Source: an uncultured Clostridia bacterium
GTDB taxonomy: Bacteria; Bacillota; Clostridia; Oscillospirales; Acutalibacteraceae
NCBI GenBank assembly: GCA_947623505.1
Contig: CANQGT010000005.1
Coordinates: 1 to 64,000 of the forward strand
Length of the DNA: 64,000 nt
Direction: 5' to 3'
The notes under the pieces are model-generated. The model did no database searches. It saw only the letters and a program-made list of their open reading frames with translations, and was not told the DNA's origin. Within the stretch, counting starts at the first letter, position 1. Every line of letters begins with the position of its first letter. Of this stretch, positions 1 through 64,000 are shown one piece after another. The position numbers and the translations under genes were made by a program.

Positions 1-403
1 CTTCCTGTGAATTTTGAAACGCCATTGCAACCGCTGCATTCCGGTCTACAAACAAAATCATTCGTGTTGTAAAGGCAATTCGCACAAAGATCGACGCCGG
101 TTCTTTCAGCTGAAATTTTTGCATAATCTTCGTTTATTTCGATCCCGATAAACGCGCGCCCGTTATTGTTTGCCACCTTTCCCGTCGTGCCTGCTCCGAA
201 GAACGGGTCGCGTTGTCGTCTGTCAATTCCGTTGCCACTTTCAAATGCCTTTCGATTTCGTCAAGCGTACAAGTCCCATAATCAAGCGGCTTGCCCGAAG
301 AATTTTTCCGTACGGATTTCTTTCCGCCCTTGCTTTGCTTCCACGGCGGATCGGCAAGAATAAGATCGTACCGGCCGGAAGCGTTGAATATGTCAACCGT
401 CAT
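1..403 (-). pseudogene. Phage-type DNA methyltransferase, broken or chimeric: MT-A70-like N-terminus (LILADPPW) followed in another frame by DPFFGAGTTGKVA...FIGIEINEDY; runs off the window
   Basis: ORF 134..403 has a DPPW motif. The minus strand from about 209 to 1 reads DPFFGAGTTGKVANNNGRAFIGIEINEDYAKISAERTGVDLC... in a different frame, open to the window edge. Confidence 0.55.
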
Positions 404-921
404 TCTCCGCCACCGCCTTTGTACAGTTTTTCGTTTTCTCCGCTCCTAAATGCTTTGATCGCGGCGTTTTTTGCTTTGAACGTATCCGTCGTTTCTATTT
501 CGCATATCGGGCAACAAACGAAGTATTCCTTTGTGTGTTCGATAAACCAAACAACGGCGTTTTTGTTTTCTCCGCCGCAAAACGGGCATTGAATTTCTTC
601 TGTTACGACGCCCCGCTTTTCTTTTTCTTGTTTTTGCCCCTTCTGTTCCGTTTCTTTATGTTCGGGAAATGCGTATTGTTTTATAAGATTGTCCGCAAAT
701 CTCACGTCTTCCGGCTTAACCCGCTCGACGTGTCCGTCCTCGTATTCGATAATAGCAAGCGTATATTTCACCACGCCACCATCGTGACCCCCGACCATAA
801 GCGACGGCGCATATATTTCGGAATTGTCTTCCCATCTGTGAAATAATGCGCGTCGATCCTTTACGAAGCACGGTCTGTATTCTGATGTTTTAACGGTGAT
901 TGTACTTTCCATTTGTGCCAT
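400..921 (-). CDS. Phage-type protein with C-terminal Lar-like zinc ribbon (CPFCGG...CCPIC)
   Basis: Overlaps its neighbours at start and stop (TAATG). CPFCGGENKNAVVW...YFVCCPICEIET resembles restriction-alleviation (Lar) family zinc ribbons. Confidence 0.6.
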   Translation of the reverse strand: MAQMESTITVKTSEYRPCFVKDRRALFHRWEDNSEIYAPSLMVGGHDGGVVKYTLAIIEYEDGHVERVKPEDVRFADNLIKQYAFPEHKETEQKGQKQEKEKRGVVTEEIQCPFCGGENKNAVVWFIEHTKEYFVCCPICEIETTDTFKAKNAAIKAFRSGENEKLYKGGGGE

Positions 922-1205
922 TACGCTTTACCGCCTTCCGGTGCTTCACACTTTTTTCCGCTTTTGCCGCCCCGTTTCCCGCGCGCTTTGAATCGCTCTT
1001 GTAAAACACGTTGCCCGATTTCCGCACTATATCCGGGACGGAAGTTTTCGTCTTCCTGCCCCGTGTATCCGCGCCGTAATTCGTTATAGATTGTTGCGGT
1101 GTTAGCACCGACAGCCTTCGCAATGTCTTCCGGCCTTTCGCCCTTTTTGTACTTCTTTTCGATAATCTTTCGCGCGTCATACGAAAGATACCTATACTTT
1201 TTCAT
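921..1205 (-). CDS. Small helix-turn-helix protein (IS30/HTH_38-like HTH), phage-associated
   Basis: LSYDARKIIEKKYKKGERPEDIAKAVGANTATIYNELRRG is a typical HTH; overlaps the upstream ORF. Confidence 0.6.
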   Translation of the reverse strand: MKKYRYLSYDARKIIEKKYKKGERPEDIAKAVGANTATIYNELRRGYTGQEDENFRPGYSAEIGQRVLQERFKARGKRGGKSGKKCEAPEGGKA

Positions 1206-1447
1206 TTTGTTTCCTCCTTTGCTTCAAGTGAAAGCCACCATTCCGGATTGTTTCTTTTGTCCGCGTCCGGGCAACCGTCTTCGCAACTTTCCAACCCGCT
1301 CGCCCGGCAGTTTTGGCAGAAGCGCTTTTGAAATTCTTCGTCCCACGGGCCTTCTAAAATAGGAAGCCCGCGAAGAAATTCGCCCAGCGCTTGCGGCGTT
1401 GCCGTGATCTTCTCGAAATTTGTTTCTTTGCTTCCCGCTTTTTCCAT
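1202..1447 (-). CDS. Small Cys-rich phage-type protein (81 aa)
   Basis: Internal ATG at 1447 is preceded by GGGAGG; the upstream extension in the ORF track looks non-coding. Cys pattern FCQNC...CEDGC. Confidence 0.55.
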   Translation of the reverse strand: MEKAGSKETNFEKITATPQALGEFLRGLPILEGPWDEEFQKRFCQNCRASGLESCEDGCPDADKRNNPEWWLSLEAKEETK

Positions 1448-1562
1448 AAGCAAAGCCTCCCGTTTGCATAAAAATAATGCGATCGGCGCGCCCGCTATGG
1501 GGCGATCACCTTTCGCATTCCATAATACAATGAATTCTTTTAAAATTATTGTCAAAAAATGC

Positions 1563-1591
1563 TTGCAATTTGCTGTTAATTATGTTAATAT
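1563..1591 (+). promoter_or_regulatory. Sigma-A-type promoter for rpmB: TTGCAA-17 nt-TAATAT
   Basis: -35 at 1563-1568, -10 at 1586-1591, followed by AAGGAGGTG and the ATG at 1626. Confidence 0.65.
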
Positions 1592-1625
1592 CATTGCGTT
1601 GCAAATTTTAAGGAGGTGTTCGCTG

Positions 1626-1811
1626 ATGGCAAAATGTGAATACTGCGGAAAAGAAATGACCTTCGGTATCAAGGTATCTCACTCACACAGAAGAGCAAAC
1701 AGAACATGGAAGCCTAACGTAAAAAAGGTTAAGGCAATAGTTAACGGCTCCCCCAAAAGAGTTTATGTTTGCACAAGATGCCTTCGTTCGGGCAAGGTTG
1801 AAAGAGCATAA
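1626..1811 (+). CDS. rpmB: 50S ribosomal protein L28 (zinc-binding CxxC form)
   Basis: MAKCEYCGKEMTFGIKVSHSHRRANRTWKPNVKKVKA...VCTRCLRSGKVERA, internal start within ORF 1404..1811, strong RBS. Confidence 0.95.
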   Translation: MAKCEYCGKEMTFGIKVSHSHRRANRTWKPNVKKVKAIVNGSPKRVYVCTRCLRSGKVERA

Positions 1812-1828
1812 TTATCTCGCGTAAAACG

Positions 1829-1857
1829 GCACTGAGAAATCAGTGCTTATTTTTTTA
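1829..1857 (+). terminator. Rho-independent terminator of rpmB
   Basis: GCACTGA-GAAA-TCAGTGC followed by TTATTTTTTTA. Confidence 0.8.
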
Positions 1858-1905
1858 TATATGAAAAGCGATATGACACGAGCCATACCGCTTTTTCTTT
1901 TATTC
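1858..1905 (-). terminator. Terminator of the plsY operon (minus strand)
   Basis: Minus-strand AAAAGCGGTATGGCTCGTGTCATATCGCTTTTC: imperfect inverted repeat with T-rich tail, downstream of plsY. Confidence 0.5.
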
Positions 1906-1927
1906 TTTGATTTATTTAAAGCGAATA

Positions 1928-2599
1928 TCATTCGCCGCCTTTTTTCTTTGAACCGAGGCTGATTTTACTTTCGTTTCCTTTAATAATCCTCACAATATTT
2001 TTTCTGTGCGCGATAATAACCGTAACGGTGAACAAAACTGCGGTCACAACAAGCAATATATCACTGTAAAACAGATATATCAGTATCGGATAGCAAAGCG
2101 CGATCACAATCGAGCCGAGGCTGACCCATTTTGAAACAAGTATGACCAAGCAAAATATAACAAAGAGTATTAAGGCTATGCGCCAGTCAACAAGTATCAC
2201 CATACCGGTGCATACAGCCATTCCTTTTCCGCCCTTGAATTTGAAAAAAATCGGAAATATATGCCCCATAACGCAGAAAAATCCGGAAAATTCCTTATAC
2301 AAGATATATTCGTTTATAAGTGCCGGATCATTGGCACTTTTAAAAATAAAGGCAACGGGAGCTGACAAAATCAGAAAAGCAATTATAACTGCAAGAACTA
2401 TCTTCAGAATATCAAGAAGCATAGTAAACGCAGCGTACTTTTTGCCGTATGTGCGCAGCATATTCGTTGCTCCGGCGTTGCCGCTTCCGCTGTCCCTTAT
2501 ATCCTTTTTCGCGATAAACTTTGAAAGTATTATCGAGAAGTTACAGCTTCCGAGCAGATAGGAGATAACGGCAATCGCCGCAAATTTTAAAGCAGTCAC
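1928..2599 (-). CDS. plsY: Acyl-phosphate glycerol-3-phosphate acyltransferase PlsY
   Basis: YLLGSCNFSIILSKF...RDSGSGNAGATNMLRTYGKK and FKGGKGMA motifs, multi-TM. Confidence 0.95.
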   Translation of the reverse strand: MTALKFAAIAVISYLLGSCNFSIILSKFIAKKDIRDSGSGNAGATNMLRTYGKKYAAFTMLLDILKIVLAVIIAFLILSAPVAFIFKSANDPALINEYILYKEFSGFFCVMGHIFPIFFKFKGGKGMAVCTGMVILVDWRIALILFVIFCLVILVSKWVSLGSIVIALCYPILIYLFYSDILLVVTAVLFTVTVIIAHRKNIVRIIKGNESKISLGSKKKGGE

Positions 2600-3924
2600 T
2601 TTTTGCCCTCTCCCCTTTCTCTTATAATAAATCTTATCGGAGTGCCGTCAAGCCCGAAATATTCCCTTATCTGATTTTCAAGATAACGCTGATAAGAGAA
2701 ATGGAAAAGCTCGGCGTTATTGACAAAAAACACAAATGTGGGCGGACGGGTTGACGCCTGAGTTAAATAGTATATTTTGAGCCTTTTGCCTTTATCCGTC
2801 GGCGGCTGCACCCTCGCCGTCGCCGCGGCAAGAGCCTCGTTAAGTCTGCCGGTGGAAATACGCATTGAATTTTGCGTGTGGACAAACGCCACGGTTTCAA
2901 ACAGCCTGTCTATCCTCTGCCCCGTTTTTGCTGAAATAAAAATTATCGGCGCAAAGCTCATAAATGAAAAATCATCGGCAAGCTTATTGCGAAACTCGTT
3001 CATCGTGTTGCCGTCCTTCTCAACGGAATCCCATTTATTCACGGCTATTACGCAGGCTTTGCCTTCTTCAAGAGCCAGACCCGCAACTTTGGAATCCTGT
3101 TCGGTAAAGCCCTCAACAGCGTCTATCATTATAACGCATACATTGGCGCGCTCAACCGACGCCTTGGCTCTCAAAACGCTGTATCTTTCTATATTGTCAA
3201 AGACCTTGCTTTTGCGCCTCAGACCGGCGGTATCGATAAAATTGAATTTGCCGAAAGAGTTTTCAACGAAAGTGTCCGTACTGTCTCTCGTTGTTCCGGC
3301 AATATCGGAAACGATTGCTCTGTTTTCGCCGCATATCTTGTTAATTAGCGAGGATTTGCCCACGTTCGGCTTGCCGATTACCGCCACATTGATTATTTCC
3401 CCGTTTTCCTCTTCAATTCGATTTTCGGGAAGAAATTTTACAACCTCATCAAGGAGATCGCCCGTTCCGTGCCCGTGAACGGAAGAAACGGCTATCGGAT
3501 CGCCGATTCCGAGATTATAAAATTCGTAAAATTCCGGCTGCGGTTCACCGATCCTGTCGCACTTATTTACGCAGAGTATAACCGGCTTTCCTGTTTTCTG
3601 AAGCATTGAAGCGATATCATAATCGGAAGCGAGAACGCCGGCGGTTATATCGGTCACAAGAATGATAACGTCTGCCGTTTCTATAGCCGTCTGCGCCTGA
3701 AAGCGCATCTGCTTTAAAATGGAATCGTTTGAATCGGGCTCAATGCCGCCGGTATCGATAAGCAAAAAAGTTCTTCCCTGCCATTCGCAATCGCCGTATA
3801 TCCTGTCTCTCGTAACGCCGGGCGTATCGTCCACAATCGAAAGACGCGCTCCTATTAACTTGTTAAAAAGAGTGGATTTGCCAACATTCGGCCTGCCCAC
3901 AACGGCAACTATCGGCTTTCCCAT
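2596..3924 (-). CDS. der: Ribosome-associated GTPase Der (EngA)
   Basis: Two tandem G domains (GRPNVGKSTLFNKL, GKPNVGKSSLINKI) plus KH-like C-terminus; start at MGKPIVAVVG with GGAGG upstream. Confidence 0.97.
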   Translation of the reverse strand: MGKPIVAVVGRPNVGKSTLFNKLIGARLSIVDDTPGVTRDRIYGDCEWQGRTFLLIDTGGIEPDSNDSILKQMRFQAQTAIETADVIILVTDITAGVLASDYDIASMLQKTGKPVILCVNKCDRIGEPQPEFYEFYNLGIGDPIAVSSVHGHGTGDLLDEVVKFLPENRIEEENGEIINVAVIGKPNVGKSSLINKICGENRAIVSDIAGTTRDSTDTFVENSFGKFNFIDTAGLRRKSKVFDNIERYSVLRAKASVERANVCVIMIDAVEGFTEQDSKVAGLALEEGKACVIAVNKWDSVEKDGNTMNEFRNKLADDFSFMSFAPIIFISAKTGQRIDRLFETVAFVHTQNSMRISTGRLNEALAAATARVQPPTDKGKRLKIYYLTQASTRPPTFVFFVNNAELFHFSYQRYLENQIREYFGLDGTPIRFIIRERGEGKK

Positions 3925-3949
3925 ATAAACCTCCCTATAACTCCCTATA

Positions 3950-3978
3950 AGAAGAAAGACGGACAAATTCTGCCCGTC
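3950..3978 (-). terminator. Intercistronic terminator/attenuator between rpmF and der
   Basis: Minus strand GACGGGCA-GAATT-TGTCCGTC then TTTCTTCTT. Confidence 0.45.
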
Positions 3979-4007
3979 CTCAAAGAGTGACATTTATTAA
4001 ACGCAAA

Positions 4008-4190
4008 TCACGAATTTTTCGCGATGACTTCCTTGCCGTTATAATAACCGCAGTTCTTGCATACCTTGTGAGGTACGGTATAAGCCGAACAGTTGGGGCA
4101 TTTAACAAGCGTGGGAGCGTCCATCTTCCAAACGCTTGAACGTCTCTTATTTCTTCTTGCCGATGAAACTCTTCTTGCCGGTACTGCCAT
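4008..4190 (-). CDS. rpmF: 50S ribosomal protein L32
   Basis: MAVPARRVSSARRNKRRSSVWKM...CPNCSAYTVPHKVCKNCGYYNGKEV. Confidence 0.96.
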   Translation of the reverse strand: MAVPARRVSSARRNKRRSSVWKMDAPTLVKCPNCSAYTVPHKVCKNCGYYNGKEVIAKNS

Positions 4191-4230
4191 TTTGATAGCC
4201 TCCTTTATTTCAAATAGAATTACTTTATTG

Positions 4231-4731
4231 TTAATCGGGCAGCTTTAAATCGAAAAGCGCCGCCATTCGCGGATCAGCTTCCTTTTTGCAGCCGCATTTT
4301 CCCAAATTCAGATTCTTGCCGCACTGTGGGCAAATACCCTTGCAGTCATCTTTGCAAAGCATTTTAGACGGCAGAAAAAAAAGTATTTCCTCGCCGATAA
4401 GCTCCTCAAGAAGAAGCTCGCCGTTTTCAACGACTATATAATCGTCGTAATCATCGCCATATGCAAGAGAAGACACAAGTATTCTTTTTATGCTGAAATC
4501 ATAATTTCTTTCAATATCTTCGGCGCATCGGTCGCAAAATCCGTTAAATTTGAATGAAACGGCAGCTTCAAAATAAACTATTCCGGCATTCTGATAAATA
4601 GAGCCTTTAACCGAAACGCCGTTTTGAATCGGAAAATAACCGCCGTACTGAAGATTTGAAAGATCTATGCCGCGGTCGATGGCGATAACCTCATTAGATC
4701 CGTTAAACAGATTAGTAATGTCAATCTTCAT
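4231..4731 (-). CDS. YceD/DUF177 family protein
   Basis: Located directly upstream of rpmF (conserved pair); CDRCAEDIERNYDF and CxxxCKGICPQCGKNLN motifs. Confidence 0.9.
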   Translation of the reverse strand: MKIDITNLFNGSNEVIAIDRGIDLSNLQYGGYFPIQNGVSVKGSIYQNAGIVYFEAAVSFKFNGFCDRCAEDIERNYDFSIKRILVSSLAYGDDYDDYIVVENGELLLEELIGEEILFFLPSKMLCKDDCKGICPQCGKNLNLGKCGCKKEADPRMAALFDLKLPD

Positions 4732-4758
4732 CGCATCACCCCGCCCCGCACTTTTAGT

Positions 4759-4787
4759 ATTATAAATATAAGGTTAAATTTTGTCAA
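4759..4787 (-). promoter_or_regulatory. Perfect consensus sigma-A promoter TTGACA-17-TATAAT upstream of yceD-rpmF
   Basis: Plus-strand ATTATA at 4759-4764 and TGTCAA at 4782-4787. Confidence 0.8.
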
Positions 4788-4796
4788 TACCAAATT

Positions 4797-4826
4797 ATTA
4801 AAAAAGGCGCGGAAAACCGCGCCTTA
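4797..4826 (-). terminator. Terminator of the 138-aa P-loop gene
   Basis: GGCGCGG-TTTT-CCGCGCC-TTTTTTAAT on the minus strand. Confidence 0.85.
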
Positions 4827-4838
4827 ACGCATAGTCGA

Positions 4839-5255
4839 TTATATTTCCTCGCAGTAATCGAAGATTTCAACGGGCAAATCTTCCTTATCGCAGCTTATCG
4901 TAAAAATAAAGTTTACGTCGGTTGCTTCGGAAAGCTCTGAAAGCATCTCGAAAAATTGAGGAAGCTTTTCATATTCCCTGCCGACAATTTTAAACGTCGC
5001 GTCAATCAAAACATCGGTAACATCATAATTTCCGGCGCATATTCCGGCAAGAAAGCCGTAAAACGCTTTATGACCCTTAATTCTGTAGGTGTCTGTTTCA
5101 AGCAACCTTGCTTTGGACGAAATATCGTAAGTAAGCTTAGGAGATTTTTCAACGCAAACAACGTTGCCGTCCGACTCCGCGATGCATTTATTGACGCAAT
5201 CAATAAGCTTCTTTGTTTTTCCCGAACCTTTGTTGCCGATAATCAGTTTTATCAT
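4839..5255 (-). CDS. Small P-loop NTPase of unknown function (138 aa)
   Basis: Walker A IIGNKGSGKTKKL; possible Walker B DVLIDAT. Confidence 0.7.
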   Translation of the reverse strand: MIKLIIGNKGSGKTKKLIDCVNKCIAESDGNVVCVEKSPKLTYDISSKARLLETDTYRIKGHKAFYGFLAGICAGNYDVTDVLIDATFKIVGREYEKLPQFFEMLSELSEATDVNFIFTISCDKEDLPVEIFDYCEEI

Positions 5256-5292
5256 TTAATATTCCTCCATGGATAATTTCATATTTATATTA

Positions 5293-6639
5293 TCATATAC
5301 CGAGTTCTTTTTCAAGTTTTTCTTTTTCATTCTCATAACCCGGTTTTCCGAGCAGAGCAAACATATTCTTTTTATAGCTCTCAACTCCGGGCTGATTAAA
5401 CGGATTTACTCCGAGAATATAGCCGGAAACGGCGCATGATTTTTCAAAGAAATAAATCAAATATCCTATCGTTTCCTCATCAATCGCATCGGCCTCAAGG
5501 ATAATATTGGCAACTCCGCCCTCGGTGTGCGCAAGCAAAGTCCCCTGCCTCGCTTTTTCGTTTATAAGGCTCATTTTCATACCTGAAAGAAAATTGAGTC
5601 CGTCGATATTCCCGTCCTGAGCGGCGATAACAAAATCGTCGGCAGGCTTATCAAATTTCACGCACGTCTCAAACATAAGATTTGAGCCGCTTTCCTGAAT
5701 GAACTGACCTACGGAATGAAGATCGGTTGAGAAAACGCAGGAAACGGGATAAAGACCTTTTCCGTCCTTTCCCTCGCTCTCGGCGAAAAGCTGCTTGAGC
5801 CATTCGTTGAACATAGTCATATTCGGCTCGTAGCAGATAAAACATTCGAGCTTTTTGCCCGCTTCGTAAAGGCAGTTTCTAACGGCGGCGTATTTTAGGC
5901 AGTCATTTTCTTTTATATCCTCGCCGTTGAGCTCATTCTGAGCCATGCGGGCGCCGCGCATAAGCGCGTCTATATCATTTCCCGCGGCGGCGATCGGCAA
6001 AAGGCCGACGGCGGTCAAAACGGAATAGCGTCCGCCAACATTATCGGGGACTACAAAGGATTCATAACCCATCTCGTCGGCAAGAGCCTTGAGCGTGCCT
6101 TTTGACTTGTCGGTGGTGCAGAAAATCCGCTTTGCGGCTTCCTCGCGGCTATATTTTTTATAGACGAGTTCGCGGAATATTCTGAACGCTATTGCGGGTT
6201 CAGTGGTGGTTCCACTTTTTGATATTACGTTTACGCAAATATCCTTGCCCTCGCAAATGGACAAAAGCTGAGTTATCATCGACGGGCTTATCGAATTTCC
6301 GATAAAATAAATCTGAGGAGTATCCTTTGCAAGAGCGTTGTAATTCTGCGATTTAAGCGCCTCAATAACAGCCCTCGCGCCAAGATAAGAGCCTCCGATT
6401 CCGATAACGATAAGTATATCACAATTATTTTTTATATAATCGGCGGCCTTTTTTATTCTTTCAAATTCCTCTTTATCATAATCCGTGGGAAGAGTCAACC
6501 AGCCGAGAAAATCTTTTCCTGCGCCGCTGCCGGAATGAAGAATTTTAAGAGCATCGACCGCTCTGCCGCTCATACCTTCAATATCTTTATCGGAAATGAA
6601 TTTTTCCGCAAATTTGGTGATTAGTTTTAATTTTTCCAA
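5293..6639 (-). CDS. pgi: Glucose-6-phosphate isomerase
   Basis: [50 protein letters not shown]. Confidence 0.96.
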
Positions 6640-6712
6640 AATTACAACTCCCTAAAACTAAACTTTTTGTTATATTTTACAACTTTTTTTATATTTTATC
6701 AACAGTTATTTA

Positions 6713-7867
6713 TTAAATAAGAGACAACATTTTTTTAAATATAAATGAAAAACTTACAGTTTCAATATTTCTGTCAGCTTTTAAATGAATGGTCTTAATG
6801 ATTTTGTCTCCTGAGCGGACTATGATCGAACCTAATTTATCGTTTTCGGCAATCGGCGCGTTAAGCTCATCGCTTATTTTATACTCGTATGTGATTTCTC
6901 CGCTGCCGCGTTCAACAAGTATTTTTTCCGATTCCGCGTAAACGGGCATAATCTCTTTTTCCTTGCCGTTTCTAATCTTTACGGCTTTTATTTTTGAACG
7001 GTCAATCTTCGGCGTTATCAGCTCGTAATTCGCAAAGCCGAAATCAAGAAGATTTACAGCGCCGTTGAATCTGTCCTCGCTCGTATCGCTTCCGAGGACT
7101 ACCGCCACAAGATTCATTCCGTCTCTCTGCGCAGTTGCGCAAAGGCAAAATCCGGCGTTTGAGGTCGTTCCCGTTTTCAGTCCTGTAATGCCGTCGTATG
7201 AATTAACAAGTTTGTTTGTATTGTTAAGTTCGGTTTTTCCGCCGCGAAGATAATCGAGCCATATCGTCGTATAATTTGTTATGAGCTTATGTTTCATAAC
7301 CTCTTTAGCGATTACGGCGATATCGTATGCGCAGGAATAGTGATTTGTAACGGTGTCGTCAAGTCCCGTTGAATTTTCAAAATTAGTGTTTTCAAGGCCG
7401 AGCTCCCTCGCCCTGTCGTTCATCATTTTTATAAACGCCGTGTATGAACCGCCGACATATTCGCCGAGAGCGGTGCAAGCGTCGTTTGCCGAAGCCACAA
7501 CGACCGCTTTGAGCAATTCCTCAACCGTCATTTGCTCGCCGACCTCAAGCCAGATCTGCGATCCGCCCATCGAAACGGCTTTTTCGGAAGCCGTCACTTT
7601 ATCGGTAAGCGAAATTTTGCCGCTGTCGATAGCCTCAAGCACGAGAAGTATGCTCATAACTTTTGTCACCGAGGCCGGAGAACAATGCTCGTATGCGTTT
7701 CTTTCGTAAATTATGTCTCCCGTATCCATACACATCAGTATCGCCGAATTTGCCGAAAGCTCAAGCGGCTGCTCTTCTTTCTTCTCTTTCGCTAATGCGA
7801 ACGTCGGCATTACGAGGCAAATCGCGAAAGTCAATAAAAAAATAACTGCTCTTTTCATAATAATCAC
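6713..7867 (-). CDS. D-alanyl-D-alanine carboxypeptidase (PBP5/DacF family)
   Basis: Signal peptide; SPASVTKVMS (SxxK), SANDA (SxN), LKTGTTSNAG (KTG); C-terminal amphipathic anchor. Confidence 0.93.
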   Translation of the reverse strand: MIIMKRAVIFLLTFAICLVMPTFALAKEKKEEQPLELSANSAILMCMDTGDIIYERNAYEHCSPASVTKVMSILLVLEAIDSGKISLTDKVTASEKAVSMGGSQIWLEVGEQMTVEELLKAVVVASANDACTALGEYVGGSYTAFIKMMNDRARELGLENTNFENSTGLDDTVTNHYSCAYDIAVIAKEVMKHKLITNYTTIWLDYLRGGKTELNNTNKLVNSYDGITGLKTGTTSNAGFCLCATAQRDGMNLVAVVLGSDTSEDRFNGAVNLLDFGFANYELITPKIDRSKIKAVKIRNGKEKEIMPVYAESEKILVERGSGEITYEYKISDELNAPIAENDKLGSIIVRSGDKIIKTIHLKADRNIETVSFSFIFKKMLSLI

Positions 7868-7890
7868 CTGTAAATCATATTCGTTTAATA

Positions 7891-7919
7891 TTGTAATAAT
7901 TACGTATATTTGATATAAT
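7891..7919 (+). promoter_or_regulatory. Sigma-A-type promoter of mtaB: TTGTAA-17-TATAAT
   Basis: -35 at 7891-7896, -10 at 7914-7919, start codon at 7950. Confidence 0.65.
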
Positions 7920-7949
7920 CATCTTATCACATCGGAGATATAAGATATA

Positions 7950-9242
7950 ATGAAAGCTGCAATTTACACTCTTGGCTGCAAGGTCAACCAAACGGAAAGC
8001 GAATACATATCGGAGCTTCTTGCGAAGGCGGGATTTGAAATCGTCAGTCCTGAGGAAGAAGCGGATTACTATATTATAAATTCATGCACGGTCACCGCCG
8101 AGGCCGACAGGAAAACGAGGCAGAACGTCAGAAAATTCAAGAGAAAACATCCCGCCTCAACCGTTATTCTTACAGGCTGCGTGCCGCAGGCATTTTCGCA
8201 GGAAGCAGAGCGCCTTACCGAAGCCGATATTGTTTTGGGCAACAAGAACAACGGCGATATTATTGATTTGATAAACAGATACGAATCGGAAAAGAAGAGA
8301 ATAATAGCGGCCGAACCGCATAAGAGCGGAGAGCCGTTTCGTGAATGCGGCATAAGCGGCTTCGGCGGCAGAGTGCGGGCCTTTGTTAAAATTGAGGACG
8401 GATGCGACCGCTTTTGCTCATATTGCATAATTCCGTATTCAAGAGGCAGAGTGCGCTCAAAACCGCTCGAGGATTTAAAAAAAGAAACAGACGCTCTTGC
8501 CGAGAACGGAGTAAAGGAAATCGTTTTGGTGGGAATTAACCTTTCCGCCTACGGCAAGGGTAAGGATTTCAATATCGCGGATGCCGTAAAGATATGCGCG
8601 GATAACGGCAAAATACTGCGTGTCCGCCTCGGCAGTCTTGAGCCCGACCATATTACTGACGATATTTTGACTACCCTTTCGCATATAAATAAATTTTGCC
8701 CACAATTTCATATATCGCTTCAAAGCGGGTGCGACAAGACCTTAAAAAATATGAACAGGCATTACACCGCCGGCGAATATAAAGAGCTTTGCGGTAAAAT
8801 AAAGAACATATTCTGCGAAGCGTCGATAACCACCGATATTATGGTGGGATTCAACGGAGAAAGCGAAGAAGATTTCAACGAAAGCCTTGAATTTATGAAA
8901 AGTATTTCATTTGAAAAGGTTCACGTTTTCCCCTACTCCGAACGCGCGGGAACAAGCGCGTCAAAAAAAGGAGACGATGTTTCCAAAAGCGAAAAGGAGC
9001 GCAGAGCCGCGATTATGGCCGCCGAGGCATCAAAAATCAGAGCAGAGCGCCTTGCTTCGCTCAGAGGAAAAACCGTCCGCGTTTTGTTTGAGAACGAAAT
9101 CTCAGCCGGAATTTACAAAGGTTATACTAAAAGTTATATTCCTATAATAATTAAAAGCGATAAAAATATTATCGGCAAAGAGATCGACGTAATTATTACG
9201 TCATCAAACGGAGAATACTGCGAAGCTAAATTACCGATTTGA
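7950..9242 (+). CDS. mtaB: tRNA (N6-L-threonylcarbamoyladenosine(37)-C2)-methylthiotransferase MtaB
   Basis: TLGCKVNQTESE, radical SAM CDRFCSYCIIPYSRG, C-terminal TRAM-like region. Confidence 0.93.
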   Translation: MKAAIYTLGCKVNQTESEYISELLAKAGFEIVSPEEEADYYIINSCTVTAEADRKTRQNVRKFKRKHPASTVILTGCVPQAFSQEAERLTEADIVLGNKNNGDIIDLINRYESEKKRIIAAEPHKSGEPFRECGISGFGGRVRAFVKIEDGCDRFCSYCIIPYSRGRVRSKPLEDLKKETDALAENGVKEIVLVGINLSAYGKGKDFNIADAVKICADNGKILRVRLGSLEPDHITDDILTTLSHINKFCPQFHISLQSGCDKTLKNMNRHYTAGEYKELCGKIKNIFCEASITTDIMVGFNGESEEDFNESLEFMKSISFEKVHVFPYSERAGTSASKKGDDVSKSEKERRAAIMAAEASKIRAERLASLRGKTVRVLFENEISAGIYKGYTKSYIPIIIKSDKNIIGKEIDVIITSSNGEYCEAKLPI

Positions 9243-10422
9243 TATTTTTTACCTCGCGCACAACATAATCGTTATCCTTATCCGTGAGGTAACTATATGA
9301 AAAAATATAGAATCCGTGAGGTTTTTCAAGCTGATAAAGATATGAGATTTGTCGCGATATAACGTCGCTGCTGTTTTTAAATTCATTTATCGCGTAAGGC
9401 TGATCGGGCGAGGCGTATCTGTCCTCCTGCCCCGCTTTATACAGCGCGAGACCGAAGTAAAGCTTGCAGGAGGTTACAAGATCGCACCAGCTTTTGACCG
9501 TGCTTATAAACGGCTGCGCCTCGTTGTAAAAGCCGAAATAAACCTGCGGGCATATATAATCGAGAAAACCTTCCTGCGTAACCCAGCGTTCAACGTCCGC
9601 GTACAGCGTATTTTTATCTGCCGAGATTTTTGCCTGCGGACTTACTCCGAATTCTACGGAGGGATTTATTTCTTTTATAGCGGAATACACTTTTTTTATA
9701 AGATCCGAAACATTGTCTCTGCGCCATTGCGAAAGCAAGAGCTTCCCGCCCTTTTTCGTGTATTCCTCATATTCCTTTTCGTCTATTTTTTTGTTGGTCG
9801 TCGGGTAAAAATAATCGTCAAAATGAATAGCGTCAACATTGTAATTTTGCACGATTTCCTTTACGCCGTTGATTATCAACTCCTTAACGTCGTTCGAGGC
9901 AGGATTATAGTAAATTTTATCGTTTATGTAGACGTTTGACTTTTTCTTGTTATCCATATACCATATTTTTGCCATATTCCCGTCGGACAGCTTTGAAATA
10001 TCCGAGTTTTGGCTTACTCTGTAAGGATTTACCCAGGCCTCTATCCTGAGTCCGAGTTTTCTCGCCTGTTCCACCATTATCATAAGAGGATCGTATTTCA
10101 GCTCGCTGCCCTGAACGCCGAAACAGTATTCCGAAACAGGATAATAATCTGATTTATAAAAAGCGTCTGCGCAGGGGCGGACCTGAACGGTTATCGTGTT
10201 CATACCTGTTGATTTGGCGTTTTGAAATGCTGAGCGTATTTTCTTTTCAAATTCCTTGGCGGTATCGCAGCCTGACGTGTATTTTTCGAGCTCGTAATAT
10301 GACATCCATACCGATTTAACGTAAACGGCGTCAATATGTTCGTTTTCAACGCCCCGGGCGGAATACGCGCAGCCTCCGAACATAAGGAGTATTGATAAAA
10401 AGCAGATTAAAAATTTCTTCAT
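9226..10422 (-). CDS. Lipoprotein, glycosyl hydrolase-like 10 family (YngK-like)
   Basis: Lipobox LMFGGC; VYVKSVWMSYYELEKY..., GLRIEAWVNPYRVS, DAIHFDDYFYPT, FGVSPQAKI. Confidence 0.88.
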   Translation of the reverse strand: MKKFLICFLSILLMFGGCAYSARGVENEHIDAVYVKSVWMSYYELEKYTSGCDTAKEFEKKIRSAFQNAKSTGMNTITVQVRPCADAFYKSDYYPVSEYCFGVQGSELKYDPLMIMVEQARKLGLRIEAWVNPYRVSQNSDISKLSDGNMAKIWYMDNKKKSNVYINDKIYYNPASNDVKELIINGVKEIVQNYNVDAIHFDDYFYPTTNKKIDEKEYEEYTKKGGKLLLSQWRRDNVSDLIKKVYSAIKEINPSVEFGVSPQAKISADKNTLYADVERWVTQEGFLDYICPQVYFGFYNEAQPFISTVKSWCDLVTSCKLYFGLALYKAGQEDRYASPDQPYAINEFKNSSDVISRQISYLYQLEKPHGFYIFSYSYLTDKDNDYVVREVKNIKSVI

Positions 10423-10424
10423 AC

Positions 10425-10452
10425 TTGACACTTTCTTAAAATTTATTAGAAT
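10425..10452 (+). promoter_or_regulatory. Putative sigma-A promoter TTGACA-16-TAGAAT
   Basis: Lies in the divergent gap, followed by AGGTG and the ATG at 10473. Confidence 0.5.
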
Positions 10453-10472
10453 ATTTACAGATAGGTGATTTT

Positions 10473-10772
10473 ATGGAATACAGACTCGGAACAGCGCTTA
10501 AAATCAAAGACGTCGGAAAAACGCTTTCGCTCAAATGCCCGAACTGCGGCAATAAGGTCGGATTCAGCGTATTTTCCAACACCGAAAGCAGACTTTCTTC
10601 TGAATTTCCTTTTTTCAAAAGAGGAAACGTATATTTTCTTGTTTGCCCGAAATGCGCTTCGATTTACACGGTTGACGAATCGCGCGGTAAAAACTTTGTT
10701 AAGGGCGAGAAACTTTCTATCGGCGATTTTGATTTAAAACCCCTAAAGAAATTTAAGGAAGAAGCAAAATGA
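10473..10772 (+). CDS. Zinc-ribbon protein of unknown function
   Basis: CPNCGNKVGF...CPKCASIYTV; overlaps the next gene by ATGA. Confidence 0.7.
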   Translation: MEYRLGTALKIKDVGKTLSLKCPNCGNKVGFSVFSNTESRLSSEFPFFKRGNVYFLVCPKCASIYTVDESRGKNFVKGEKLSIGDFDLKPLKKFKEEAK

Positions 10773-11044
10773 GCGCCTCCCGATTTTTTACTGCTTATTT
10801 TATTTTGATAAGCGTAACGGCCGCCGCTCTCACGGTTGCAGATAAGCTGAGCGCGAAGCGCAACGGCCGCAGAGTTCGCGAAGATTTGCTGATTACTGTG
10901 GGATTTATCGGCGGAGCGGCAGCGGAATACATAACGATGCTGCTTATCCGCCATAAAACAAAGCATAAGCGTTTTATGATTGGCCTGCCGTGTATGATCA
11001 TTCTGCATACGGCGCTTATCGTTTTCGTTTTGATTTACGCATAA
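10769..11044 (+). CDS. DUF1294 family small membrane protein
   Basis: YFILISVTAAALTVADKLSAKRNGRRVREDLLITVGFIGGAAAEYITMLLIRHKTKHKRFMIGLP is typical of DUF1294. Confidence 0.85.
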   Translation: MSASRFFTAYFILISVTAAALTVADKLSAKRNGRRVREDLLITVGFIGGAAAEYITMLLIRHKTKHKRFMIGLPCMIILHTALIVFVLIYA

Positions 11045-11046
11045 AT

Positions 11047-11072
11047 AAGAGGGTGAGTACACCCTCTTTTAT
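11047..11072. terminator. Bidirectional terminator between DUF1294 and spoIVA
   Basis: AAGAGGGTG-AGTA-CACCCTCTT with T/A-rich flanks on both sides. Confidence 0.8.
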
Positions 11073-11076
11073 TTAT

Positions 11077-12555
11077 TTAAAGAATTATGCAGATAAGACC
11101 GCTGCAGCCCTCGTTTATAACTCGCTCAATCGTTTCTCTGAACTTGTTTCTCGCGTCGGCGGGCATTCTTTCAAGTTTTCCGTGCAGTCCCTCGTTTACG
11201 AGCTCGTGCAGAGACTTGCCGAAAATATCCGTATTCCAAAGATCGGCGGGATTCTGCTCGAATTCCCGAAGCAGATACATAACAAGCTCCTGCGACTGGC
11301 TTTCGCTGCCGACTATCGGCGCGACCTCGGTATAGGTATTGCATTTTATCATATGTATTGACGGAGCCTGCGCCTTGAGCCTTACTCCGTATCTGCCGCC
11401 CTGCTTCATTATTTCCGGCTCCTCAAGAGTAAGCTCTCCTATATCGGGCATAACGATGCCGTATCCCGTGCGATCAACCTCGGAAAGGGCGGCCGCGAAG
11501 CGAAGATAATCGTTTTTCATTGCCGTGAGAGCGATTATCTCTTTCATAAGTTCCTTTTCGTTTGAAATGGAAACGTTGCATTCTTTTGAGAGAATGGAGT
11601 AAAAATAACTGCTGTCTATTGAAATTTTTATGCTTATGCTCCCGTCGGAAAGATCGAGATCCGAAACCGAAAGACTTTCAATATCCTCATTTTCTGAAAG
11701 CCTTTCGGCAAATTGCTTAACGCTCCTTATGGTGCTTACGTCGGTGCAGCATTCCTTTACCGTTGAAAACAGCCTTACCTTCAGTTCATTCTCGCTGTCA
11801 AGGCTTTTTATCCACGATGGGAAATTCAAAGAAATGCTTGTTACCGGAAATTCATAAAGCACCTTTTCCAAAATGGCGTTGATTTGGTCTTCGTCAAGCT
11901 CAAGGCAGTTTGCCGGAATAACGGGGACATCATATTTGGCGCTGAGAGATTGGCACAAAGCCGCCGCGTCTGCGCTTTCGGGCTCAACGCAGTTCATCAC
12001 AACTATAAAAGGCTTGTTAATTTCCTTGAGCTCGTTTATTACCCGTTCTTCTGCCTCTTCATATTCTTCACGCGGAATAGTGCTTATTGAGCCGTCGGTT
12101 GTGATAACAAGTCCTATAGTGGAATGCTCTTTGATGACCTTCTGCGTGCCAATCTCCGCGGCCATATTGAACGGTATCTCCTCCTCAAACCAGGGAGTGC
12201 GCACCATTCTCGGCTGATCTTCCTCAATGTAACCGACAGAGCTTGGAACGATATAGCCCACGCAGTCTATAAGCCTTACCCTGAAATGAAGATTATCCTG
12301 CATTGAAAGCTCGATGGCTTCCTCCGGAATAAATTTCGGCTCGGTCGTCATTATCGTTCTTCCCGCGGCGCTCTGAGGAAGCTCGTCGCGCGCTCTTTCT
12401 TTTTGAAATTCTCCGCTTATACGCGGTATAACAAGATTATCCATAAAGGATTTTATAAAGGTTGACTTTCCCGTTCTTACAGGGCCGACAACACCTATAT
12501 AAATATCTCCCTGAGTTCTTGAAGAAATATCGTTGTATATGCTCAAATCGCTCAC
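11077..12555 (-). CDS. spoIVA: Stage IV sporulation protein A (spore coat basement ATPase)
   Basis: SIYNDISSRTQGDIYIGVVGPVRTGKSTFIKSFMDNLVIPRI; whole-length SpoIVA pattern. Confidence 0.97.
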   Translation of the reverse strand: MSDLSIYNDISSRTQGDIYIGVVGPVRTGKSTFIKSFMDNLVIPRISGEFQKERARDELPQSAAGRTIMTTEPKFIPEEAIELSMQDNLHFRVRLIDCVGYIVPSSVGYIEEDQPRMVRTPWFEEEIPFNMAAEIGTQKVIKEHSTIGLVITTDGSISTIPREEYEEAEERVINELKEINKPFIVVMNCVEPESADAAALCQSLSAKYDVPVIPANCLELDEDQINAILEKVLYEFPVTSISLNFPSWIKSLDSENELKVRLFSTVKECCTDVSTIRSVKQFAERLSENEDIESLSVSDLDLSDGSISIKISIDSSYFYSILSKECNVSISNEKELMKEIIALTAMKNDYLRFAAALSEVDRTGYGIVMPDIGELTLEEPEIMKQGGRYGVRLKAQAPSIHMIKCNTYTEVAPIVGSESQSQELVMYLLREFEQNPADLWNTDIFGKSLHELVNEGLHGKLERMPADARNKFRETIERVINEGCSGLICIIL

Positions 12556-12558
12556 TCC

Positions 12559-14013
12559 TTACATTCCCGGTATTAAAAGAATACGTCTTGCCGAAATTAC
12601 GTCGTCAGTAAGTTCGTTTTCGGTTTTTATAAGTTCCGCGGAGGTTCTGAATTTTTTCGCAATATCCCAAACCTCTTCATTTTGATTTGCGAAATAAACA
12701 ACAAGCGCGGGAGAATCGGGCATCGCCTTATCGGTCTTTTTGATTTCCGAAACAACATTAAATGTTTTTTCCTCAAATTTAACCGCCATATATTCAAGCA
12801 GATACCGTATTCCTATTTCACTTTCGGAATTTATAACATAGTCAAAAGATTTAACGAATACGGACACGGCGCTGCCGTCTATCGTTTCAATATCCTGCCT
12901 TTTGCTTATGCAGACGGGTTCGCCGTCCGTGTTTCTGACAAACGCCGTAAGTTCAAGACTTTTTGCGTCGCAAATGCAAAGAGAAATATCCAAAATCTCA
13001 GATATTTTAATATTTTCAAATCTGAATGAGGCTTTTCCGCTGGCAGAGTCGTTTATAAATTCGCCGTTTGTGGCGAGTGATATCTTGCTCATAGCGTTAT
13101 TGATCTCATTATCCGTTGCGTAAGCGTCCGTCGTCAAAAGCGCGGAGGATTTTCTGTAAACCGAAACGCCGATATTTACGTCTCCGATGATTTCAATTAT
13201 TTTCAGTTCGTTGTTTTTATCAGCTTTCGGCTTAACGTAAATATTGCCCTGAGCAAGATCAACAAGCGCGTTGTCGCCCTCGTCAATTTCGTTTATATCG
13301 ATTATTTTACTGATTGAAACCGCTTTTTCGCATTTTCTGATAATTTCTTTCTCGGTGTCCGTAGTATAAAGAATAGAAAATTCGGCCACGGCCTTAACAA
13401 GCATTTTATTCTTTATGATTTTCGTTTCCTCGCAGTGAAGATTTGAGAATACGTTGATTATTTTTCTTACGGGATCACTGTCGGACGGAATTGGCGTTTC
13501 TTCGTCAAATTCTCCCCTTGCGAAGGCCGAACCGATAAGAGAGATATAATTCACACCGTCGTGCCTTATGAGGATATTTTCGGCGTTTTCAACCATATTT
13601 ACAGGTGTGCAGGCATAGAGGCGGACGTTCAGCGCAAAAGCGTTATGAATATCAATCCTGCGTTGATTTATCACTCTGAAATTACTGTATCTGTTCATTA
13701 CAAGTATATCGGAGCATATCTCTTCATAACCGCCCTCAATATTTATGCTTTTTTTGAAATCCTCCTCAAAATCCGCCGTAGTCAGGCAAGACGAAGTTTC
13801 GCTTACGTAAGTCAAAAATATTTTCGACTTGCCGTAAACGGTCAATACCCCCGAAGAATAATCCGTATTAACGATATAATTGTTGATGCTGCAGCGTATG
13901 ATTTTCAGCATATCCTCGTTATACGCCATAAGATTTTCCTGAAAATCAAGGTCAACATCAACACATTTCGCAAAAACGCAGCATTTTTCTTTGATCTCTC
14001 TTACATTTTCCAT
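12559..14013 (-). CDS. sipL: DUF3794 (SPOCS)/LysM-like protein, SipL-type SpoIVA-interacting protein
   Basis: Repeated DUF3794-like segments with a degenerate C-terminal LysM (EEVWDIAKKFRTSAELIKTENELTDD...LLIPGM); 3 nt upstream of spoIVA. Confidence 0.85.
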   Translation of the reverse strand: MENVREIKEKCCVFAKCVDVDLDFQENLMAYNEDMLKIIRCSINNYIVNTDYSSGVLTVYGKSKIFLTYVSETSSCLTTADFEEDFKKSINIEGGYEEICSDILVMNRYSNFRVINQRRIDIHNAFALNVRLYACTPVNMVENAENILIRHDGVNYISLIGSAFARGEFDEETPIPSDSDPVRKIINVFSNLHCEETKIIKNKMLVKAVAEFSILYTTDTEKEIIRKCEKAVSISKIIDINEIDEGDNALVDLAQGNIYVKPKADKNNELKIIEIIGDVNIGVSVYRKSSALLTTDAYATDNEINNAMSKISLATNGEFINDSASGKASFRFENIKISEILDISLCICDAKSLELTAFVRNTDGEPVCISKRQDIETIDGSAVSVFVKSFDYVINSESEIGIRYLLEYMAVKFEEKTFNVVSEIKKTDKAMPDSPALVVYFANQNEEVWDIAKKFRTSAELIKTENELTDDVISARRILLIPGM

Positions 14014-14069
14014 AGCAGTTCTCCTTTTATTACGGCAAAGCGTGCTTTCGCAATCTGCCTTACTGCTAA

Positions 14070-14099
14070 AGCATATGCCGAAAAAAAGGCTTATATAAC
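14070..14099 (-). promoter_or_regulatory. Candidate sigma-E promoter for sipL-spoIVA: GTTATAT-15-CATATGCT
   Basis: -10 CATATGCT fits CATAnnnT; -35-like TTATAT; located 57-86 nt upstream of sipL. Confidence 0.4.
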
Positions 14100-14132
14100 A
14101 AAAAGCGGCGTAAATAATTTACGTCGCTTTTT
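14097..14132. terminator. Terminator-like hairpin between spoVM-like ORF and sipL
   Basis: AAAAAGCGgCGTAAA-taat-TTTACGtCGCTTTTT, near-perfect stem with T tracts. Confidence 0.6.
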
Positions 14133-14142
14133 GAATAGGTGT

Positions 14143-14226
14143 TCAGTTGCCGTCTTTTTTTATTTTAAAAATCATTCTCATTATCGGCGCTATAAACTTT
14201 GGTGGATTTATAATTACTACTTTCAC
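14143..14226 (-). CDS. spoVM: SpoVM-like 27-aa amphipathic peptide (MKVVIINPPKFIAPIMRMIFKIKKDGN)
   Basis: GTG start at 14226, GGAGG with 7-nt spacing. Recalled B. subtilis SpoVM (MKFYTIKLPKFLGGIVRAMLGSFRKD) aligns without gaps: shared M1 K2 I6 P9 K10 F11 I15 R17. Adjacent to sipL/spoIVA. Confidence 0.8.
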   Translation of the reverse strand: MKVVIINPPKFIAPIMRMIFKIKKDGN

Positions 14227-14241
14227 AATCATTCCTCCAAA

Positions 14242-14385
14242 TCATTTTTTACAGCACATAATCCCGAGAATGATTACTACAAATGCAAGAATTCTCAGCA
14301 GCCATGATGTCGGCAGGCATATCGCAACGACGCAGCCCACGCCGAAAGCAAGCCATAAGTAATTTCTGCGGCACATCTTTTTCAT
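14242..14385 (-). CDS. 47-aa Cys-rich small membrane protein of unknown function
   Basis: MKKMCRRNYLWLAFGVGCVVAICLPTSWLLRILAFVVIILGIMCCKK: two hydrophobic segments; GAGGTG RBS; its stop is 15 nt before the spoVM-like start. Confidence 0.75.
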   Translation of the reverse strand: MKKMCRRNYLWLAFGVGCVVAICLPTSWLLRILAFVVIILGIMCCKK

Positions 14386-14437
14386 AGGAGTAAACACCTC
14401 GCAAGGCTGTATTTACTACATACTATGAAAAAGCCGA

Positions 14438-15073
14438 TCAATCGTTACTCTGAATCAAAAGAATAATTCCCGAATCAACGGAAATTTCCGCTCCCTCCCC
14501 GTTTTTGAAGTGATTGCTCTGCCCTATTTGATCCCATGGCTCAAGCTCGTAATTATTTAAAGAATAATAAGCACCCCTTATGGAAACGCCGCTCGCTTTT
14601 TGAAGAAAGGCAAAAACGGAAAAATATTCATACTCGCTCGAGTCTATACAAATTCTCTTTTCCACAAGGCAAACACGGTTTTTTTCATCGGCTAATCGGC
14701 AGGATACTCCCCTTTGCCTGCAATATTCAAGGCAAAGCAGATTAGAATAACAATGGTCGAATCTGCCGCCGAGCGCGCAGAATATCTCAATTTCCTTAAA
14801 ACCGCGTTTTACCGCTTCCTTAACGCTGAAAAAGGTGTCCGTATCGTCCTTTTCTATCGGCAGCTCTATTAACTCAAATTCGCCTCGCGGCTTTTCGGAA
14901 GAATCAAAATCACCGATGACAAGATTAGGATAGACACCCGCGCCGAGGCACGTTATATAGCCGCTGTCCGCGGCGATAACGAAATCACCCGATCCGATTT
15001 TTCTTTTTATATATTCGCTGTCTCCCGACGGAGAGCCTGAAACGATAACACATTTTACTTTTTTATCTCCCAT
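14438..15073 (-). CDS. thiN: Thiamine diphosphokinase
   Basis: VIAADSGYITCLGAGVYPNLVIGDFDS, EKDDTDTFFSVKEA, ALGGRFDHCYSNL. Confidence 0.93.
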   Translation of the reverse strand: MGDKKVKCVIVSGSPSGDSEYIKRKIGSGDFVIAADSGYITCLGAGVYPNLVIGDFDSSEKPRGEFELIELPIEKDDTDTFFSVKEAVKRGFKEIEIFCALGGRFDHCYSNLLCLEYCRQRGVSCRLADEKNRVCLVEKRICIDSSEYEYFSVFAFLQKASGVSIRGAYYSLNNYELEPWDQIGQSNHFKNGEGAEISVDSGIILLIQSND

Positions 15074-15948
15074 TCCTTTATATCCTTTACCTCGTTATAA
15101 AGCCGTATGTAACTGCTATGCCTGCTTTCGGATATATCACCCTTTTTTACAGCCTCGATAATTGCGCAGCCCTTTTCGTTGATATGAGAGCAGGAAGAAA
15201 AACGGCACTTACCGAAATACGGCTCAAATTCCCTGAAGCAGTCGAAGAGTTCCTCCTTGCGTATTATCTCTGTTTTCTCCATATCAAGCGATGAAAAACC
15301 GGGGGTGTCGGCAACATAGCCTCCGGCGACGCGGAAAAGCTCGCAGTGTCGCGTGGTGTGCCTCCCTCTGCCGAGTTTTTTACTTGTTTCGCCGGTTTTA
15401 AGAGAAAGACTTTTGTCAATAACATTCAGGAGCGATGATTTTCCAACTCCTGTATTTCCGGTAAAAGCGCAGACCTTACCACGGATAAGGTTTTTGATTT
15501 CCTCCGCCGAGCCCCTGTCCGAATTTGAGCAATGGACGGTTTTAAACCCCGCTTTGGTATAAATATCGGTATATTTACCGTAATCGCCGTCAAGATCGGT
15601 TTTTGTAAAAACAATAATCGGCTCGATTCCCTTTTTCTCGGCTATCGCGGCCATTTTATCGATAATAAAAACATTGACTGACGGCTCTCTCAATGATGAA
15701 ACAATAAAAAGTCTGTCAATATTCGCGAGCGGCGGGCGGACAAGTAGATTTTTTCTTTCAAAAACCTTTTCAATCCTGCAGTCGGCGTTTTCATTTATCG
15801 AAAACTCAACATTGTCGCCGACTACGGGAGTAATATTCATACTTCTGAAATTTCCGCGCAGCTTACATTCATAAACCGCCTCGGCGGCTTCCACATAGTA
15901 GAAGCCGCCGATTCCCTTTATTATTTTTCCGGATTTAAAACTGCACAT
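15055..15948 (-). CDS. rsgA: Ribosome small subunit-dependent GTPase A
   Basis: Circularly permuted GTPase: FTKTDLD, GNTGVGKSSLLN, DTPGFSSLD; Zn motif CxxxxCxHxxxxxC. Confidence 0.95.
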   Translation of the reverse strand: MCSFKSGKIIKGIGGFYYVEAAEAVYECKLRGNFRSMNITPVVGDNVEFSINENADCRIEKVFERKNLLVRPPLANIDRLFIVSSLREPSVNVFIIDKMAAIAEKKGIEPIIVFTKTDLDGDYGKYTDIYTKAGFKTVHCSNSDRGSAEEIKNLIRGKVCAFTGNTGVGKSSLLNVIDKSLSLKTGETSKKLGRGRHTTRHCELFRVAGGYVADTPGFSSLDMEKTEIIRKEELFDCFREFEPYFGKCRFSSCSHINEKGCAIIEAVKKGDISESRHSSYIRLYNEVKDIKEWEIKK

Positions 15949-15950
15949 AA

Positions 15951-18011
15951 TTAATTATCGGAAGGCTTTTCGGAGGTGTCGGCAGAATTTTCATCTTGTG
16001 TAGGATTCTGCGCCGTTGTTTCGTTTGAGAAGGATTCGGAACTGAAATCAACCGAAGCCTTTTTATTTTCGTTTAAGCTGAATACAAAATTCTGCTGCGC
16101 CACGATTTCGTCAAGCAAAACAACGATATTTACGTTTTCGCCCTGTTCCTGAACTATCGCTATCTCAATAACGGAGCCGTCCAAAGTAACCTGCTGTTTG
16201 CTGTATTCAACACCGTTTACGGTGGAAATAATATTGTCTTTAATATACTTGCCGTCTTCGTTTATACACGTCGGCAGTTTTACGGAAACTGTGATATTGT
16301 ATTCAGGCGGCTTTGTGGTCGTTGTGTAACCCGTTGAAACGTAAATTTTAATTTTTTCGTCTTCGCGCTTCGACGAACCGTAGCTTGGACTCTGGGAAAT
16401 TACGGTGTTTTTCGGCAAAGTACTGTCAGTTGTTACAACAACAACGTTTTTAAATCCTGTTCGTTTAAGAAAGTCCTGAGCGTCGCTCCTCGAAAGCCCG
16501 ACAACACTCGGAACTTTTAAAGTATTTACGCTTGTGGTGCTGTTACCTGTTGAAATATAAAGTGTTATAAGCGCGCCTTTGGATACGGGAGTTTCGGCTT
16601 TCGGCTCGGTATAAACAACATAACCCTCCTGAACCGTTTCGCTTGATACTTCAAGTATTCTTATATTTGTAAGCCCCGATCTTTCAAGCCCCTCAACGGC
16701 GTTTTCCTTTGAGGTATTGTAGCAGTTTGGAATCGGTATGCTTTCTATGGACGACGCAACGGTAAGCGTTATCTGAGAGCCGGAAAGCACTCTTGAGCCC
16801 GCCTCGGGATCTTGTTTAATTACAGTTCCCGCGTCGTATTCAGAGGTCTGTAAATAATCGGCGACAAAACTGAATTCATCGTAATTTGAAACTACCGTAT
16901 CATATGCCTGGCCGACAAAATTGTCGATTTTGGTATATTTTGAGTCAACGCCCTTGGTCAAAAACATAATCAGCCCGATAACGGCGGCAACAAGCAGCAC
17001 AAGACCGAAAACGGTCGCGGCAACGACTTTTTTGCGGTTTCGCCTGTTATCGTATTCATCATCTGAAGAATATCCGTCGGAAACATCGTCAATGTCCTCA
17101 CGTTGCCTTAAATGGTTTTCTTCGCGCCTGATATATTTTGTCGGCTGTTTGTCAACGTAATAAGAATAATCGAACGTGGCGTCCGGATTCTTTATAACGT
17201 CCTCAAGATCAAGCAGCATTTCCGTTGCCGTCTGATACCTGTCAAGCGGATTTTTCTGCATAGCGTGAATGCAAATCTGCTCTATTCCCAAAGGAATATC
17301 GGGATTTATATCTTTCAGCCTTCTCGGTTCGTCGTTTATCTGCATAAGCGCAACGGAAACGGCGCTGTCCGATTCAAACGGAACTCTGCCCGCGAGAAGC
17401 TCGTAGAACACAACGCCGAGAGAATATATATCGGCGCGTTCGTCCGTAAACTCACCTTTTGCCTGCTCGGGTGAGATATAATGAACAGATCCTATGGCGT
17501 TTTCGGTCAGCGTTTTTGTTTCGGTTCTGGAAAATCTGGCGATACCGAAATCCGTGACCTTTATGTTGCCCGACGGCAGAAGAATTATGTTCTGAGGCTT
17601 AATATCTCTATGAACGATGCCTTTATCGTGGGCGTGCTGAAGCGCTCTTAGAATTTGGGTAACGATAAATACGGCGTCGTTCCATGCGATAAGGCCTTGC
17701 TTTTGAATATATTCCTTCAGCGTTATACCGTCAACATACTCCATAACTATGTATTGAAGCTTATTGCCGAAGCTGACGTCATATACCTTTACGATATTCG
17801 GGTGCGAAAGAACGGCGATCGCCTTTGATTCGTTTTTAAAGCGCCTTACAAAATCATCGTCGTTTATAAATTCGTCTTTCAGAATTTTAACGGCAACAAT
17901 CCTGTCGTCAACATTATCGTAAGCCTTGTAAACAACGGACATACCGCCAACGCCTATTATCTCGTGTATCTCGTATCTTCCGTCAAGCCTTTTTCCAACG
18001 TAATTTTCCAT
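15951..18011 (-). CDS. prkC: Stk1-family PASTA Ser/Thr protein kinase
   Basis: Kinase motifs HRDIKPQN and DFGIAR, single TM, three PASTA repeats plus an extra C-terminal domain. Confidence 0.95.
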   Translation of the reverse strand: MENYVGKRLDGRYEIHEIIGVGGMSVVYKAYDNVDDRIVAVKILKDEFINDDDFVRRFKNESKAIAVLSHPNIVKVYDVSFGNKLQYIVMEYVDGITLKEYIQKQGLIAWNDAVFIVTQILRALQHAHDKGIVHRDIKPQNIILLPSGNIKVTDFGIARFSRTETKTLTENAIGSVHYISPEQAKGEFTDERADIYSLGVVFYELLAGRVPFESDSAVSVALMQINDEPRRLKDINPDIPLGIEQICIHAMQKNPLDRYQTATEMLLDLEDVIKNPDATFDYSYYVDKQPTKYIRREENHLRQREDIDDVSDGYSSDDEYDNRRNRKKVVAATVFGLVLLVAAVIGLIMFLTKGVDSKYTKIDNFVGQAYDTVVSNYDEFSFVADYLQTSEYDAGTVIKQDPEAGSRVLSGSQITLTVASSIESIPIPNCYNTSKENAVEGLERSGLTNIRILEVSSETVQEGYVVYTEPKAETPVSKGALITLYISTGNSTTSVNTLKVPSVVGLSRSDAQDFLKRTGFKNVVVVTTDSTLPKNTVISQSPSYGSSKREDEKIKIYVSTGYTTTTKPPEYNITVSVKLPTCINEDGKYIKDNIISTVNGVEYSKQQVTLDGSVIEIAIVQEQGENVNIVVLLDEIVAQQNFVFSLNENKKASVDFSSESFSNETTAQNPTQDENSADTSEKPSDN

Positions 18012-18026
18012 AAATATTAACTCCGA

Positions 18027-18752
18027 TTATTTTGATATAGCCACAACGGTAACATTGTCGCCGCCTCCGTTGAAATTGGCTTTTTTAACAAGCCTGTCGG
18101 CAAAGGCGTAATATTTTCCGTCCTGCACTTCGCCGATGAGCTCGTCGTCGGTTACATAATTTGAAAGTCCGTCTGTGCAAAGTATCAGAACGTCGTCGTC
18201 ATTCAGCTCTATTTCATCAAAATCAATCTCAATACTTTTATCAACGCCGATAGCGCGCGTTATGCGGTTTTTATAAGGATGATGCTCGGCTTCTTCTTTG
18301 GTTATGCGTCCGCTGTCAAGCAGCTTTTGAACAAGGCTGTGATCCGTGGTTACCTGCATCAGCCTGCCGTCGTAAACATAAGCTCTGCTGTCTCCCGCGT
18401 GGGCAATAAACGCCTTTGAATCCTTAACTATGGCGCAGACGACCGTCGTTCCCATACCGTGCAGGTCGGAATTACTGTCCGCCATATCGAAGACCTCCAT
18501 ATTGGCCGCAACAAGAGCGGAATGGAGCATATTTTTTATTGAGGAATCTTTCATATTCTCTCTGTAGGAAGCGTTTATTTTGTCGCTTATAACTTTAACG
18601 GCAAGAGCCGAAGCTATGTTTCCGCCGGCTTCGCCGCCCATTCCGTCGCAAACTACCGCCCAAGCGACTTCATCGGGAAATTCGCCGACCGCATAAGCGT
18701 CCTGATTTGAATCCCTAACGCGGCCTTTATCCGTTTTGGCCACTATTTTCAT
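18027..18752 (-). CDS. prpC: Stp1/PrpC-type PP2C phosphatase
   Basis: GRVRDSNQDAY, VCDGMGGEAGGN, HAGDSRAYVY, CTDGLSNYV, GGGDNVTVV. Confidence 0.95.
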   Translation of the reverse strand: MKIVAKTDKGRVRDSNQDAYAVGEFPDEVAWAVVCDGMGGEAGGNIASALAVKVISDKINASYRENMKDSSIKNMLHSALVAANMEVFDMADSNSDLHGMGTTVVCAIVKDSKAFIAHAGDSRAYVYDGRLMQVTTDHSLVQKLLDSGRITKEEAEHHPYKNRITRAIGVDKSIEIDFDEIELNDDDVLILCTDGLSNYVTDDELIGEVQDGKYYAFADRLVKKANFNGGGDNVTVVAISK

Positions 18753-19786
18753 TGCCCCACCTCGTTTCTCTTTCTTCTGAGCTGACCGCAGGAAGCGTTA
18801 ATATCGCTGCCAAGCGTCCTTCTTATTGTAGCATTTATTCCGTGACTTTTCAATATTTCTGAAAATTTATATATATTTTCTTTATCGGTTTTAACATTTT
18901 TGCGTTCGCGAACGTCGTTTACGGGGATAAGATTGACGTGGCAAAGCATATTTTTGAGCCTTTCGGAAAGCTCTTCGGCATACGCTTCTCCGTCGTTTAC
19001 ACCTTTTATAAGCGTGTACTCAAACGAAATTCTTCTTCCCGTTTTTTCTGAATATTCGCGGCAGACGGACAAAATTTCATCCACTCCCCATTTGCCGTTT
19101 ACGGGCATTATCTTTCCGCGCACGCCGTCATTCGGAGCGTGGAGCGAAACGCTCAGTGTTATCGGAAGAGAAAGCTTCATAAGTTCTTTAATTTTTGGAA
19201 CTATCCCGCAGGTGGAAAGAGAAATGTTTCTCATTGAGATATTCAGACCGTTTTCGCTGTTGACATTATAAATAAAATCAACAACGGAATTAAAATTATC
19301 AAGCGGTTCCCCTATTCCCATTAGAACGATATTTGAAATACGAATCCCGAGATCGGACTGAGCTGTATGGATTTGGCTTTCTATTTCACCCGCGGTGAGA
19401 TTTCTTTTGAATCCCGCGAGCGTTGAAGCGCAGAAAGTGCAGCCCATCTTGCATCCGACCTGCGAAGAAACACATACGGAATAGCCGTATCTGTATTTCA
19501 TAACAACTGTTTCAACATACTCGTTGTCGTGCAGTTTAAAAAGGTATTTTACGGTTTCGTCCTTTTTTGAAACGAATTTTTGCTCCGTAACGCAGGAGGA
19601 TATGTAATAACGCACTGAAAGGACAGAACGCAGATCTTTTGAAATATTTGTCATTTCATCAAAAGAGGTTACGCCGTATCTGTGCAGCCATATAAAAATC
19701 TGCTCAGCTCTGAACGGCGGCAGCCCAAGCTTTTCGGCCTCTTTTTTCAATTCACCGTATGTAAACGCTTTTAAGTCTTTTTTCAT
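18749..19786 (-). CDS. rlmN: 23S rRNA/tRNA adenine C2-methyltransferase RlmN
   Basis: CVSSQVGCKMGCTFCASTLAGFKRNL, MGIGEPLDN. Confidence 0.96.
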   Translation of the reverse strand: MKKDLKAFTYGELKKEAEKLGLPPFRAEQIFIWLHRYGVTSFDEMTNISKDLRSVLSVRYYISSCVTEQKFVSKKDETVKYLFKLHDNEYVETVVMKYRYGYSVCVSSQVGCKMGCTFCASTLAGFKRNLTAGEIESQIHTAQSDLGIRISNIVLMGIGEPLDNFNSVVDFIYNVNSENGLNISMRNISLSTCGIVPKIKELMKLSLPITLSVSLHAPNDGVRGKIMPVNGKWGVDEILSVCREYSEKTGRRISFEYTLIKGVNDGEAYAEELSERLKNMLCHVNLIPVNDVRERKNVKTDKENIYKFSEILKSHGINATIRRTLGSDINASCGQLRRKRNEVGQ

Positions 19787-21028
19787 TCAGTTCCTTTCAA
19801 TTACGCAATGGTAAAACCCGTCTCCTCCGTTTTGCGAAGGGAATACCGTGCCTTCACCGATAACGGCAAAATCGGGATTTTCCCGCAAAAAGCTCTCCAC
19901 AACTTTTTCGTTTTCCCTTTTATTGAGCGTGCAGGTGGAATAAAGCAGTTTTCCGCCTGTTTTCAGATATTTTGACGAGGTTTTCAGAATTTCAAGCTGA
20001 ATTTCGGGCAGACCTTTTATACTGTCAAGCTCTTTATATCTTATTTCGGGCTTTCTTCTTATCGTTCCGAAACCGCTGCATGGCACGTCGCAGATTATTT
20101 TGTCCGCTATGGGGAGCGACGTATTGTATAAAAGAGCGTCGTTTACTTTAGGTATAACGCAGGAAAGTTTTAATCTTTCGGCGCTTTCTTTAATAAGATT
20201 CAGTCTGCTTTCATAAAGTTCAAGCGCGTATATCCGCCCTTTTCCGTTCATCATCTGAGCGGCGGTAAATGCCTTGCCTCCCGGTGCGGAGCACATATCG
20301 AGCAAAACGTCTCCCTCTTCGATACAAAGAGCCTTGACCGCGTTATAGGAAGAAATGTCCTCTATGTAAAAATGACCGTCCTTAAACGCTCTGCATTTTC
20401 CAAGCTCAATATTTGACAAAATCCTCACTAAATCCCCGTCTCCGGCGGTTTCGCACGCTATGCCTTCATTTTCAAGCTCCTCGATAAGCCCTCGCGCGTT
20501 CACAAAAAGCCTGTTAGGAACAGCGAAAACGGGAGCTTTTTCGGATAAAAACGGCAGAAAAGATATAACTTTTTCCTTGCCGTAAGCCTTAAACCACATA
20601 TTCAAAAGCGGCTGAGGAACCGAATATTTAATACTGAGATCGTCGATTTTATCAAGATCAAGCATTTCCGAAGCGGCTTTTCTCAAAACGGCGTTGACAA
20701 GCCCTTTATAACTTTTTAAACCGTTTTCCTCGGAAAGCTTAACGCCTTCATTTACGGCGGCGCCCGAATGCACGCCGTCCATAAAATAAAGCTGATATAT
20801 CCCCATTCTCAGAATAATAAGAACCTTCGGTTTAACCTTGGCGCAATATTTATGAATGATATAATCAAGCGTAATCTTTTTTTCAACAACGCCGTAAACG
20901 AGGCGGGTAATAAAAGCCTTATGCTCGCTTTCGCCCGTGAGAGCGCTGTTTAAGGCAATATTTGAGTAAGCGCCGCCGTAAAATATTCTGTAAAGCGTTT
21001 CAAACGCCGTTTGCCTCGGTTTGCTCAT
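19787..21028 (-). CDS. rsmB: 16S rRNA m5C967 methyltransferase RsmB
   Basis: NusB-like N-terminus; LLDMCSAPGGKAFTAAQ, CDVPCSGFGTIRRKPEIR, LLYSTCTL. Confidence 0.95.
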   Translation of the reverse strand: MSKPRQTAFETLYRIFYGGAYSNIALNSALTGESEHKAFITRLVYGVVEKKITLDYIIHKYCAKVKPKVLIILRMGIYQLYFMDGVHSGAAVNEGVKLSEENGLKSYKGLVNAVLRKAASEMLDLDKIDDLSIKYSVPQPLLNMWFKAYGKEKVISFLPFLSEKAPVFAVPNRLFVNARGLIEELENEGIACETAGDGDLVRILSNIELGKCRAFKDGHFYIEDISSYNAVKALCIEEGDVLLDMCSAPGGKAFTAAQMMNGKGRIYALELYESRLNLIKESAERLKLSCVIPKVNDALLYNTSLPIADKIICDVPCSGFGTIRRKPEIRYKELDSIKGLPEIQLEILKTSSKYLKTGGKLLYSTCTLNKRENEKVVESFLRENPDFAVIGEGTVFPSQNGGDGFYHCVIERN

Positions 21029-21714
21029 CTTCTTCTGTTAGCCAAAATCAGGAGCCTTAACAATGTCGCGAGAGCGGAAGCGAGAGCCGCGACGTATGTC
21101 AGCGCGGCCGCTCTGAGCACCTTTTTTGCTCCGACGTATTCTTCGTTGGAAAGAAAGCCGTTTTCGCTTATGACCGCCAAGGCTCTCGACGAGGCGTTGA
21201 ATTCAACCGGAAGCGTTATAAGCTGAAAAACAGCCACCGACGCATAAAGTATTATACCGATATAAATCATCGGCTCCGAATAAATGAACATTCCGAGCAG
21301 CGCGAGCGGTATTCCGAGAGCGGAACCGAAACGGGTTACGGGAATAATAAAATTTCTGATTTTCAGCGGAAAATATCCCTGCGCGTGCTGGCAGGCGTGG
21401 CCGGCCTCGTGGCAGGCTATTCCTACGGCGGCAATGCTCGACGAGCCGAAAACGCCGTCCGAAAGGCATATTTCCTTTGTTTTCGGGTTATAGTGGTCGG
21501 TAAGATTTCCCGATATGCGCTTTATGCGGACGTCGGTAATTCCGTTCAGCCGAAGAAGTCTGTAAGCCGCGTCCGCGCCCGTCATTCCCCTCGAATTAGG
21601 TATTCTGCCGTATTTTGAAAAATTTGAATTTACCTTATGCTGGCATATAAGAGCAAATATAAACACGGGTATCATAATAAAGCCCGTTAAATAGTAAGCA
21701 AAATAAATTCCCAT
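21025..21714 (-). CDS. Zinc metallopeptidase (YugP/Zn_peptidase_2 family)
   Basis: GIACHEAGHACQHAQGYFPLKIRN; membrane protein. Confidence 0.92.
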   Translation of the reverse strand: MGIYFAYYLTGFIMIPVFIFALICQHKVNSNFSKYGRIPNSRGMTGADAAYRLLRLNGITDVRIKRISGNLTDHYNPKTKEICLSDGVFGSSSIAAVGIACHEAGHACQHAQGYFPLKIRNFIIPVTRFGSALGIPLALLGMFIYSEPMIYIGIILYASVAVFQLITLPVEFNASSRALAVISENGFLSNEEYVGAKKVLRAAALTYVAALASALATLLRLLILANRRR

Positions 21715-21715
21715 A

Positions 21716-22645
21716 TCATTCTCCGATAAATTGATTTATTTCAAGTTTGTTTCCCGCCAAAAAGGATTTAATATCCATTTTCTTTTTTCCCTCAGGCTGA
21801 ACCTCAAGAATATCCAGGCACTTTCCGTCACCGCAGGAAACGGTCAAGGTTTTTTTATTGTCTGTAATTTTACCCGCGCCTGCGCCCGTTTTATCGGACA
21901 AAACGGATTTGTGTATCTTAACGCATTTTCCGTTTATGAACGTTGAAGCGCAAGGTTGAGTCTGAAGCCCTCGTATAAGATTGTGGATTTCAAAAGCGCT
22001 GCGGCTCCAGTCGATATTGCACATAGACTTATCTATCATTTTAGCGTATCCGAAATCGCCTTGAGGCTGCGGAGTTCTTACGGCTTTTCCCGAAGAAATC
22101 AGCGACAGCGCCTTGACCGCCGCGTTCGCGCCGATAACGGAAAGTCTGGCAAACAAATCGGCGGAAGTTTCATTTATGCCTATCGGCGTTTTTTCCGTAA
22201 GGATAATGTCGCCCGTGTCAACACCCTCGTCAATCTGCATAATCGATATGCCTGTTTGCGTTTCTCCGTTTATAACGGCCCGCTGTATAGGCGCGGCTCC
22301 GCGGTATTCGGGCAATAAAGAGGCGTGAACGCATACGCACCCGTATTTCGGATATTCAAGCACGGATTTCGGAAGTATTTTTCCGTATGCCGCAACAACT
22401 ATTATTTCCGGAGAGAGCGCGTTTATTATTTCGAACGCGGCGCCGTCTTTAAAAGTATTCGGTTGGAATACCGGTATATTCGATTTTTGAGCCGCGATTT
22501 TTACGGGAGGTGGGGTTAATATCTGCTTTCTGCCCGTTTTTTTATCGGGCTGAGTAAAAACGCCGGCAATATAGTGACCTGCATCTATAAGCGCCTCAAG
22601 CACGGTTACCGCGAAATCCGGCGTTCCCATAAAAACAATTTTCAT
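21716..22645 (-). CDS. fmt: Methionyl-tRNA formyltransferase
   Basis: VFMGTPDFAV, HASLLPEYRGAAPIQRAVINGE. Confidence 0.97.
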   Translation of the reverse strand: MKIVFMGTPDFAVTVLEALIDAGHYIAGVFTQPDKKTGRKQILTPPPVKIAAQKSNIPVFQPNTFKDGAAFEIINALSPEIIVVAAYGKILPKSVLEYPKYGCVCVHASLLPEYRGAAPIQRAVINGETQTGISIMQIDEGVDTGDIILTEKTPIGINETSADLFARLSVIGANAAVKALSLISSGKAVRTPQPQGDFGYAKMIDKSMCNIDWSRSAFEIHNLIRGLQTQPCASTFINGKCVKIHKSVLSDKTGAGAGKITDNKKTLTVSCGDGKCLDILEVQPEGKKKMDIKSFLAGNKLEINQFIGE

Positions 22646-23100
22646 TATTCCTCCGTGATTTCGTCAATAACGTGAGAGGTGAAAAGTATGCCGTTAAGAT
22701 GATCGATTTCGTGGCAGAAAGCCCGCGCTTTCAATCCTTCGCCGGTAAATACCTGCCATTTTCCGCATCTGTTCTGCGCTTTGACCTGAACTTTCATCGG
22801 CCGCAGAGTAGTGCCCCATTTACCCGGAAGAGAAAGGCATCCTTCCTTTTCGCGCTGTTCGCCCTCTTCAAGAGTTATCTCGGGATTAACGAGTTCCATG
22901 GGGCCTTCGCCTATATCAATAACGACCACTCTTTTTAATACGCCGACCTGCACGGCGGCAAGACCGACGCCCTCGTATTTATATAGGGTTTCAATCATAT
23001 CGTCGATAAGCGTTGCGAGCCGTTCGTCAAATTTTTCAACTTTTCTGCTTGTTTTTGTCAGTATGGGATCTCCCACTTTAACAATATTTCTTAAAGCCAT
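22645..23100 (-). CDS. def: Peptide deformylase
   Basis: GVGLAAVQVG, EGCLSLPG, CHEIDHLNGILF; start MALRNIV with RBS. Confidence 0.96.
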   Translation of the reverse strand: MALRNIVKVGDPILTKTSRKVEKFDERLATLIDDMIETLYKYEGVGLAAVQVGVLKRVVVIDIGEGPMELVNPEITLEEGEQREKEGCLSLPGKWGTTLRPMKVQVKAQNRCGKWQVFTGEGLKARAFCHEIDHLNGILFTSHVIDEITEE

Positions 23101-23110
23101 TTTTATTCTC

Positions 23111-25336
23111 CTACGAAAGCTCATAGGGATTAAGGTCAAGGCTGACCGTTACTCCCTTGCACTCTTTTATTTTATTCACTCTTTTAAGAATTTCGCTGAA
23201 CATTCTGCGAATATTTTTTGAATTTTTGCATTTTACCGCAAGGCGGTACCGGTAATTATTGTTCAGTTTTCCGATTTTCGCGGGACTCGGCCCGAGAACG
23301 ATTATTTTTTCCCCTTTAAATTCATTTTCGCTGAGTTCAACCAGTACATCGAAAAACGCCTTTGAGCAGAGCAACGCCTTGCTTTCGTCCTCACCTGTAA
23401 AAGAAGCGGAATATATATCGCAGAACGGAGGGTAAGTAAGCGCTCTTCTCAGCGCCGATTCGGTTTCAAAGAAAGACTTGTAATCCTGCGCCGAAGCGTA
23501 TTCGATTATCTGATTTGCGGGATTTACAGTTTGGATAACGGCAACGCCGCGCTCGTCCCTCCTGCCGCTTCTTCCGACTACCTGAGTTATAAGATCAAAT
23601 GAACGCTCGTTTGAAGTGTAGTTCTCGTCATAAAGCGAATTGTCGGCATTCACTACTCCTACGAGGGTTACGTTCGGAAAATCAAGCCCCTTAGCGACCA
23701 TTTGCGTTCCCAAAAGAATATCGTAATCCCCTCTTGAAAACGCGTCAAAAAGCTTTTGATGGCTGAATTTGCCCGAAGTGGTGTCCGCATCCATACGAAG
23801 AACGCGCGCGTCAGGGAAAAGATATTTAAGACTGTCCTCAATCCTCTGGGTTCCGTAGCCGCTGTAGCGAATGCTGTTTTCCCCGCACTCGGGGCATCTA
23901 TTTTCAAGCGGCCTCGTATATCCGCAATAGTGGCACATCAGCCTGTTATTGTAGCTGTGATAAGTCAGGCTAATACTGCAATTCGGGCATGTTACAATGT
24001 GGCCGCAAGAATTGCAGGCGATAAACGTATTGTATCCGCGCCTGTTGATGAGCAGAATAGTCTGCTTTTGCCTTTCAAGATTATTACGGATAAGCTCTTC
24101 AAGTGTTTTGGAAATAAGAGTCTTATTTCCCGCTTTTGCCTCGGCTTTCATATCAACAGTAATTACTTCGGGAAGGCGAGCCGCGCCGTATCTCTCGTTA
24201 AGCTCGCACAAAACGTATTTACCGTTCACGGCGGCGCTGTACGTCTCAACGCTCGGCGTTGCCGAAGTCATAAGAAAAAGAGCGTTATTATATCTGCATC
24301 TGAAATTGGCAACGTCTCTCGCGTGGTATCTCGGTGTGCGTTCGCTTTTATAGGTGTGCTCCTGTTCTTCGTCCATAACGATTAAGCCGAGATTGTGCAG
24401 CGGAGCGAAAACGGCGCTTCGCGTTCCAACAACTATTTTAGCCTCGCCTCTGTCGGCGCGCTTAAATTCGTCGCTTCGCTCACCGAGTGACAGACCGCTG
24501 TGAAAGACCGCTGTTTTGTTGCCGTATCTTTTCTGAAATATCGCGAGCGTCTGAGGCGTGAGAGAAATTTCGGGCACCATAACGATAACGTCTTTTCCCA
24601 TATCGATTGCCTTATCTATAAGGCTCAGATAGACCTGAGTTTTGCCGGAGCCCGTAACTCCGTAAAGCAGACCTGTGCCTCCGCCCGAATCCATCATTTC
24701 GGCGAAACGCTCATATGCCGTACTCTGCTCGGGGGAAAGCGAGATGTTGTCTCGTATTCCCTGAGGATAAGCGGAATATGGCGACCTGTAAACCTCTTTA
24801 TCGAAAATTTCGCATACGCCGAGTTTGGCGAGATTTTTTACAACCGCATCGCTTACGGAGCAAAACTCGCAAACCTCGCTCAACGCAGCCGTTCCCACGT
24901 CAAAAAGCAAATCGGCAACCGTTTTTTGCTTCGGAGTAAGTTTAGGCAGCTCGTCCTCGGACTCAACGGTAAGGCGGACTGTTTTTTTGCTTTTGTCACC
25001 AACTTTATCAATACCGCGCGGCAACATCTGAGCAAGGCAGTCATAGGTAGTGCAAAAACATCTCTCCCTTAGCCAAAGAGCAAGCTTCACCATTTCCTCG
25101 GTAAGAACGGGCGATTTTCCGCATACGGAGCAAATTTCCTTTAATTCGGTGTTTATCGCGTCAAAAAGCTTAACTACAATACCGTTTCTTATTACGTTGC
25201 CCTTTCCGAACGGCACTTTTACTCTCGTTCCAACGATGATTGATTTTATAAGATGCTCGGGAACGTAATAGTCATAATCGGATTCGGAGTTAAAAAAAGT
25301 TTTCTCAACGGCAACGGTGGCAATACGCCTGTTCAT
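23111..25336 (-). CDS. priA: Primosomal protein N' (replication restart helicase)
   Basis: GVTGSGKTQVYL, MDEEQEHTYK, CPNCSISLTYHSYNNRLMCHYCGY, QVVGRSGR. Confidence 0.97.
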   Translation of the reverse strand: MNRRIATVAVEKTFFNSESDYDYYVPEHLIKSIIVGTRVKVPFGKGNVIRNGIVVKLFDAINTELKEICSVCGKSPVLTEEMVKLALWLRERCFCTTYDCLAQMLPRGIDKVGDKSKKTVRLTVESEDELPKLTPKQKTVADLLFDVGTAALSEVCEFCSVSDAVVKNLAKLGVCEIFDKEVYRSPYSAYPQGIRDNISLSPEQSTAYERFAEMMDSGGGTGLLYGVTGSGKTQVYLSLIDKAIDMGKDVIVMVPEISLTPQTLAIFQKRYGNKTAVFHSGLSLGERSDEFKRADRGEAKIVVGTRSAVFAPLHNLGLIVMDEEQEHTYKSERTPRYHARDVANFRCRYNNALFLMTSATPSVETYSAAVNGKYVLCELNERYGAARLPEVITVDMKAEAKAGNKTLISKTLEELIRNNLERQKQTILLINRRGYNTFIACNSCGHIVTCPNCSISLTYHSYNNRLMCHYCGYTRPLENRCPECGENSIRYSGYGTQRIEDSLKYLFPDARVLRMDADTTSGKFSHQKLFDAFSRGDYDILLGTQMVAKGLDFPNVTLVGVVNADNSLYDENYTSNERSFDLITQVVGRSGRRDERGVAVIQTVNPANQIIEYASAQDYKSFFETESALRRALTYPPFCDIYSASFTGEDESKALLCSKAFFDVLVELSENEFKGEKIIVLGPSPAKIGKLNNNYRYRLAVKCKNSKNIRRMFSEILKRVNKIKECKGVTVSLDLNPYELS

Positions 25337-25554
25337 TTTTCTTCAGTAAGGAGTTCTTCCGGCTCCTCGATAACATACTTGCCGTTGTAAATGTCGTCAA
25401 TAGCAAGCGAAACGGCTTTTGTATCGAGCAAAACGTCTCTTTTAACGGCGTCGTCGCGTATCTCGCGCGCTCTTTTCGCCGTTCCTATAACAAGGCTGTA
25501 TCTGCTGTTGCAGCCCTTAAGCAGTTTTTTTAAATCGGGATTAAACATAATCAT
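25333..25554 (-). CDS. rpoZ: RNA polymerase omega subunit
   Basis: SRYSLVIGTAKRAREI; position between gmk and priA. Confidence 0.9.
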   Translation of the reverse strand: MIMFNPDLKKLLKGCNSRYSLVIGTAKRAREIRDDAVKRDVLLDTKAVSLAIDDIYNGKYVIEEPEELLTEEK

Positions 25555-25567
25555 TTCTCCTTAAAAT

Positions 25568-26149
25568 TTACAGTGAATTATTTCGTTTTTTAAGTTCCGA
25601 GGTCAGTATCTCGTTTATTTCATCAACGGCTTTTTCAAGCTCGTTGTTGACCACTATGTAATCAAATTCGCCGGAAGATTTGATTTCTTCCCGCGCTATT
25701 TTCATTCTGTTTAAAATCGCGTCGTCGCTCTCTGTATTGCGCTTTTTGAGCCTTTGCTCAAGCGTTTTCATATCAGGCGGCATTAAAAAGATAGAAACCG
25801 CGTCGGGGCAGCGCTTCATCACCTTCTGCGCGCCCTTGCGCTCAATGATAAGAAAGCATATTTTGCCGGCTTCAACGTTGGCAAGAGCGGGAGCGGCAGG
25901 AGTTCCGTAATAGCAGTCGGCATAATTCGCGTATTCGAGGAACTCGTTGTTCTCTATCTTTCTTTCAAATTCGCTTTTTGAAATGAAGTAATAGTTTATG
26001 CCGTTTATTTCGCCTTCTCTCGGAGCGCGTGTCGTTGCGGAAACAGATTCGCAAACGTCGTCTCTCCGCTTAGCTATTTCCTTAAAAACGGTGTCTTTTC
26101 CGCATCCGCTCGGAGCGGAAAGAATAACAATCATACCCTTATTTCCCAT
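25568..26149 (-). CDS. gmk: Guanylate kinase
   Basis: [36 protein letters not shown]. Confidence 0.95.
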
Positions 26150-26390
26150 CTCGCACCTCCGCGCCGAAACGAACCGCGATCTGCTTAATATCCAAATAAG
26201 ATAAAATCACGTTATCCGAATCGGTAATTATCACGCTCATAGTCTTTCTGCCGTGAGTTGCGTCTATCAGACTGCCGTTTGTTTTTGCGACCTGAACGAT
26301 TCGCTTTACCGGAGCGGACTCGGGGCTGACTATTGAAATTATTCTGTCGGCATTTACAAGGTTGCCGAAACCGATATTAACCAAATTCAT
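26139..26390 (-). CDS. remA: RemA-like extracellular matrix regulator (DUF370)
   Basis: [33 protein letters not shown]...[16 protein letters not shown]. Confidence 0.93.
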
Positions 26391-26399
26391 ACGGCCACC

Positions 26400-27278
26400 T
26401 TATTCTATATTCTGAATTTGCTCGCGTATTTTTTCGATTTCAGCCTTAACGTCAACCACTTTTGAGGCTATATCAACGTCACAAGCCTTGGATGCTATGG
26501 TGTTTGCCTCCCTGTTCATTTCCTGAACCAAAAAATCGAGCTTTCTGCCGACAGGCTCTCCGCAATCGAGAATTTTTTTAAACTGCGATATATGCGAACG
26601 CAGGCGAACGGTTTCCTCGGCAACAGCCACCTTATCGGCATAAATTGCTACTTCCTGCAAGATTCTGCTCTCGTCAAGCGAAGCGTCGCCCAAAAGCATA
26701 TGCACCCTGTCTATAAGTTTCTGATTGTAAATTCTGACCGTTTCGGGAGACCGCGCTTCTATAAAAGAAACGGTTTCAAGAATAAAATTGAGACGGGAAA
26801 GAATATCCTCCCTCATTTCAGCGCCCTCGGCCTCGCGCATTTCGATAAATCTGTCTACAGCGTCCTCGGCGGCTTTTTCGGCAATGCTCCATAATTTGTC
26901 CTCATCTTCATCTGATTTTCTGACTACAAGAACATCGGGAAAATGAGCTATACTGTAAGCCCCGAAATCCTCTCTAAGGCCGTAACCCTCGCTTATCTCG
27001 CGCAAAGCGTCGATATACGCGCCCGCAAGGGAATGATTTACCGCCACCTCGGTGTTATCGGCTTCAAGAGCTTCTACCGTAACAAAACAATCCACTTTAC
27101 CGCGCGATATTCTTGAATTTACATACGCCTTGAGCTTATCCTCAAGAAAAGCGTACTGCCGAGGAATTCGGCAGGAAAATTCAAAGAATTTGTGATTTAC
27201 CGATTTGATTTCGACCGTGATAACATATCCGTCGGCTTCATAGGTCGCTCTGCCGAAGCCGGTCATAGATTTCAGCAT
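26400..27278 (-). CDS. YicC family endoribonuclease-like protein
   Basis: MLKSMTGFGRATYEADGY...EIKSVNHKFFEFSCRIPR; C-terminal RLDFLVQEMNREANTIASK-type motif (RKLDFLVQEMNREANTI). Confidence 0.95.
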   Translation of the reverse strand: MLKSMTGFGRATYEADGYVITVEIKSVNHKFFEFSCRIPRQYAFLEDKLKAYVNSRISRGKVDCFVTVEALEADNTEVAVNHSLAGAYIDALREISEGYGLREDFGAYSIAHFPDVLVVRKSDEDEDKLWSIAEKAAEDAVDRFIEMREAEGAEMREDILSRLNFILETVSFIEARSPETVRIYNQKLIDRVHMLLGDASLDESRILQEVAIYADKVAVAEETVRLRSHISQFKKILDCGEPVGRKLDFLVQEMNREANTIASKACDVDIASKVVDVKAEIEKIREQIQNIE

Positions 27279-27310
27279 AAAGTTCTTCTCCGTAAAATTT
27301 TATTTAAAAA

Positions 27311-27340
27311 ATTATACGACGCCTGAATTACGCCGGTCAA
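27311..27340 (-). promoter_or_regulatory. Sigma-A promoter of the yicC-remA-gmk operon: TTGACC-18-TATAAT
   Basis: Plus-strand ATTATA at 27311-27316 and GGTCAA at 27335-27340, about 33 nt upstream of yicC. Confidence 0.65.
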
Positions 27341-27391
27341 TATTTTATTAACAATTTATTTACAATATTCATAATAAGTTTACAATTAGGC

Positions 27392-28381
27392 TTATTTATA
27401 AATTTCGGAAATGGCTTTCGCTTTATCGGCAACCATATCGGCAAGATACACGGGCTCAATCACCTTAATATCAGAACCGAACTGCATTATCCAGCTTGCA
27501 AGCCCGTCGCTTACAGACACTTCTATTACTGTTTCAAAATGCTCCGTATCCACGGCGTTCAACGGAATTTCCGAGCCGAAGCGGTCAAGCATCTGTTCGC
27601 GAAGATCGAGCGCGCACCGGAGCCGAACCGTATCCCTTGCCCCGCTGAACATATTGAATATTTTGGAAGTATAATCCGCCACGTCGAAGCCGTTTTTATA
27701 TTCCGGCAAATCGGTTACCGGACGGATCGGCTCATCAAGAATCTCCACCCTTTTCATTCTGTCGAGCCGAAGATTTAAAAGGTTATCGTATTTTGAAACG
27801 TTACATACAAGATAATAATGGTCCTCTTTCCATATAAGCGCATATGGGGAAACGGTAAATTTCTTTTCCGTGTAGCTCTTCCTGTTTTCTTTATCGATAT
27901 TTCGCCTTTTGTATGTAAATTTTACGGTGGATTTTCGGCTTATTGCCGTGTCGAGCGCGTCTATCACATAGTAAATTTCTTCATTGTCGCATTTATTTTT
28001 GTTTTCGCAGTAAACTTGGGAGCGCAGAGCCTTTACCTGATTTTCGGAGAGAAGATTTTCAAGCTTTGAGATAAGCGCTTTCGTTTTATTCGGGGTTATA
28101 AATCCTGCGGCGGAAACGGCGTCGATAAGCAAGCGTATTTCCGGTATTTCAAAATCGCGCGAGGCCATAACGAAACCGCTTTTCGGGGAACGCACCGATA
28201 TAATATCGCACCCGACGGCCTTAAGCGCCTGAACATCGGCGTAAATGCTTTTTCTTTCCGCTTTAACTCCGTTTTCCGCAAGCATTGAAATAAGCTCGGA
28301 CGTTGAAACAGGATTTTCGTCGTCCGAGTATTTTTCAAGATACCTGTAAATCATAAGAGTTTTTAATTTAGAAGTCTGCAT
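27392..28381 (-). CDS. WYL-domain transcriptional regulator (HTH + WYL)
   Basis: N-terminal HTH with VSTSELISMLAENGVKAERKSIYADVQAL; FTVSPYALIWKEDHYYLV; start at 28381 preceded by GAGGTG. Confidence 0.88.
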   Translation of the reverse strand: MQTSKLKTLMIYRYLEKYSDDENPVSTSELISMLAENGVKAERKSIYADVQALKAVGCDIISVRSPKSGFVMASRDFEIPEIRLLIDAVSAAGFITPNKTKALISKLENLLSENQVKALRSQVYCENKNKCDNEEIYYVIDALDTAISRKSTVKFTYKRRNIDKENRKSYTEKKFTVSPYALIWKEDHYYLVCNVSKYDNLLNLRLDRMKRVEILDEPIRPVTDLPEYKNGFDVADYTSKIFNMFSGARDTVRLRCALDLREQMLDRFGSEIPLNAVDTEHFETVIEVSVSDGLASWIMQFGSDIKVIEPVYLADMVADKAKAISEIYK

Positions 28382-28413
28382 AGTATCACCTCGAAAATAT
28401 TTTACCATTATTT

Positions 28414-29901
28414 TCAAAGATTTTCAACTATTGTACGAAAAATGGGACAGCAATCCCCCGCTCCGCTATTTCCGTCCTCAGTCATAACGACTATGGCGTA
28501 TTTCGGCTTTTCGTATGGGTAAACTCCCGCAAACCAGGTGTTAAGGATTTCTCTGTCGCCGTCGTATCTTCCGCTCTGCGCAGTAGACGTTTTCCCCGCG
28601 GAGGAATTGTTGTAATCCGCCGCGGCTCCGGTGCCGTCTGTTACAACGTAGCGCATATATTCGAGCAGTTTTTCCGCCGTTTCCTTTTCAATGACGCGGC
28701 GGCCGGGATTATCGGCGTATTCGGTATATGCTCCGCCGTCGCTCATTTCGCCGCGAAGTACACGAGGCGGATTGTAAATTCCTCCGTTTGCGATTGCCGC
28801 GGCAACAGAGCAAAAGAAAACGGGCGAAGCGGTGAGCCTGCCCTGACCGAAGCCGAGCAAGGCAAGCTGACCGGGCGACTGAAGCTCCTCAAGTGACGGC
28901 AGACTTCCGTTTGATTTTTTCCACTCTTCGCCGAATGAGCAGACTTGACCAAAGCCGAATTTTTCCGCCGTTTCAGTAAGCTTCTGCGCTCCGAGCTTAA
29001 GCGCAAGTTCTATAAAATAGCAGTTGCAGGAATTCGCGAGCGCTTCTTTTATGTGCTGCAAACCGTGTTCTTTCTTTTTCTGGCAGGAAAACACCGTGTC
29101 GCCCACCGTTGTTTCGCCCTTGCATTCATATAGAATATCGATTTTGTTTTCTATCGCGCAGGCGGAAACTACAAGCTTAAAAACAGAACCGACCGCATAC
29201 GGCATAAAGGCTCTGTAAAGATGATCGTAAGGCTTGCTGAAAGCGGCGAGAATTTCGCCCGTTTCAACGTCCGCTACCACTACCGCTCCTTTTTCCATTT
29301 CCGCCGCCGCGTTTTCAACCGTTTTCTGAATTTCCTTATCTATCGTAAGAACAGGGCCGTATTCTGAATAATAATTATCGTCCGTAACGGTTCCGCCGTC
29401 TCCCTCAAGCAGTCTGCCCTTCGCGTCTATTGTAAAATTTACCTTTTTTGAGCCTATCTCCCGTGAATAATACTTTTCGCATTCCTCAACAAGCATTGCG
29501 GCGGGGATATCGCTTTTGTGCCGTTTTTTTACCTCAATTATTTTTATGTTATCGCATTTTTCAAAATAGCTTATGTCTTTTACAACAGGATATCCCTCGC
29601 GCAGTTCTTTAATAATGTCGCTTCTTTCCTCATATGAAAAAAGCCTTTCGAGCTCGGCAAGGCACTTTTCGTTCGGCCGTATCACCGCTTTCAATGCGTC
29701 TGAGTTATTTGTCAGCTTGGAATAATTCCTGTCGTAAACCGTAGGATAAAGCGTGTCAATCGTCAGAGTATAGCTGTTGTAGCCGCTCGATACCGTGTAA
29801 TCGCCGCTGAAAACAATATATCCCATACGGCCGATTATACCTGAAAACGCCAAAGCGAAAGCCGCAGCGATAACGATCATTCTTTTTTTCAAAAAAAGCA
29901 C
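28414..29901 (-). CDS. Class B penicillin-binding protein-like transpeptidase with KTS in place of KTG
   Basis: GSVFKLV (SxxK), SCN (SxN), SAGKTSTAQSG, WFAGVYPYEKPKYAIVV. Confidence 0.88.
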   Translation of the reverse strand: MLFLKKRMIVIAAAFALAFSGIIGRMGYIVFSGDYTVSSGYNSYTLTIDTLYPTVYDRNYSKLTNNSDALKAVIRPNEKCLAELERLFSYEERSDIIKELREGYPVVKDISYFEKCDNIKIIEVKKRHKSDIPAAMLVEECEKYYSREIGSKKVNFTIDAKGRLLEGDGGTVTDDNYYSEYGPVLTIDKEIQKTVENAAAEMEKGAVVVADVETGEILAAFSKPYDHLYRAFMPYAVGSVFKLVVSACAIENKIDILYECKGETTVGDTVFSCQKKKEHGLQHIKEALANSCNCYFIELALKLGAQKLTETAEKFGFGQVCSFGEEWKKSNGSLPSLEELQSPGQLALLGFGQGRLTASPVFFCSVAAAIANGGIYNPPRVLRGEMSDGGAYTEYADNPGRRVIEKETAEKLLEYMRYVVTDGTGAAADYNNSSAGKTSTAQSGRYDGDREILNTWFAGVYPYEKPKYAIVVMTEDGNSGAGDCCPIFRTIVENL

Positions 29902-29931
29902 CCCCGTATATTATTTACGGAGGCGTTAAAG

Positions 29932-31164
29932 TTAATCTCTTTTTCTTCTGAAAAGCGCGCTTGGCGATATATCTAAAGAGCAGTCAAACGAATATGTATC
30001 GGTGGCTTTGTTTGCGGCGCTTACCTTTTCGCCGTCGTTTTCATTTACCAATCCGGAGACTTTTATTTTGAAAGGCGGTTTGAAGGGCTCCAAAATTTCG
30101 AGTTCTTCTCCCTCAAAAAATCTGTTGCGCTGGTCTACAAAAATTCTTGAACCCTCTTGCCTGTTATAGAGAGCGCAAACGTCCCACTGCCTTATATATC
30201 CGCCGTTATCGAGCGTTTGCCCGTTTTTCATTCTTCCGAAATAAAAGCCCGTGGAATATTCTCGGTGGCTTATTTTACCCATTTCCTCAATTATCCAACT
30301 GTCGGGCACATAATTTTCGCTCGGAGAGGCGGCATAGCCGTCGAGCGCGGCTCTGTAAGCGTTTGTAACAGCCGCGGTGTAATATTCGCTCTTTGCCCTG
30401 CCCTCAATTTTAAATGAATTTATACCGGCGCTTATGAGCTCGGGTATATGCTCAATCATACAGAGATCGCGTGAATTTAAGATATAAGTGCCGCCGTCTT
30501 CTTCCTCGATTGGGAAAAAGATACCGGGGCGCGTTTCCTCGGTCAGACGGTATTTCCAGCGGCAGGGCTGAGCGCAGTCTCCCCTGTTAGCGTCTCTTCC
30601 CGCCATATAGTCGGATAGAATACATCTTCCGCTGAAGCTCATACACATCGCGCCGTGAACAAAGGTTTCAATTTCAAGCCCGTCAGGCGTTTTATCTCTT
30701 ATTGATTTGATCTCGCCAAGAGTAAGTTCCCTTGCGAGAACAACTCTTTTGGCTCCCATTTCGTAAAAAGCGCGCGCCGATTCGTAATTAACTATCCCCG
30801 CTTGTGTGGAAATATGAACGTCCGTATTCGGGGCGTATTTTTTCGCGAGGGACAAAACGCCCATATCGGCGATGATAAGTGCGTCAACACCGATTTCGGC
30901 GGCATATGAAAGAAAATCGGGCAATTCGGGAATTTCTTCGTTTCGCGGCAGCGTATTGCAGGTCAAATACAGCTTTTTTCCGCGGGAATGAACAAAATCA
31001 ACAGCTTCTTTAAGCTGAAACGAATCAAAATTCGCGGGATTTGAACGCATACCGAACGAAGTTCCGCCAACATAGACGGCGTCCGCTCCGAAATCAACGG
31101 CGTATCTCAGCCTCAGCCCGTCGCCCGCGGGAGACAGTAATTCGGGAATAATCATACTCATCAC
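29932..31164 (-). CDS. Peptidase U32 family protein
   Basis: PELLSPAGDGLRLRYAVDFGADAVYVGG; FVHGAMCMSFSGRC; NRGDCAQPCRWKY. Confidence 0.95.
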   Translation of the reverse strand: MMSMIIPELLSPAGDGLRLRYAVDFGADAVYVGGTSFGMRSNPANFDSFQLKEAVDFVHSRGKKLYLTCNTLPRNEEIPELPDFLSYAAEIGVDALIIADMGVLSLAKKYAPNTDVHISTQAGIVNYESARAFYEMGAKRVVLARELTLGEIKSIRDKTPDGLEIETFVHGAMCMSFSGRCILSDYMAGRDANRGDCAQPCRWKYRLTEETRPGIFFPIEEEDGGTYILNSRDLCMIEHIPELISAGINSFKIEGRAKSEYYTAAVTNAYRAALDGYAASPSENYVPDSWIIEEMGKISHREYSTGFYFGRMKNGQTLDNGGYIRQWDVCALYNRQEGSRIFVDQRNRFFEGEELEILEPFKPPFKIKVSGLVNENDGEKVSAANKATDTYSFDCSLDISPSALFRRKRD

Positions 31165-32423
31165 AGCAGATACGGCGCGTATTTCTGAATAAGAGATCTA
31201 AATTCGGAATTTGTTTTCGCCGTGTAAATATTTCTGTTAATATCGTGGAAGAAGAAATAGCAGTCGGTATCTTTCGGATAAAGCGCCGCCTTTATTGCCG
31301 CAATGCCGGGATTGCATATTGGCCCTTCAGGAAGGCCCTCAACATTTGAGCTTATCTGCGTGTTGTAGTACGAGAGATAATAATCCGCTGAATGTCCTGT
31401 CGTTCCTATAGCGGATGAAAGCTTGCTCGTTATATAGTCCGACGTGGACTGGCAGCCGAGTGACGGCCAGTTGGTTGGATCCTTAAGCCTGTTTTCGATT
31501 ATTCCGGCAATAACGGGCATTTGATCGTTGTTTGCGGCCTCCGCCTGAATGATCGAAGCTATAATAATTATCTCGTGCATTGTAAAGCCGAGCTCCTCGG
31601 CACGCTTTCGGTATTCCTCCGTGATTTTATTTTCCGTGTTTTTTAGGAATGTTTCAATGACCGAGGCGGGGCTTTGGCCGATATAAAAATCGTAAGTATC
31701 GGGGAAAAGGTAGCCCTCAAGCCTGAACGGAACAGTCTCGCTGTAGGTAAGAGATGAAACGAGTGAATAGGAAAACTGAGTGTTTTGGACAACTGAAATA
31801 AACGCGTTTTTATCGGATATAACTTCGTTGTCAACAAGTCTTTTCGTTATATCCGCCATTGTATATCCTTCGGGGAAGGTCAGTCTCACGGTTTCGGCGG
31901 TGTCGGCCTTTCCGAGCATTGTGATAAGCATATTTTCAAACCCCATCTTACCGTTCAGACTGTAAGAACCGGGTTCAAAAGGTCCGTCAAGAGAAGTCTG
32001 CCTGCTTAAAAGAGTTGTTTCGAGTTTTACAAGCAGCTTGCAGAAATTTTTGCAGGTTATAAGCTTGTTTTCAGCAAGAATATCTATGGCATCATAAGGA
32101 GATTTAAGTTCCTGATTATAGCTTACCGTGACGCTGTCTTTCGATTTAGTCATACCGAAAAGGTCATTAAGACATAAAATAGCGTAAACGGAAATAACCG
32201 CGGAAACACAAAAAACTATAATAAAAAACATATAGGTGGAGAGCACTGTGGTGCCCTTTTTCTTTTTGTTTTTTAAGGTAGCCTGCGGGAAATTACCGTT
32301 TGTTTTTTTGTAATCCCTTATGATCTTAGCGTAATCCTCGTTAGAAAAATAAATATCCCTGCTTCCCGTATCAGCGTCAACAGGATTTGTGCCGGATTCG
32401 TTGGGCTCAAAATAATCAGGCAT
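31161..32423 (-). CDS. mltG: Endolytic transglycosylase MltG
   Basis: TM N-terminus; LEGYLFPDTYDF, IIIASIIQAEAAN, PICNPGIAAIKAALYP. Confidence 0.94.
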   Translation of the reverse strand: MPDYFEPNESGTNPVDADTGSRDIYFSNEDYAKIIRDYKKTNGNFPQATLKNKKKKGTTVLSTYMFFIIVFCVSAVISVYAILCLNDLFGMTKSKDSVTVSYNQELKSPYDAIDILAENKLITCKNFCKLLVKLETTLLSRQTSLDGPFEPGSYSLNGKMGFENMLITMLGKADTAETVRLTFPEGYTMADITKRLVDNEVISDKNAFISVVQNTQFSYSLVSSLTYSETVPFRLEGYLFPDTYDFYIGQSPASVIETFLKNTENKITEEYRKRAEELGFTMHEIIIIASIIQAEAANNDQMPVIAGIIENRLKDPTNWPSLGCQSTSDYITSKLSSAIGTTGHSADYYLSYYNTQISSNVEGLPEGPICNPGIAAIKAALYPKDTDCYFFFHDINRNIYTAKTNSEFRSLIQKYAPYLL

Positions 32424-32436
32424 ATTTTCATCCTCC

Positions 32437-32994
32437 TTAAAGGCAAATTATTCCGCTTTCGGTGGCAACGCAATCAACATTAACGTCGTGCTTTTCGTGC
32501 GGCAACGAGCCGCACAAACAGATATTATAGCATAAACCTACGGAAAATAAAGCGGATTTTATTAAAAATTTATCGTAATAGCCTTTTCCGTAGCCGAGTC
32601 TGAAACCGTTTTCGTCAAAGGCAACGCCCGGAACTATACATAACCCGCCGCTGAAATCGGCGGCTTTTTCGCAGACTTCCGGATTTGGCTCCATAATTCC
32701 GAAACTGCCCTTTGCAAGTTGTTTTTCGGAATCGATAAAGTAAAAGCTCATATTACCCTGCGCGTCGTCGCACCGAGGCAGAGCAAGCCTTTTACCGGCC
32801 TCAACAGTCTTTTTAAGAATAAGCGCAGTATCGACCTCATCTTTCAAGGCGCAATAGCAGAAAACGTTTTCGGCGCTTTTATACATATCGGAGCAAAGAA
32901 CAGAAGAACAAATAGCATTATCCTTTTTGTTTTTGCCGTCAACGCTTCTTCTGAGTTCAAGATAATATTTTCTCAGTTCGCTCTTTATCTGCAT
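32437..32994 (-). CDS. 5-formyltetrahydrofolate cyclo-ligase
   Basis: IVPGVAFDENGFRLGYGKGYYDKFL. Confidence 0.93.
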   Translation of the reverse strand: MQIKSELRKYYLELRRSVDGKNKKDNAICSSVLCSDMYKSAENVFCYCALKDEVDTALILKKTVEAGKRLALPRCDDAQGNMSFYFIDSEKQLAKGSFGIMEPNPEVCEKAADFSGGLCIVPGVAFDENGFRLGYGKGYYDKFLIKSALFSVGLCYNICLCGSLPHEKHDVNVDCVATESGIICL

Positions 32995-33524
32995 TGTATC
33001 GTGCTTCTGATTTCCTCGGCAACGTCGTTGCCAACAAGTTCCTTAACTATCTCGAGGCCGAATTCAACCGAAACTCCCGCGCCTTTAGCGGTGATGAAAT
33101 CGCCGTCCGTAACAACATAGCCGTCCGAAATAACGGCGCCCTCGAGAGAATCCTCAAATCCGGGATAGCAAGTCGCCTTTTTCCCTTTCAAAAGCCCTTT
33201 ATGACCGAGAAGTGAAGGCCCGGCGCAAATCGCGCATATAAGTAGCCCGTTTTCGGCAGCCTCGTCCACAACGGCCTGGACAAAATGAGATTTTTCAAGA
33301 TTTATAACGCCCTGCGTTCCCCCGGGAATAACGATTGCCTCCGCGTCGGAAAAATCAAATTCATCGGCTGTAATATCAGCCGCGACCGATATGCCGCAGG
33401 ATGAAACAACGTTTTTGGAATAAACGCCGACCGTTGTTACTTCAATCTTGGCGCGCCTTAACATATCCACCGGAGCCATTGCCTCGATGGTCTCAAAGCC
33501 GTCGGCAAGCAACACATAAACCAT
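32985..33524 (-). CDS. DJ-1/PfpI family protein
   Basis: VLLADGFETIEAMAPVDMLRRA; LLICAICAGPSLLG nucleophile elbow. Confidence 0.93.
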   Translation of the reverse strand: MVYVLLADGFETIEAMAPVDMLRRAKIEVTTVGVYSKNVVSSCGISVAADITADEFDFSDAEAIVIPGGTQGVINLEKSHFVQAVVDEAAENGLLICAICAGPSLLGHKGLLKGKKATCYPGFEDSLEGAVISDGYVVTDGDFITAKGAGVSVEFGLEIVKELVGNDVAEEIRSTIQCR

Positions 33525-33537
33525 AATTATTCTCCCC

Positions 33538-34056
33538 TTATCTTTTTAAGCCGGTAAAACCCGGCGGAAAATCGGTTTTTGAATAAACCATACCCTTTGG
33601 AAAAGCGTAATCGCTTCCCTCATACAGATATGAAACAATATCTTCCGCTTCGTCAAATTCAACGCTATCGGCGAATTTGCCGCAGGAAAACAGCTTTGTT
33701 TCAAATCCGAAATTTGAATAATAATCAAACAGGCCGTCGTTTGCGGGAATCAGCCAAAGAAAATCACAGTCGAGCGACTTTGCGTAATCGATAAGTGCTC
33801 CTGCGTACCCATTGCCGCGAAATTCACGCTTGGTGCAGACGGCATAAATATACTTTCCGTATAATGAAGCGTATTTGCAGTCAACAAGAAAAAGCATTGA
33901 AACAAGAGCGCCGTCCGCGAATAAGCCGAGGCATTTTTTGTGTTCGCAATTTACAAGAAAATATTCGATTTCCTCTGATGAATCGCCGAAAACTTCGCTC
34001 CAAAGGGAAATTATCCGGTTTCTGTCTTCGGTAAACGCAATTCTTTCAGCCTTCAT
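33538..34056 (-). CDS. GNAT family N-acetyltransferase
   Basis: YIYAVCTKREFRGNGYAGALIDYAK; start set at MKAERIAF. Confidence 0.85.
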   Translation of the reverse strand: MKAERIAFTEDRNRIISLWSEVFGDSSEEIEYFLVNCEHKKCLGLFADGALVSMLFLVDCKYASLYGKYIYAVCTKREFRGNGYAGALIDYAKSLDCDFLWLIPANDGLFDYYSNFGFETKLFSCGKFADSVEFDEAEDIVSYLYEGSDYAFPKGMVYSKTDFPPGFTGLKR

Positions 34057-34936
34057 AAACAGCGGTTTCCTTTTTAAGCCATATCGCGGGATGATACGAC
34101 TGCTTCGCCTTTCTGAGCCCCTCAAGGCCGAGATCCTCTTCCCTGTTAACGTATTCGTAACCGTCAAGAAGAAGTCTTTTTGCAAATTCACGGTTTATGA
34201 TCGCGTATGCTCCGTGCTCGCCCGACGGCGCTTTTTCAAAATGGGACACAAAGCAAGTGTCGTTAATTTTCTCTCCGTAAGTATATGCGATAATTTTGCC
34301 GTGAACACGGATAGCGCCGCCCTTAAAGCCGAGCTTACCGTAATTTTCAAAACCGGTGAGCACCGCTTCAAATTCAAGCGAATAATCGGGATCGTCGTCA
34401 TCCCTGCTTTTTATCCATTCAGAATGGCAGTCTATACATTCCGGAATATTTGACTCCGAAAGCTCCTCATAGCTCCAATCGGTATTATTGCGCTCAAAAT
34501 TAGCAATATGATTTCTTTTGCCGTGATATTTTTTCCCTTTAAGTTCGGCAAGATCGATTACATTATAGATATAATCGTTGCAGCCGTCGTCGTAAATATA
34601 TGAAAACTTGCCGGGAAAATATTTTTCAAGCAGTTCCCTGTAGCTTTCCGTAACACCGTATAGCTTCGGCTTTATTCCGAGTTCACCGGCGTCGCCGATA
34701 ATCATTTCAACAGCGTCTTTAAAATCACCCTTGCCTATGGGCAGAGAATACGAAATATCGGTTTTACCCCATCTGCAAATGAAAAAATCCTTATAAAACA
34801 CTATTTTGGTGGCGTAAGCCGTCCTCCAAAGATAAACGCTACCGAAAGAATACTCGCAGTTCATACTGTGAGCTTGTGCAAAACATTCGATTACCCTGCT
34901 TCGGTCGCTCAATTCGGGAGTTTTGAAATTTAACAT
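34046..34936 (-). CDS. DUF2156 (phosphatidylglycerol lysyltransferase C-terminal-like) protein
   Basis: GKKYHGKRNHIANFERN; YAIINREFAKRLLLDGYEYVNREEDLGLEGLRKAKQSYHP. Confidence 0.88.
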   Translation of the reverse strand: MLNFKTPELSDRSRVIECFAQAHSMNCEYSFGSVYLWRTAYATKIVFYKDFFICRWGKTDISYSLPIGKGDFKDAVEMIIGDAGELGIKPKLYGVTESYRELLEKYFPGKFSYIYDDGCNDYIYNVIDLAELKGKKYHGKRNHIANFERNNTDWSYEELSESNIPECIDCHSEWIKSRDDDDPDYSLEFEAVLTGFENYGKLGFKGGAIRVHGKIIAYTYGEKINDTCFVSHFEKAPSGEHGAYAIINREFAKRLLLDGYEYVNREEDLGLEGLRKAKQSYHPAIWLKKETAVYEG

Positions 34937-35595
34937 AATTCCTCTCTTATTATTTCAATTATTTCAGAATGTATATCCTTAATATCTCGCGGTAAATCGC
35001 CTTTCGCGCAGTTGATTACCTTCCAGCCCTGTTTTTTTGCGGTATAAAGCGCCGCTTCCCGGCATTTTAAAAGAAAGGCTCTGTCTGCCTCGTGAACGTC
35101 CTTTCTGCCCTCGTCGCCATTGTATCTTGACGACATAAGCCTTTGGGAAATATCCACCGGCATATCGAGAAAAATAACGAGATCGGGAGCGGGAATACCG
35201 ATTTTTTTATATTCAAAATCAGCGCTCCATTCAAGATATTCGTCCCATTCGTTTTTGGGAATTTTTTCCATTTGATAAATGGAATTAGACGTTGCGTAAC
35301 GGTCGGCAAGTATGACCGTTCCGCTTTCGTATTCTTTCTGCCAGCCGAGGCGGAAAGAAGCGTATCTGTCTACGGCGTAAAACGCTCCGGCGGCGTAGGC
35401 GTTAACGTCGCCTGCTGATGTGCCGAACTCGCCGGCCAGATACATTTTTACGAGCGCGCTCGACGGGCTTTCGTAATCGGGCAGCTTGATTTTTTTAAAC
35501 TTTACGCCGCCGTCTTCAAAATACTTTTCAACAAGCCCTACTTGCGTTGATTTTCCGCTGCCGTCAAGCCCCTCAATTATTATCAGTTTTTTCAT
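34930..35595 (-). CDS. tmk: Thymidylate kinase
   Basis: IIEGLDGSGKSTQVGLVEKYF; DRYATSNSIYQ. Confidence 0.9.
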   Translation of the reverse strand: MKKLIIIEGLDGSGKSTQVGLVEKYFEDGGVKFKKIKLPDYESPSSALVKMYLAGEFGTSAGDVNAYAAGAFYAVDRYASFRLGWQKEYESGTVILADRYATSNSIYQMEKIPKNEWDEYLEWSADFEYKKIGIPAPDLVIFLDMPVDISQRLMSSRYNGDEGRKDVHEADRAFLLKCREAALYTAKKQGWKVINCAKGDLPRDIKDIHSEIIEIIREELC

Positions 35596-35797
35596 TTTTT
35601 CTTTTTATTTTCCTTTTATTTCCCTGTTCGTCAACAACATAAGTGTTTTCAAGCTGACCTATAAGGCTTTGCCTGAAACCGTCAATATATAATCTGCGAA
35701 GGGCCGCTTGCTCTTCTTTTTCCTCATCGCTCAGCTTCTGCGTTTTTGATTTGCGGGCAAGTTCATTTATTCTGTTTATCTGTTCAGGTGTTATCAT
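35573..35797 (-). CDS. DUF896 family protein (YnzC-like)
   Basis: INRINELARKSKTQKLSDEEKEEQAALRRLYIDGFRQSLIGQLENTYVVDEQGN; TAATG overlap with rpoD. Confidence 0.92.
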   Translation of the reverse strand: MITPEQINRINELARKSKTQKLSDEEKEEQAALRRLYIDGFRQSLIGQLENTYVVDEQGNKRKIKRKNEKTDNN

Positions 35798-36927
35798 TAG
35801 TCCAAAAAATCCTTGAGTCTTTTACTTCTGCTCGGGTGGCGAAGCTTTCTGAGCGCCTTTGCCTCTATTTGACGTATGCGCTCACGCGTAACGTTAAACT
35901 CCCTGCCAACCTCTTCAAGTGTTTTCGGATTGCCGTCGCCAAGGCCGAAACGAAGCGAAAGCACCTTTTCCTCTCTCGGCGTAAGCGTTTTGAGCACGTC
36001 TGAAAGCTGTTCTTTTAAAAGGCTCATCGAAGCGGCGTCATCAGGCGGCAAAGCATCATCGTCGGGGATAAAGTCGCCGAGATGGGAATCCTCTTCCTCG
36101 CCGATAGGCGTTTCAAGCGAGACGGGCTCCTGTGCGACGCGGAGGATTTCCCTGACCTTATCCGTAGGCATTTCAAGGAACTCCGCAATTTCCTCGGGCT
36201 TAGGCTCCTTGCCGTTCTCGTGCAGAAGCTGGCTGTTCGCCTTTTTGACCTTATTTATAGTTTCAACCATATGAACGGGTATTCTTATTGTTCTCGCCTG
36301 ATCTGCGATGGCGCGCGTTATCGCCTGCCTTATCCACCACGTGGCATACGTTGAAAATTTAAAGCCCTTTGTGTAATCAAACTTATCAACAGCCTTGATA
36401 AGCCCCATATTGCCCTCCTGAATGAGGTCGAGGAACTGCATTCCTCTGCCCACATATCTTTTGGCAATGCTTACGACAAGGCGCAGATTGGATTCAGCAA
36501 GGCGTTTTTTCGCTTCGGGATCATCGTCGGCAATCCTTATGGCGTATTCAATCTCCTGCTCCGGAGATAAAAGCGGAACACGGCCTATCTCTTTAAGATA
36601 GACCTTAACAGGATCGTCCATAACGGCGTTTTCGTTCGTCACTACGGTGTCGGCGCCGTCCGTTTCCTTGGGAAGATCCACCTCAAGCGGAATACCGTCA
36701 AGCGCCTCGGCCGAAAAATCGTCTATAATGCTGATATTCGAGCCGTCTATCATATCGTTCAGCTTTTCAAGCTCATCAACGTCAAGATCGAGCTCAACGA
36801 TAAGATTGTCGATTTCCTGAGCGGTAAGGTGACCTACCGACTTGCCTTTTTCAACAAGCTTTTTAAACGCGTTTATCTTTTTTTCTTCCGAAACCGACTG
36901 AGTCGGCGTAAGATTTAAATTATCCAT
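35797..36927 (-). CDS. rpoD: Primary sigma factor RpoD/SigA
   Basis: [94 protein letters not shown]. Confidence 0.98.
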
Positions 36928-36942
36928 GTTGTTCTCCTCATT

Positions 36943-38676
36943 TTATGTATTTCCGAAAGCTTTTCTGAATTCATCGTCGTTCATAACGGAAACAGAACGA
37001 CCGTTTTTCTTATTGTATTCCTCGCGAATTACCTTTAGACAGTCCGGAAATTCGGCTTTTGGATCAACGCTTTCCCTGCCGTTTGCCATCAAGCCGGAAA
37101 GCCTGCCCATCTCATCCACCGAAAGCTCGGACGAAAACGAAGAAATATCGGTTCCGCTAACGTTTTCGATATTGGCGCAGATAAGCTCAAAAATCTTTTT
37201 TATAAAGCCTTTGCCGAGATATTCCGACGAAAAACCGTCTAACATTTTATAACAATCGGGATATTTTATCAAGAGGAAAATCATTCTTTCCTCCGCTTTG
37301 AACTTCTTTGTTGTGGTGTTGCCGTCAAAAGCGGCCTTCGCGGTCTGCCTGACGCTTTCGTTTATAATTTTTCTGCTGCCGGCCCGCCTTACGGCATACG
37401 CGTTTTTCTTAGCGTACGCTTCAAGCTGCGCCGCCGCGCTTTTCCTGTCTATTCCAAGCTCTTCGGACAAGCGTGAAATATAAATATCCTGCTCTACCGG
37501 CGAAGCGTCGGCAAGCACCTTGACGGCCTCGTTTATAAAATCGATCTTGCTATGAGTTGTTTTGAGGTCGTGCGAATTTCTGAGCTCAAGCAGCTTAAAT
37601 TCAAGATCGCTTGCGGCCGTTTCAAGCATCGCGGCGAATTTTTCGGCGCCGACAGTTTTTATTATTTCGTCGGGATCTTTGCCGTACATCAGTTTTGGAA
37701 CACGTATTTTAAGATTCGTCTGCTTAAACATCTGAATGGCTCTTTTAAGCGCTTTTTGACCGGCCTCGTCGGCGTCGTAAGCAAGTATCACTTCGCTCGC
37801 GTATCTGTTAATAAGACTTATCTGCTCGTTTGTAAGCGCCGTTCCGCAGCCGGCAACGGCATTGGTAAATCCTGCCTGATGCATAGCGATAACGTCCATA
37901 TATCCCTCGCAGAGAATAATGCTTGTCCTGCCGCTGTCCTTTGCGAAATTAAGGCCGAAAACTTCGTTTGTTTTTTTATATACGAGCGTGTCGCTCGTGT
38001 TGATATATTTCGGCTTGCTGTCGTCAAGAACGCGCCCGCCAAACGCGATAACGTTGCCGTATATATCGATAATCGGCGTTATTACACGGTTTCTGAAATA
38101 ATCGTAATATCCGTGCTGCCCTTTTCTGACAAGTCCGGCTTCATACATTTCGGCAACGGAAAAGCCCTCGTCTTTAAGATAATTCAAAAGCCCGTCCCAG
38201 TCGGTGGGCGCGTAACCGAGCCCGAATTTCGTTATCGTTTTTTTTGTGAGCCCTCTGTTTAGAAAATATCCGAGCGCTTTTTCGCCTCCCGCGCCGGTGA
38301 GGCGGGAATTAAAGAATTTCGCGGCTTTTCTGTTAGCCTCAAGTATGCGTCTTCTCTTTTTTGCGAGGCTGTCGTCAAAGCCCTCGGAGGGCATCTGCAT
38401 TCCGGCTCTTTCGGCAAGCAGCCGCACAGCGTCCATATAATCGAGATTCTGTATTTTTCTGATAAATGTTACCGCGTCTCCGCCGGCGCCGCATCCGAAA
38501 CAGTAAAACGACTGCGTATCGGGATATACGGTAAACGACGGCGTTTTCTCATTGTGAAACGGGCAAAGTCCCACAAAAGTGGAGCCTCGCTTTTTCAGAG
38601 TTACATAAGTTGAAATTACATCCTCAATATCGGTTTTGTATTTGAGTTGCTGCAAAAAGCTCTCGCTGAGCGCCAT
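36943..38676 (-). CDS. dnaG: DNA primase
   Basis: CPFHNEKTPSFTVYPDTQSFYCFGCGAGGDAVTFI; EGYMDVIAMHQAG. Confidence 0.97.
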   Translation of the reverse strand: MALSESFLQQLKYKTDIEDVISTYVTLKKRGSTFVGLCPFHNEKTPSFTVYPDTQSFYCFGCGAGGDAVTFIRKIQNLDYMDAVRLLAERAGMQMPSEGFDDSLAKKRRRILEANRKAAKFFNSRLTGAGGEKALGYFLNRGLTKKTITKFGLGYAPTDWDGLLNYLKDEGFSVAEMYEAGLVRKGQHGYYDYFRNRVITPIIDIYGNVIAFGGRVLDDSKPKYINTSDTLVYKKTNEVFGLNFAKDSGRTSIILCEGYMDVIAMHQAGFTNAVAGCGTALTNEQISLINRYASEVILAYDADEAGQKALKRAIQMFKQTNLKIRVPKLMYGKDPDEIIKTVGAEKFAAMLETAASDLEFKLLELRNSHDLKTTHSKIDFINEAVKVLADASPVEQDIYISRLSEELGIDRKSAAAQLEAYAKKNAYAVRRAGSRKIINESVRQTAKAAFDGNTTTKKFKAEERMIFLLIKYPDCYKMLDGFSSEYLGKGFIKKIFELICANIENVSGTDISSFSSELSVDEMGRLSGLMANGRESVDPKAEFPDCLKVIREEYNKKNGRSVSVMNDDEFRKAFGNT

Positions 38677-38691
38677 AATCTCAACCCCTTT

Positions 38692-39693
38692 CTATTTGAG
38701 CTCGGATTTCGGCAGAAAAAGCTCGCTGAATTTTTTTAACGCCAAATTGTCGCTCATAGCGGCTATGTAATCGCAGACGGCTCTCGGTATCCCCTCTTTT
38801 TCGCAAATTTCCGAATACGGTTCAGGCAGCAAATCGGGATTTTCTTTATAAAACGAAACAAGCTTTTCGATTATTTCAAAAGCCTTTTCATCTTCTCTTC
38901 TGCATATATCGCTTGAATAAACGCGATTATACATAAAATCGGTAAGCTCGTCAAACGCTTCGCCCATTAAGCTCCCGAAGCAAATCTCGCTTTTGCTGTT
39001 TTCAACCACGTCGAAAACAAGATTGTTTATTCTCTCGGATTTTCTGCTCCCAAGCGCCGAAACGAGGTGTGAAGGAATGTCCCCCTCGCTCATTACGCCT
39101 GCCGCCTCCGCGTCGTCAATATCGTGATTTATGAAAGCAATCCTGTCCGCGAGGCGTATTATCTGCCCCTCAAGAGTAAAAGCCTTGGCGCCGCTCGAGT
39201 GGCATCCGATACCGTTTATTACCTCTTTTGTGAGATTGAGCCCGCGTCCGCTTTTTTCGATTTTCGTAACTACGCGAACGCTTTGCTCGTAATGCCTAAA
39301 ATCAATCCCCGAAGCGCTGTTCAGAGCTCTTTCGCCGGCGTGGCCGAAAGGAGTATGCCCTAAATCGTGCCCGAGCGCGATCGCCTCAGTCAAATCCTCG
39401 TTGAGGCAGAGAGCTCTCGCGATAGTTCTCGCTATCTGCGAAACTTCAAGCGTGTGTGTAAGCCTTGTTCTGTAATAATCTCCGGCGGGAGCGAGAAAAA
39501 CCTGCGTTTTGTGCTTCAGCGTTCTGAAAGATGAAGAATGGATTATCCTGTCTCTGTCTCGCTGAAAGCAGGTTCTTATCGAGCATTCTTCCTCGAATAT
39601 CTCCCTGCCGAGCGAATTTTGCGAAAGGCAGGCGTTTTCGGACAATGTCATTCTTTCGTTATTTTCCGCTCGTTCTCTGATAATTTTATCCAA
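38692..39693 (-). CDS. dgt: Deoxyguanosinetriphosphate triphosphohydrolase-like HD protein
   Basis: FRTLKHKTQVFLAPAGDYYRTRLTHTLEVSQIARTIARAL; GHDLGHTPFGHAGE. Confidence 0.95.
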   Translation of the reverse strand: MDKIIRERAENNERMTLSENACLSQNSLGREIFEEECSIRTCFQRDRDRIIHSSSFRTLKHKTQVFLAPAGDYYRTRLTHTLEVSQIARTIARALCLNEDLTEAIALGHDLGHTPFGHAGERALNSASGIDFRHYEQSVRVVTKIEKSGRGLNLTKEVINGIGCHSSGAKAFTLEGQIIRLADRIAFINHDIDDAEAAGVMSEGDIPSHLVSALGSRKSERINNLVFDVVENSKSEICFGSLMGEAFDELTDFMYNRVYSSDICRREDEKAFEIIEKLVSFYKENPDLLPEPYSEICEKEGIPRAVCDYIAAMSDNLALKKFSELFLPKSELK

Positions 39694-39774
39694 AATATCA
39701 CCTTTTTATTACATCTCATAATATTTATACGCAATATTGTGCATAATTCCTTTTTAAAAGAGCAAATTTTTATC

Positions 39775-39803
39775 TTGACTTGGATTTTTTTAATTGTTAT
39801 CAT
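39775..39803 (+). promoter_or_regulatory. Sigma-A promoter TTGACT-17-TATCAT of the metallophosphoesterase gene
   Basis: -35 at 39775-39780, -10 at 39798-39803. Confidence 0.6.
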
Positions 39804-39821
39804 CAAAAAGAGGTGTATTCT

Positions 39822-40664
39822 ATGCCATACTTCGTGACGGCTCTCGCCGTCGTTTTGCTTTTCGCGTTTTGCTTTTACCAAAACAATAAGCTCGATATAA
39901 CCGAATATAAAATTCAAAGCGAAAATATCACCGGAAAAAGCATAAAAATAGCGCATCTTTCGGATTTTCATTCAAAGCCTTTCAAAAAGGTTCTCAACGA
40001 AGTAAAAAAAGCGGAACCGAACCTTATTGTGATAACGGGCGACTATATCAACGACAAATGCAAAAACAAAGAAAAAATGCTCGCTTACGGAAAAGAGCTT
40101 GTGCAGACGGCGCCGGTGTTTTATATATCAGGCAACCACGAGCGAAGGCTTAAAAACTTCGACGGCTTGATGCGGGAATTGCGCGAAATGGGATTTAACG
40201 TGCTTCTAAACGAAATATCGCAGATAAAAATCGAAGGCAATACGGTTACGATTTTAGGTCTTGACGAAAAGCAGGGCGGCTTCGACGATTATTTAAAAAG
40301 AATGAAAGGAACTTTTGAATACGGAGATTTATCCCGATATTTCAAAGAACTCGATCTGTACGGCGGCTTTAAAATAGTTTTAAGCCATTTTCCCGAAAAT
40401 TTTGAAAGTATTAAAGAGCTTAATTACTCGCAGTATAACTTTGACCTCCAGCTTTCAGGCCACGCTCACGGCGGGCAGTTTATACTGCCGTTTATCGGCC
40501 CTGTTTTCAGCCCCGGGCAGGGATTTTTTCCGAAATACGCGAGAGGAGAAAAAGGAACGAGACCTAAGCTTATTATAAGCAGGGGTCTCGGCAATTCGGA
40601 ATTTCCCGTGAGGCTGTTCAACCACCCGGAAATAATATTTATAACAGCCGGCAAAAAAGAATAA
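39822..40664 (+). CDS. Membrane-anchored metallophosphoesterase
   Basis: IAHLSDFHSKPF, ITGDYIND, ISGNHERR, LSGHAHGGQF; start moved to MPYFVTALAV. Confidence 0.93.
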   Translation: MPYFVTALAVVLLFAFCFYQNNKLDITEYKIQSENITGKSIKIAHLSDFHSKPFKKVLNEVKKAEPNLIVITGDYINDKCKNKEKMLAYGKELVQTAPVFYISGNHERRLKNFDGLMRELREMGFNVLLNEISQIKIEGNTVTILGLDEKQGGFDDYLKRMKGTFEYGDLSRYFKELDLYGGFKIVLSHFPENFESIKELNYSQYNFDLQLSGHAHGGQFILPFIGPVFSPGQGFFPKYARGEKGTRPKLIISRGLGNSEFPVRLFNHPEIIFITAGKKE

Positions 40665-40706
40665 ACAACGTATAAAACCGTCTGAACAAATGATGTTCGG
40701 GCGGTT

Positions 40707-41375
40707 TTAAATTTTTGCGTATTTTTCACCAAGGCGCTCAAACGAATATCTGCCGCCGCTCATCTCCGTAAGCTGATTTTCGAGCTCTTCGCGCACTTCG
40801 CTTTTCACCGTAAAAGTCACGCGGACACTTTCGCCGAAATCGCTGCTTTCAATATTCGCGCCGAATGAATCCAACAGCTTTACAAGGCTTGAATAAAAGG
40901 AATAATCCGTTTTGCATCCGAGAACGGCGCATGGGGCCATAGTGATTATTCCGCCGGACTCAACGGCTATCTTTGAGCCGTGCGAATACGCTCTTACAAG
41001 GCCTCCCGCGCCAAGCAAAATCCCGCCGAAATATCTTGTAACAACAACGCACACGTCCGTAAGCCCGTTTTTAAGAATAACGTCGAGCACCGGAACGCCC
41101 GCCGTACCTGACGGTTCGCCGTCGTCGCTGTATCGCTGAATATTATTTTCTCTGAGAACGTAGGCGTAAACGTTGTGGGACGCGTCCCAATGCCTTGATC
41201 TTACGGAGTTAACGAACGAAACAGCCTCCTCCTGCGTTTTTACAGGCTTAACGCAGCCGATAAATCTCGACCTTTTCTCAACAAATTCGGAGCTGTTTTC
41301 ATATTCTACGGTTTTGTATTCTTTCAATTCAAACACCCTGCAAATATTAAAGGCAACGTAAAAACGCTGCCTCAA
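40707..41375 (-). CDS. YigZ/IMPACT family protein
   Basis: SRFIGCVKPVKTQEEA; DDGEPSGTAGVPVLDVI; VVVTRYFGGILLGAGGLVRAY. Exact start uncertain. Confidence 0.92.
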   Translation of the reverse strand: MRQRFYVAFNICRVFELKEYKTVEYENSSEFVEKRSRFIGCVKPVKTQEEAVSFVNSVRSRHWDASHNVYAYVLRENNIQRYSDDGEPSGTAGVPVLDVILKNGLTDVCVVVTRYFGGILLGAGGLVRAYSHGSKIAVESGGIITMAPCAVLGCKTDYSFYSSLVKLLDSFGANIESSDFGESVRVTFTVKSEVREELENQLTEMSGGRYSFERLGEKYAKI

Positions 41376-41381
41376 TAAAAA

Positions 41382-41594
41382 TCAGTTTTTCTTGCCGTAT
41401 CTTCTGTTAAATCTGTCTACACGTCCGCCTGTATCAACAAGCTTCTGTTTACCTGTATAAAAGGGATGACATTTTGAACAGATATCAACCTTGAGCTCGC
41501 TTTTTGTGCTTTTTGTTTCGTAAACCGCGCCGCAGGCACATCTTACCGTGCAAGCCTGATACTTGGGATGAATTCCGTCTTTCATTGATTTCAC
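41382..41594 (-). CDS. rpmE: 50S ribosomal protein L31 (zinc form)
   Basis: [62 protein letters not shown]. Confidence 0.96.
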
Positions 41595-41623
41595 CTCTTT
41601 AAAATAATGTCATAGCATTTGGA

Positions 41624-41652
41624 ATAATAACACAATAAGCCGCAAAAAGCAA
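41624..41652 (-). promoter_or_regulatory. Sigma-A promoter of rpmE: TTGCTT-17-TATTAT
   Basis: Plus-strand ATAATA at 41624-41629 and AAGCAA at 41647-41652. Confidence 0.55.
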
Positions 41653-41666
41653 GTCTTTTTTTAAAA

Positions 41667-44600
41667 TTATTTGTAACTGCATATTTTTGAAAGCGCAAAA
41701 GAATACAGCAAAGCCTCTTTTACCCTCTTTCCAAGCGTTTTTGATACGGCGTATTTATAAAATTCTATCTGATTTTTATACATTGATAAAAGCTGCTCTT
41801 CGTCCTTAACCCGGTCGGTTTTGTAATCTACGATAACAAGCTCTCCGTTTTCCTCAAAAACGCAGTCGGAAATGCCCTGGATAAGAATTTCCTCATCGCT
41901 GTCTGTTTCGGAAATATCCCTCAGCTTAACAAAAGATGAAATTTTTAATTCCCTGTAAAGCCTGTCCGCTTCAAAAATACGTTTTGAAAGATCGCCTGAA
42001 AACAATGTTTTAAGAGCTTTTCTGTCAAGGCAATCGGCCTGTTCCGGCGTTATAAAAGAACGGTTTGCAAGGCGTTCTATTTCCCCTTCCAAATCCGCTT
42101 TTGCTCCTTCGTAATCGCAAAACTGCATAAACGCGTGCATCGCCGTTCCTTTTTGAGCGGGAGTCATTTCACCGTCACTCAAAAACGCGGGCTTTGATGA
42201 AGCGGTATAGTCAAGGGTCTTTATACTCTCGTCAAGCTCCGAAGCAGTGAACTTTGCCGAAACGCAGGAAAGCTCTGAATATTTATATTTGTATTCGGCG
42301 CGGGCTTTTATATCGGCAAGCATTTCAGCGTCAAATCCGGCTTTAATCTCTTCGTGTCCGACGCTTTCGTTTTCGATAGGATCCTTTATTTCAACGTCAA
42401 GGGAAAAATCAGCGTTACGAACGTCGCAGGCAATGCCTGAAAACTCTCTAAGCTCTCCGCAGTCGGGATGAGTAAGCGCGGCTGCCAAGATAAAATCACC
42501 GTCGTACATAATATTTCGGCAATGGTACGGACTGAGCTTGCCGCCGCTTATTTTAGAAGCAAGCGAATTAAGGCGTCCGCTTAAATTATCTGTCGTTATA
42601 AAAGAAATAAACTGCTCTTTTGCGCGTGTGACCGCAACATAAAGCACCCTGAGATTTTCGCTTTGAATCGCGGCTTTGTTAAGACGGTGAACAACGGCGT
42701 AAGGAAGCGTATCATAATCGTAAAGCCCGTCCTCAACGTGCATTTTAACGCCCGGTCCGACAATCGGGTGCAAAAGGAATTTACCGTTTAGATCGCGCAT
42801 ATTGTATTTTCTTTCGGAGCCCGCAAGAATAACAACGGGGAATTCAAGCCCCTTGGAATGATGAACGCTCATAATTTTAACGGCATTCTCCGAAACGGCT
42901 GTATTTGCGGCGCTTTGAAAGCCGTTATCGCTTTCCGCGACTTTATCTATATATCTGATAAACGAAGTCAAACCGACACTGCCCGAGCTGTCGTAATCGG
43001 CGGCATAGGAAATGAATTTGTCGATATTCGCGCACCTCTGCTCACCGTTTCCGAGCGCACCCGCAAACGCGTAAACGCTTTTAAATTCGCATATGTAACG
43101 AATAAAATACGAAACGGGCGAAGTAACCGAAAGTTCGGACAGCATTTCAAGCTCGGAAAGCATATGCTTTGCCTTGTCGGATTTTGAATTGAGAACGCAG
43201 GCATAAAGATCCATCCCCGCCCTGCCCGATATTCTTATCTCGGAAAGCTCGTCGGGCGTAAAGCCGTAAAGCGGAGAGCTCATAACCGAAAGCAGGGGTA
43301 TATCCTGAGCCGGATTATCTATAACGCGCAGAAGTGAAGTAAGTATTTTAATTTCGGCGCAGTCAAACATATTTTCGGCGTTGTCGCAGACAACGGGTAT
43401 TCCGTTTGCGGTGAGCACCTCGTTATATACTGGAGCGTGATTCTTCATAGAGCGCAGTAAAATCGCGAAATCACCGTATCTTATCGGCCTGTAAACGCCT
43501 CCGTCCCTTATAAGTTCCTTTTTCGCTATTTTTTCGTTTATTGTTTCGGAAATATATTGCGCCTCGAGCAAATCGGTGTTTTCCCCTTTTACGCCCTTTA
43601 GGATTTTAAGCTGAGCGCAGGCAACGCCGTTATCATTATAATCCGCTCCGTAATTAAGGTATTCTTCCTCGTCATAATCTATCTCGCCCGTTTTTTCGCT
43701 CATAATAGCCGAAAAAAGGAAGTTTACATAGTCGCATACGCCTTTTTTGGAACGGAAATTTTTATCGAAAATGATTTTACGGCTCCCGCCGTTTTCACCC
43801 TCATACGGCAGATAATCGTTGCGCTTTTTTATAAAAATATGCGGCATCGCAAGTCGAAAACGGTAAATACTCTGCTTTATATCGCCCACCATAAAGCGGT
43901 TGTTTCCGTTGGAAAGCAGACTGTAAATAAGATCCTGCGCCTCGTTTGTGTCCTGATACTCGTCTATAAGAATCTCGAAAAAGCTCTTTTGCAATTCCAA
44001 AGCAAGATCGCTCGGCACAACGGCGGAATTTTCATTTTTACATAAAAGAGAAATCGCAAAATGCTCAATATCCGCGAATGAATAGCCGTTTCTTTCCTCC
44101 TTGAGCGAAGAAAGCTCACTATCAAGCTCGCCGACAACTCGGCAAAGCGTTTTCAAAACAGGATAGAGCTTCTCCGCGTCCGCTTTGTATTCTTCGGAAT
44201 CAGCGCAAACAAGGCGGGATATTTCATCAATAATGCCCTTGTATATATTTCTGCGTGAAACAAAATCGTCCTTTATCGGCGACGTATAATTTTTACGACT
44301 CGCAAGCCTTCCGAATTTAACGGCGGCGAACGCTTTGCATACTTCGTTCCAGCCTCCGTCAAACGAACGGCGGAGATTTTCAATAACGGAAAAGTCTTCG
44401 TTAAGGTTGGCGCTGTAAGGCTCAAACATAATATCATCGGGGCACTCGTCAAGAACCGAACGCGCCGATTCGGCGTATTCGAGGGCTGTGTCAAGCGCGT
44501 AAATGATTTCTTCGGTAAGATAGGGATACCATACGCTTTTCTCAAGCGGTATATCGGGATTGTAATTTTCACAAACGGAATCAAGCCATTTATGCGGAAA

Positions 44601-45155
44601 CGGCTGAGAATAAATATAGGTGTAAACGCGCTTTATCGTATTTTTAAATTCCTTTTCGTCCTTTGGCGCCGCCAAAAGGCGGGTTAGTGACGCGATTTCC
44701 TCAAAATATTCCTCAAAAGCTCTGTCGAGAACGGAGTCAAGAGCGGAATCGGTCATTACTTGGAGCTGAGCGTCGTCAAGCACGGAAAAATCACGGCTTA
44801 TGCCGAGAGTAAAAAAGTTTTCCTTTACAAGATTAAGGCAAAATGAATCGACGGTGCAGATTTTTGATACGGAAAGAAGCGAGAGCTGCCTTTGAATATA
44901 AATATTTGAAGGGGCGCGGCTTAAAATATCCTCAAGCGAAGCGGAAATCCTTGATTTCATCTCGGCTGCGGCGGCGTTTGTAAACGTCAGAATAAGCAAT
45001 CTGTCGGCGCTTACGGGGGCGCTTTCGTCGGTAAGAATATTAACTACTCTTTGAACGAGTGCGGCGGTTTTACCAGAACCCGCGGCGGCAGAAACAAGAA
45101 TATTTGAATTTTTGGCTTTTATTGCGTCAGACTGCTGCTTTGTCCAGTTCGGCAC
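41667..45155 (-). CDS. addA: ATP-dependent helicase/nuclease subunit A
   Basis: AAAGSGKTAALVQRV, VDEYQDTNEAQD, C-terminal RecB nuclease motif IVDYKTDR. Confidence 0.96.
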   Translation of the reverse strand: MPNWTKQQSDAIKAKNSNILVSAAAGSGKTAALVQRVVNILTDESAPVSADRLLILTFTNAAAAEMKSRISASLEDILSRAPSNIYIQRQLSLLSVSKICTVDSFCLNLVKENFFTLGISRDFSVLDDAQLQVMTDSALDSVLDRAFEEYFEEIASLTRLLAAPKDEKEFKNTIKRVYTYIYSQPFPHKWLDSVCENYNPDIPLEKSVWYPYLTEEIIYALDTALEYAESARSVLDECPDDIMFEPYSANLNEDFSVIENLRRSFDGGWNEVCKAFAAVKFGRLASRKNYTSPIKDDFVSRRNIYKGIIDEISRLVCADSEEYKADAEKLYPVLKTLCRVVGELDSELSSLKEERNGYSFADIEHFAISLLCKNENSAVVPSDLALELQKSFFEILIDEYQDTNEAQDLIYSLLSNGNNRFMVGDIKQSIYRFRLAMPHIFIKKRNDYLPYEGENGGSRKIIFDKNFRSKKGVCDYVNFLFSAIMSEKTGEIDYDEEEYLNYGADYNDNGVACAQLKILKGVKGENTDLLEAQYISETINEKIAKKELIRDGGVYRPIRYGDFAILLRSMKNHAPVYNEVLTANGIPVVCDNAENMFDCAEIKILTSLLRVIDNPAQDIPLLSVMSSPLYGFTPDELSEIRISGRAGMDLYACVLNSKSDKAKHMLSELEMLSELSVTSPVSYFIRYICEFKSVYAFAGALGNGEQRCANIDKFISYAADYDSSGSVGLTSFIRYIDKVAESDNGFQSAANTAVSENAVKIMSVHHSKGLEFPVVILAGSERKYNMRDLNGKFLLHPIVGPGVKMHVEDGLYDYDTLPYAVVHRLNKAAIQSENLRVLYVAVTRAKEQFISFITTDNLSGRLNSLASKISGGKLSPYHCRNIMYDGDFILAAALTHPDCGELREFSGIACDVRNADFSLDVEIKDPIENESVGHEEIKAGFDAEMLADIKARAEYKYKYSELSCVSAKFTASELDESIKTLDYTASSKPAFLSDGEMTPAQKGTAMHAFMQFCDYEGAKADLEGEIERLANRSFITPEQADCLDRKALKTLFSGDLSKRIFEADRLYRELKISSFVKLRDISETDSDEEILIQGISDCVFEENGELVIVDYKTDRVKDEEQLLSMYKNQIEFYKYAVSKTLGKRVKEALLYSFALSKICSYK

Positions 45156-48100
45156 GGCTCTTCCTCCTTTAATATTTTCATAACCTCTTCATCAGTCAAA
45201 GCTTCCGCTTCCCGCTGCCCTATAAACCGCCTGTTTGCGCAAACGGAAGAATATTTGCAATAATCGCAGGTTTTATCGTGATTTTTTCCGTTAATCGGAT
45301 TTTGATTTATATTTCCCGATTGGAGCTCGGACGCCATTTCAACAATAAGCGAATCCACCTTTTTGCTTATCCTGCCAAGCTCTTCGAGAGAAGCAAAGCA
45401 GCCGACCAATCCGTTTTTCTGCGTGTATTTAACAGGAATGTAATTACCTCCGAGATCCTGTTCCATAGATCTGAGAATATCGTGTTCGCCGTCGTAAAGA
45501 ACCATACCTTTCATTTTGAATATCTTTGTTTCTTCGTCTTTGTATTTTTTTTCGTCAACGTCTCTTTTCAGCCCAAGCGTTTCCCTTGAAGCGTGCATAT
45601 AGAGAACCCCCGCGGGAACAGCCGAATATTCGCATGATTTATCGGCGCAAATGGAAAAAAGATAAACAAACATTTGCAGATTAAGTCCATAAAGAATATC
45701 GGAAAGTCTGAAATCCTTTCTGCCCGATTTATAATCTATAACCCTAACATACTTCTCGCCGTTTTCCTCAAGAATATCCACTCTGTCAACACTTCCGCGC
45801 AGGCTTACCGAGCCTCCGCCATCAAGGGGAATGATTTTCGGCTTTACGGCTCCGTCTCTGTCTATCTTAAGCTCAAAAGCTTTCGCCTCGAATTTGCTTT
45901 GAGAAAATTCATCGGCAAGGCGGAGAACAACGCTGTAAAGCATTTTTGAAATACGCATAAACGTATAAGAAAAACGCCTGCTCTGATCCTGAGCTCCGAG
46001 CTTGGTATTAAAATATTCGGTCAGATATTTGTCAACAAGCCGCCTTATTTCACTTTTGCTCATTCTGCCGAGAGCGGGAGAACCCACCTCTGAAATAATA
46101 TTTTCAAGCACGAAGTGAATGACCGTTCCCGTCTCCATAGCGCCCATTTGCGCTTTTTCGCGCGGATTGGCACGCAGTCCGAATTTGCAGAAATAACGAA
46201 ACGGGCATTCAAAATAATCCTCAAGGCGCGACGCGGAAAGATACATATCTTTTCCGAAAAGCTTAGTAGCGATGTTTTTATCTTTGATTTTTACCGCAGC
46301 GTTTTCGCTCAAAAGCTTTACAGACGAAAATCTGCCGTCATCTTTGAAATATTCCTTCAGAGTTTCGGAAAAAACGCTGTTTTCGCCGAAACGGCGGGCA
46401 AAGAGCTCGAAAGCGGAAGCCTCGCTCTCAATAAGCTCAACGTCCCGTATATCGCCGTAAGAGGTTTCCGTTAAAAGCGGAAAGGCTTTTTTAAGAGAAG
46501 TGACGATTGACGACGGCGAACCGCCCGCGCCTCTGCCTATATATGTAACGAATAGCTTTTTTCTCGGAGCGCTTAAAGCCGTATAGGCGAAATAGCGTTC
46601 CTGAATACTGAGCGTTTCGCCGAAAGAATACAACTCAAGATCGTTTTCCTTGAGCATTATCCTGTCATTTTCCGTAAGAAGTCCGCCGCTTATCACCGAG
46701 CGTGGAAATTCGCCCTCATTGGCGCCGAGAATAAAAACAATTTCGGGATTATCGGCCCTTATTCTGTCCGCCTGACCGAACTGAACATTGTCAAGCCCTT
46801 GCGGAAGAACGCCGAGATCCTCATAAGAAATCATCAAATCGAAAAGCGAAAGATAATCCCTGAGCGAAATCTTTTCATTCCTCAAAACAGCGGCAAGGCA
46901 ATCCAAAATCTCCATAAGAATATCCCAAACTCTGCCCTGTTCCTGCGCAAGCTCGTTTTTGTCGTAGCCTGAAAGGGCCTTTGCCGTTTTGGTGAGATTT
47001 CTGCCGACGTTGAACGAGAGCAGAGCATTGTAAATTGCTTCGCCTATCTCGCGCGCGTCGTCCGTCTTTACAGCTGACTTAAAGCGGTCAAGCCGTTTGC
47101 AGATATATTCGCGGGAAGCGTTTATATCATCAAGCGCGGCCTTGTCTTTTTCGCTGAGACCGTCTGAAAATCCGTTCGGAGACGCTTCAAAAGGCTTAGA
47201 CCACTTGCCTACCCCGCTTATGCTCCAAACGTAGATATAGTTTTCAAGCCTTCCCGCGGCGTTCCTGCCGATATCGGTAAGTCCTGTTTTAATGAGGCTG
47301 AGTATATCGTCGCTTCTGTAAGAGTAAACAACCGTCCTTAAAAGATACTGCACGAAAACCATCAGCGGCTGAGATTTTACGGGGCGGCGCTCGTCAACGT
47401 AAAACGGAACACCGTATTTTCTGAAAGCGTAAATAATACCGTCGCCGTAGCTTTCGGAATCGCGGCAAATAACGGCAATATCGCGGGCTCTTGTTCCTGA
47501 GCGAAGCTCCTTTTTTATCTTCATCGCGATATATGAGCATTCGTCGGAAACGCTGTTTGCCGAATATAACCTGATATTTTCGGGTTTATATTCATACTTT
47601 TCGGCGCTGCCCGAAAAAATATTTTTCTCGCAAAAAAGCATTTCCTTGTTTTCCGCTCTGTAATTCTCACGGAGGACAACGCTTTTTGAGTCAACCCCGA
47701 ATTTTACGGCAATATTTTTAACGGCGGAAGCGTTCTTATTAACATAAGAGAAAAGCCCGAAAGCGCCTTGCGAAGAACCGTCTCCCGAAAACGTAACGTA
47801 AATATCGGCGCAATCCCTGATTATAAGCTCTATAATTTTAAGCTCGCTTGCCAAAAAGCCGTTGAATCCGTCGATAAAAACGGTCTTATTATTCAGATAG
47901 CCCGTTTTGTCAAGCTTGTCGTACAAACGGCTGAGAACGGTGGAGGAATCCACAAACGAACCGTCAAGCAGACGGTTATATTCACACATAATAAGAGCAA
48001 TATCCTTTAGCTTACGGGAGAGAAACTGCCCGCCGACTTTTTTTGAGACTTCAAAAAGATCGTCCGAAGAAATGGCGCAGGAGGCAAGCTCGTCGCTAAC

Positions 48101-48466
48101 GGAAACCATTGAGGAAATAAAAGAACGCGCGTCCGATTTTCCTCCTAAAAGGCCAAGCTCGTCCTTTACCGCGTCGATCGCCCTTTTCATAAGAACCGCC
48201 TTGCCGCCTTTTGTGATTACGGGGTATTTTTCTCCGCCGTAAATGCGGTTTATTTCGCTTGAAAGGCGTGTAAAAGAGGAGTTTTCGACCTTGCCTGCAT
48301 TTCGTTCTCCAAGCAGTCGCAAAAGCTTTTTTTCGGCGGTGAAATTATACTGCTCGGGAGTGATGAGCAGCAAATTATCCTTTCCGGAATCAACAAGCCT
48401 TTTAATTTCGGAAAAGCAATATTCTGTTTTGCCGGAGCCGGAACGGCCGAAAATGAAATAAAGCAT
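45119..48466 (-). CDS. addB: ATP-dependent helicase/nuclease subunit B
   Basis: FGRSGSGKTEYCF, VRVIDYKSGRKDF, FECPFRYFCKFGL and CDYCKYSSVC iron-sulfur Cys; overlaps addA. Confidence 0.95.
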   Translation of the reverse strand: MLYFIFGRSGSGKTEYCFSEIKRLVDSGKDNLLLITPEQYNFTAEKKLLRLLGERNAGKVENSSFTRLSSEINRIYGGEKYPVITKGGKAVLMKRAIDAVKDELGLLGGKSDARSFISSMVSVSDELASCAISSDDLFEVSKKVGGQFLSRKLKDIALIMCEYNRLLDGSFVDSSTVLSRLYDKLDKTGYLNNKTVFIDGFNGFLASELKIIELIIRDCADIYVTFSGDGSSQGAFGLFSYVNKNASAVKNIAVKFGVDSKSVVLRENYRAENKEMLFCEKNIFSGSAEKYEYKPENIRLYSANSVSDECSYIAMKIKKELRSGTRARDIAVICRDSESYGDGIIYAFRKYGVPFYVDERRPVKSQPLMVFVQYLLRTVVYSYRSDDILSLIKTGLTDIGRNAAGRLENYIYVWSISGVGKWSKPFEASPNGFSDGLSEKDKAALDDINASREYICKRLDRFKSAVKTDDAREIGEAIYNALLSFNVGRNLTKTAKALSGYDKNELAQEQGRVWDILMEILDCLAAVLRNEKISLRDYLSLFDLMISYEDLGVLPQGLDNVQFGQADRIRADNPEIVFILGANEGEFPRSVISGGLLTENDRIMLKENDLELYSFGETLSIQERYFAYTALSAPRKKLFVTYIGRGAGGSPSSIVTSLKKAFPLLTETSYGDIRDVELIESEASAFELFARRFGENSVFSETLKEYFKDDGRFSSVKLLSENAAVKIKDKNIATKLFGKDMYLSASRLEDYFECPFRYFCKFGLRANPREKAQMGAMETGTVIHFVLENIISEVGSPALGRMSKSEIRRLVDKYLTEYFNTKLGAQDQSRRFSYTFMRISKMLYSVVLRLADEFSQSKFEAKAFELKIDRDGAVKPKIIPLDGGGSVSLRGSVDRVDILEENGEKYVRVIDYKSGRKDFRLSDILYGLNLQMFVYLFSICADKSCEYSAVPAGVLYMHASRETLGLKRDVDEKKYKDEETKIFKMKGMVLYDGEHDILRSMEQDLGGNYIPVKYTQKNGLVGCFASLEELGRISKKVDSLIVEMASELQSGNINQNPINGKNHDKTCDYCKYSSVCANRRFIGQREAEALTDEEVMKILKEEEPCRTGQSSSLTQ

Positions 48467-48474
48467 AAAGCACC

Positions 48475-49968
48475 TTAGTCAAAATTTTTTAAATTTAATT
48501 TGTCAAACCGAGAGAAAAATTTTTTGAGCTCCGCGGTGATTTCTTCGCAAATGCCGGCATAATCGTTTTCTATATTAAGCGGAAGTATCGGATCGTGAAC
48601 GGAAAGGCGCAGTAAAAACCAGCCGCCTGAAACGTTTATTCTCACGCCCTCATAATTTTCCTTTTCAATCTGCCAGCCGTCTCTTGCCGCCGCGTATTCG
48701 GACAAAGAATCGATAACCGTTTCGCCGTATTCTTTGAAATCATCGGTCAAAATCGGTATTCTTATCTCAAGGCTTTCGGCAGGTTCTTTAAGTTCGCTTA
48801 TAAGAGCGCTTATTCCTTTCCCGTTTTTACGCAATTTGGCGAGCAGAATAACGATTTTCGCGGCGAGATAAGCGCCGTCGTCAAGAAAATAATTTTCTCT
48901 CAATGCCGCGTGCCCGCTCGTTTCAATCGCAAGCGGCGAATCAATCCCGTTTTTGTTAAGCTCAACGGCCTTGTCGATAACGTTTTTATAACCTCTTTTA
49001 AAGCGCAGCTGCCTGCCGCCGAGCTTTTTTTCAATAAATTCACGCAAACCGTCGGAAGTGAGGCTGTCCGTCACAACGGTTCCGCCTTCGTGCCCGTCAA
49101 GAGCGATAACCGAAGCGAGCGCGACAAGTCGGTTTCTGTTTATCTCCTCGCCGCTTGAATAAACGCAGCCCATTCTGTCCACGTCCGTATCGAATATAAA
49201 GCCGAAATCCGATTTTGAATTTATCACCATTTTGCGCGCGGATGCTATTGCCTCGGCGTTTTCGGGATTGGGGATGTGATTCGGAAAAGTGCCGTCAGGC
49301 TCAAGATAGCGGCTCCCACTCGTGTCCGCACCGAGCGGGGAAAGCACTTTGTCGGCAAAAAATCCACCGACTCCGTTTCCCGCGTCAACAGTTATTTTAA
49401 GACCGCAAAGGGGCCTATCGCCGCAGTCGGCTCCTTTAACGATAATATCCCTGAGATGGGCGCAGTAAACACTCATAAAATCATAATCGGCAACGCTTCC
49501 CCGTTCGTTTCCGAGTTCGGTTGAGTAAGCCAAAGCAAGTATCTCTTTTATCTCGTTTCCCTCAAGGCCGCCCTCACGGGTAAAGAATTTCAACCCGTTT
49601 CTTTGATACGGATGATGCGAAGCCGTGATTTCGAGAGACGCGTCGGTTTTTATATCGATAACCGTGGTCATAAACATCGACGGCGTAGACGCAAGTCCGC
49701 AGTCGTAAACACGAACTCCGTATGAAACAAACGCCTTAACGGCGGCGGCCTTTATCCTGCCGGCGGATATTCTTGAATCATTTCCAACGGCTATTCTCAA
49801 ATCGCTTTTTGACAGTCTCTTTCTGAGCCAAATCACGAACGCACCGCATATTTTTTCAACAACATCGTCGGTGAGCTCGATTTCCTCCGTTTCGGTTTTA
49901 ATTGCTACTCCTCTTATATCGGTTCCGCTTTTCAGCCTTAAAAGGCTATCTTCTGTAATAGTTTGCAT
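48475..49968 (-). CDS. Phosphoglucomutase/phosphomannomutase family protein
   Basis: EITASHHPYQRNGLKFF (TASHxP), FDTDVDRMG, ETSGHAALRENYFLDDGAY. Confidence 0.92.
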   Translation of the reverse strand: MQTITEDSLLRLKSGTDIRGVAIKTETEEIELTDDVVEKICGAFVIWLRKRLSKSDLRIAVGNDSRISAGRIKAAAVKAFVSYGVRVYDCGLASTPSMFMTTVIDIKTDASLEITASHHPYQRNGLKFFTREGGLEGNEIKEILALAYSTELGNERGSVADYDFMSVYCAHLRDIIVKGADCGDRPLCGLKITVDAGNGVGGFFADKVLSPLGADTSGSRYLEPDGTFPNHIPNPENAEAIASARKMVINSKSDFGFIFDTDVDRMGCVYSSGEEINRNRLVALASVIALDGHEGGTVVTDSLTSDGLREFIEKKLGGRQLRFKRGYKNVIDKAVELNKNGIDSPLAIETSGHAALRENYFLDDGAYLAAKIVILLAKLRKNGKGISALISELKEPAESLEIRIPILTDDFKEYGETVIDSLSEYAAARDGWQIEKENYEGVRINVSGGWFLLRLSVHDPILPLNIENDYAGICEEITAELKKFFSRFDKLNLKNFD

Positions 49969-50662
49969 TTATCATACCCTCGCTGAAGGCTTTATCGTAA
50001 GCCTCTATCAAAAATTTATACATAGGAGACGAAATATCAAGCATAAGCCGCAGTTCGTCGATAAGAGACGGATCGGCGAGCCTGCCCAAATCATTGCCGA
50101 CATAGAAAAATTCAACGTTTTTCGCGTTGAGATACGGTTTAAGCCTTTCGGGAGCATTCGGAATTTTATCCTTTTTGTAAAAATCCCTTGTGTTGTATGT
50201 CAGTCCCGCGCTTTTTGTCGCCTCAATCGCCTCAAACCATCTGTCCTGCTCCGCAAGGATTTTTTCCCTGACAAAATCAAACTGCGTCTGCCTCTCGGTC
50301 CACATACCGAGACCGAACGCGTAATTCTGCTGTGTGAACTCAAACCAATAAAACGGCGCAAAAGGATAAGCAAATTTATTTCGCCTGAGAAAAAGCCAAA
50401 GATTATCTCGGTAAAGACGCTTGTTTTTTGTGCGGCGCGTGTCTCTGCGTATTCTTGAAACGGCATACACGGGGTTCGTATCCGTAAGCGGATCAATCTC
50501 GCACATTATATCCGAAAGGTCAAGAACTATCTGGCGCATGGGAACGGTGATATTCTGTTTCAGTTCCTCCTTGTGCTGTTCATAAAACTCCTTTGAATCA
50601 TTGAACGCGTTAAGCGATAAAAGGCCGATGGCCTCCGCAGATATACCCTTAAAGTTATACAT
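49946..50662 (-). CDS. DUF2461 family protein
   Basis: NDSKEFYEQHKEELKQN; RIRRDTRRTKNKRLYRDNLWL; YWFEFTQQNYAFGLGMW. Confidence 0.88.
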   Translation of the reverse strand: MYNFKGISAEAIGLLSLNAFNDSKEFYEQHKEELKQNITVPMRQIVLDLSDIMCEIDPLTDTNPVYAVSRIRRDTRRTKNKRLYRDNLWLFLRRNKFAYPFAPFYWFEFTQQNYAFGLGMWTERQTQFDFVREKILAEQDRWFEAIEATKSAGLTYNTRDFYKKDKIPNAPERLKPYLNAKNVEFFYVGNDLGRLADPSLIDELRLMLDISSPMYKFLIEAYDKAFSEGMINANYYRR

Positions 50663-51924
50663 TATTTGAGAAGCCCCCTTTCAAGCATCTTCTGCGCGGC
50701 AAGCTGAGCGCAGATCTTAGCTCCGTGAAAATTAAGACCGCCCTGTATCCACGCGTAATACGGCGGTCTCAGGGGAGCGTCTGCCGAAAGCTCTATTGAT
50801 GAGCCGAGCGTAAACGAACCCGCGGCCATAACGACCTTGCTGTCATAACCCGGCATATCCCAAGGCTCGGGAAGAAGGAAACTGTCTATCGGGCTTCCGC
50901 TTTGAATCCCTTGGCAAAAAGCGACAAGACTTTCGGGATCCTCAAGCCCGAGACTTTGAACCGTATCTCCCCTTTCGTCATTGTATGACGGTGTGACTTT
51001 ATAACCGAAATCGGAAAAAAGCGCTGCTATAAAAACGGCGCTTTTCATAGCTTCGCCCACGGTGTGCGGAGCGAAATAAAGCCCCATATAAAGCTCCCTG
51101 TTGTGCCCGAGAGTGGCTCCCACCTCTTTGCCGAGGCCGGGAGTCGTAAGCCGATAGGAGCATTTCTCAACAAGCTCTTTCTTTCCGGCAATATACCCGC
51201 CGGTGGGGGCTATACCGCCGCCCGGGTTTTTGATAAGAGAACCGGCAATAAGATCCGCGCCGACTTCGGTTGGTTCTTTTTTCTGAACAAATTCTCCGTA
51301 GCAGTTGTCCACCATAACAATAACGTTCGGATTTTTTTTCTTTGCTGTCTCGGCGATTCGGCCTATTTCCTCAACAAGAAGGCTCGGCCTAAGCTCATAG
51401 CCTCTGCTTCGCTGAATATAAACCATGGTCACCGTTTCGTCAACAGCGCTTTCGATCGCCTCAAGATCCGGCCTGCCGTTTTTAAGCGGCACCTCGTCGT
51501 AAACAATACCGAAATCCTTTAAGGAGCCCATACCGCTGCCGCTGATTCCGATAACGCCGTGAATAGTGTCGTAAGGCGTTCCCGTAACGCACAGCATTTT
51601 GTCGCCCGGGCGCAGAACGCCGAAAAGCGCCGTGGCAAGCGTATGAGTGCCGCAGGTAAAATTATATCGTACAAGCGCGTCTTCGGCTCCGAAAACCCTT
51701 GCCCACACTTTATCGAGAGTTTCTCTTCCCCTGTCTCCGTATCCGTAACCGGTGCTCGGCGAAAAGTGGCTCTCCGAAACGCCGTATTCAATAAAAGCCG
51801 ACTGCACCTTAAGCTGATTGTATTCCGTGATTTCATCGATTTTTCCAAACTGATCGCGGCATTTTTCCATAGCGCGGCGCGAAGCCTCTTCGATTCTGCC
51901 GTCAATTTTAAAAAAAGGCGTCAT
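50662..51924 (-). CDS. Methionine gamma-lyase/aluminium-resistance (YnbB) family PLP enzyme
   Basis: FTCGTHTLATALFGVLRPGDKMLCVTGTPYDTIHGVIG; GSLIKNPGGGIAPTGGYIAG. Confidence 0.94.
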   Translation of the reverse strand: MTPFFKIDGRIEEASRRAMEKCRDQFGKIDEITEYNQLKVQSAFIEYGVSESHFSPSTGYGYGDRGRETLDKVWARVFGAEDALVRYNFTCGTHTLATALFGVLRPGDKMLCVTGTPYDTIHGVIGISGSGMGSLKDFGIVYDEVPLKNGRPDLEAIESAVDETVTMVYIQRSRGYELRPSLLVEEIGRIAETAKKKNPNVIVMVDNCYGEFVQKKEPTEVGADLIAGSLIKNPGGGIAPTGGYIAGKKELVEKCSYRLTTPGLGKEVGATLGHNRELYMGLYFAPHTVGEAMKSAVFIAALFSDFGYKVTPSYNDERGDTVQSLGLEDPESLVAFCQGIQSGSPIDSFLLPEPWDMPGYDSKVVMAAGSFTLGSSIELSADAPLRPPYYAWIQGGLNFHGAKICAQLAAQKMLERGLLK

Positions 51925-52646
51925 TTATACATTCTCCAAATTCCTGTATTTTCAAAGCCGAGTCGCTTATAAAAATCCTCGTTTTTTCCGTTTTCTCTCA
52001 TTAAATAAACCTTGCCGCAAAAATCGCAGCACACTGCGCTGACAAGCGCCGAAGCATAGCCGTTGCCGCGATAACGCTCGTCCGTTCTGACGCCCGAAAG
52101 CACCGCTTTATCTCCGTAAACGGAAGAAAGAAGCGCGCTCGAAACGGTTTCGCCGCCAATTTCAAGCGAGTATGCGCGGGCAAAGCCGTGGCGTATTCTA
52201 TGATTCAAATCCGTGTACCAAGCGTCAAAGCCTCCGATTCCGCCGTCGAGAAAATTATAGAGGTCAAAAAGATTCGGGTATCTGTTGAGCTCGGCGCGGT
52301 CCGCGATAATTTCGATCTGCCTCTTACTCTCCATAACATTTCCGAAAGAAAAAGATTCCGAAATATTCAAAGCTTCGTCACAAAGCGCCGAATTATAACC
52401 GAGCGCGAGAATAAAACCGCGGAGCTCTTCTTCATCGGCTCTGCCTTTGAGCGCCGAAACGGTAACGTTTCCGTCAAGCGATGAAAGAACTGCCGTTATT
52501 TCGCCGTTTTCATCAAGCTGCCTGTAAAAAGAGGCAAACGGATATTTGCAGCCGTAAGCGCCGAGCAAAGAAAAAACGCGAACGGCAAAAATGTCTTCCT
52601 GTTTAAATCCGTCAAAACAGACGGGATCGCCGATTCTTTCAATCAT
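51921..52646 (-). CDS. GNAT family N-acetyltransferase
   Basis: VLSGVRTDERYRGNGYASALVSAVC. Confidence 0.85.
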   Translation of the reverse strand: MIERIGDPVCFDGFKQEDIFAVRVFSLLGAYGCKYPFASFYRQLDENGEITAVLSSLDGNVTVSALKGRADEEELRGFILALGYNSALCDEALNISESFSFGNVMESKRQIEIIADRAELNRYPNLFDLYNFLDGGIGGFDAWYTDLNHRIRHGFARAYSLEIGGETVSSALLSSVYGDKAVLSGVRTDERYRGNGYASALVSAVCCDFCGKVYLMRENGKNEDFYKRLGFENTGIWRMYK

Positions 52647-53640
52647 AAAGTTTAGGCAACAAAACTTTCAGCAGTTTTCTTGTTTCTTCAATATCGCTTT
52701 CCTTGACGACGCTTGCGGCCGAATGGATATATCTGCAAGGAAGCGACACGGCGAGAACGCGGCTTCCCTTTCCGCTTGTCTGCACGGCTCCCGCGTCGTT
52801 TCCGCCGGCTATAACGGTTTTCGTCTGCACCTTTATGCCGTTTTCCTTTGCGGTTTCGAGAGCAATATTATAAAGCCGTCTGTCATAGACCGTTCTTGAA
52901 TCCATAAACGAAACAACGGGGCCGCCGCCGAGAACGCAGCAGCGCTCAGCGCCTGAAACTCCGCTTATATCCGCGGCGGTAGTGGATTCAAGTATAACCG
53001 AAACGTCGCTCTGAACACCGAAAGAGGTGCATGCCGCGCCTCTGAGGCCGACTTCCTCCTGAACGTTAAAACAAAAATAAGTATCATATTCGAGTTCGCC
53101 TTTTATAAGCTCCGTCAAAAGCATACAGCCTATCCTGTCGTCAAGGGCCTTTGATTTAATAAAGCCGTCGCCGAAATTTATATATTCCGACTCAAAATAG
53201 GCATTGTCGCCCAAAGAAACATATTTCAAAGCCTGCTCTCTGTCCGAAGCGCCGATATCTATAAACAGTTCCTTAAAATCGGGCGCTTTATTTGCCTCTT
53301 CCTCTGAAAGCTGATGCACCGCCTTTGAGCCGATCACTCCGATCCTGCCGTTTATTCTGACGGCTCTGCCGAGAACGGCGAGCGGATCGATTCCCCCGAC
53401 GGGGCGGAATTTAAGATAACCGTCGTCGGTAATATAAGTTACGATAAATGCCACCTCGTCCATATGGGCGCAGAGCATAACTTTATTCTTCGGCCTTTTC
53501 TTTCCCTTTTTGAAAGCAATAACAGACCCGAGCGGATCAGTTTCGCATTCGCAATATCCCTTAACGGCGTTTAATATATATTCCCTTACTTCAAATTCCC
53601 TGCCGGAAGCTCCGTTGAGCATACACAAATCCTTAAGCAT
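52639..53640 (-). CDS. M42 family aminopeptidase
   Basis: CAHMDEVAFIV, ALDDRIG, VQEEVGLRGA, RYIHSAAS. Confidence 0.94.
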   Translation of the reverse strand: MLKDLCMLNGASGREFEVREYILNAVKGYCECETDPLGSVIAFKKGKKRPKNKVMLCAHMDEVAFIVTYITDDGYLKFRPVGGIDPLAVLGRAVRINGRIGVIGSKAVHQLSEEEANKAPDFKELFIDIGASDREQALKYVSLGDNAYFESEYINFGDGFIKSKALDDRIGCMLLTELIKGELEYDTYFCFNVQEEVGLRGAACTSFGVQSDVSVILESTTAADISGVSGAERCCVLGGGPVVSFMDSRTVYDRRLYNIALETAKENGIKVQTKTVIAGGNDAGAVQTSGKGSRVLAVSLPCRYIHSAASVVKESDIEETRKLLKVLLPKLYD

Positions 53641-54649
53641 TTACTTCCTCCGCCCTTTCCTTAACATATGCCGCTATAAGCCGGGCAACGGCCTCTATAT
53701 CGGAAATATCCGCTGTTTCAATGGGGCTGTGCATATATTTTATCGGAATTGAAACAAGGCCGCATTTTATTCCGCCGCCGCAGAGTGAAATAACGTCCGC
53801 GTTTGTTCCCGTTCTTGATTCCATAACCTCGATCTGATGCTCTATTCCGTTTTCGAGCGCGCAGCGTTTAAGCGATTCCGATATTTCGGATGAAAGCACG
53901 GGAGAAACGCCTATCATAGCTCCCTTTGATATTTCGCCGCATTCATCTTTACTGCTGTTTGGAGTATAACCGAAAGATACGTCCGTTACAAGCGCTTCGT
54001 CAACGCCAAGCGAGAACGGTCCCGTTTTTGCCCCTCTGGTGCCAAGCTCCTCCTGCGTTGAGAACAGAGCGGTAATTTTGACAGGCAAACCCTTGATTTT
54101 TTCAAGAGCAAGAATAATCGCCGCCGCTCCCGCCCTGTTGTCAAGGCAGTTTGAAGTCACCTGATTGTTGAGAAGCTCGTTGTACTGCCGCCGAAACGTA
54201 ATTCTGCTTCCGAGCGGCACAAGCTCCTTGGCCTTTTCGGCATTCAGCCCCAAATCGATTGAAATATCGGATATATCGGGCGCTTTTTTTCCGTCCGAAG
54301 CCTTTTGAAGATGCGGGGGCAAAGCGGAAATAATTCCGTAAAGTTTTTCTTTGCCCCAAACGGTAACTTCGCTTTCGCAGAGCATACGGCGGTCGATTCC
54401 TCCGCAGGCGGCGACTTTGAGAAAACCCTCATCCGTAACGGAAGTGACAATAAGCCCTATTTCGTCGATGTGAGCGTCAAGCAAAATATGATAACCCTCG
54501 CCGAACGTGCATGTAAGATTATTCATAGAGTCCGTGTGAACCTCTCCCATATCACGCAGAAGCTCACCGAGAAGCGTGTTGATTTTATCCTCGCAGCCGC
54601 CGACGGCGGGCACGCAAACAAGTTTTTTTAAAAGCCCTTTTGTGTTCAT
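53633..54649 (-). CDS. M42 family aminopeptidase (paralog)
   Basis: DAHIDEIGLIV, LDNRAGA, TQEELGTRGA, KYMHSPIE. Confidence 0.94.
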   Translation of the reverse strand: MNTKGLLKKLVCVPAVGGCEDKINTLLGELLRDMGEVHTDSMNNLTCTFGEGYHILLDAHIDEIGLIVTSVTDEGFLKVAACGGIDRRMLCESEVTVWGKEKLYGIISALPPHLQKASDGKKAPDISDISIDLGLNAEKAKELVPLGSRITFRRQYNELLNNQVTSNCLDNRAGAAAIILALEKIKGLPVKITALFSTQEELGTRGAKTGPFSLGVDEALVTDVSFGYTPNSSKDECGEISKGAMIGVSPVLSSEISESLKRCALENGIEHQIEVMESRTGTNADVISLCGGGIKCGLVSIPIKYMHSPIETADISDIEAVARLIAAYVKERAEEVNA

Positions 54650-56079
54650 TCTTCACCAAATCCGTTTACTAATTCCTTAAATTTTCTGCCCCTGTATTCA
54701 AAAGTTTTGAACTGGTCAAACGCGGGGCAGGCGGGGCAAAGTGAAACTATATCGCCGCTTTGCGCCCTTTCTTTTGCGATAAGCAAAGCGTTTTCCATTG
54801 TATCGGTTTTAACTATCTCAAGTCCGCTTTCATCAAATCCGCCGCAGGAAGTGACAGCGTCGTAAATTTTTTCACGCGTGTTTCCGTTAAGTATAAGGAG
54901 CTTGACCTTTTTTAAAATGAGAGGAGCCATCAGGCTCATATCGTTGCCCTTATCCGAACCGCCGCAAATCATTATGATTTTTTGATCGAACGCGTTTAAC
55001 CCGCTTATAACTCTTGAAGGCGAGGTGGCGATTGAATCGTTATAGTATTTAACTCCCCTGTATTCGCGCACAAATTCTATTCTGTGCTCCACACCGCCGA
55101 ATTTTCTTGCTACCTCAGCCATATTTTTTGTATCTACTATGCCCCAAACGGCGCATATGGCGGTGCAGTAATTTTCAACGTTATGAAGCCCGGGTATCTT
55201 TATATCACGCTTATTCATTACAAATACTCTTTCCCCGTTTTCGCTGAAGAAAATATCGCCGTTTTCAGCCATAAACGCGCCGTTTTCAACAGGGTGCTTT
55301 ACTGAAAATTCAAACAGTTTTCCTCTTACGTCAAAACGCATATCGTGATAAACGCTGCCGCCGATTGAATAATCGCAGTCCGCATTGAGAACGGTTTTGG
55401 AATCGGCGCTCTGATAGATAAGAATATTTCGCTTTGCGTCAACATATTCGTCAAGATTAACGTGATGGTCGAGATGCGTTTTTTCTATATTCGTAACAAC
55501 GGCGATATCGGGCTTTTTAACCATATTGCCCATCGTTAGAAGCTGGAATGACGAAAGCTCAACGACCGCAATATCACTTTCGCAGATATTTTCAAGCTCA
55601 GGCATAAGGGCCTTGCCGATATTTCCGCCGAGAAATACCCTTTTGCCCTGAGCCTTCAGCATTTCTGAAATAACGGTGGTGGTCGTAGTCTTTCCGTTTG
55701 AGCCTGTCACGGCGATTATTTTGCATGGGCAGTATTTGAAAAATACCTCCATTTCCGTAGTCACAGTCTGCCCTCTTGAAATACATTCGCCAATCCATGA
55801 ATTTTGAAAAGGCAGTATTCCGTGCGAGCGGAAAACTATATCCATTTCGGGTAAAACGTCAAGATAATTTTCGCCGAGTGAAAAATGAACGCCGAGCGAA
55901 TCGAGAACAGAGCAATCGGTTTCCCCGATGTAATCCCTGCCGCGTCTGTCGCACGCCCAAACTTCAACGCCCTTTTCCGCGAGCCACTTCGCGCAGGGCA
56001 TATTTGCTACCCCCATTCCGACGAAAGCGACTTTTTTGTTTTTAATGCCGTTCAAATAATCTTTTACACAAGTATTCAA
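54646..56079 (-). CDS. murD: UDP-N-acetylmuramoyl-L-alanine--D-glutamate ligase
   Basis: VTGSNGKTTTTTVISEML, HNVENYCTAICAVWG, NDSIATSPSRVISGL. Confidence 0.96.
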   Translation of the reverse strand: MNTCVKDYLNGIKNKKVAFVGMGVANMPCAKWLAEKGVEVWACDRRGRDYIGETDCSVLDSLGVHFSLGENYLDVLPEMDIVFRSHGILPFQNSWIGECISRGQTVTTEMEVFFKYCPCKIIAVTGSNGKTTTTTVISEMLKAQGKRVFLGGNIGKALMPELENICESDIAVVELSSFQLLTMGNMVKKPDIAVVTNIEKTHLDHHVNLDEYVDAKRNILIYQSADSKTVLNADCDYSIGGSVYHDMRFDVRGKLFEFSVKHPVENGAFMAENGDIFFSENGERVFVMNKRDIKIPGLHNVENYCTAICAVWGIVDTKNMAEVARKFGGVEHRIEFVREYRGVKYYNDSIATSPSRVISGLNAFDQKIIMICGGSDKGNDMSLMAPLILKKVKLLILNGNTREKIYDAVTSCGGFDESGLEIVKTDTMENALLIAKERAQSGDIVSLCPACPAFDQFKTFEYRGRKFKELVNGFGEE

Positions 56080-56091
56080 ATCAAAATCTCC

Positions 56092-58910
<2,819 letters not shown>

Positions 58911-58916
58911 TCAAGT

Positions 58917-58945
58917 ATTATAACAAATATTTTCCTTATCTTCAA
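58917..58945 (-). promoter_or_regulatory. Sigma-A promoter of the ligA operon: TTGAAG-17-TATAAT
   Basis: Plus-strand ATTATA at 58917-58922 and CTTCAA at 58940-58945. Confidence 0.65.
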
Positions 58946-58975
58946 TAAATATATTTTATTATTCTCAAAAAGAAC

Positions 58976-59006
58976 ATAATAAAACCGCCGCGTTTTTTGC
59001 GGCGGT
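58976..59006 (-). terminator. Terminator of the GH31/glycosidase-like operon
   Basis: Minus-strand ACCGCCGC-AAAAAAC-GCGGCGGT-TTTATTATG. Confidence 0.8.
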
Positions 59007-59039
59007 AAATTAAATAACGGTTTTAACAGCGCTGTAGGC

Positions 59040-60020
59040 TTATCGTGTTCGACTCCCCTCAGCTATATTAGGATACGCCCGGGCAAAGCCGATACATTCC
59101 CTGCCTCTTAAAATATTTGAGGTGTTGCGAGCGTTGAAATAAACGCGCAACTCGCCGTTGCAATATGTAAGGCAGCAGGCGTAAACGTATTGCGCCATCC
59201 AACCTCCGCCGCTTTCGCACGGCTCAATGAGCGGCTTTACAAAATCAAATTTTACGCCGTCGTCCGAACGCAGAAGCATTATCGCCGAATGGCTTTTTCC
59301 GCCTTTTTCGTAAATTCCGTTTTGCAGAGCTATAAAGCAGTCTCTGAGCCTGTAAACTTTTATACAGCCCGAGCAGAGATTGAGATACGGATTGCATTTA
59401 TTGGGTGAAATAATCGGGCTTTCGCGCGAAATATAACTATCTGTAATATTTTTGCTTTCGGCGAAGTTAATATAAGTCGGCTCGCAAAATCCGCAGTCTT
59501 TTATAAACGTAAGCCCGCAGGAATAATAAAGGCGGTAAGCGTCTCCCATTTTAATCAAAAACGGATTTGAGATGGACTGCCCTCTGCCGTCCGCATCAAA
59601 ACCGCGCGTCTTTTTGATAACGGGAAAAGGCTTGCTCCAATGAACGAGATCTTCGGAAGCAGTAACGAAAATTTCCGATTTCCATTTTCCGCCCACAAGG
59701 CTGAGAGCGTTTCCCAAAAGCGGCTTTGTTCTTTCGTAAAAAAGATAATAAATCCCGCCGATACGGTTTATATTAGGCCGCATGGCTCTTGAAACGATTT
59801 TCTTATCAAGGCTGAAATCAACGCCGTTCTCACCCGAAAAGTGATATACGCCGAAAAAGGTGTGGCAAAAAAGGTGCCATAACCCGTCGTGCGAATTTTC
59901 GGGAGTAATAACGGACGGATCGGCGGCAGTAAAACTTCCGCTGAAATTTTTGATAATAGGATTTTTGCCAAATAGTGAAAATTCGGCGGAGCAAAAATCA
60001 TTAAAGCTAAGGTCAATCAT
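59040..60020 (-). CDS. Putative GH43-like five-bladed beta-propeller glycosidase-related protein
   Basis: FTAADPSVITPE, repeated propeller-like blades (IGGIYYLFYER, MGDAYRLYYSCG, NGELRVYFNARN); adjacent to GH31. Confidence 0.65.
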   Translation of the reverse strand: MIDLSFNDFCSAEFSLFGKNPIIKNFSGSFTAADPSVITPENSHDGLWHLFCHTFFGVYHFSGENGVDFSLDKKIVSRAMRPNINRIGGIYYLFYERTKPLLGNALSLVGGKWKSEIFVTASEDLVHWSKPFPVIKKTRGFDADGRGQSISNPFLIKMGDAYRLYYSCGLTFIKDCGFCEPTYINFAESKNITDSYISRESPIISPNKCNPYLNLCSGCIKVYRLRDCFIALQNGIYEKGGKSHSAIMLLRSDDGVKFDFVKPLIEPCESGGGWMAQYVYACCLTYCNGELRVYFNARNTSNILRGRECIGFARAYPNIAEGSRTR

Positions 60021-60034
60021 AGTAATACTTTGCC

Positions 60035-62407
60035 TTACAGCGTTTCAAGAGCCTCTTTAACGGCGCTTGAAACGGCAAAAGGCAGCTTTGAATGCTCAAG
60101 AGCCTTGATTATATCCTCTCTTGAACGCGCTTTTTCAAAAGGCATATAGGCAATATTTTTCTTGATAGTCTTTTCCTGCCAGCGTGATAGGATATATACC
60201 ACTCTCTCCTTTAAATCCTGCGTTTTTCTGACCGCGTTTTCAATATTCAGTTCTATTTCACCGTTAGCGGAGGAAACGCAAATATCAATGTACGGGCGGT
60301 CTTTATCATCGACGCTCAATTCTTCGCCGCCGATTTCAGCGCCCTTGCATATATCGGCAAGCGTAACACGCAGATTTCTGTTTTTGGGAATAACGCTTAA
60401 ATCGCCGTCGGGCGCGCAGATTTTTATACTCAAAGTATTATTATCGGAATCGTAAGTCTGCACGAACGCCGTGTCGCAACAATGCTCGGCGAAATCCACC
60501 TTGCCGTTATCCTCACGCAGAACAAATCTGCCGTTGCCCGAAAAAACAAGCAATTCCAAATTTTCGGGATTATCGGAGCTGTTGCCCTTATCCCTTGAAA
60601 GAGGCAGAAACGCGCCTTCCCTCGCAAGAACGGGAATAAATTCAATATCACGGTTGAGAGGAACGCATTTCCCGCCGTTATAGCTTTGCCCGGTAAAAAT
60701 ATCCGTCCATCTTCCGTCGGGAAGCCAGGCGTAGGTCATGGCCATACCTGTTGCTTTATCGGCCTTTTCCGTTATGGGGCATACGAGAAGCTCGCTGCCG
60801 AACATATACTGATTTTTGTATTTATAAGCGTTTTCGTTATCGGGATATGAATAATACAGCGGCTCGCACAGCGCAATCCCTTCGGTGTGCGTTCTGTGAT
60901 CCATAGTGTAAATATACGGGATAAATGCATGCCGAAGCCTGAGATATTCCTTTGCCGACTTATAAACGTCCGTTCTGAACATCCACGGCTCCTTACCGAG
61001 CAGATCGTCCTGCGTTGAATGAAGCCTCATAATAGGGCTGAAAACGCCAAACTGAAGCCAGCGAAGATAGAGCTCATCGTCCCGTTCACCGAAGCAGTGG
61101 CCTCCAATGTCGTGGCTCCACCAAGTGTACGCGGCGTTGGCGGCAGTCGCGGTAAATTCGGGCTGAAAATCCAATACTTTCCAATTTATCGCGGTATCGC
61201 CCGAAAAGCCCAACGGATAGCGGTGAGAGCCGAGACCGCCGTAACGGGAAAGAATAAGAGGTATTTCGCCGTTTTCGGCATTGTCAAGATAATGATAATG
61301 ATTGAGGGCTTTCAGCGGATCAAGCCCTTTTACGTCACTTTTAGTGCCCTGCTGCCAGTCGATCCACCAAAAATCAACGCCCTCCCTTTCATAGGGCTTA
61401 TGAATTATATCAAAATAGGCGTTCCAAAATTTATCGCTGCCGCAGACAAAAGGAATGTCCTCCTTGCTTTCGGGATCAACTCCGACCGCTTTGGCGAAAT
61501 CGGCATACATATCTTCAAAAAAGCGAACTCCGTCCGCAGGGTGCAGATTTAAGGTTACACGCAGATTAAGGTCTTTAAGAAAGCGCAAAAACGCCCTGTA
61601 ATCGGGAAACAGCTTAGTATTCCAAGAATAGCCGGTCCAGCCGCTTTTATTGTGTTTTCCTTTCAGCTTTTTAAATTCGTCTCCAAATTCATCATTAAGA
61701 TCAACCCAATGCCAGTCCATATCCACCGTCGCGACGGTAAGAGGAATATTTTCTTTTATAAATCTGAGCATAAGATCCTGATATTCCTGCTGAGTGTATT
61801 TTCTGTATCTGCTCCACCAAACGCCGAGCGCGAAACGCGGAATTATCGGAACGGGCGAGCTGATTTTGTAAAACGCCTTAACGGTTTCCCTGTAATCTTT
61901 ACCGTAAGCGAAAAGATACAGATCCGTCCCTTCACCTTTTCTGCGAGTGAAAGAGCCGTTTTCGCTTATGAGCAAGGAATCACCGTCGTCAAGGCAGTAA
62001 ACGCCGTTATCGGTTATCAGTCCGTCATCAACCGAGGCTCTGCCCAAGGTTCGGTCAAGAGTTCTGCGGGTTCCGCCTAAATTTTTTGACTTTTTGAAAG
62101 AAAGAGCCTTGTTTTCGATTATAATCTCCGCGAAATCGGGCGCGCCGTTCTTTCTAAGGATATAAAATTTAACGGCGGGAGTTTCAACGACGATATGCTT
62201 TTTATCCTCTTTCACCGAAAATTTAACGGCGGGAAAACGCCTGAACCACACGGCGTAGCTTGGCAGATCGGTAAAACTCCTGCTATTTGAAAATTCAAAG
62301 CGGATAAGCCGTTCCGTTAAAACCGTAACTCTGTAATCTTTTCCTATGTATATCTGTGAATTGCCCGCCTTTGCGTCAACAGACGCGATCAGTGAGGATT
62401 TAAGCAT
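60035..62407 (-). CDS. Glycoside hydrolase family 31 (alpha-glucosidase-like)
   Basis: ATVDMDWHWVD, VDFWWIDWQQG, SGDTAINWKVL, WWSHDIGGHCFGERDDELYLRWLQFGVFSPIMRLHS. Confidence 0.93.
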   Translation of the reverse strand: MLKSSLIASVDAKAGNSQIYIGKDYRVTVLTERLIRFEFSNSRSFTDLPSYAVWFRRFPAVKFSVKEDKKHIVVETPAVKFYILRKNGAPDFAEIIIENKALSFKKSKNLGGTRRTLDRTLGRASVDDGLITDNGVYCLDDGDSLLISENGSFTRRKGEGTDLYLFAYGKDYRETVKAFYKISSPVPIIPRFALGVWWSRYRKYTQQEYQDLMLRFIKENIPLTVATVDMDWHWVDLNDEFGDEFKKLKGKHNKSGWTGYSWNTKLFPDYRAFLRFLKDLNLRVTLNLHPADGVRFFEDMYADFAKAVGVDPESKEDIPFVCGSDKFWNAYFDIIHKPYEREGVDFWWIDWQQGTKSDVKGLDPLKALNHYHYLDNAENGEIPLILSRYGGLGSHRYPLGFSGDTAINWKVLDFQPEFTATAANAAYTWWSHDIGGHCFGERDDELYLRWLQFGVFSPIMRLHSTQDDLLGKEPWMFRTDVYKSAKEYLRLRHAFIPYIYTMDHRTHTEGIALCEPLYYSYPDNENAYKYKNQYMFGSELLVCPITEKADKATGMAMTYAWLPDGRWTDIFTGQSYNGGKCVPLNRDIEFIPVLAREGAFLPLSRDKGNSSDNPENLELLVFSGNGRFVLREDNGKVDFAEHCCDTAFVQTYDSDNNTLSIKICAPDGDLSVIPKNRNLRVTLADICKGAEIGGEELSVDDKDRPYIDICVSSANGEIELNIENAVRKTQDLKERVVYILSRWQEKTIKKNIAYMPFEKARSREDIIKALEHSKLPFAVSSAVKEALETL

Positions 62408-62486
62408 AATTATTACCCCTTTCATTGACTATGCCTAATATACCGACTATATACAGATTTTCGGGAAATCGCTTTGATTTTTAAAG

Positions 62487-63716
62487 TTAAAAATTGTTGA
62501 TAAACTTATGAAATACCTTTTTACCTTTTTTGATAATAACGCCTTTAGCGCCGAATTCGTCTTTTTTTACCGAAAAAGCGAAATCGGTTATTTTTTCGTC
62601 GTTTACGGAAACCCCGCCCTGAGAGATTAGCCGTCTCGCCTCGCTTTTTGATTTGACAAGGCAGGATTTCACAAGCATATCGACGAGCGAAATCTCGCTG
62701 TCCGTGAAATCGCCGTCCTCAAGGACGGTGGTGGGCATATCGGCGCTGTCGGCTCCTTTGACGAACAGAGCCCTCGCCGCGTCCTGCGCCTTTCTTGCCT
62801 CTTCCTCGCCGTGAACAAGCTTTGTAAGCTCAAAGGCAAGAATCTCTTTGGCTCTGTTGAGTTGGGCTCCCTTCCATTCGTTCATCTTATCTATTTCCTC
62901 AATCGGCAGGAATGTAAGCATTCTTATACATTTAAGCACATCGGAATCGGCAACGTTGCGCCAGTATTGATAAAAATCATAAGGCGAAGTTTTATTCGGA
63001 TCGAGCCAAACGGCGTTGCCCGCCGTCTTCCCCATCTTGTTGCCCTGCGAATCGGTAAGCAGCGTTATTGTCATAGCGTGAGCGTCCTTGCCGAGCTTTT
63101 TGCGTATAAGCTCCGTACCGCCGAGCATATTGCTCCATTGATCGTCTCCACCGAACTGCATATTGCAGCCGTAATTCTGAAACAGATGATAAAAGTCGTA
63201 TGACTGCATTATCATATAGTTAAATTCAAGAAATGACAGCCCTCTTTCCATTCGCTGTTTATAGCATTCGGCGCGAAGCATATTGTTTACCGAAAAACAA
63301 GCGCCGACCTCGCGCAAAACCTCAACATAATTCAAGCTCATAAGCCAGTCGGCGTTATTTACCATAAGCGCTTTGCCGTCCGAAAAATCTATAAAGCGCT
63401 CCATTTGCTTTTTGAAGCAGGCGGCGTTGCGGTCTATATCCTCCCTCGTAAGCATTTTGCGCATATCCGTTCTTCCCGAAGGATCGCCTATCATCGTGGT
63501 GCCTCCGCCTATAAGCGCAATAGGCTTATTTCCCGCGTCCTGAAGCCTTTTCATAAGCGTAAGAGCCATAAAATGGCCGGCGGTAAGACTGTCCGCGGTG
63601 CAGTCAAAGCCGATATAAAACACCGCCTTGCCGCTGTTTACCATTTCCCTTATCTCTTCCTCGTCGGTGACCTGAGCGATAAGCCCGCGCGCCTTAAGTT
63701 CCTCATAAACTCCCAT
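62487..63716 (-). CDS. tyrS: Tyrosyl-tRNA synthetase
   Basis: FYIGFDCTADSLTAGHFMAL, KMGKTAGNAVWLD (KMSKS-like), C-terminal S4 domain. Confidence 0.96.
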   Translation of the reverse strand: MGVYEELKARGLIAQVTDEEEIREMVNSGKAVFYIGFDCTADSLTAGHFMALTLMKRLQDAGNKPIALIGGGTTMIGDPSGRTDMRKMLTREDIDRNAACFKKQMERFIDFSDGKALMVNNADWLMSLNYVEVLREVGACFSVNNMLRAECYKQRMERGLSFLEFNYMIMQSYDFYHLFQNYGCNMQFGGDDQWSNMLGGTELIRKKLGKDAHAMTITLLTDSQGNKMGKTAGNAVWLDPNKTSPYDFYQYWRNVADSDVLKCIRMLTFLPIEEIDKMNEWKGAQLNRAKEILAFELTKLVHGEEEARKAQDAARALFVKGADSADMPTTVLEDGDFTDSEISLVDMLVKSCLVKSKSEARRLISQGGVSVNDEKITDFAFSVKKDEFGAKGVIIKKGKKVFHKFINNF

Positions 63717-63720
63717 TTTA

Positions 63721-64000
63721 TCAGTCCTCCTGTGACAAAAGCATTTCCTCCGCACTCTTCAGCAGTGAATCCGTTATATTGAGCCCGCCCATTATCCTCG
63801 CGAGTTCCCTCTTTCTGCCGTCAAAATCAAGAGAAGTTACTTTTGTGTATGTTTTTTCGTTTTCAAAATCCTTTGTAATCAAAAAATGCTCGTCCGCAAA
63901 CGCCGCTATCTGCGCCGAATGCGTAACGGTTATCACCTGTGTATCTTTAGAAACGGCTTTCAGTTTTTGCCCGATTTTTCCGCTTGCGCGGCCGGATACT
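63721..64000 (-). CDS. recN: DNA repair protein RecN, C-terminal part (runs off window)
   Basis: Open frame to 64000: VSGRASGKIGQKLKAVSKDTQVITVTHSAQIAAFADEHFLI. Confidence 0.9.
   Translation of the reverse strand, partial: VSGRASGKIGQKLKAVSKDTQVITVTHSAQIAAFADEHFLITKDFENEKTYTKVTSLDFDGRKRELARIMGGLNITDSLLKSAEEMLLSQED

Follow-up and report, generated by a model that had tools for sequence, protein, structure and literature searches.

We analysed a 64,000-nt stretch of an uncultured Clostridia bacterium (hereafter the window), in which a 47-aa open reading frame, X, lies on the minus strand between thiN and a gene for a SpoVM-like peptide. X reads MKKMCRRNYLWLAFGVGCVVAICLPTSWLLRILAFVVIILGIMCCKK, and both the ORF list and the sequence place it, stop codon included, exactly where the original prediction had put it (Table 1). 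The predicted ribosome-binding site, GAGGTG, is present 9 nt upstream of the ATG and is conserved across the genus, which supports initiation at this codon. The likely start of SpoVM is the GTG at 14226, which has GGAGGA 6 nt upstream and leaves a gap of 15 nt after X, as predicted; if the alternative ATG at 14232 is used, the gap is 9 nt. The SpoVM-like ORF matched NCBIfam model NF033436 with an E value of 3e-6 and 27.1 bits, slightly below the 31-bit cut-off. Its identity as SpoVM, also proposed earlier, is nevertheless safe because of its place (thiN and rsgA on the 5' side, the SipL-like gene and spoIVA on the 3' side), its relatives and the invariant Pro that it keeps.

Table 1. Features of the X-spoVM region in the window.
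Feature	Position	Strand	Basis
X, two-helix membrane microprotein (predicted), CD25622 homologue	14242..14385	-	sequence; genus and class comparison
RBS of X, GAGGTG, 9 nt 5' of ATG	14395..14400	-	sequence; kept across genus
SpoVM, 27 aa from GTG 14226 (29 aa from ATG 14232)	14143..14226	-	profile and place
RBS of SpoVM, GGAGGA	14233..14238	-	sequence
Inverted repeat between A/T runs, probable terminator 3' of spoVM	14100..14132	no strand	sequence
X-spoVM promoter, GTAAC-N16-CATAGTAT, sigma-K-like -35 (putative)	14420..14448	-	genus comparison; sigma rule from PMC3789822
sipL-spoIVA promoter, ATA-N16-CATATGCT, sigma-E-like (putative)	14068..14099	-	sequence; kept in part of genus
thiN, thiamine diphosphokinase, 5' neighbour; final codons contain the -35	14438..15073	-	TIGR01378, 7.5e-40
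rsgA, 5' of thiN	15055-15948	same as X	window annotation
SipL-like SPOCS-LysM protein, downstream	12559..14013	-	Pfam SipL, 2.6e-15; LysM
spoIVA, downstream	11077..12555	-	TIGR02836, 2.7e-207

The inverted repeat downstream of spoVM was absent from the list produced by a terminator scan of the window, and the sigma-70 promoter and terminator scans gave results no better than chance. In the genus, X, spoVM, the sipL-like gene and spoIVA form a single coat-basement block with two promoter types (window positions 11077-14448).

X is short and hydrophobic, and curated libraries do not contain it, as would fit a chance reading frame. This explanation is refuted by the conservation of X from genus to class, by its place before spoVM and by its dN/dS, and we give it practically no chance of being correct. 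Intact, stop-free homologues (E < 1e-12) were found in 30 of 36 genomes of the same genus, and four of the six genomes without X were less than 85% complete. According to its named relatives, the genus falls in the Eubacterium coprostanoligenes group; their 48 loci include those of E. coprostanoligenes ATCC 51222 and of Clostridium sp. CAG:678. A SpoVM match lay directly 3' of X in all 30 genus loci that were fetched (the window and 29 relatives), and residues A13, F14, G15, G17, P25, W28, R31, L33, V37, L40 and G41 were invariant in the genus alignment. Nonsynonymous divergence was lower than synonymous divergence (pN < pS) in 435/435 genus pairs, with a median dN/dS of 0.15 over the 277 unsaturated pairs and a value of 0.03 against the closest relative, though dS was already high there. 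By these comparisons of sequence, X is under purifying selection and is a real protein-coding gene. The record that carries one X-type clostridial locus, L240 (JAMPEQ010000006.1), is titled 'Bacteroides sp.' and is probably a mislabelled MAG.

The two hydrophobic helices proposed for X were recovered by AlphaFold2, which, given 36 genus sequences, predicted helices at residues 5-23 and 27-46 split by a break at Pro25 (mean pLDDT 71.7, pTM 0.39). This model is evidence for two helices and not for how they pack against each other. Across 87 sequences from the wider family described below, Pro25 was conserved in 99%, Gly41 in 95%, Gly17 in 84% and Gly15 in 64%; the family core consists of a GxG in helix 1, a near-invariant central Pro and a Gly in helix 2, all of which X possesses. 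The mean net charge of the wider family was +0.9 over the last six residues and +2.6 over the first 14, the latter being a rough figure from ends cut at a fixed length. Because of this terminal positive charge and the positive-inside rule, both ends of X are predicted to face the mother-cell cytosol. The cysteine richness and CCKK tail that had been described for X hold within the genus and fail beyond it: cysteines are not family-defining, since the average is 2.7 per protein and ten relatives lack them altogether. In roughly a third of the relatives (in f17, f21, f35, f36, f47, f76 and other families), a Glu stands halfway along helix 2, at the place of residue 33 of X, and the window's genus has an Arg at 31 in this helix.

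Neither X nor its relatives gave any match above cut-off in Pfam, NCBIfam or the PDB. The best Pfam match of X was to YuiB (PF14068), likewise a small membrane protein, at 14.4 bits versus a cut-off of 27 (E 0.057), and one of 29 family members matched this model. DUF6249 was matched by six of the 29 (best E 1.9e-4), which we took as a generic hydrophobic match. X did not match the SpoVM model NF033436. Both are tiny mother-cell membrane proteins of one transcription unit, but SpoVM is a single short helix with an invariant Pro, whereas X has two predicted helices and a different profile.

The original prediction proposed that a partner of about 45 aa with two transmembrane helices would be found before spoVM in relatives, and this proved to be so at the level of genus, order and class. 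The genus-only X profile was searched against the order, represented by 295 whole genomes. Its 12 best matches in other genera had E values of at most 0.0015, and 11 of them lay directly 5' of SpoVM or a SpoVM-like ORF; SpoVM played no part in finding these matches, so the test is not circular. Beyond E 0.0015, chance matches were common. The converse search began at SpoVM, using the NCBIfam model and a broader SpoVM profile, and applied the X profile to the fetched regions. A member of the X family lay directly 5' of SpoVM in 25 of the 38 bacterial families reached in this way, a count that is not independent of the loci because the profile had been refined on matches from them; the first-round profile gave a nearly identical picture. 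With nine families reached only via X included, the count was 34 of 47. The fetched loci contained no X-profile match at E < 1e-3 anywhere except before spoVM. Divergent yet similar ORFs occupy the same position in f29, f74 and two f26 loci, and the order thiN-X-spoVM-rpmB is repeated in several families. When the family profile was run across the phylum, other classes yielded little: three genomes of f172, in which X precedes spoVM, and one weaker case (L123). Judged from these searches, the X family comprises tiny, predicted two-helix membrane proteins encoded just before SpoVM in most clostridial families sampled.

No X was detected ahead of spoVM in f32 (0/12), f51 (0/5), f78 (0/6) or f65 (0/4, with one ambiguous ORF in L081). 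SpoVM in f32, f51, f78 and most of f65 has no small hydrophobic ORF in front of it, and these families offer natural controls for X function. At its cut-off, the NCBIfam SpoVM model recovered just 3 SpoVM-bearing genomes among 148 of the class, against 130 of 243 for the broader profile (E < 0.003); clostridial SpoVM is probably under-annotated.

In Clostridioides difficile, RNA-seq showed that spoVM is co-transcribed downstream of CD25622, a gene under sigma-E control that encodes a 50-aa protein of unknown function and was judged unique to the Peptostreptococcaceae (Ribis et al. 2017, PMC5607322). Insertions in CD25622 or in spoVM caused an identical mild defect; the CD25622 insertion was probably polar, and no phenotype of its own could be assigned (PMC5607322). 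We located the C. difficile family (f81) through the RpoB segment of polymerase structure 7l7b and read its SpoVM loci. The RpoB segment of genome G832 was 100% identical to that of 7l7b, which we take to be the C. difficile RNA polymerase. At locus L200 of this genome, MRNNKSKVLLGILCLATGMAVILSMLLPGWIWSALTALILIGCGALLFFC precedes spoVM and is 50 aa long from that start; we infer from species, place and length, rather than from an accession, that it is CD25622. The f81 profile matched the class-wide X profile, which contains no f81 member, with an E value of 3.6e-12, and individual f81 proteins scored 23-36 bits, compared with 10 bits or less for 960 shuffles. The match to the genus-only X profile was weaker (E 9.5e-6).

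Thus, since X is homologous to the apparent CD25622, the family is wider than the published view, and the confinement of CD25622 to the Peptostreptococcaceae is corrected. The two proteins are alike in lying directly before spoVM, in length (50 versus 47 aa), in having two predicted hydrophobic helices around LP.W and in profile homology. They differ in that pairwise identity is low and CD25622 lacks the genus-type cysteines and the CCKK tail. The original prediction knew of no described function; the family had in fact been reported, as the uncharacterised CD25622 (PMC5607322). Transcription with spoVM in sporulating cells, which had been anticipated for X, is established experimentally for the C. 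difficile homologue, together with sigma-E dependence (PMC5607322). Among the papers searched, we found CD25622 named in no other one and none on a class-wide family, and a catalogue paper on small proteins does not mention the X-spoVM pair. What was already known is therefore one uncharacterised C. difficile gene, and what is new, as read from the genomes, is the class-wide spread of its family before spoVM.

The spacing between the two genes bears on whether X acts mainly in cis, such that its translation would couple or tune that of spoVM and the peptide would matter little. X lies 9-20 nt before spoVM in the genus, and its C. difficile homologue has no separate phenotype, both of which such a mechanism would accommodate. 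However, the gap ranges from about 1 to more than 100 nt across families, spoVM possesses its own RBS, and the residue-level conservation of Pro25 and Gly41 and the low dN/dS point to the peptide itself. We consider action mainly in cis quite unlikely.

The motif GTAAC-N16-CATAnnnT precedes X in nearly all of the 30 genus loci. In most of them, GTAAC coincides with the final thiN codons. In L016, L018, L021, L027 and L028, however, thiN stops farther away, and all five loci again have GTAAC 16 nt before CATA, which argues that it is a true -35 element. AC was present at 16 nt in 43 of 48 CATAnnnT sites in the 48 named loci. Outside the genus, AC-N16/17-CATAnnnT preceded X in 27 of 81 loci, from 17 families, compared with 3 on the reverse strand and a shuffle mean of 2.1; the remaining loci lack it, so the motif is common, not universal. 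By itself, CATAnnnT carried little information (42 of 83 loci, against 33 when the reverse strand was read); the signal came from the two blocks together, with AC at 16-17 nt. The genome-wide count of the exact motif GTAAC-N16-CATANNNT says little, because a backwards control was nearly as frequent (2 versus 3 copies).

In C. difficile, one mapped sigma-E promoter is ATA-N16-CATATATA, and AC stands at -35 in a sigma-K promoter (PMC3789822). By this rule the AC at -35 makes the X-spoVM promoter sigma-K-like. Among the sipL-spoIVA sites of the genus loci, 12 of 20 had ATA at 16 nt and none of 20 had AC, and we infer that this promoter is probably sigma-E-like and that of X-spoVM sigma-K-like. 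Genes for both factors are present in the genome; sigma-E has GISQSY where sigma-K has GISRSY. A later timing of X-spoVM would be unsurprising, given that in B. subtilis spoIVA is switched off by SpoIIID and spoVM stays on for longer (PMC517825). Lineages may differ in the factor that they use, since the CD25622 promoter, GTCTA-N16-CATAAACT compared with GTAAC-N16-CATAGTAT of X, is sigma-E dependent. In the window's lineage, putative mother-cell sigma control of X-spoVM is read from promoter motif and spacing, and the RNA data are those of C. difficile.

The only other GTAAC-N16-CATAGTAT of the window's genome (C11, promoter 60001-60029) lies about 30 nt before the start of a 39-aa, CGC-rich, one-helix ORF, MGCGCNNGCNGSSWVIILIIILLLCGGFNNNDGCGCGCN (L262, 1352-1471, minus strand). 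This ORF matched nothing above cut-off in Pfam or NCBIfam and brings to mind YjcZ-type sporulation peptides.

A sigma-K-like, and so possibly late, promoter and a short hydrophobic hairpin are what one might expect if X were a membrane-active peptide of the late mother cell, involved for example in lysis or permeability, that merely shared the promoter with spoVM. Its matches, sub-threshold and scattered, were to families of membrane proteins, a type I toxin and a holin family among them. X is tightly locked to spoVM over many families, and the C. difficile pair is controlled by sigma-E, not sigma-K. This role is highly improbable.

Our preferred reading is that X, a member of the CD25622 family, is the first gene of a mother-cell X-spoVM unit whose product is a hairpin that assists the SpoVM/SpoIVA(/SipL) basement; we regard it as having an even chance of being right. 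X and spoVM would be read as a two-gene unit in the mother cell, with X first. The product may insert as a helical hairpin with its turn at Pro25 and its basic ends toward the mother-cell cytosol, and the GxG and Gly41 may pack its helices, or several hairpins, together. It would share the outer forespore membrane with SpoVM, and the earlier proposal that the two act together there is plausible. X might then help to anchor, space or stabilise the SpoVM/SpoIVA(/SipL) coat basement as an accessory, partly redundant factor, a role suggested by the mild phenotype of the C. difficile mutant and by the SpoVM-bearing families without X. We count in favour of this role the place next to spoVM, with no X-profile match elsewhere in the fetched loci at E < 1e-3, the dN/dS, the promoter, the homology to CD25622 and the sigma-E-controlled co-transcription of that gene with spoVM, the two predicted helices, the conserved Pro25, Gly17 and Gly41, and the adjoining sipL and spoIVA. 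Against it stand several SpoVM-bearing families that lack X and, to our knowledge, B. subtilis, which manages well without a known X homologue. In addition, the CD25622 insertion, though polar, resembled the loss of spoVM alone (PMC5607322).

Alternatively, X could regulate FtsH or another membrane protease and thereby set the right level of SpoVM or SpoIVA complexes. Small membrane proteins often regulate larger partners, but we saw no sequence or genomic link between X and a protease, and we think such a function unlikely. B. subtilis SpoVM reportedly interacts with FtsH (Cutting et al. 1997, as cited in PMC11364881). The assisting role preferred here resembles that of C. difficile SpoVQ (CD3457), a membrane protein that is induced in sporulation and linked to SpoIVA and SipL; SpoVQ is set apart from X by its description as bitopic and Peptostreptococcaceae-specific (PMC8265636).

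Bacillus has ten coat morphogenetic proteins, and just two of them, SpoIVA and SpoVM, have counterparts in clostridia (PMC5607322). Together with the locking of X to spoVM in most clostridial families sampled, this makes X a serious candidate for the coat machinery still missing from the clostridial inventory. More broadly, X might be a widespread clostridial SpoVM partner that helps to explain why SpoVM is essential in Bacillus yet nearly dispensable in C. difficile, and the Oscillospirales-type pair might be run by sigma-K after SpoIVA/SipL, which would change the order of coat-basement assembly from that of the textbook; we offer this combined view as a speculation with little probability behind it. 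The profile built here fills a gap in Pfam and NCBIfam, which contain no model of the X family, and the promoter split between a sigma-E-type sipL-spoIVA and a sigma-K-type X-spoVM is a testable prediction.
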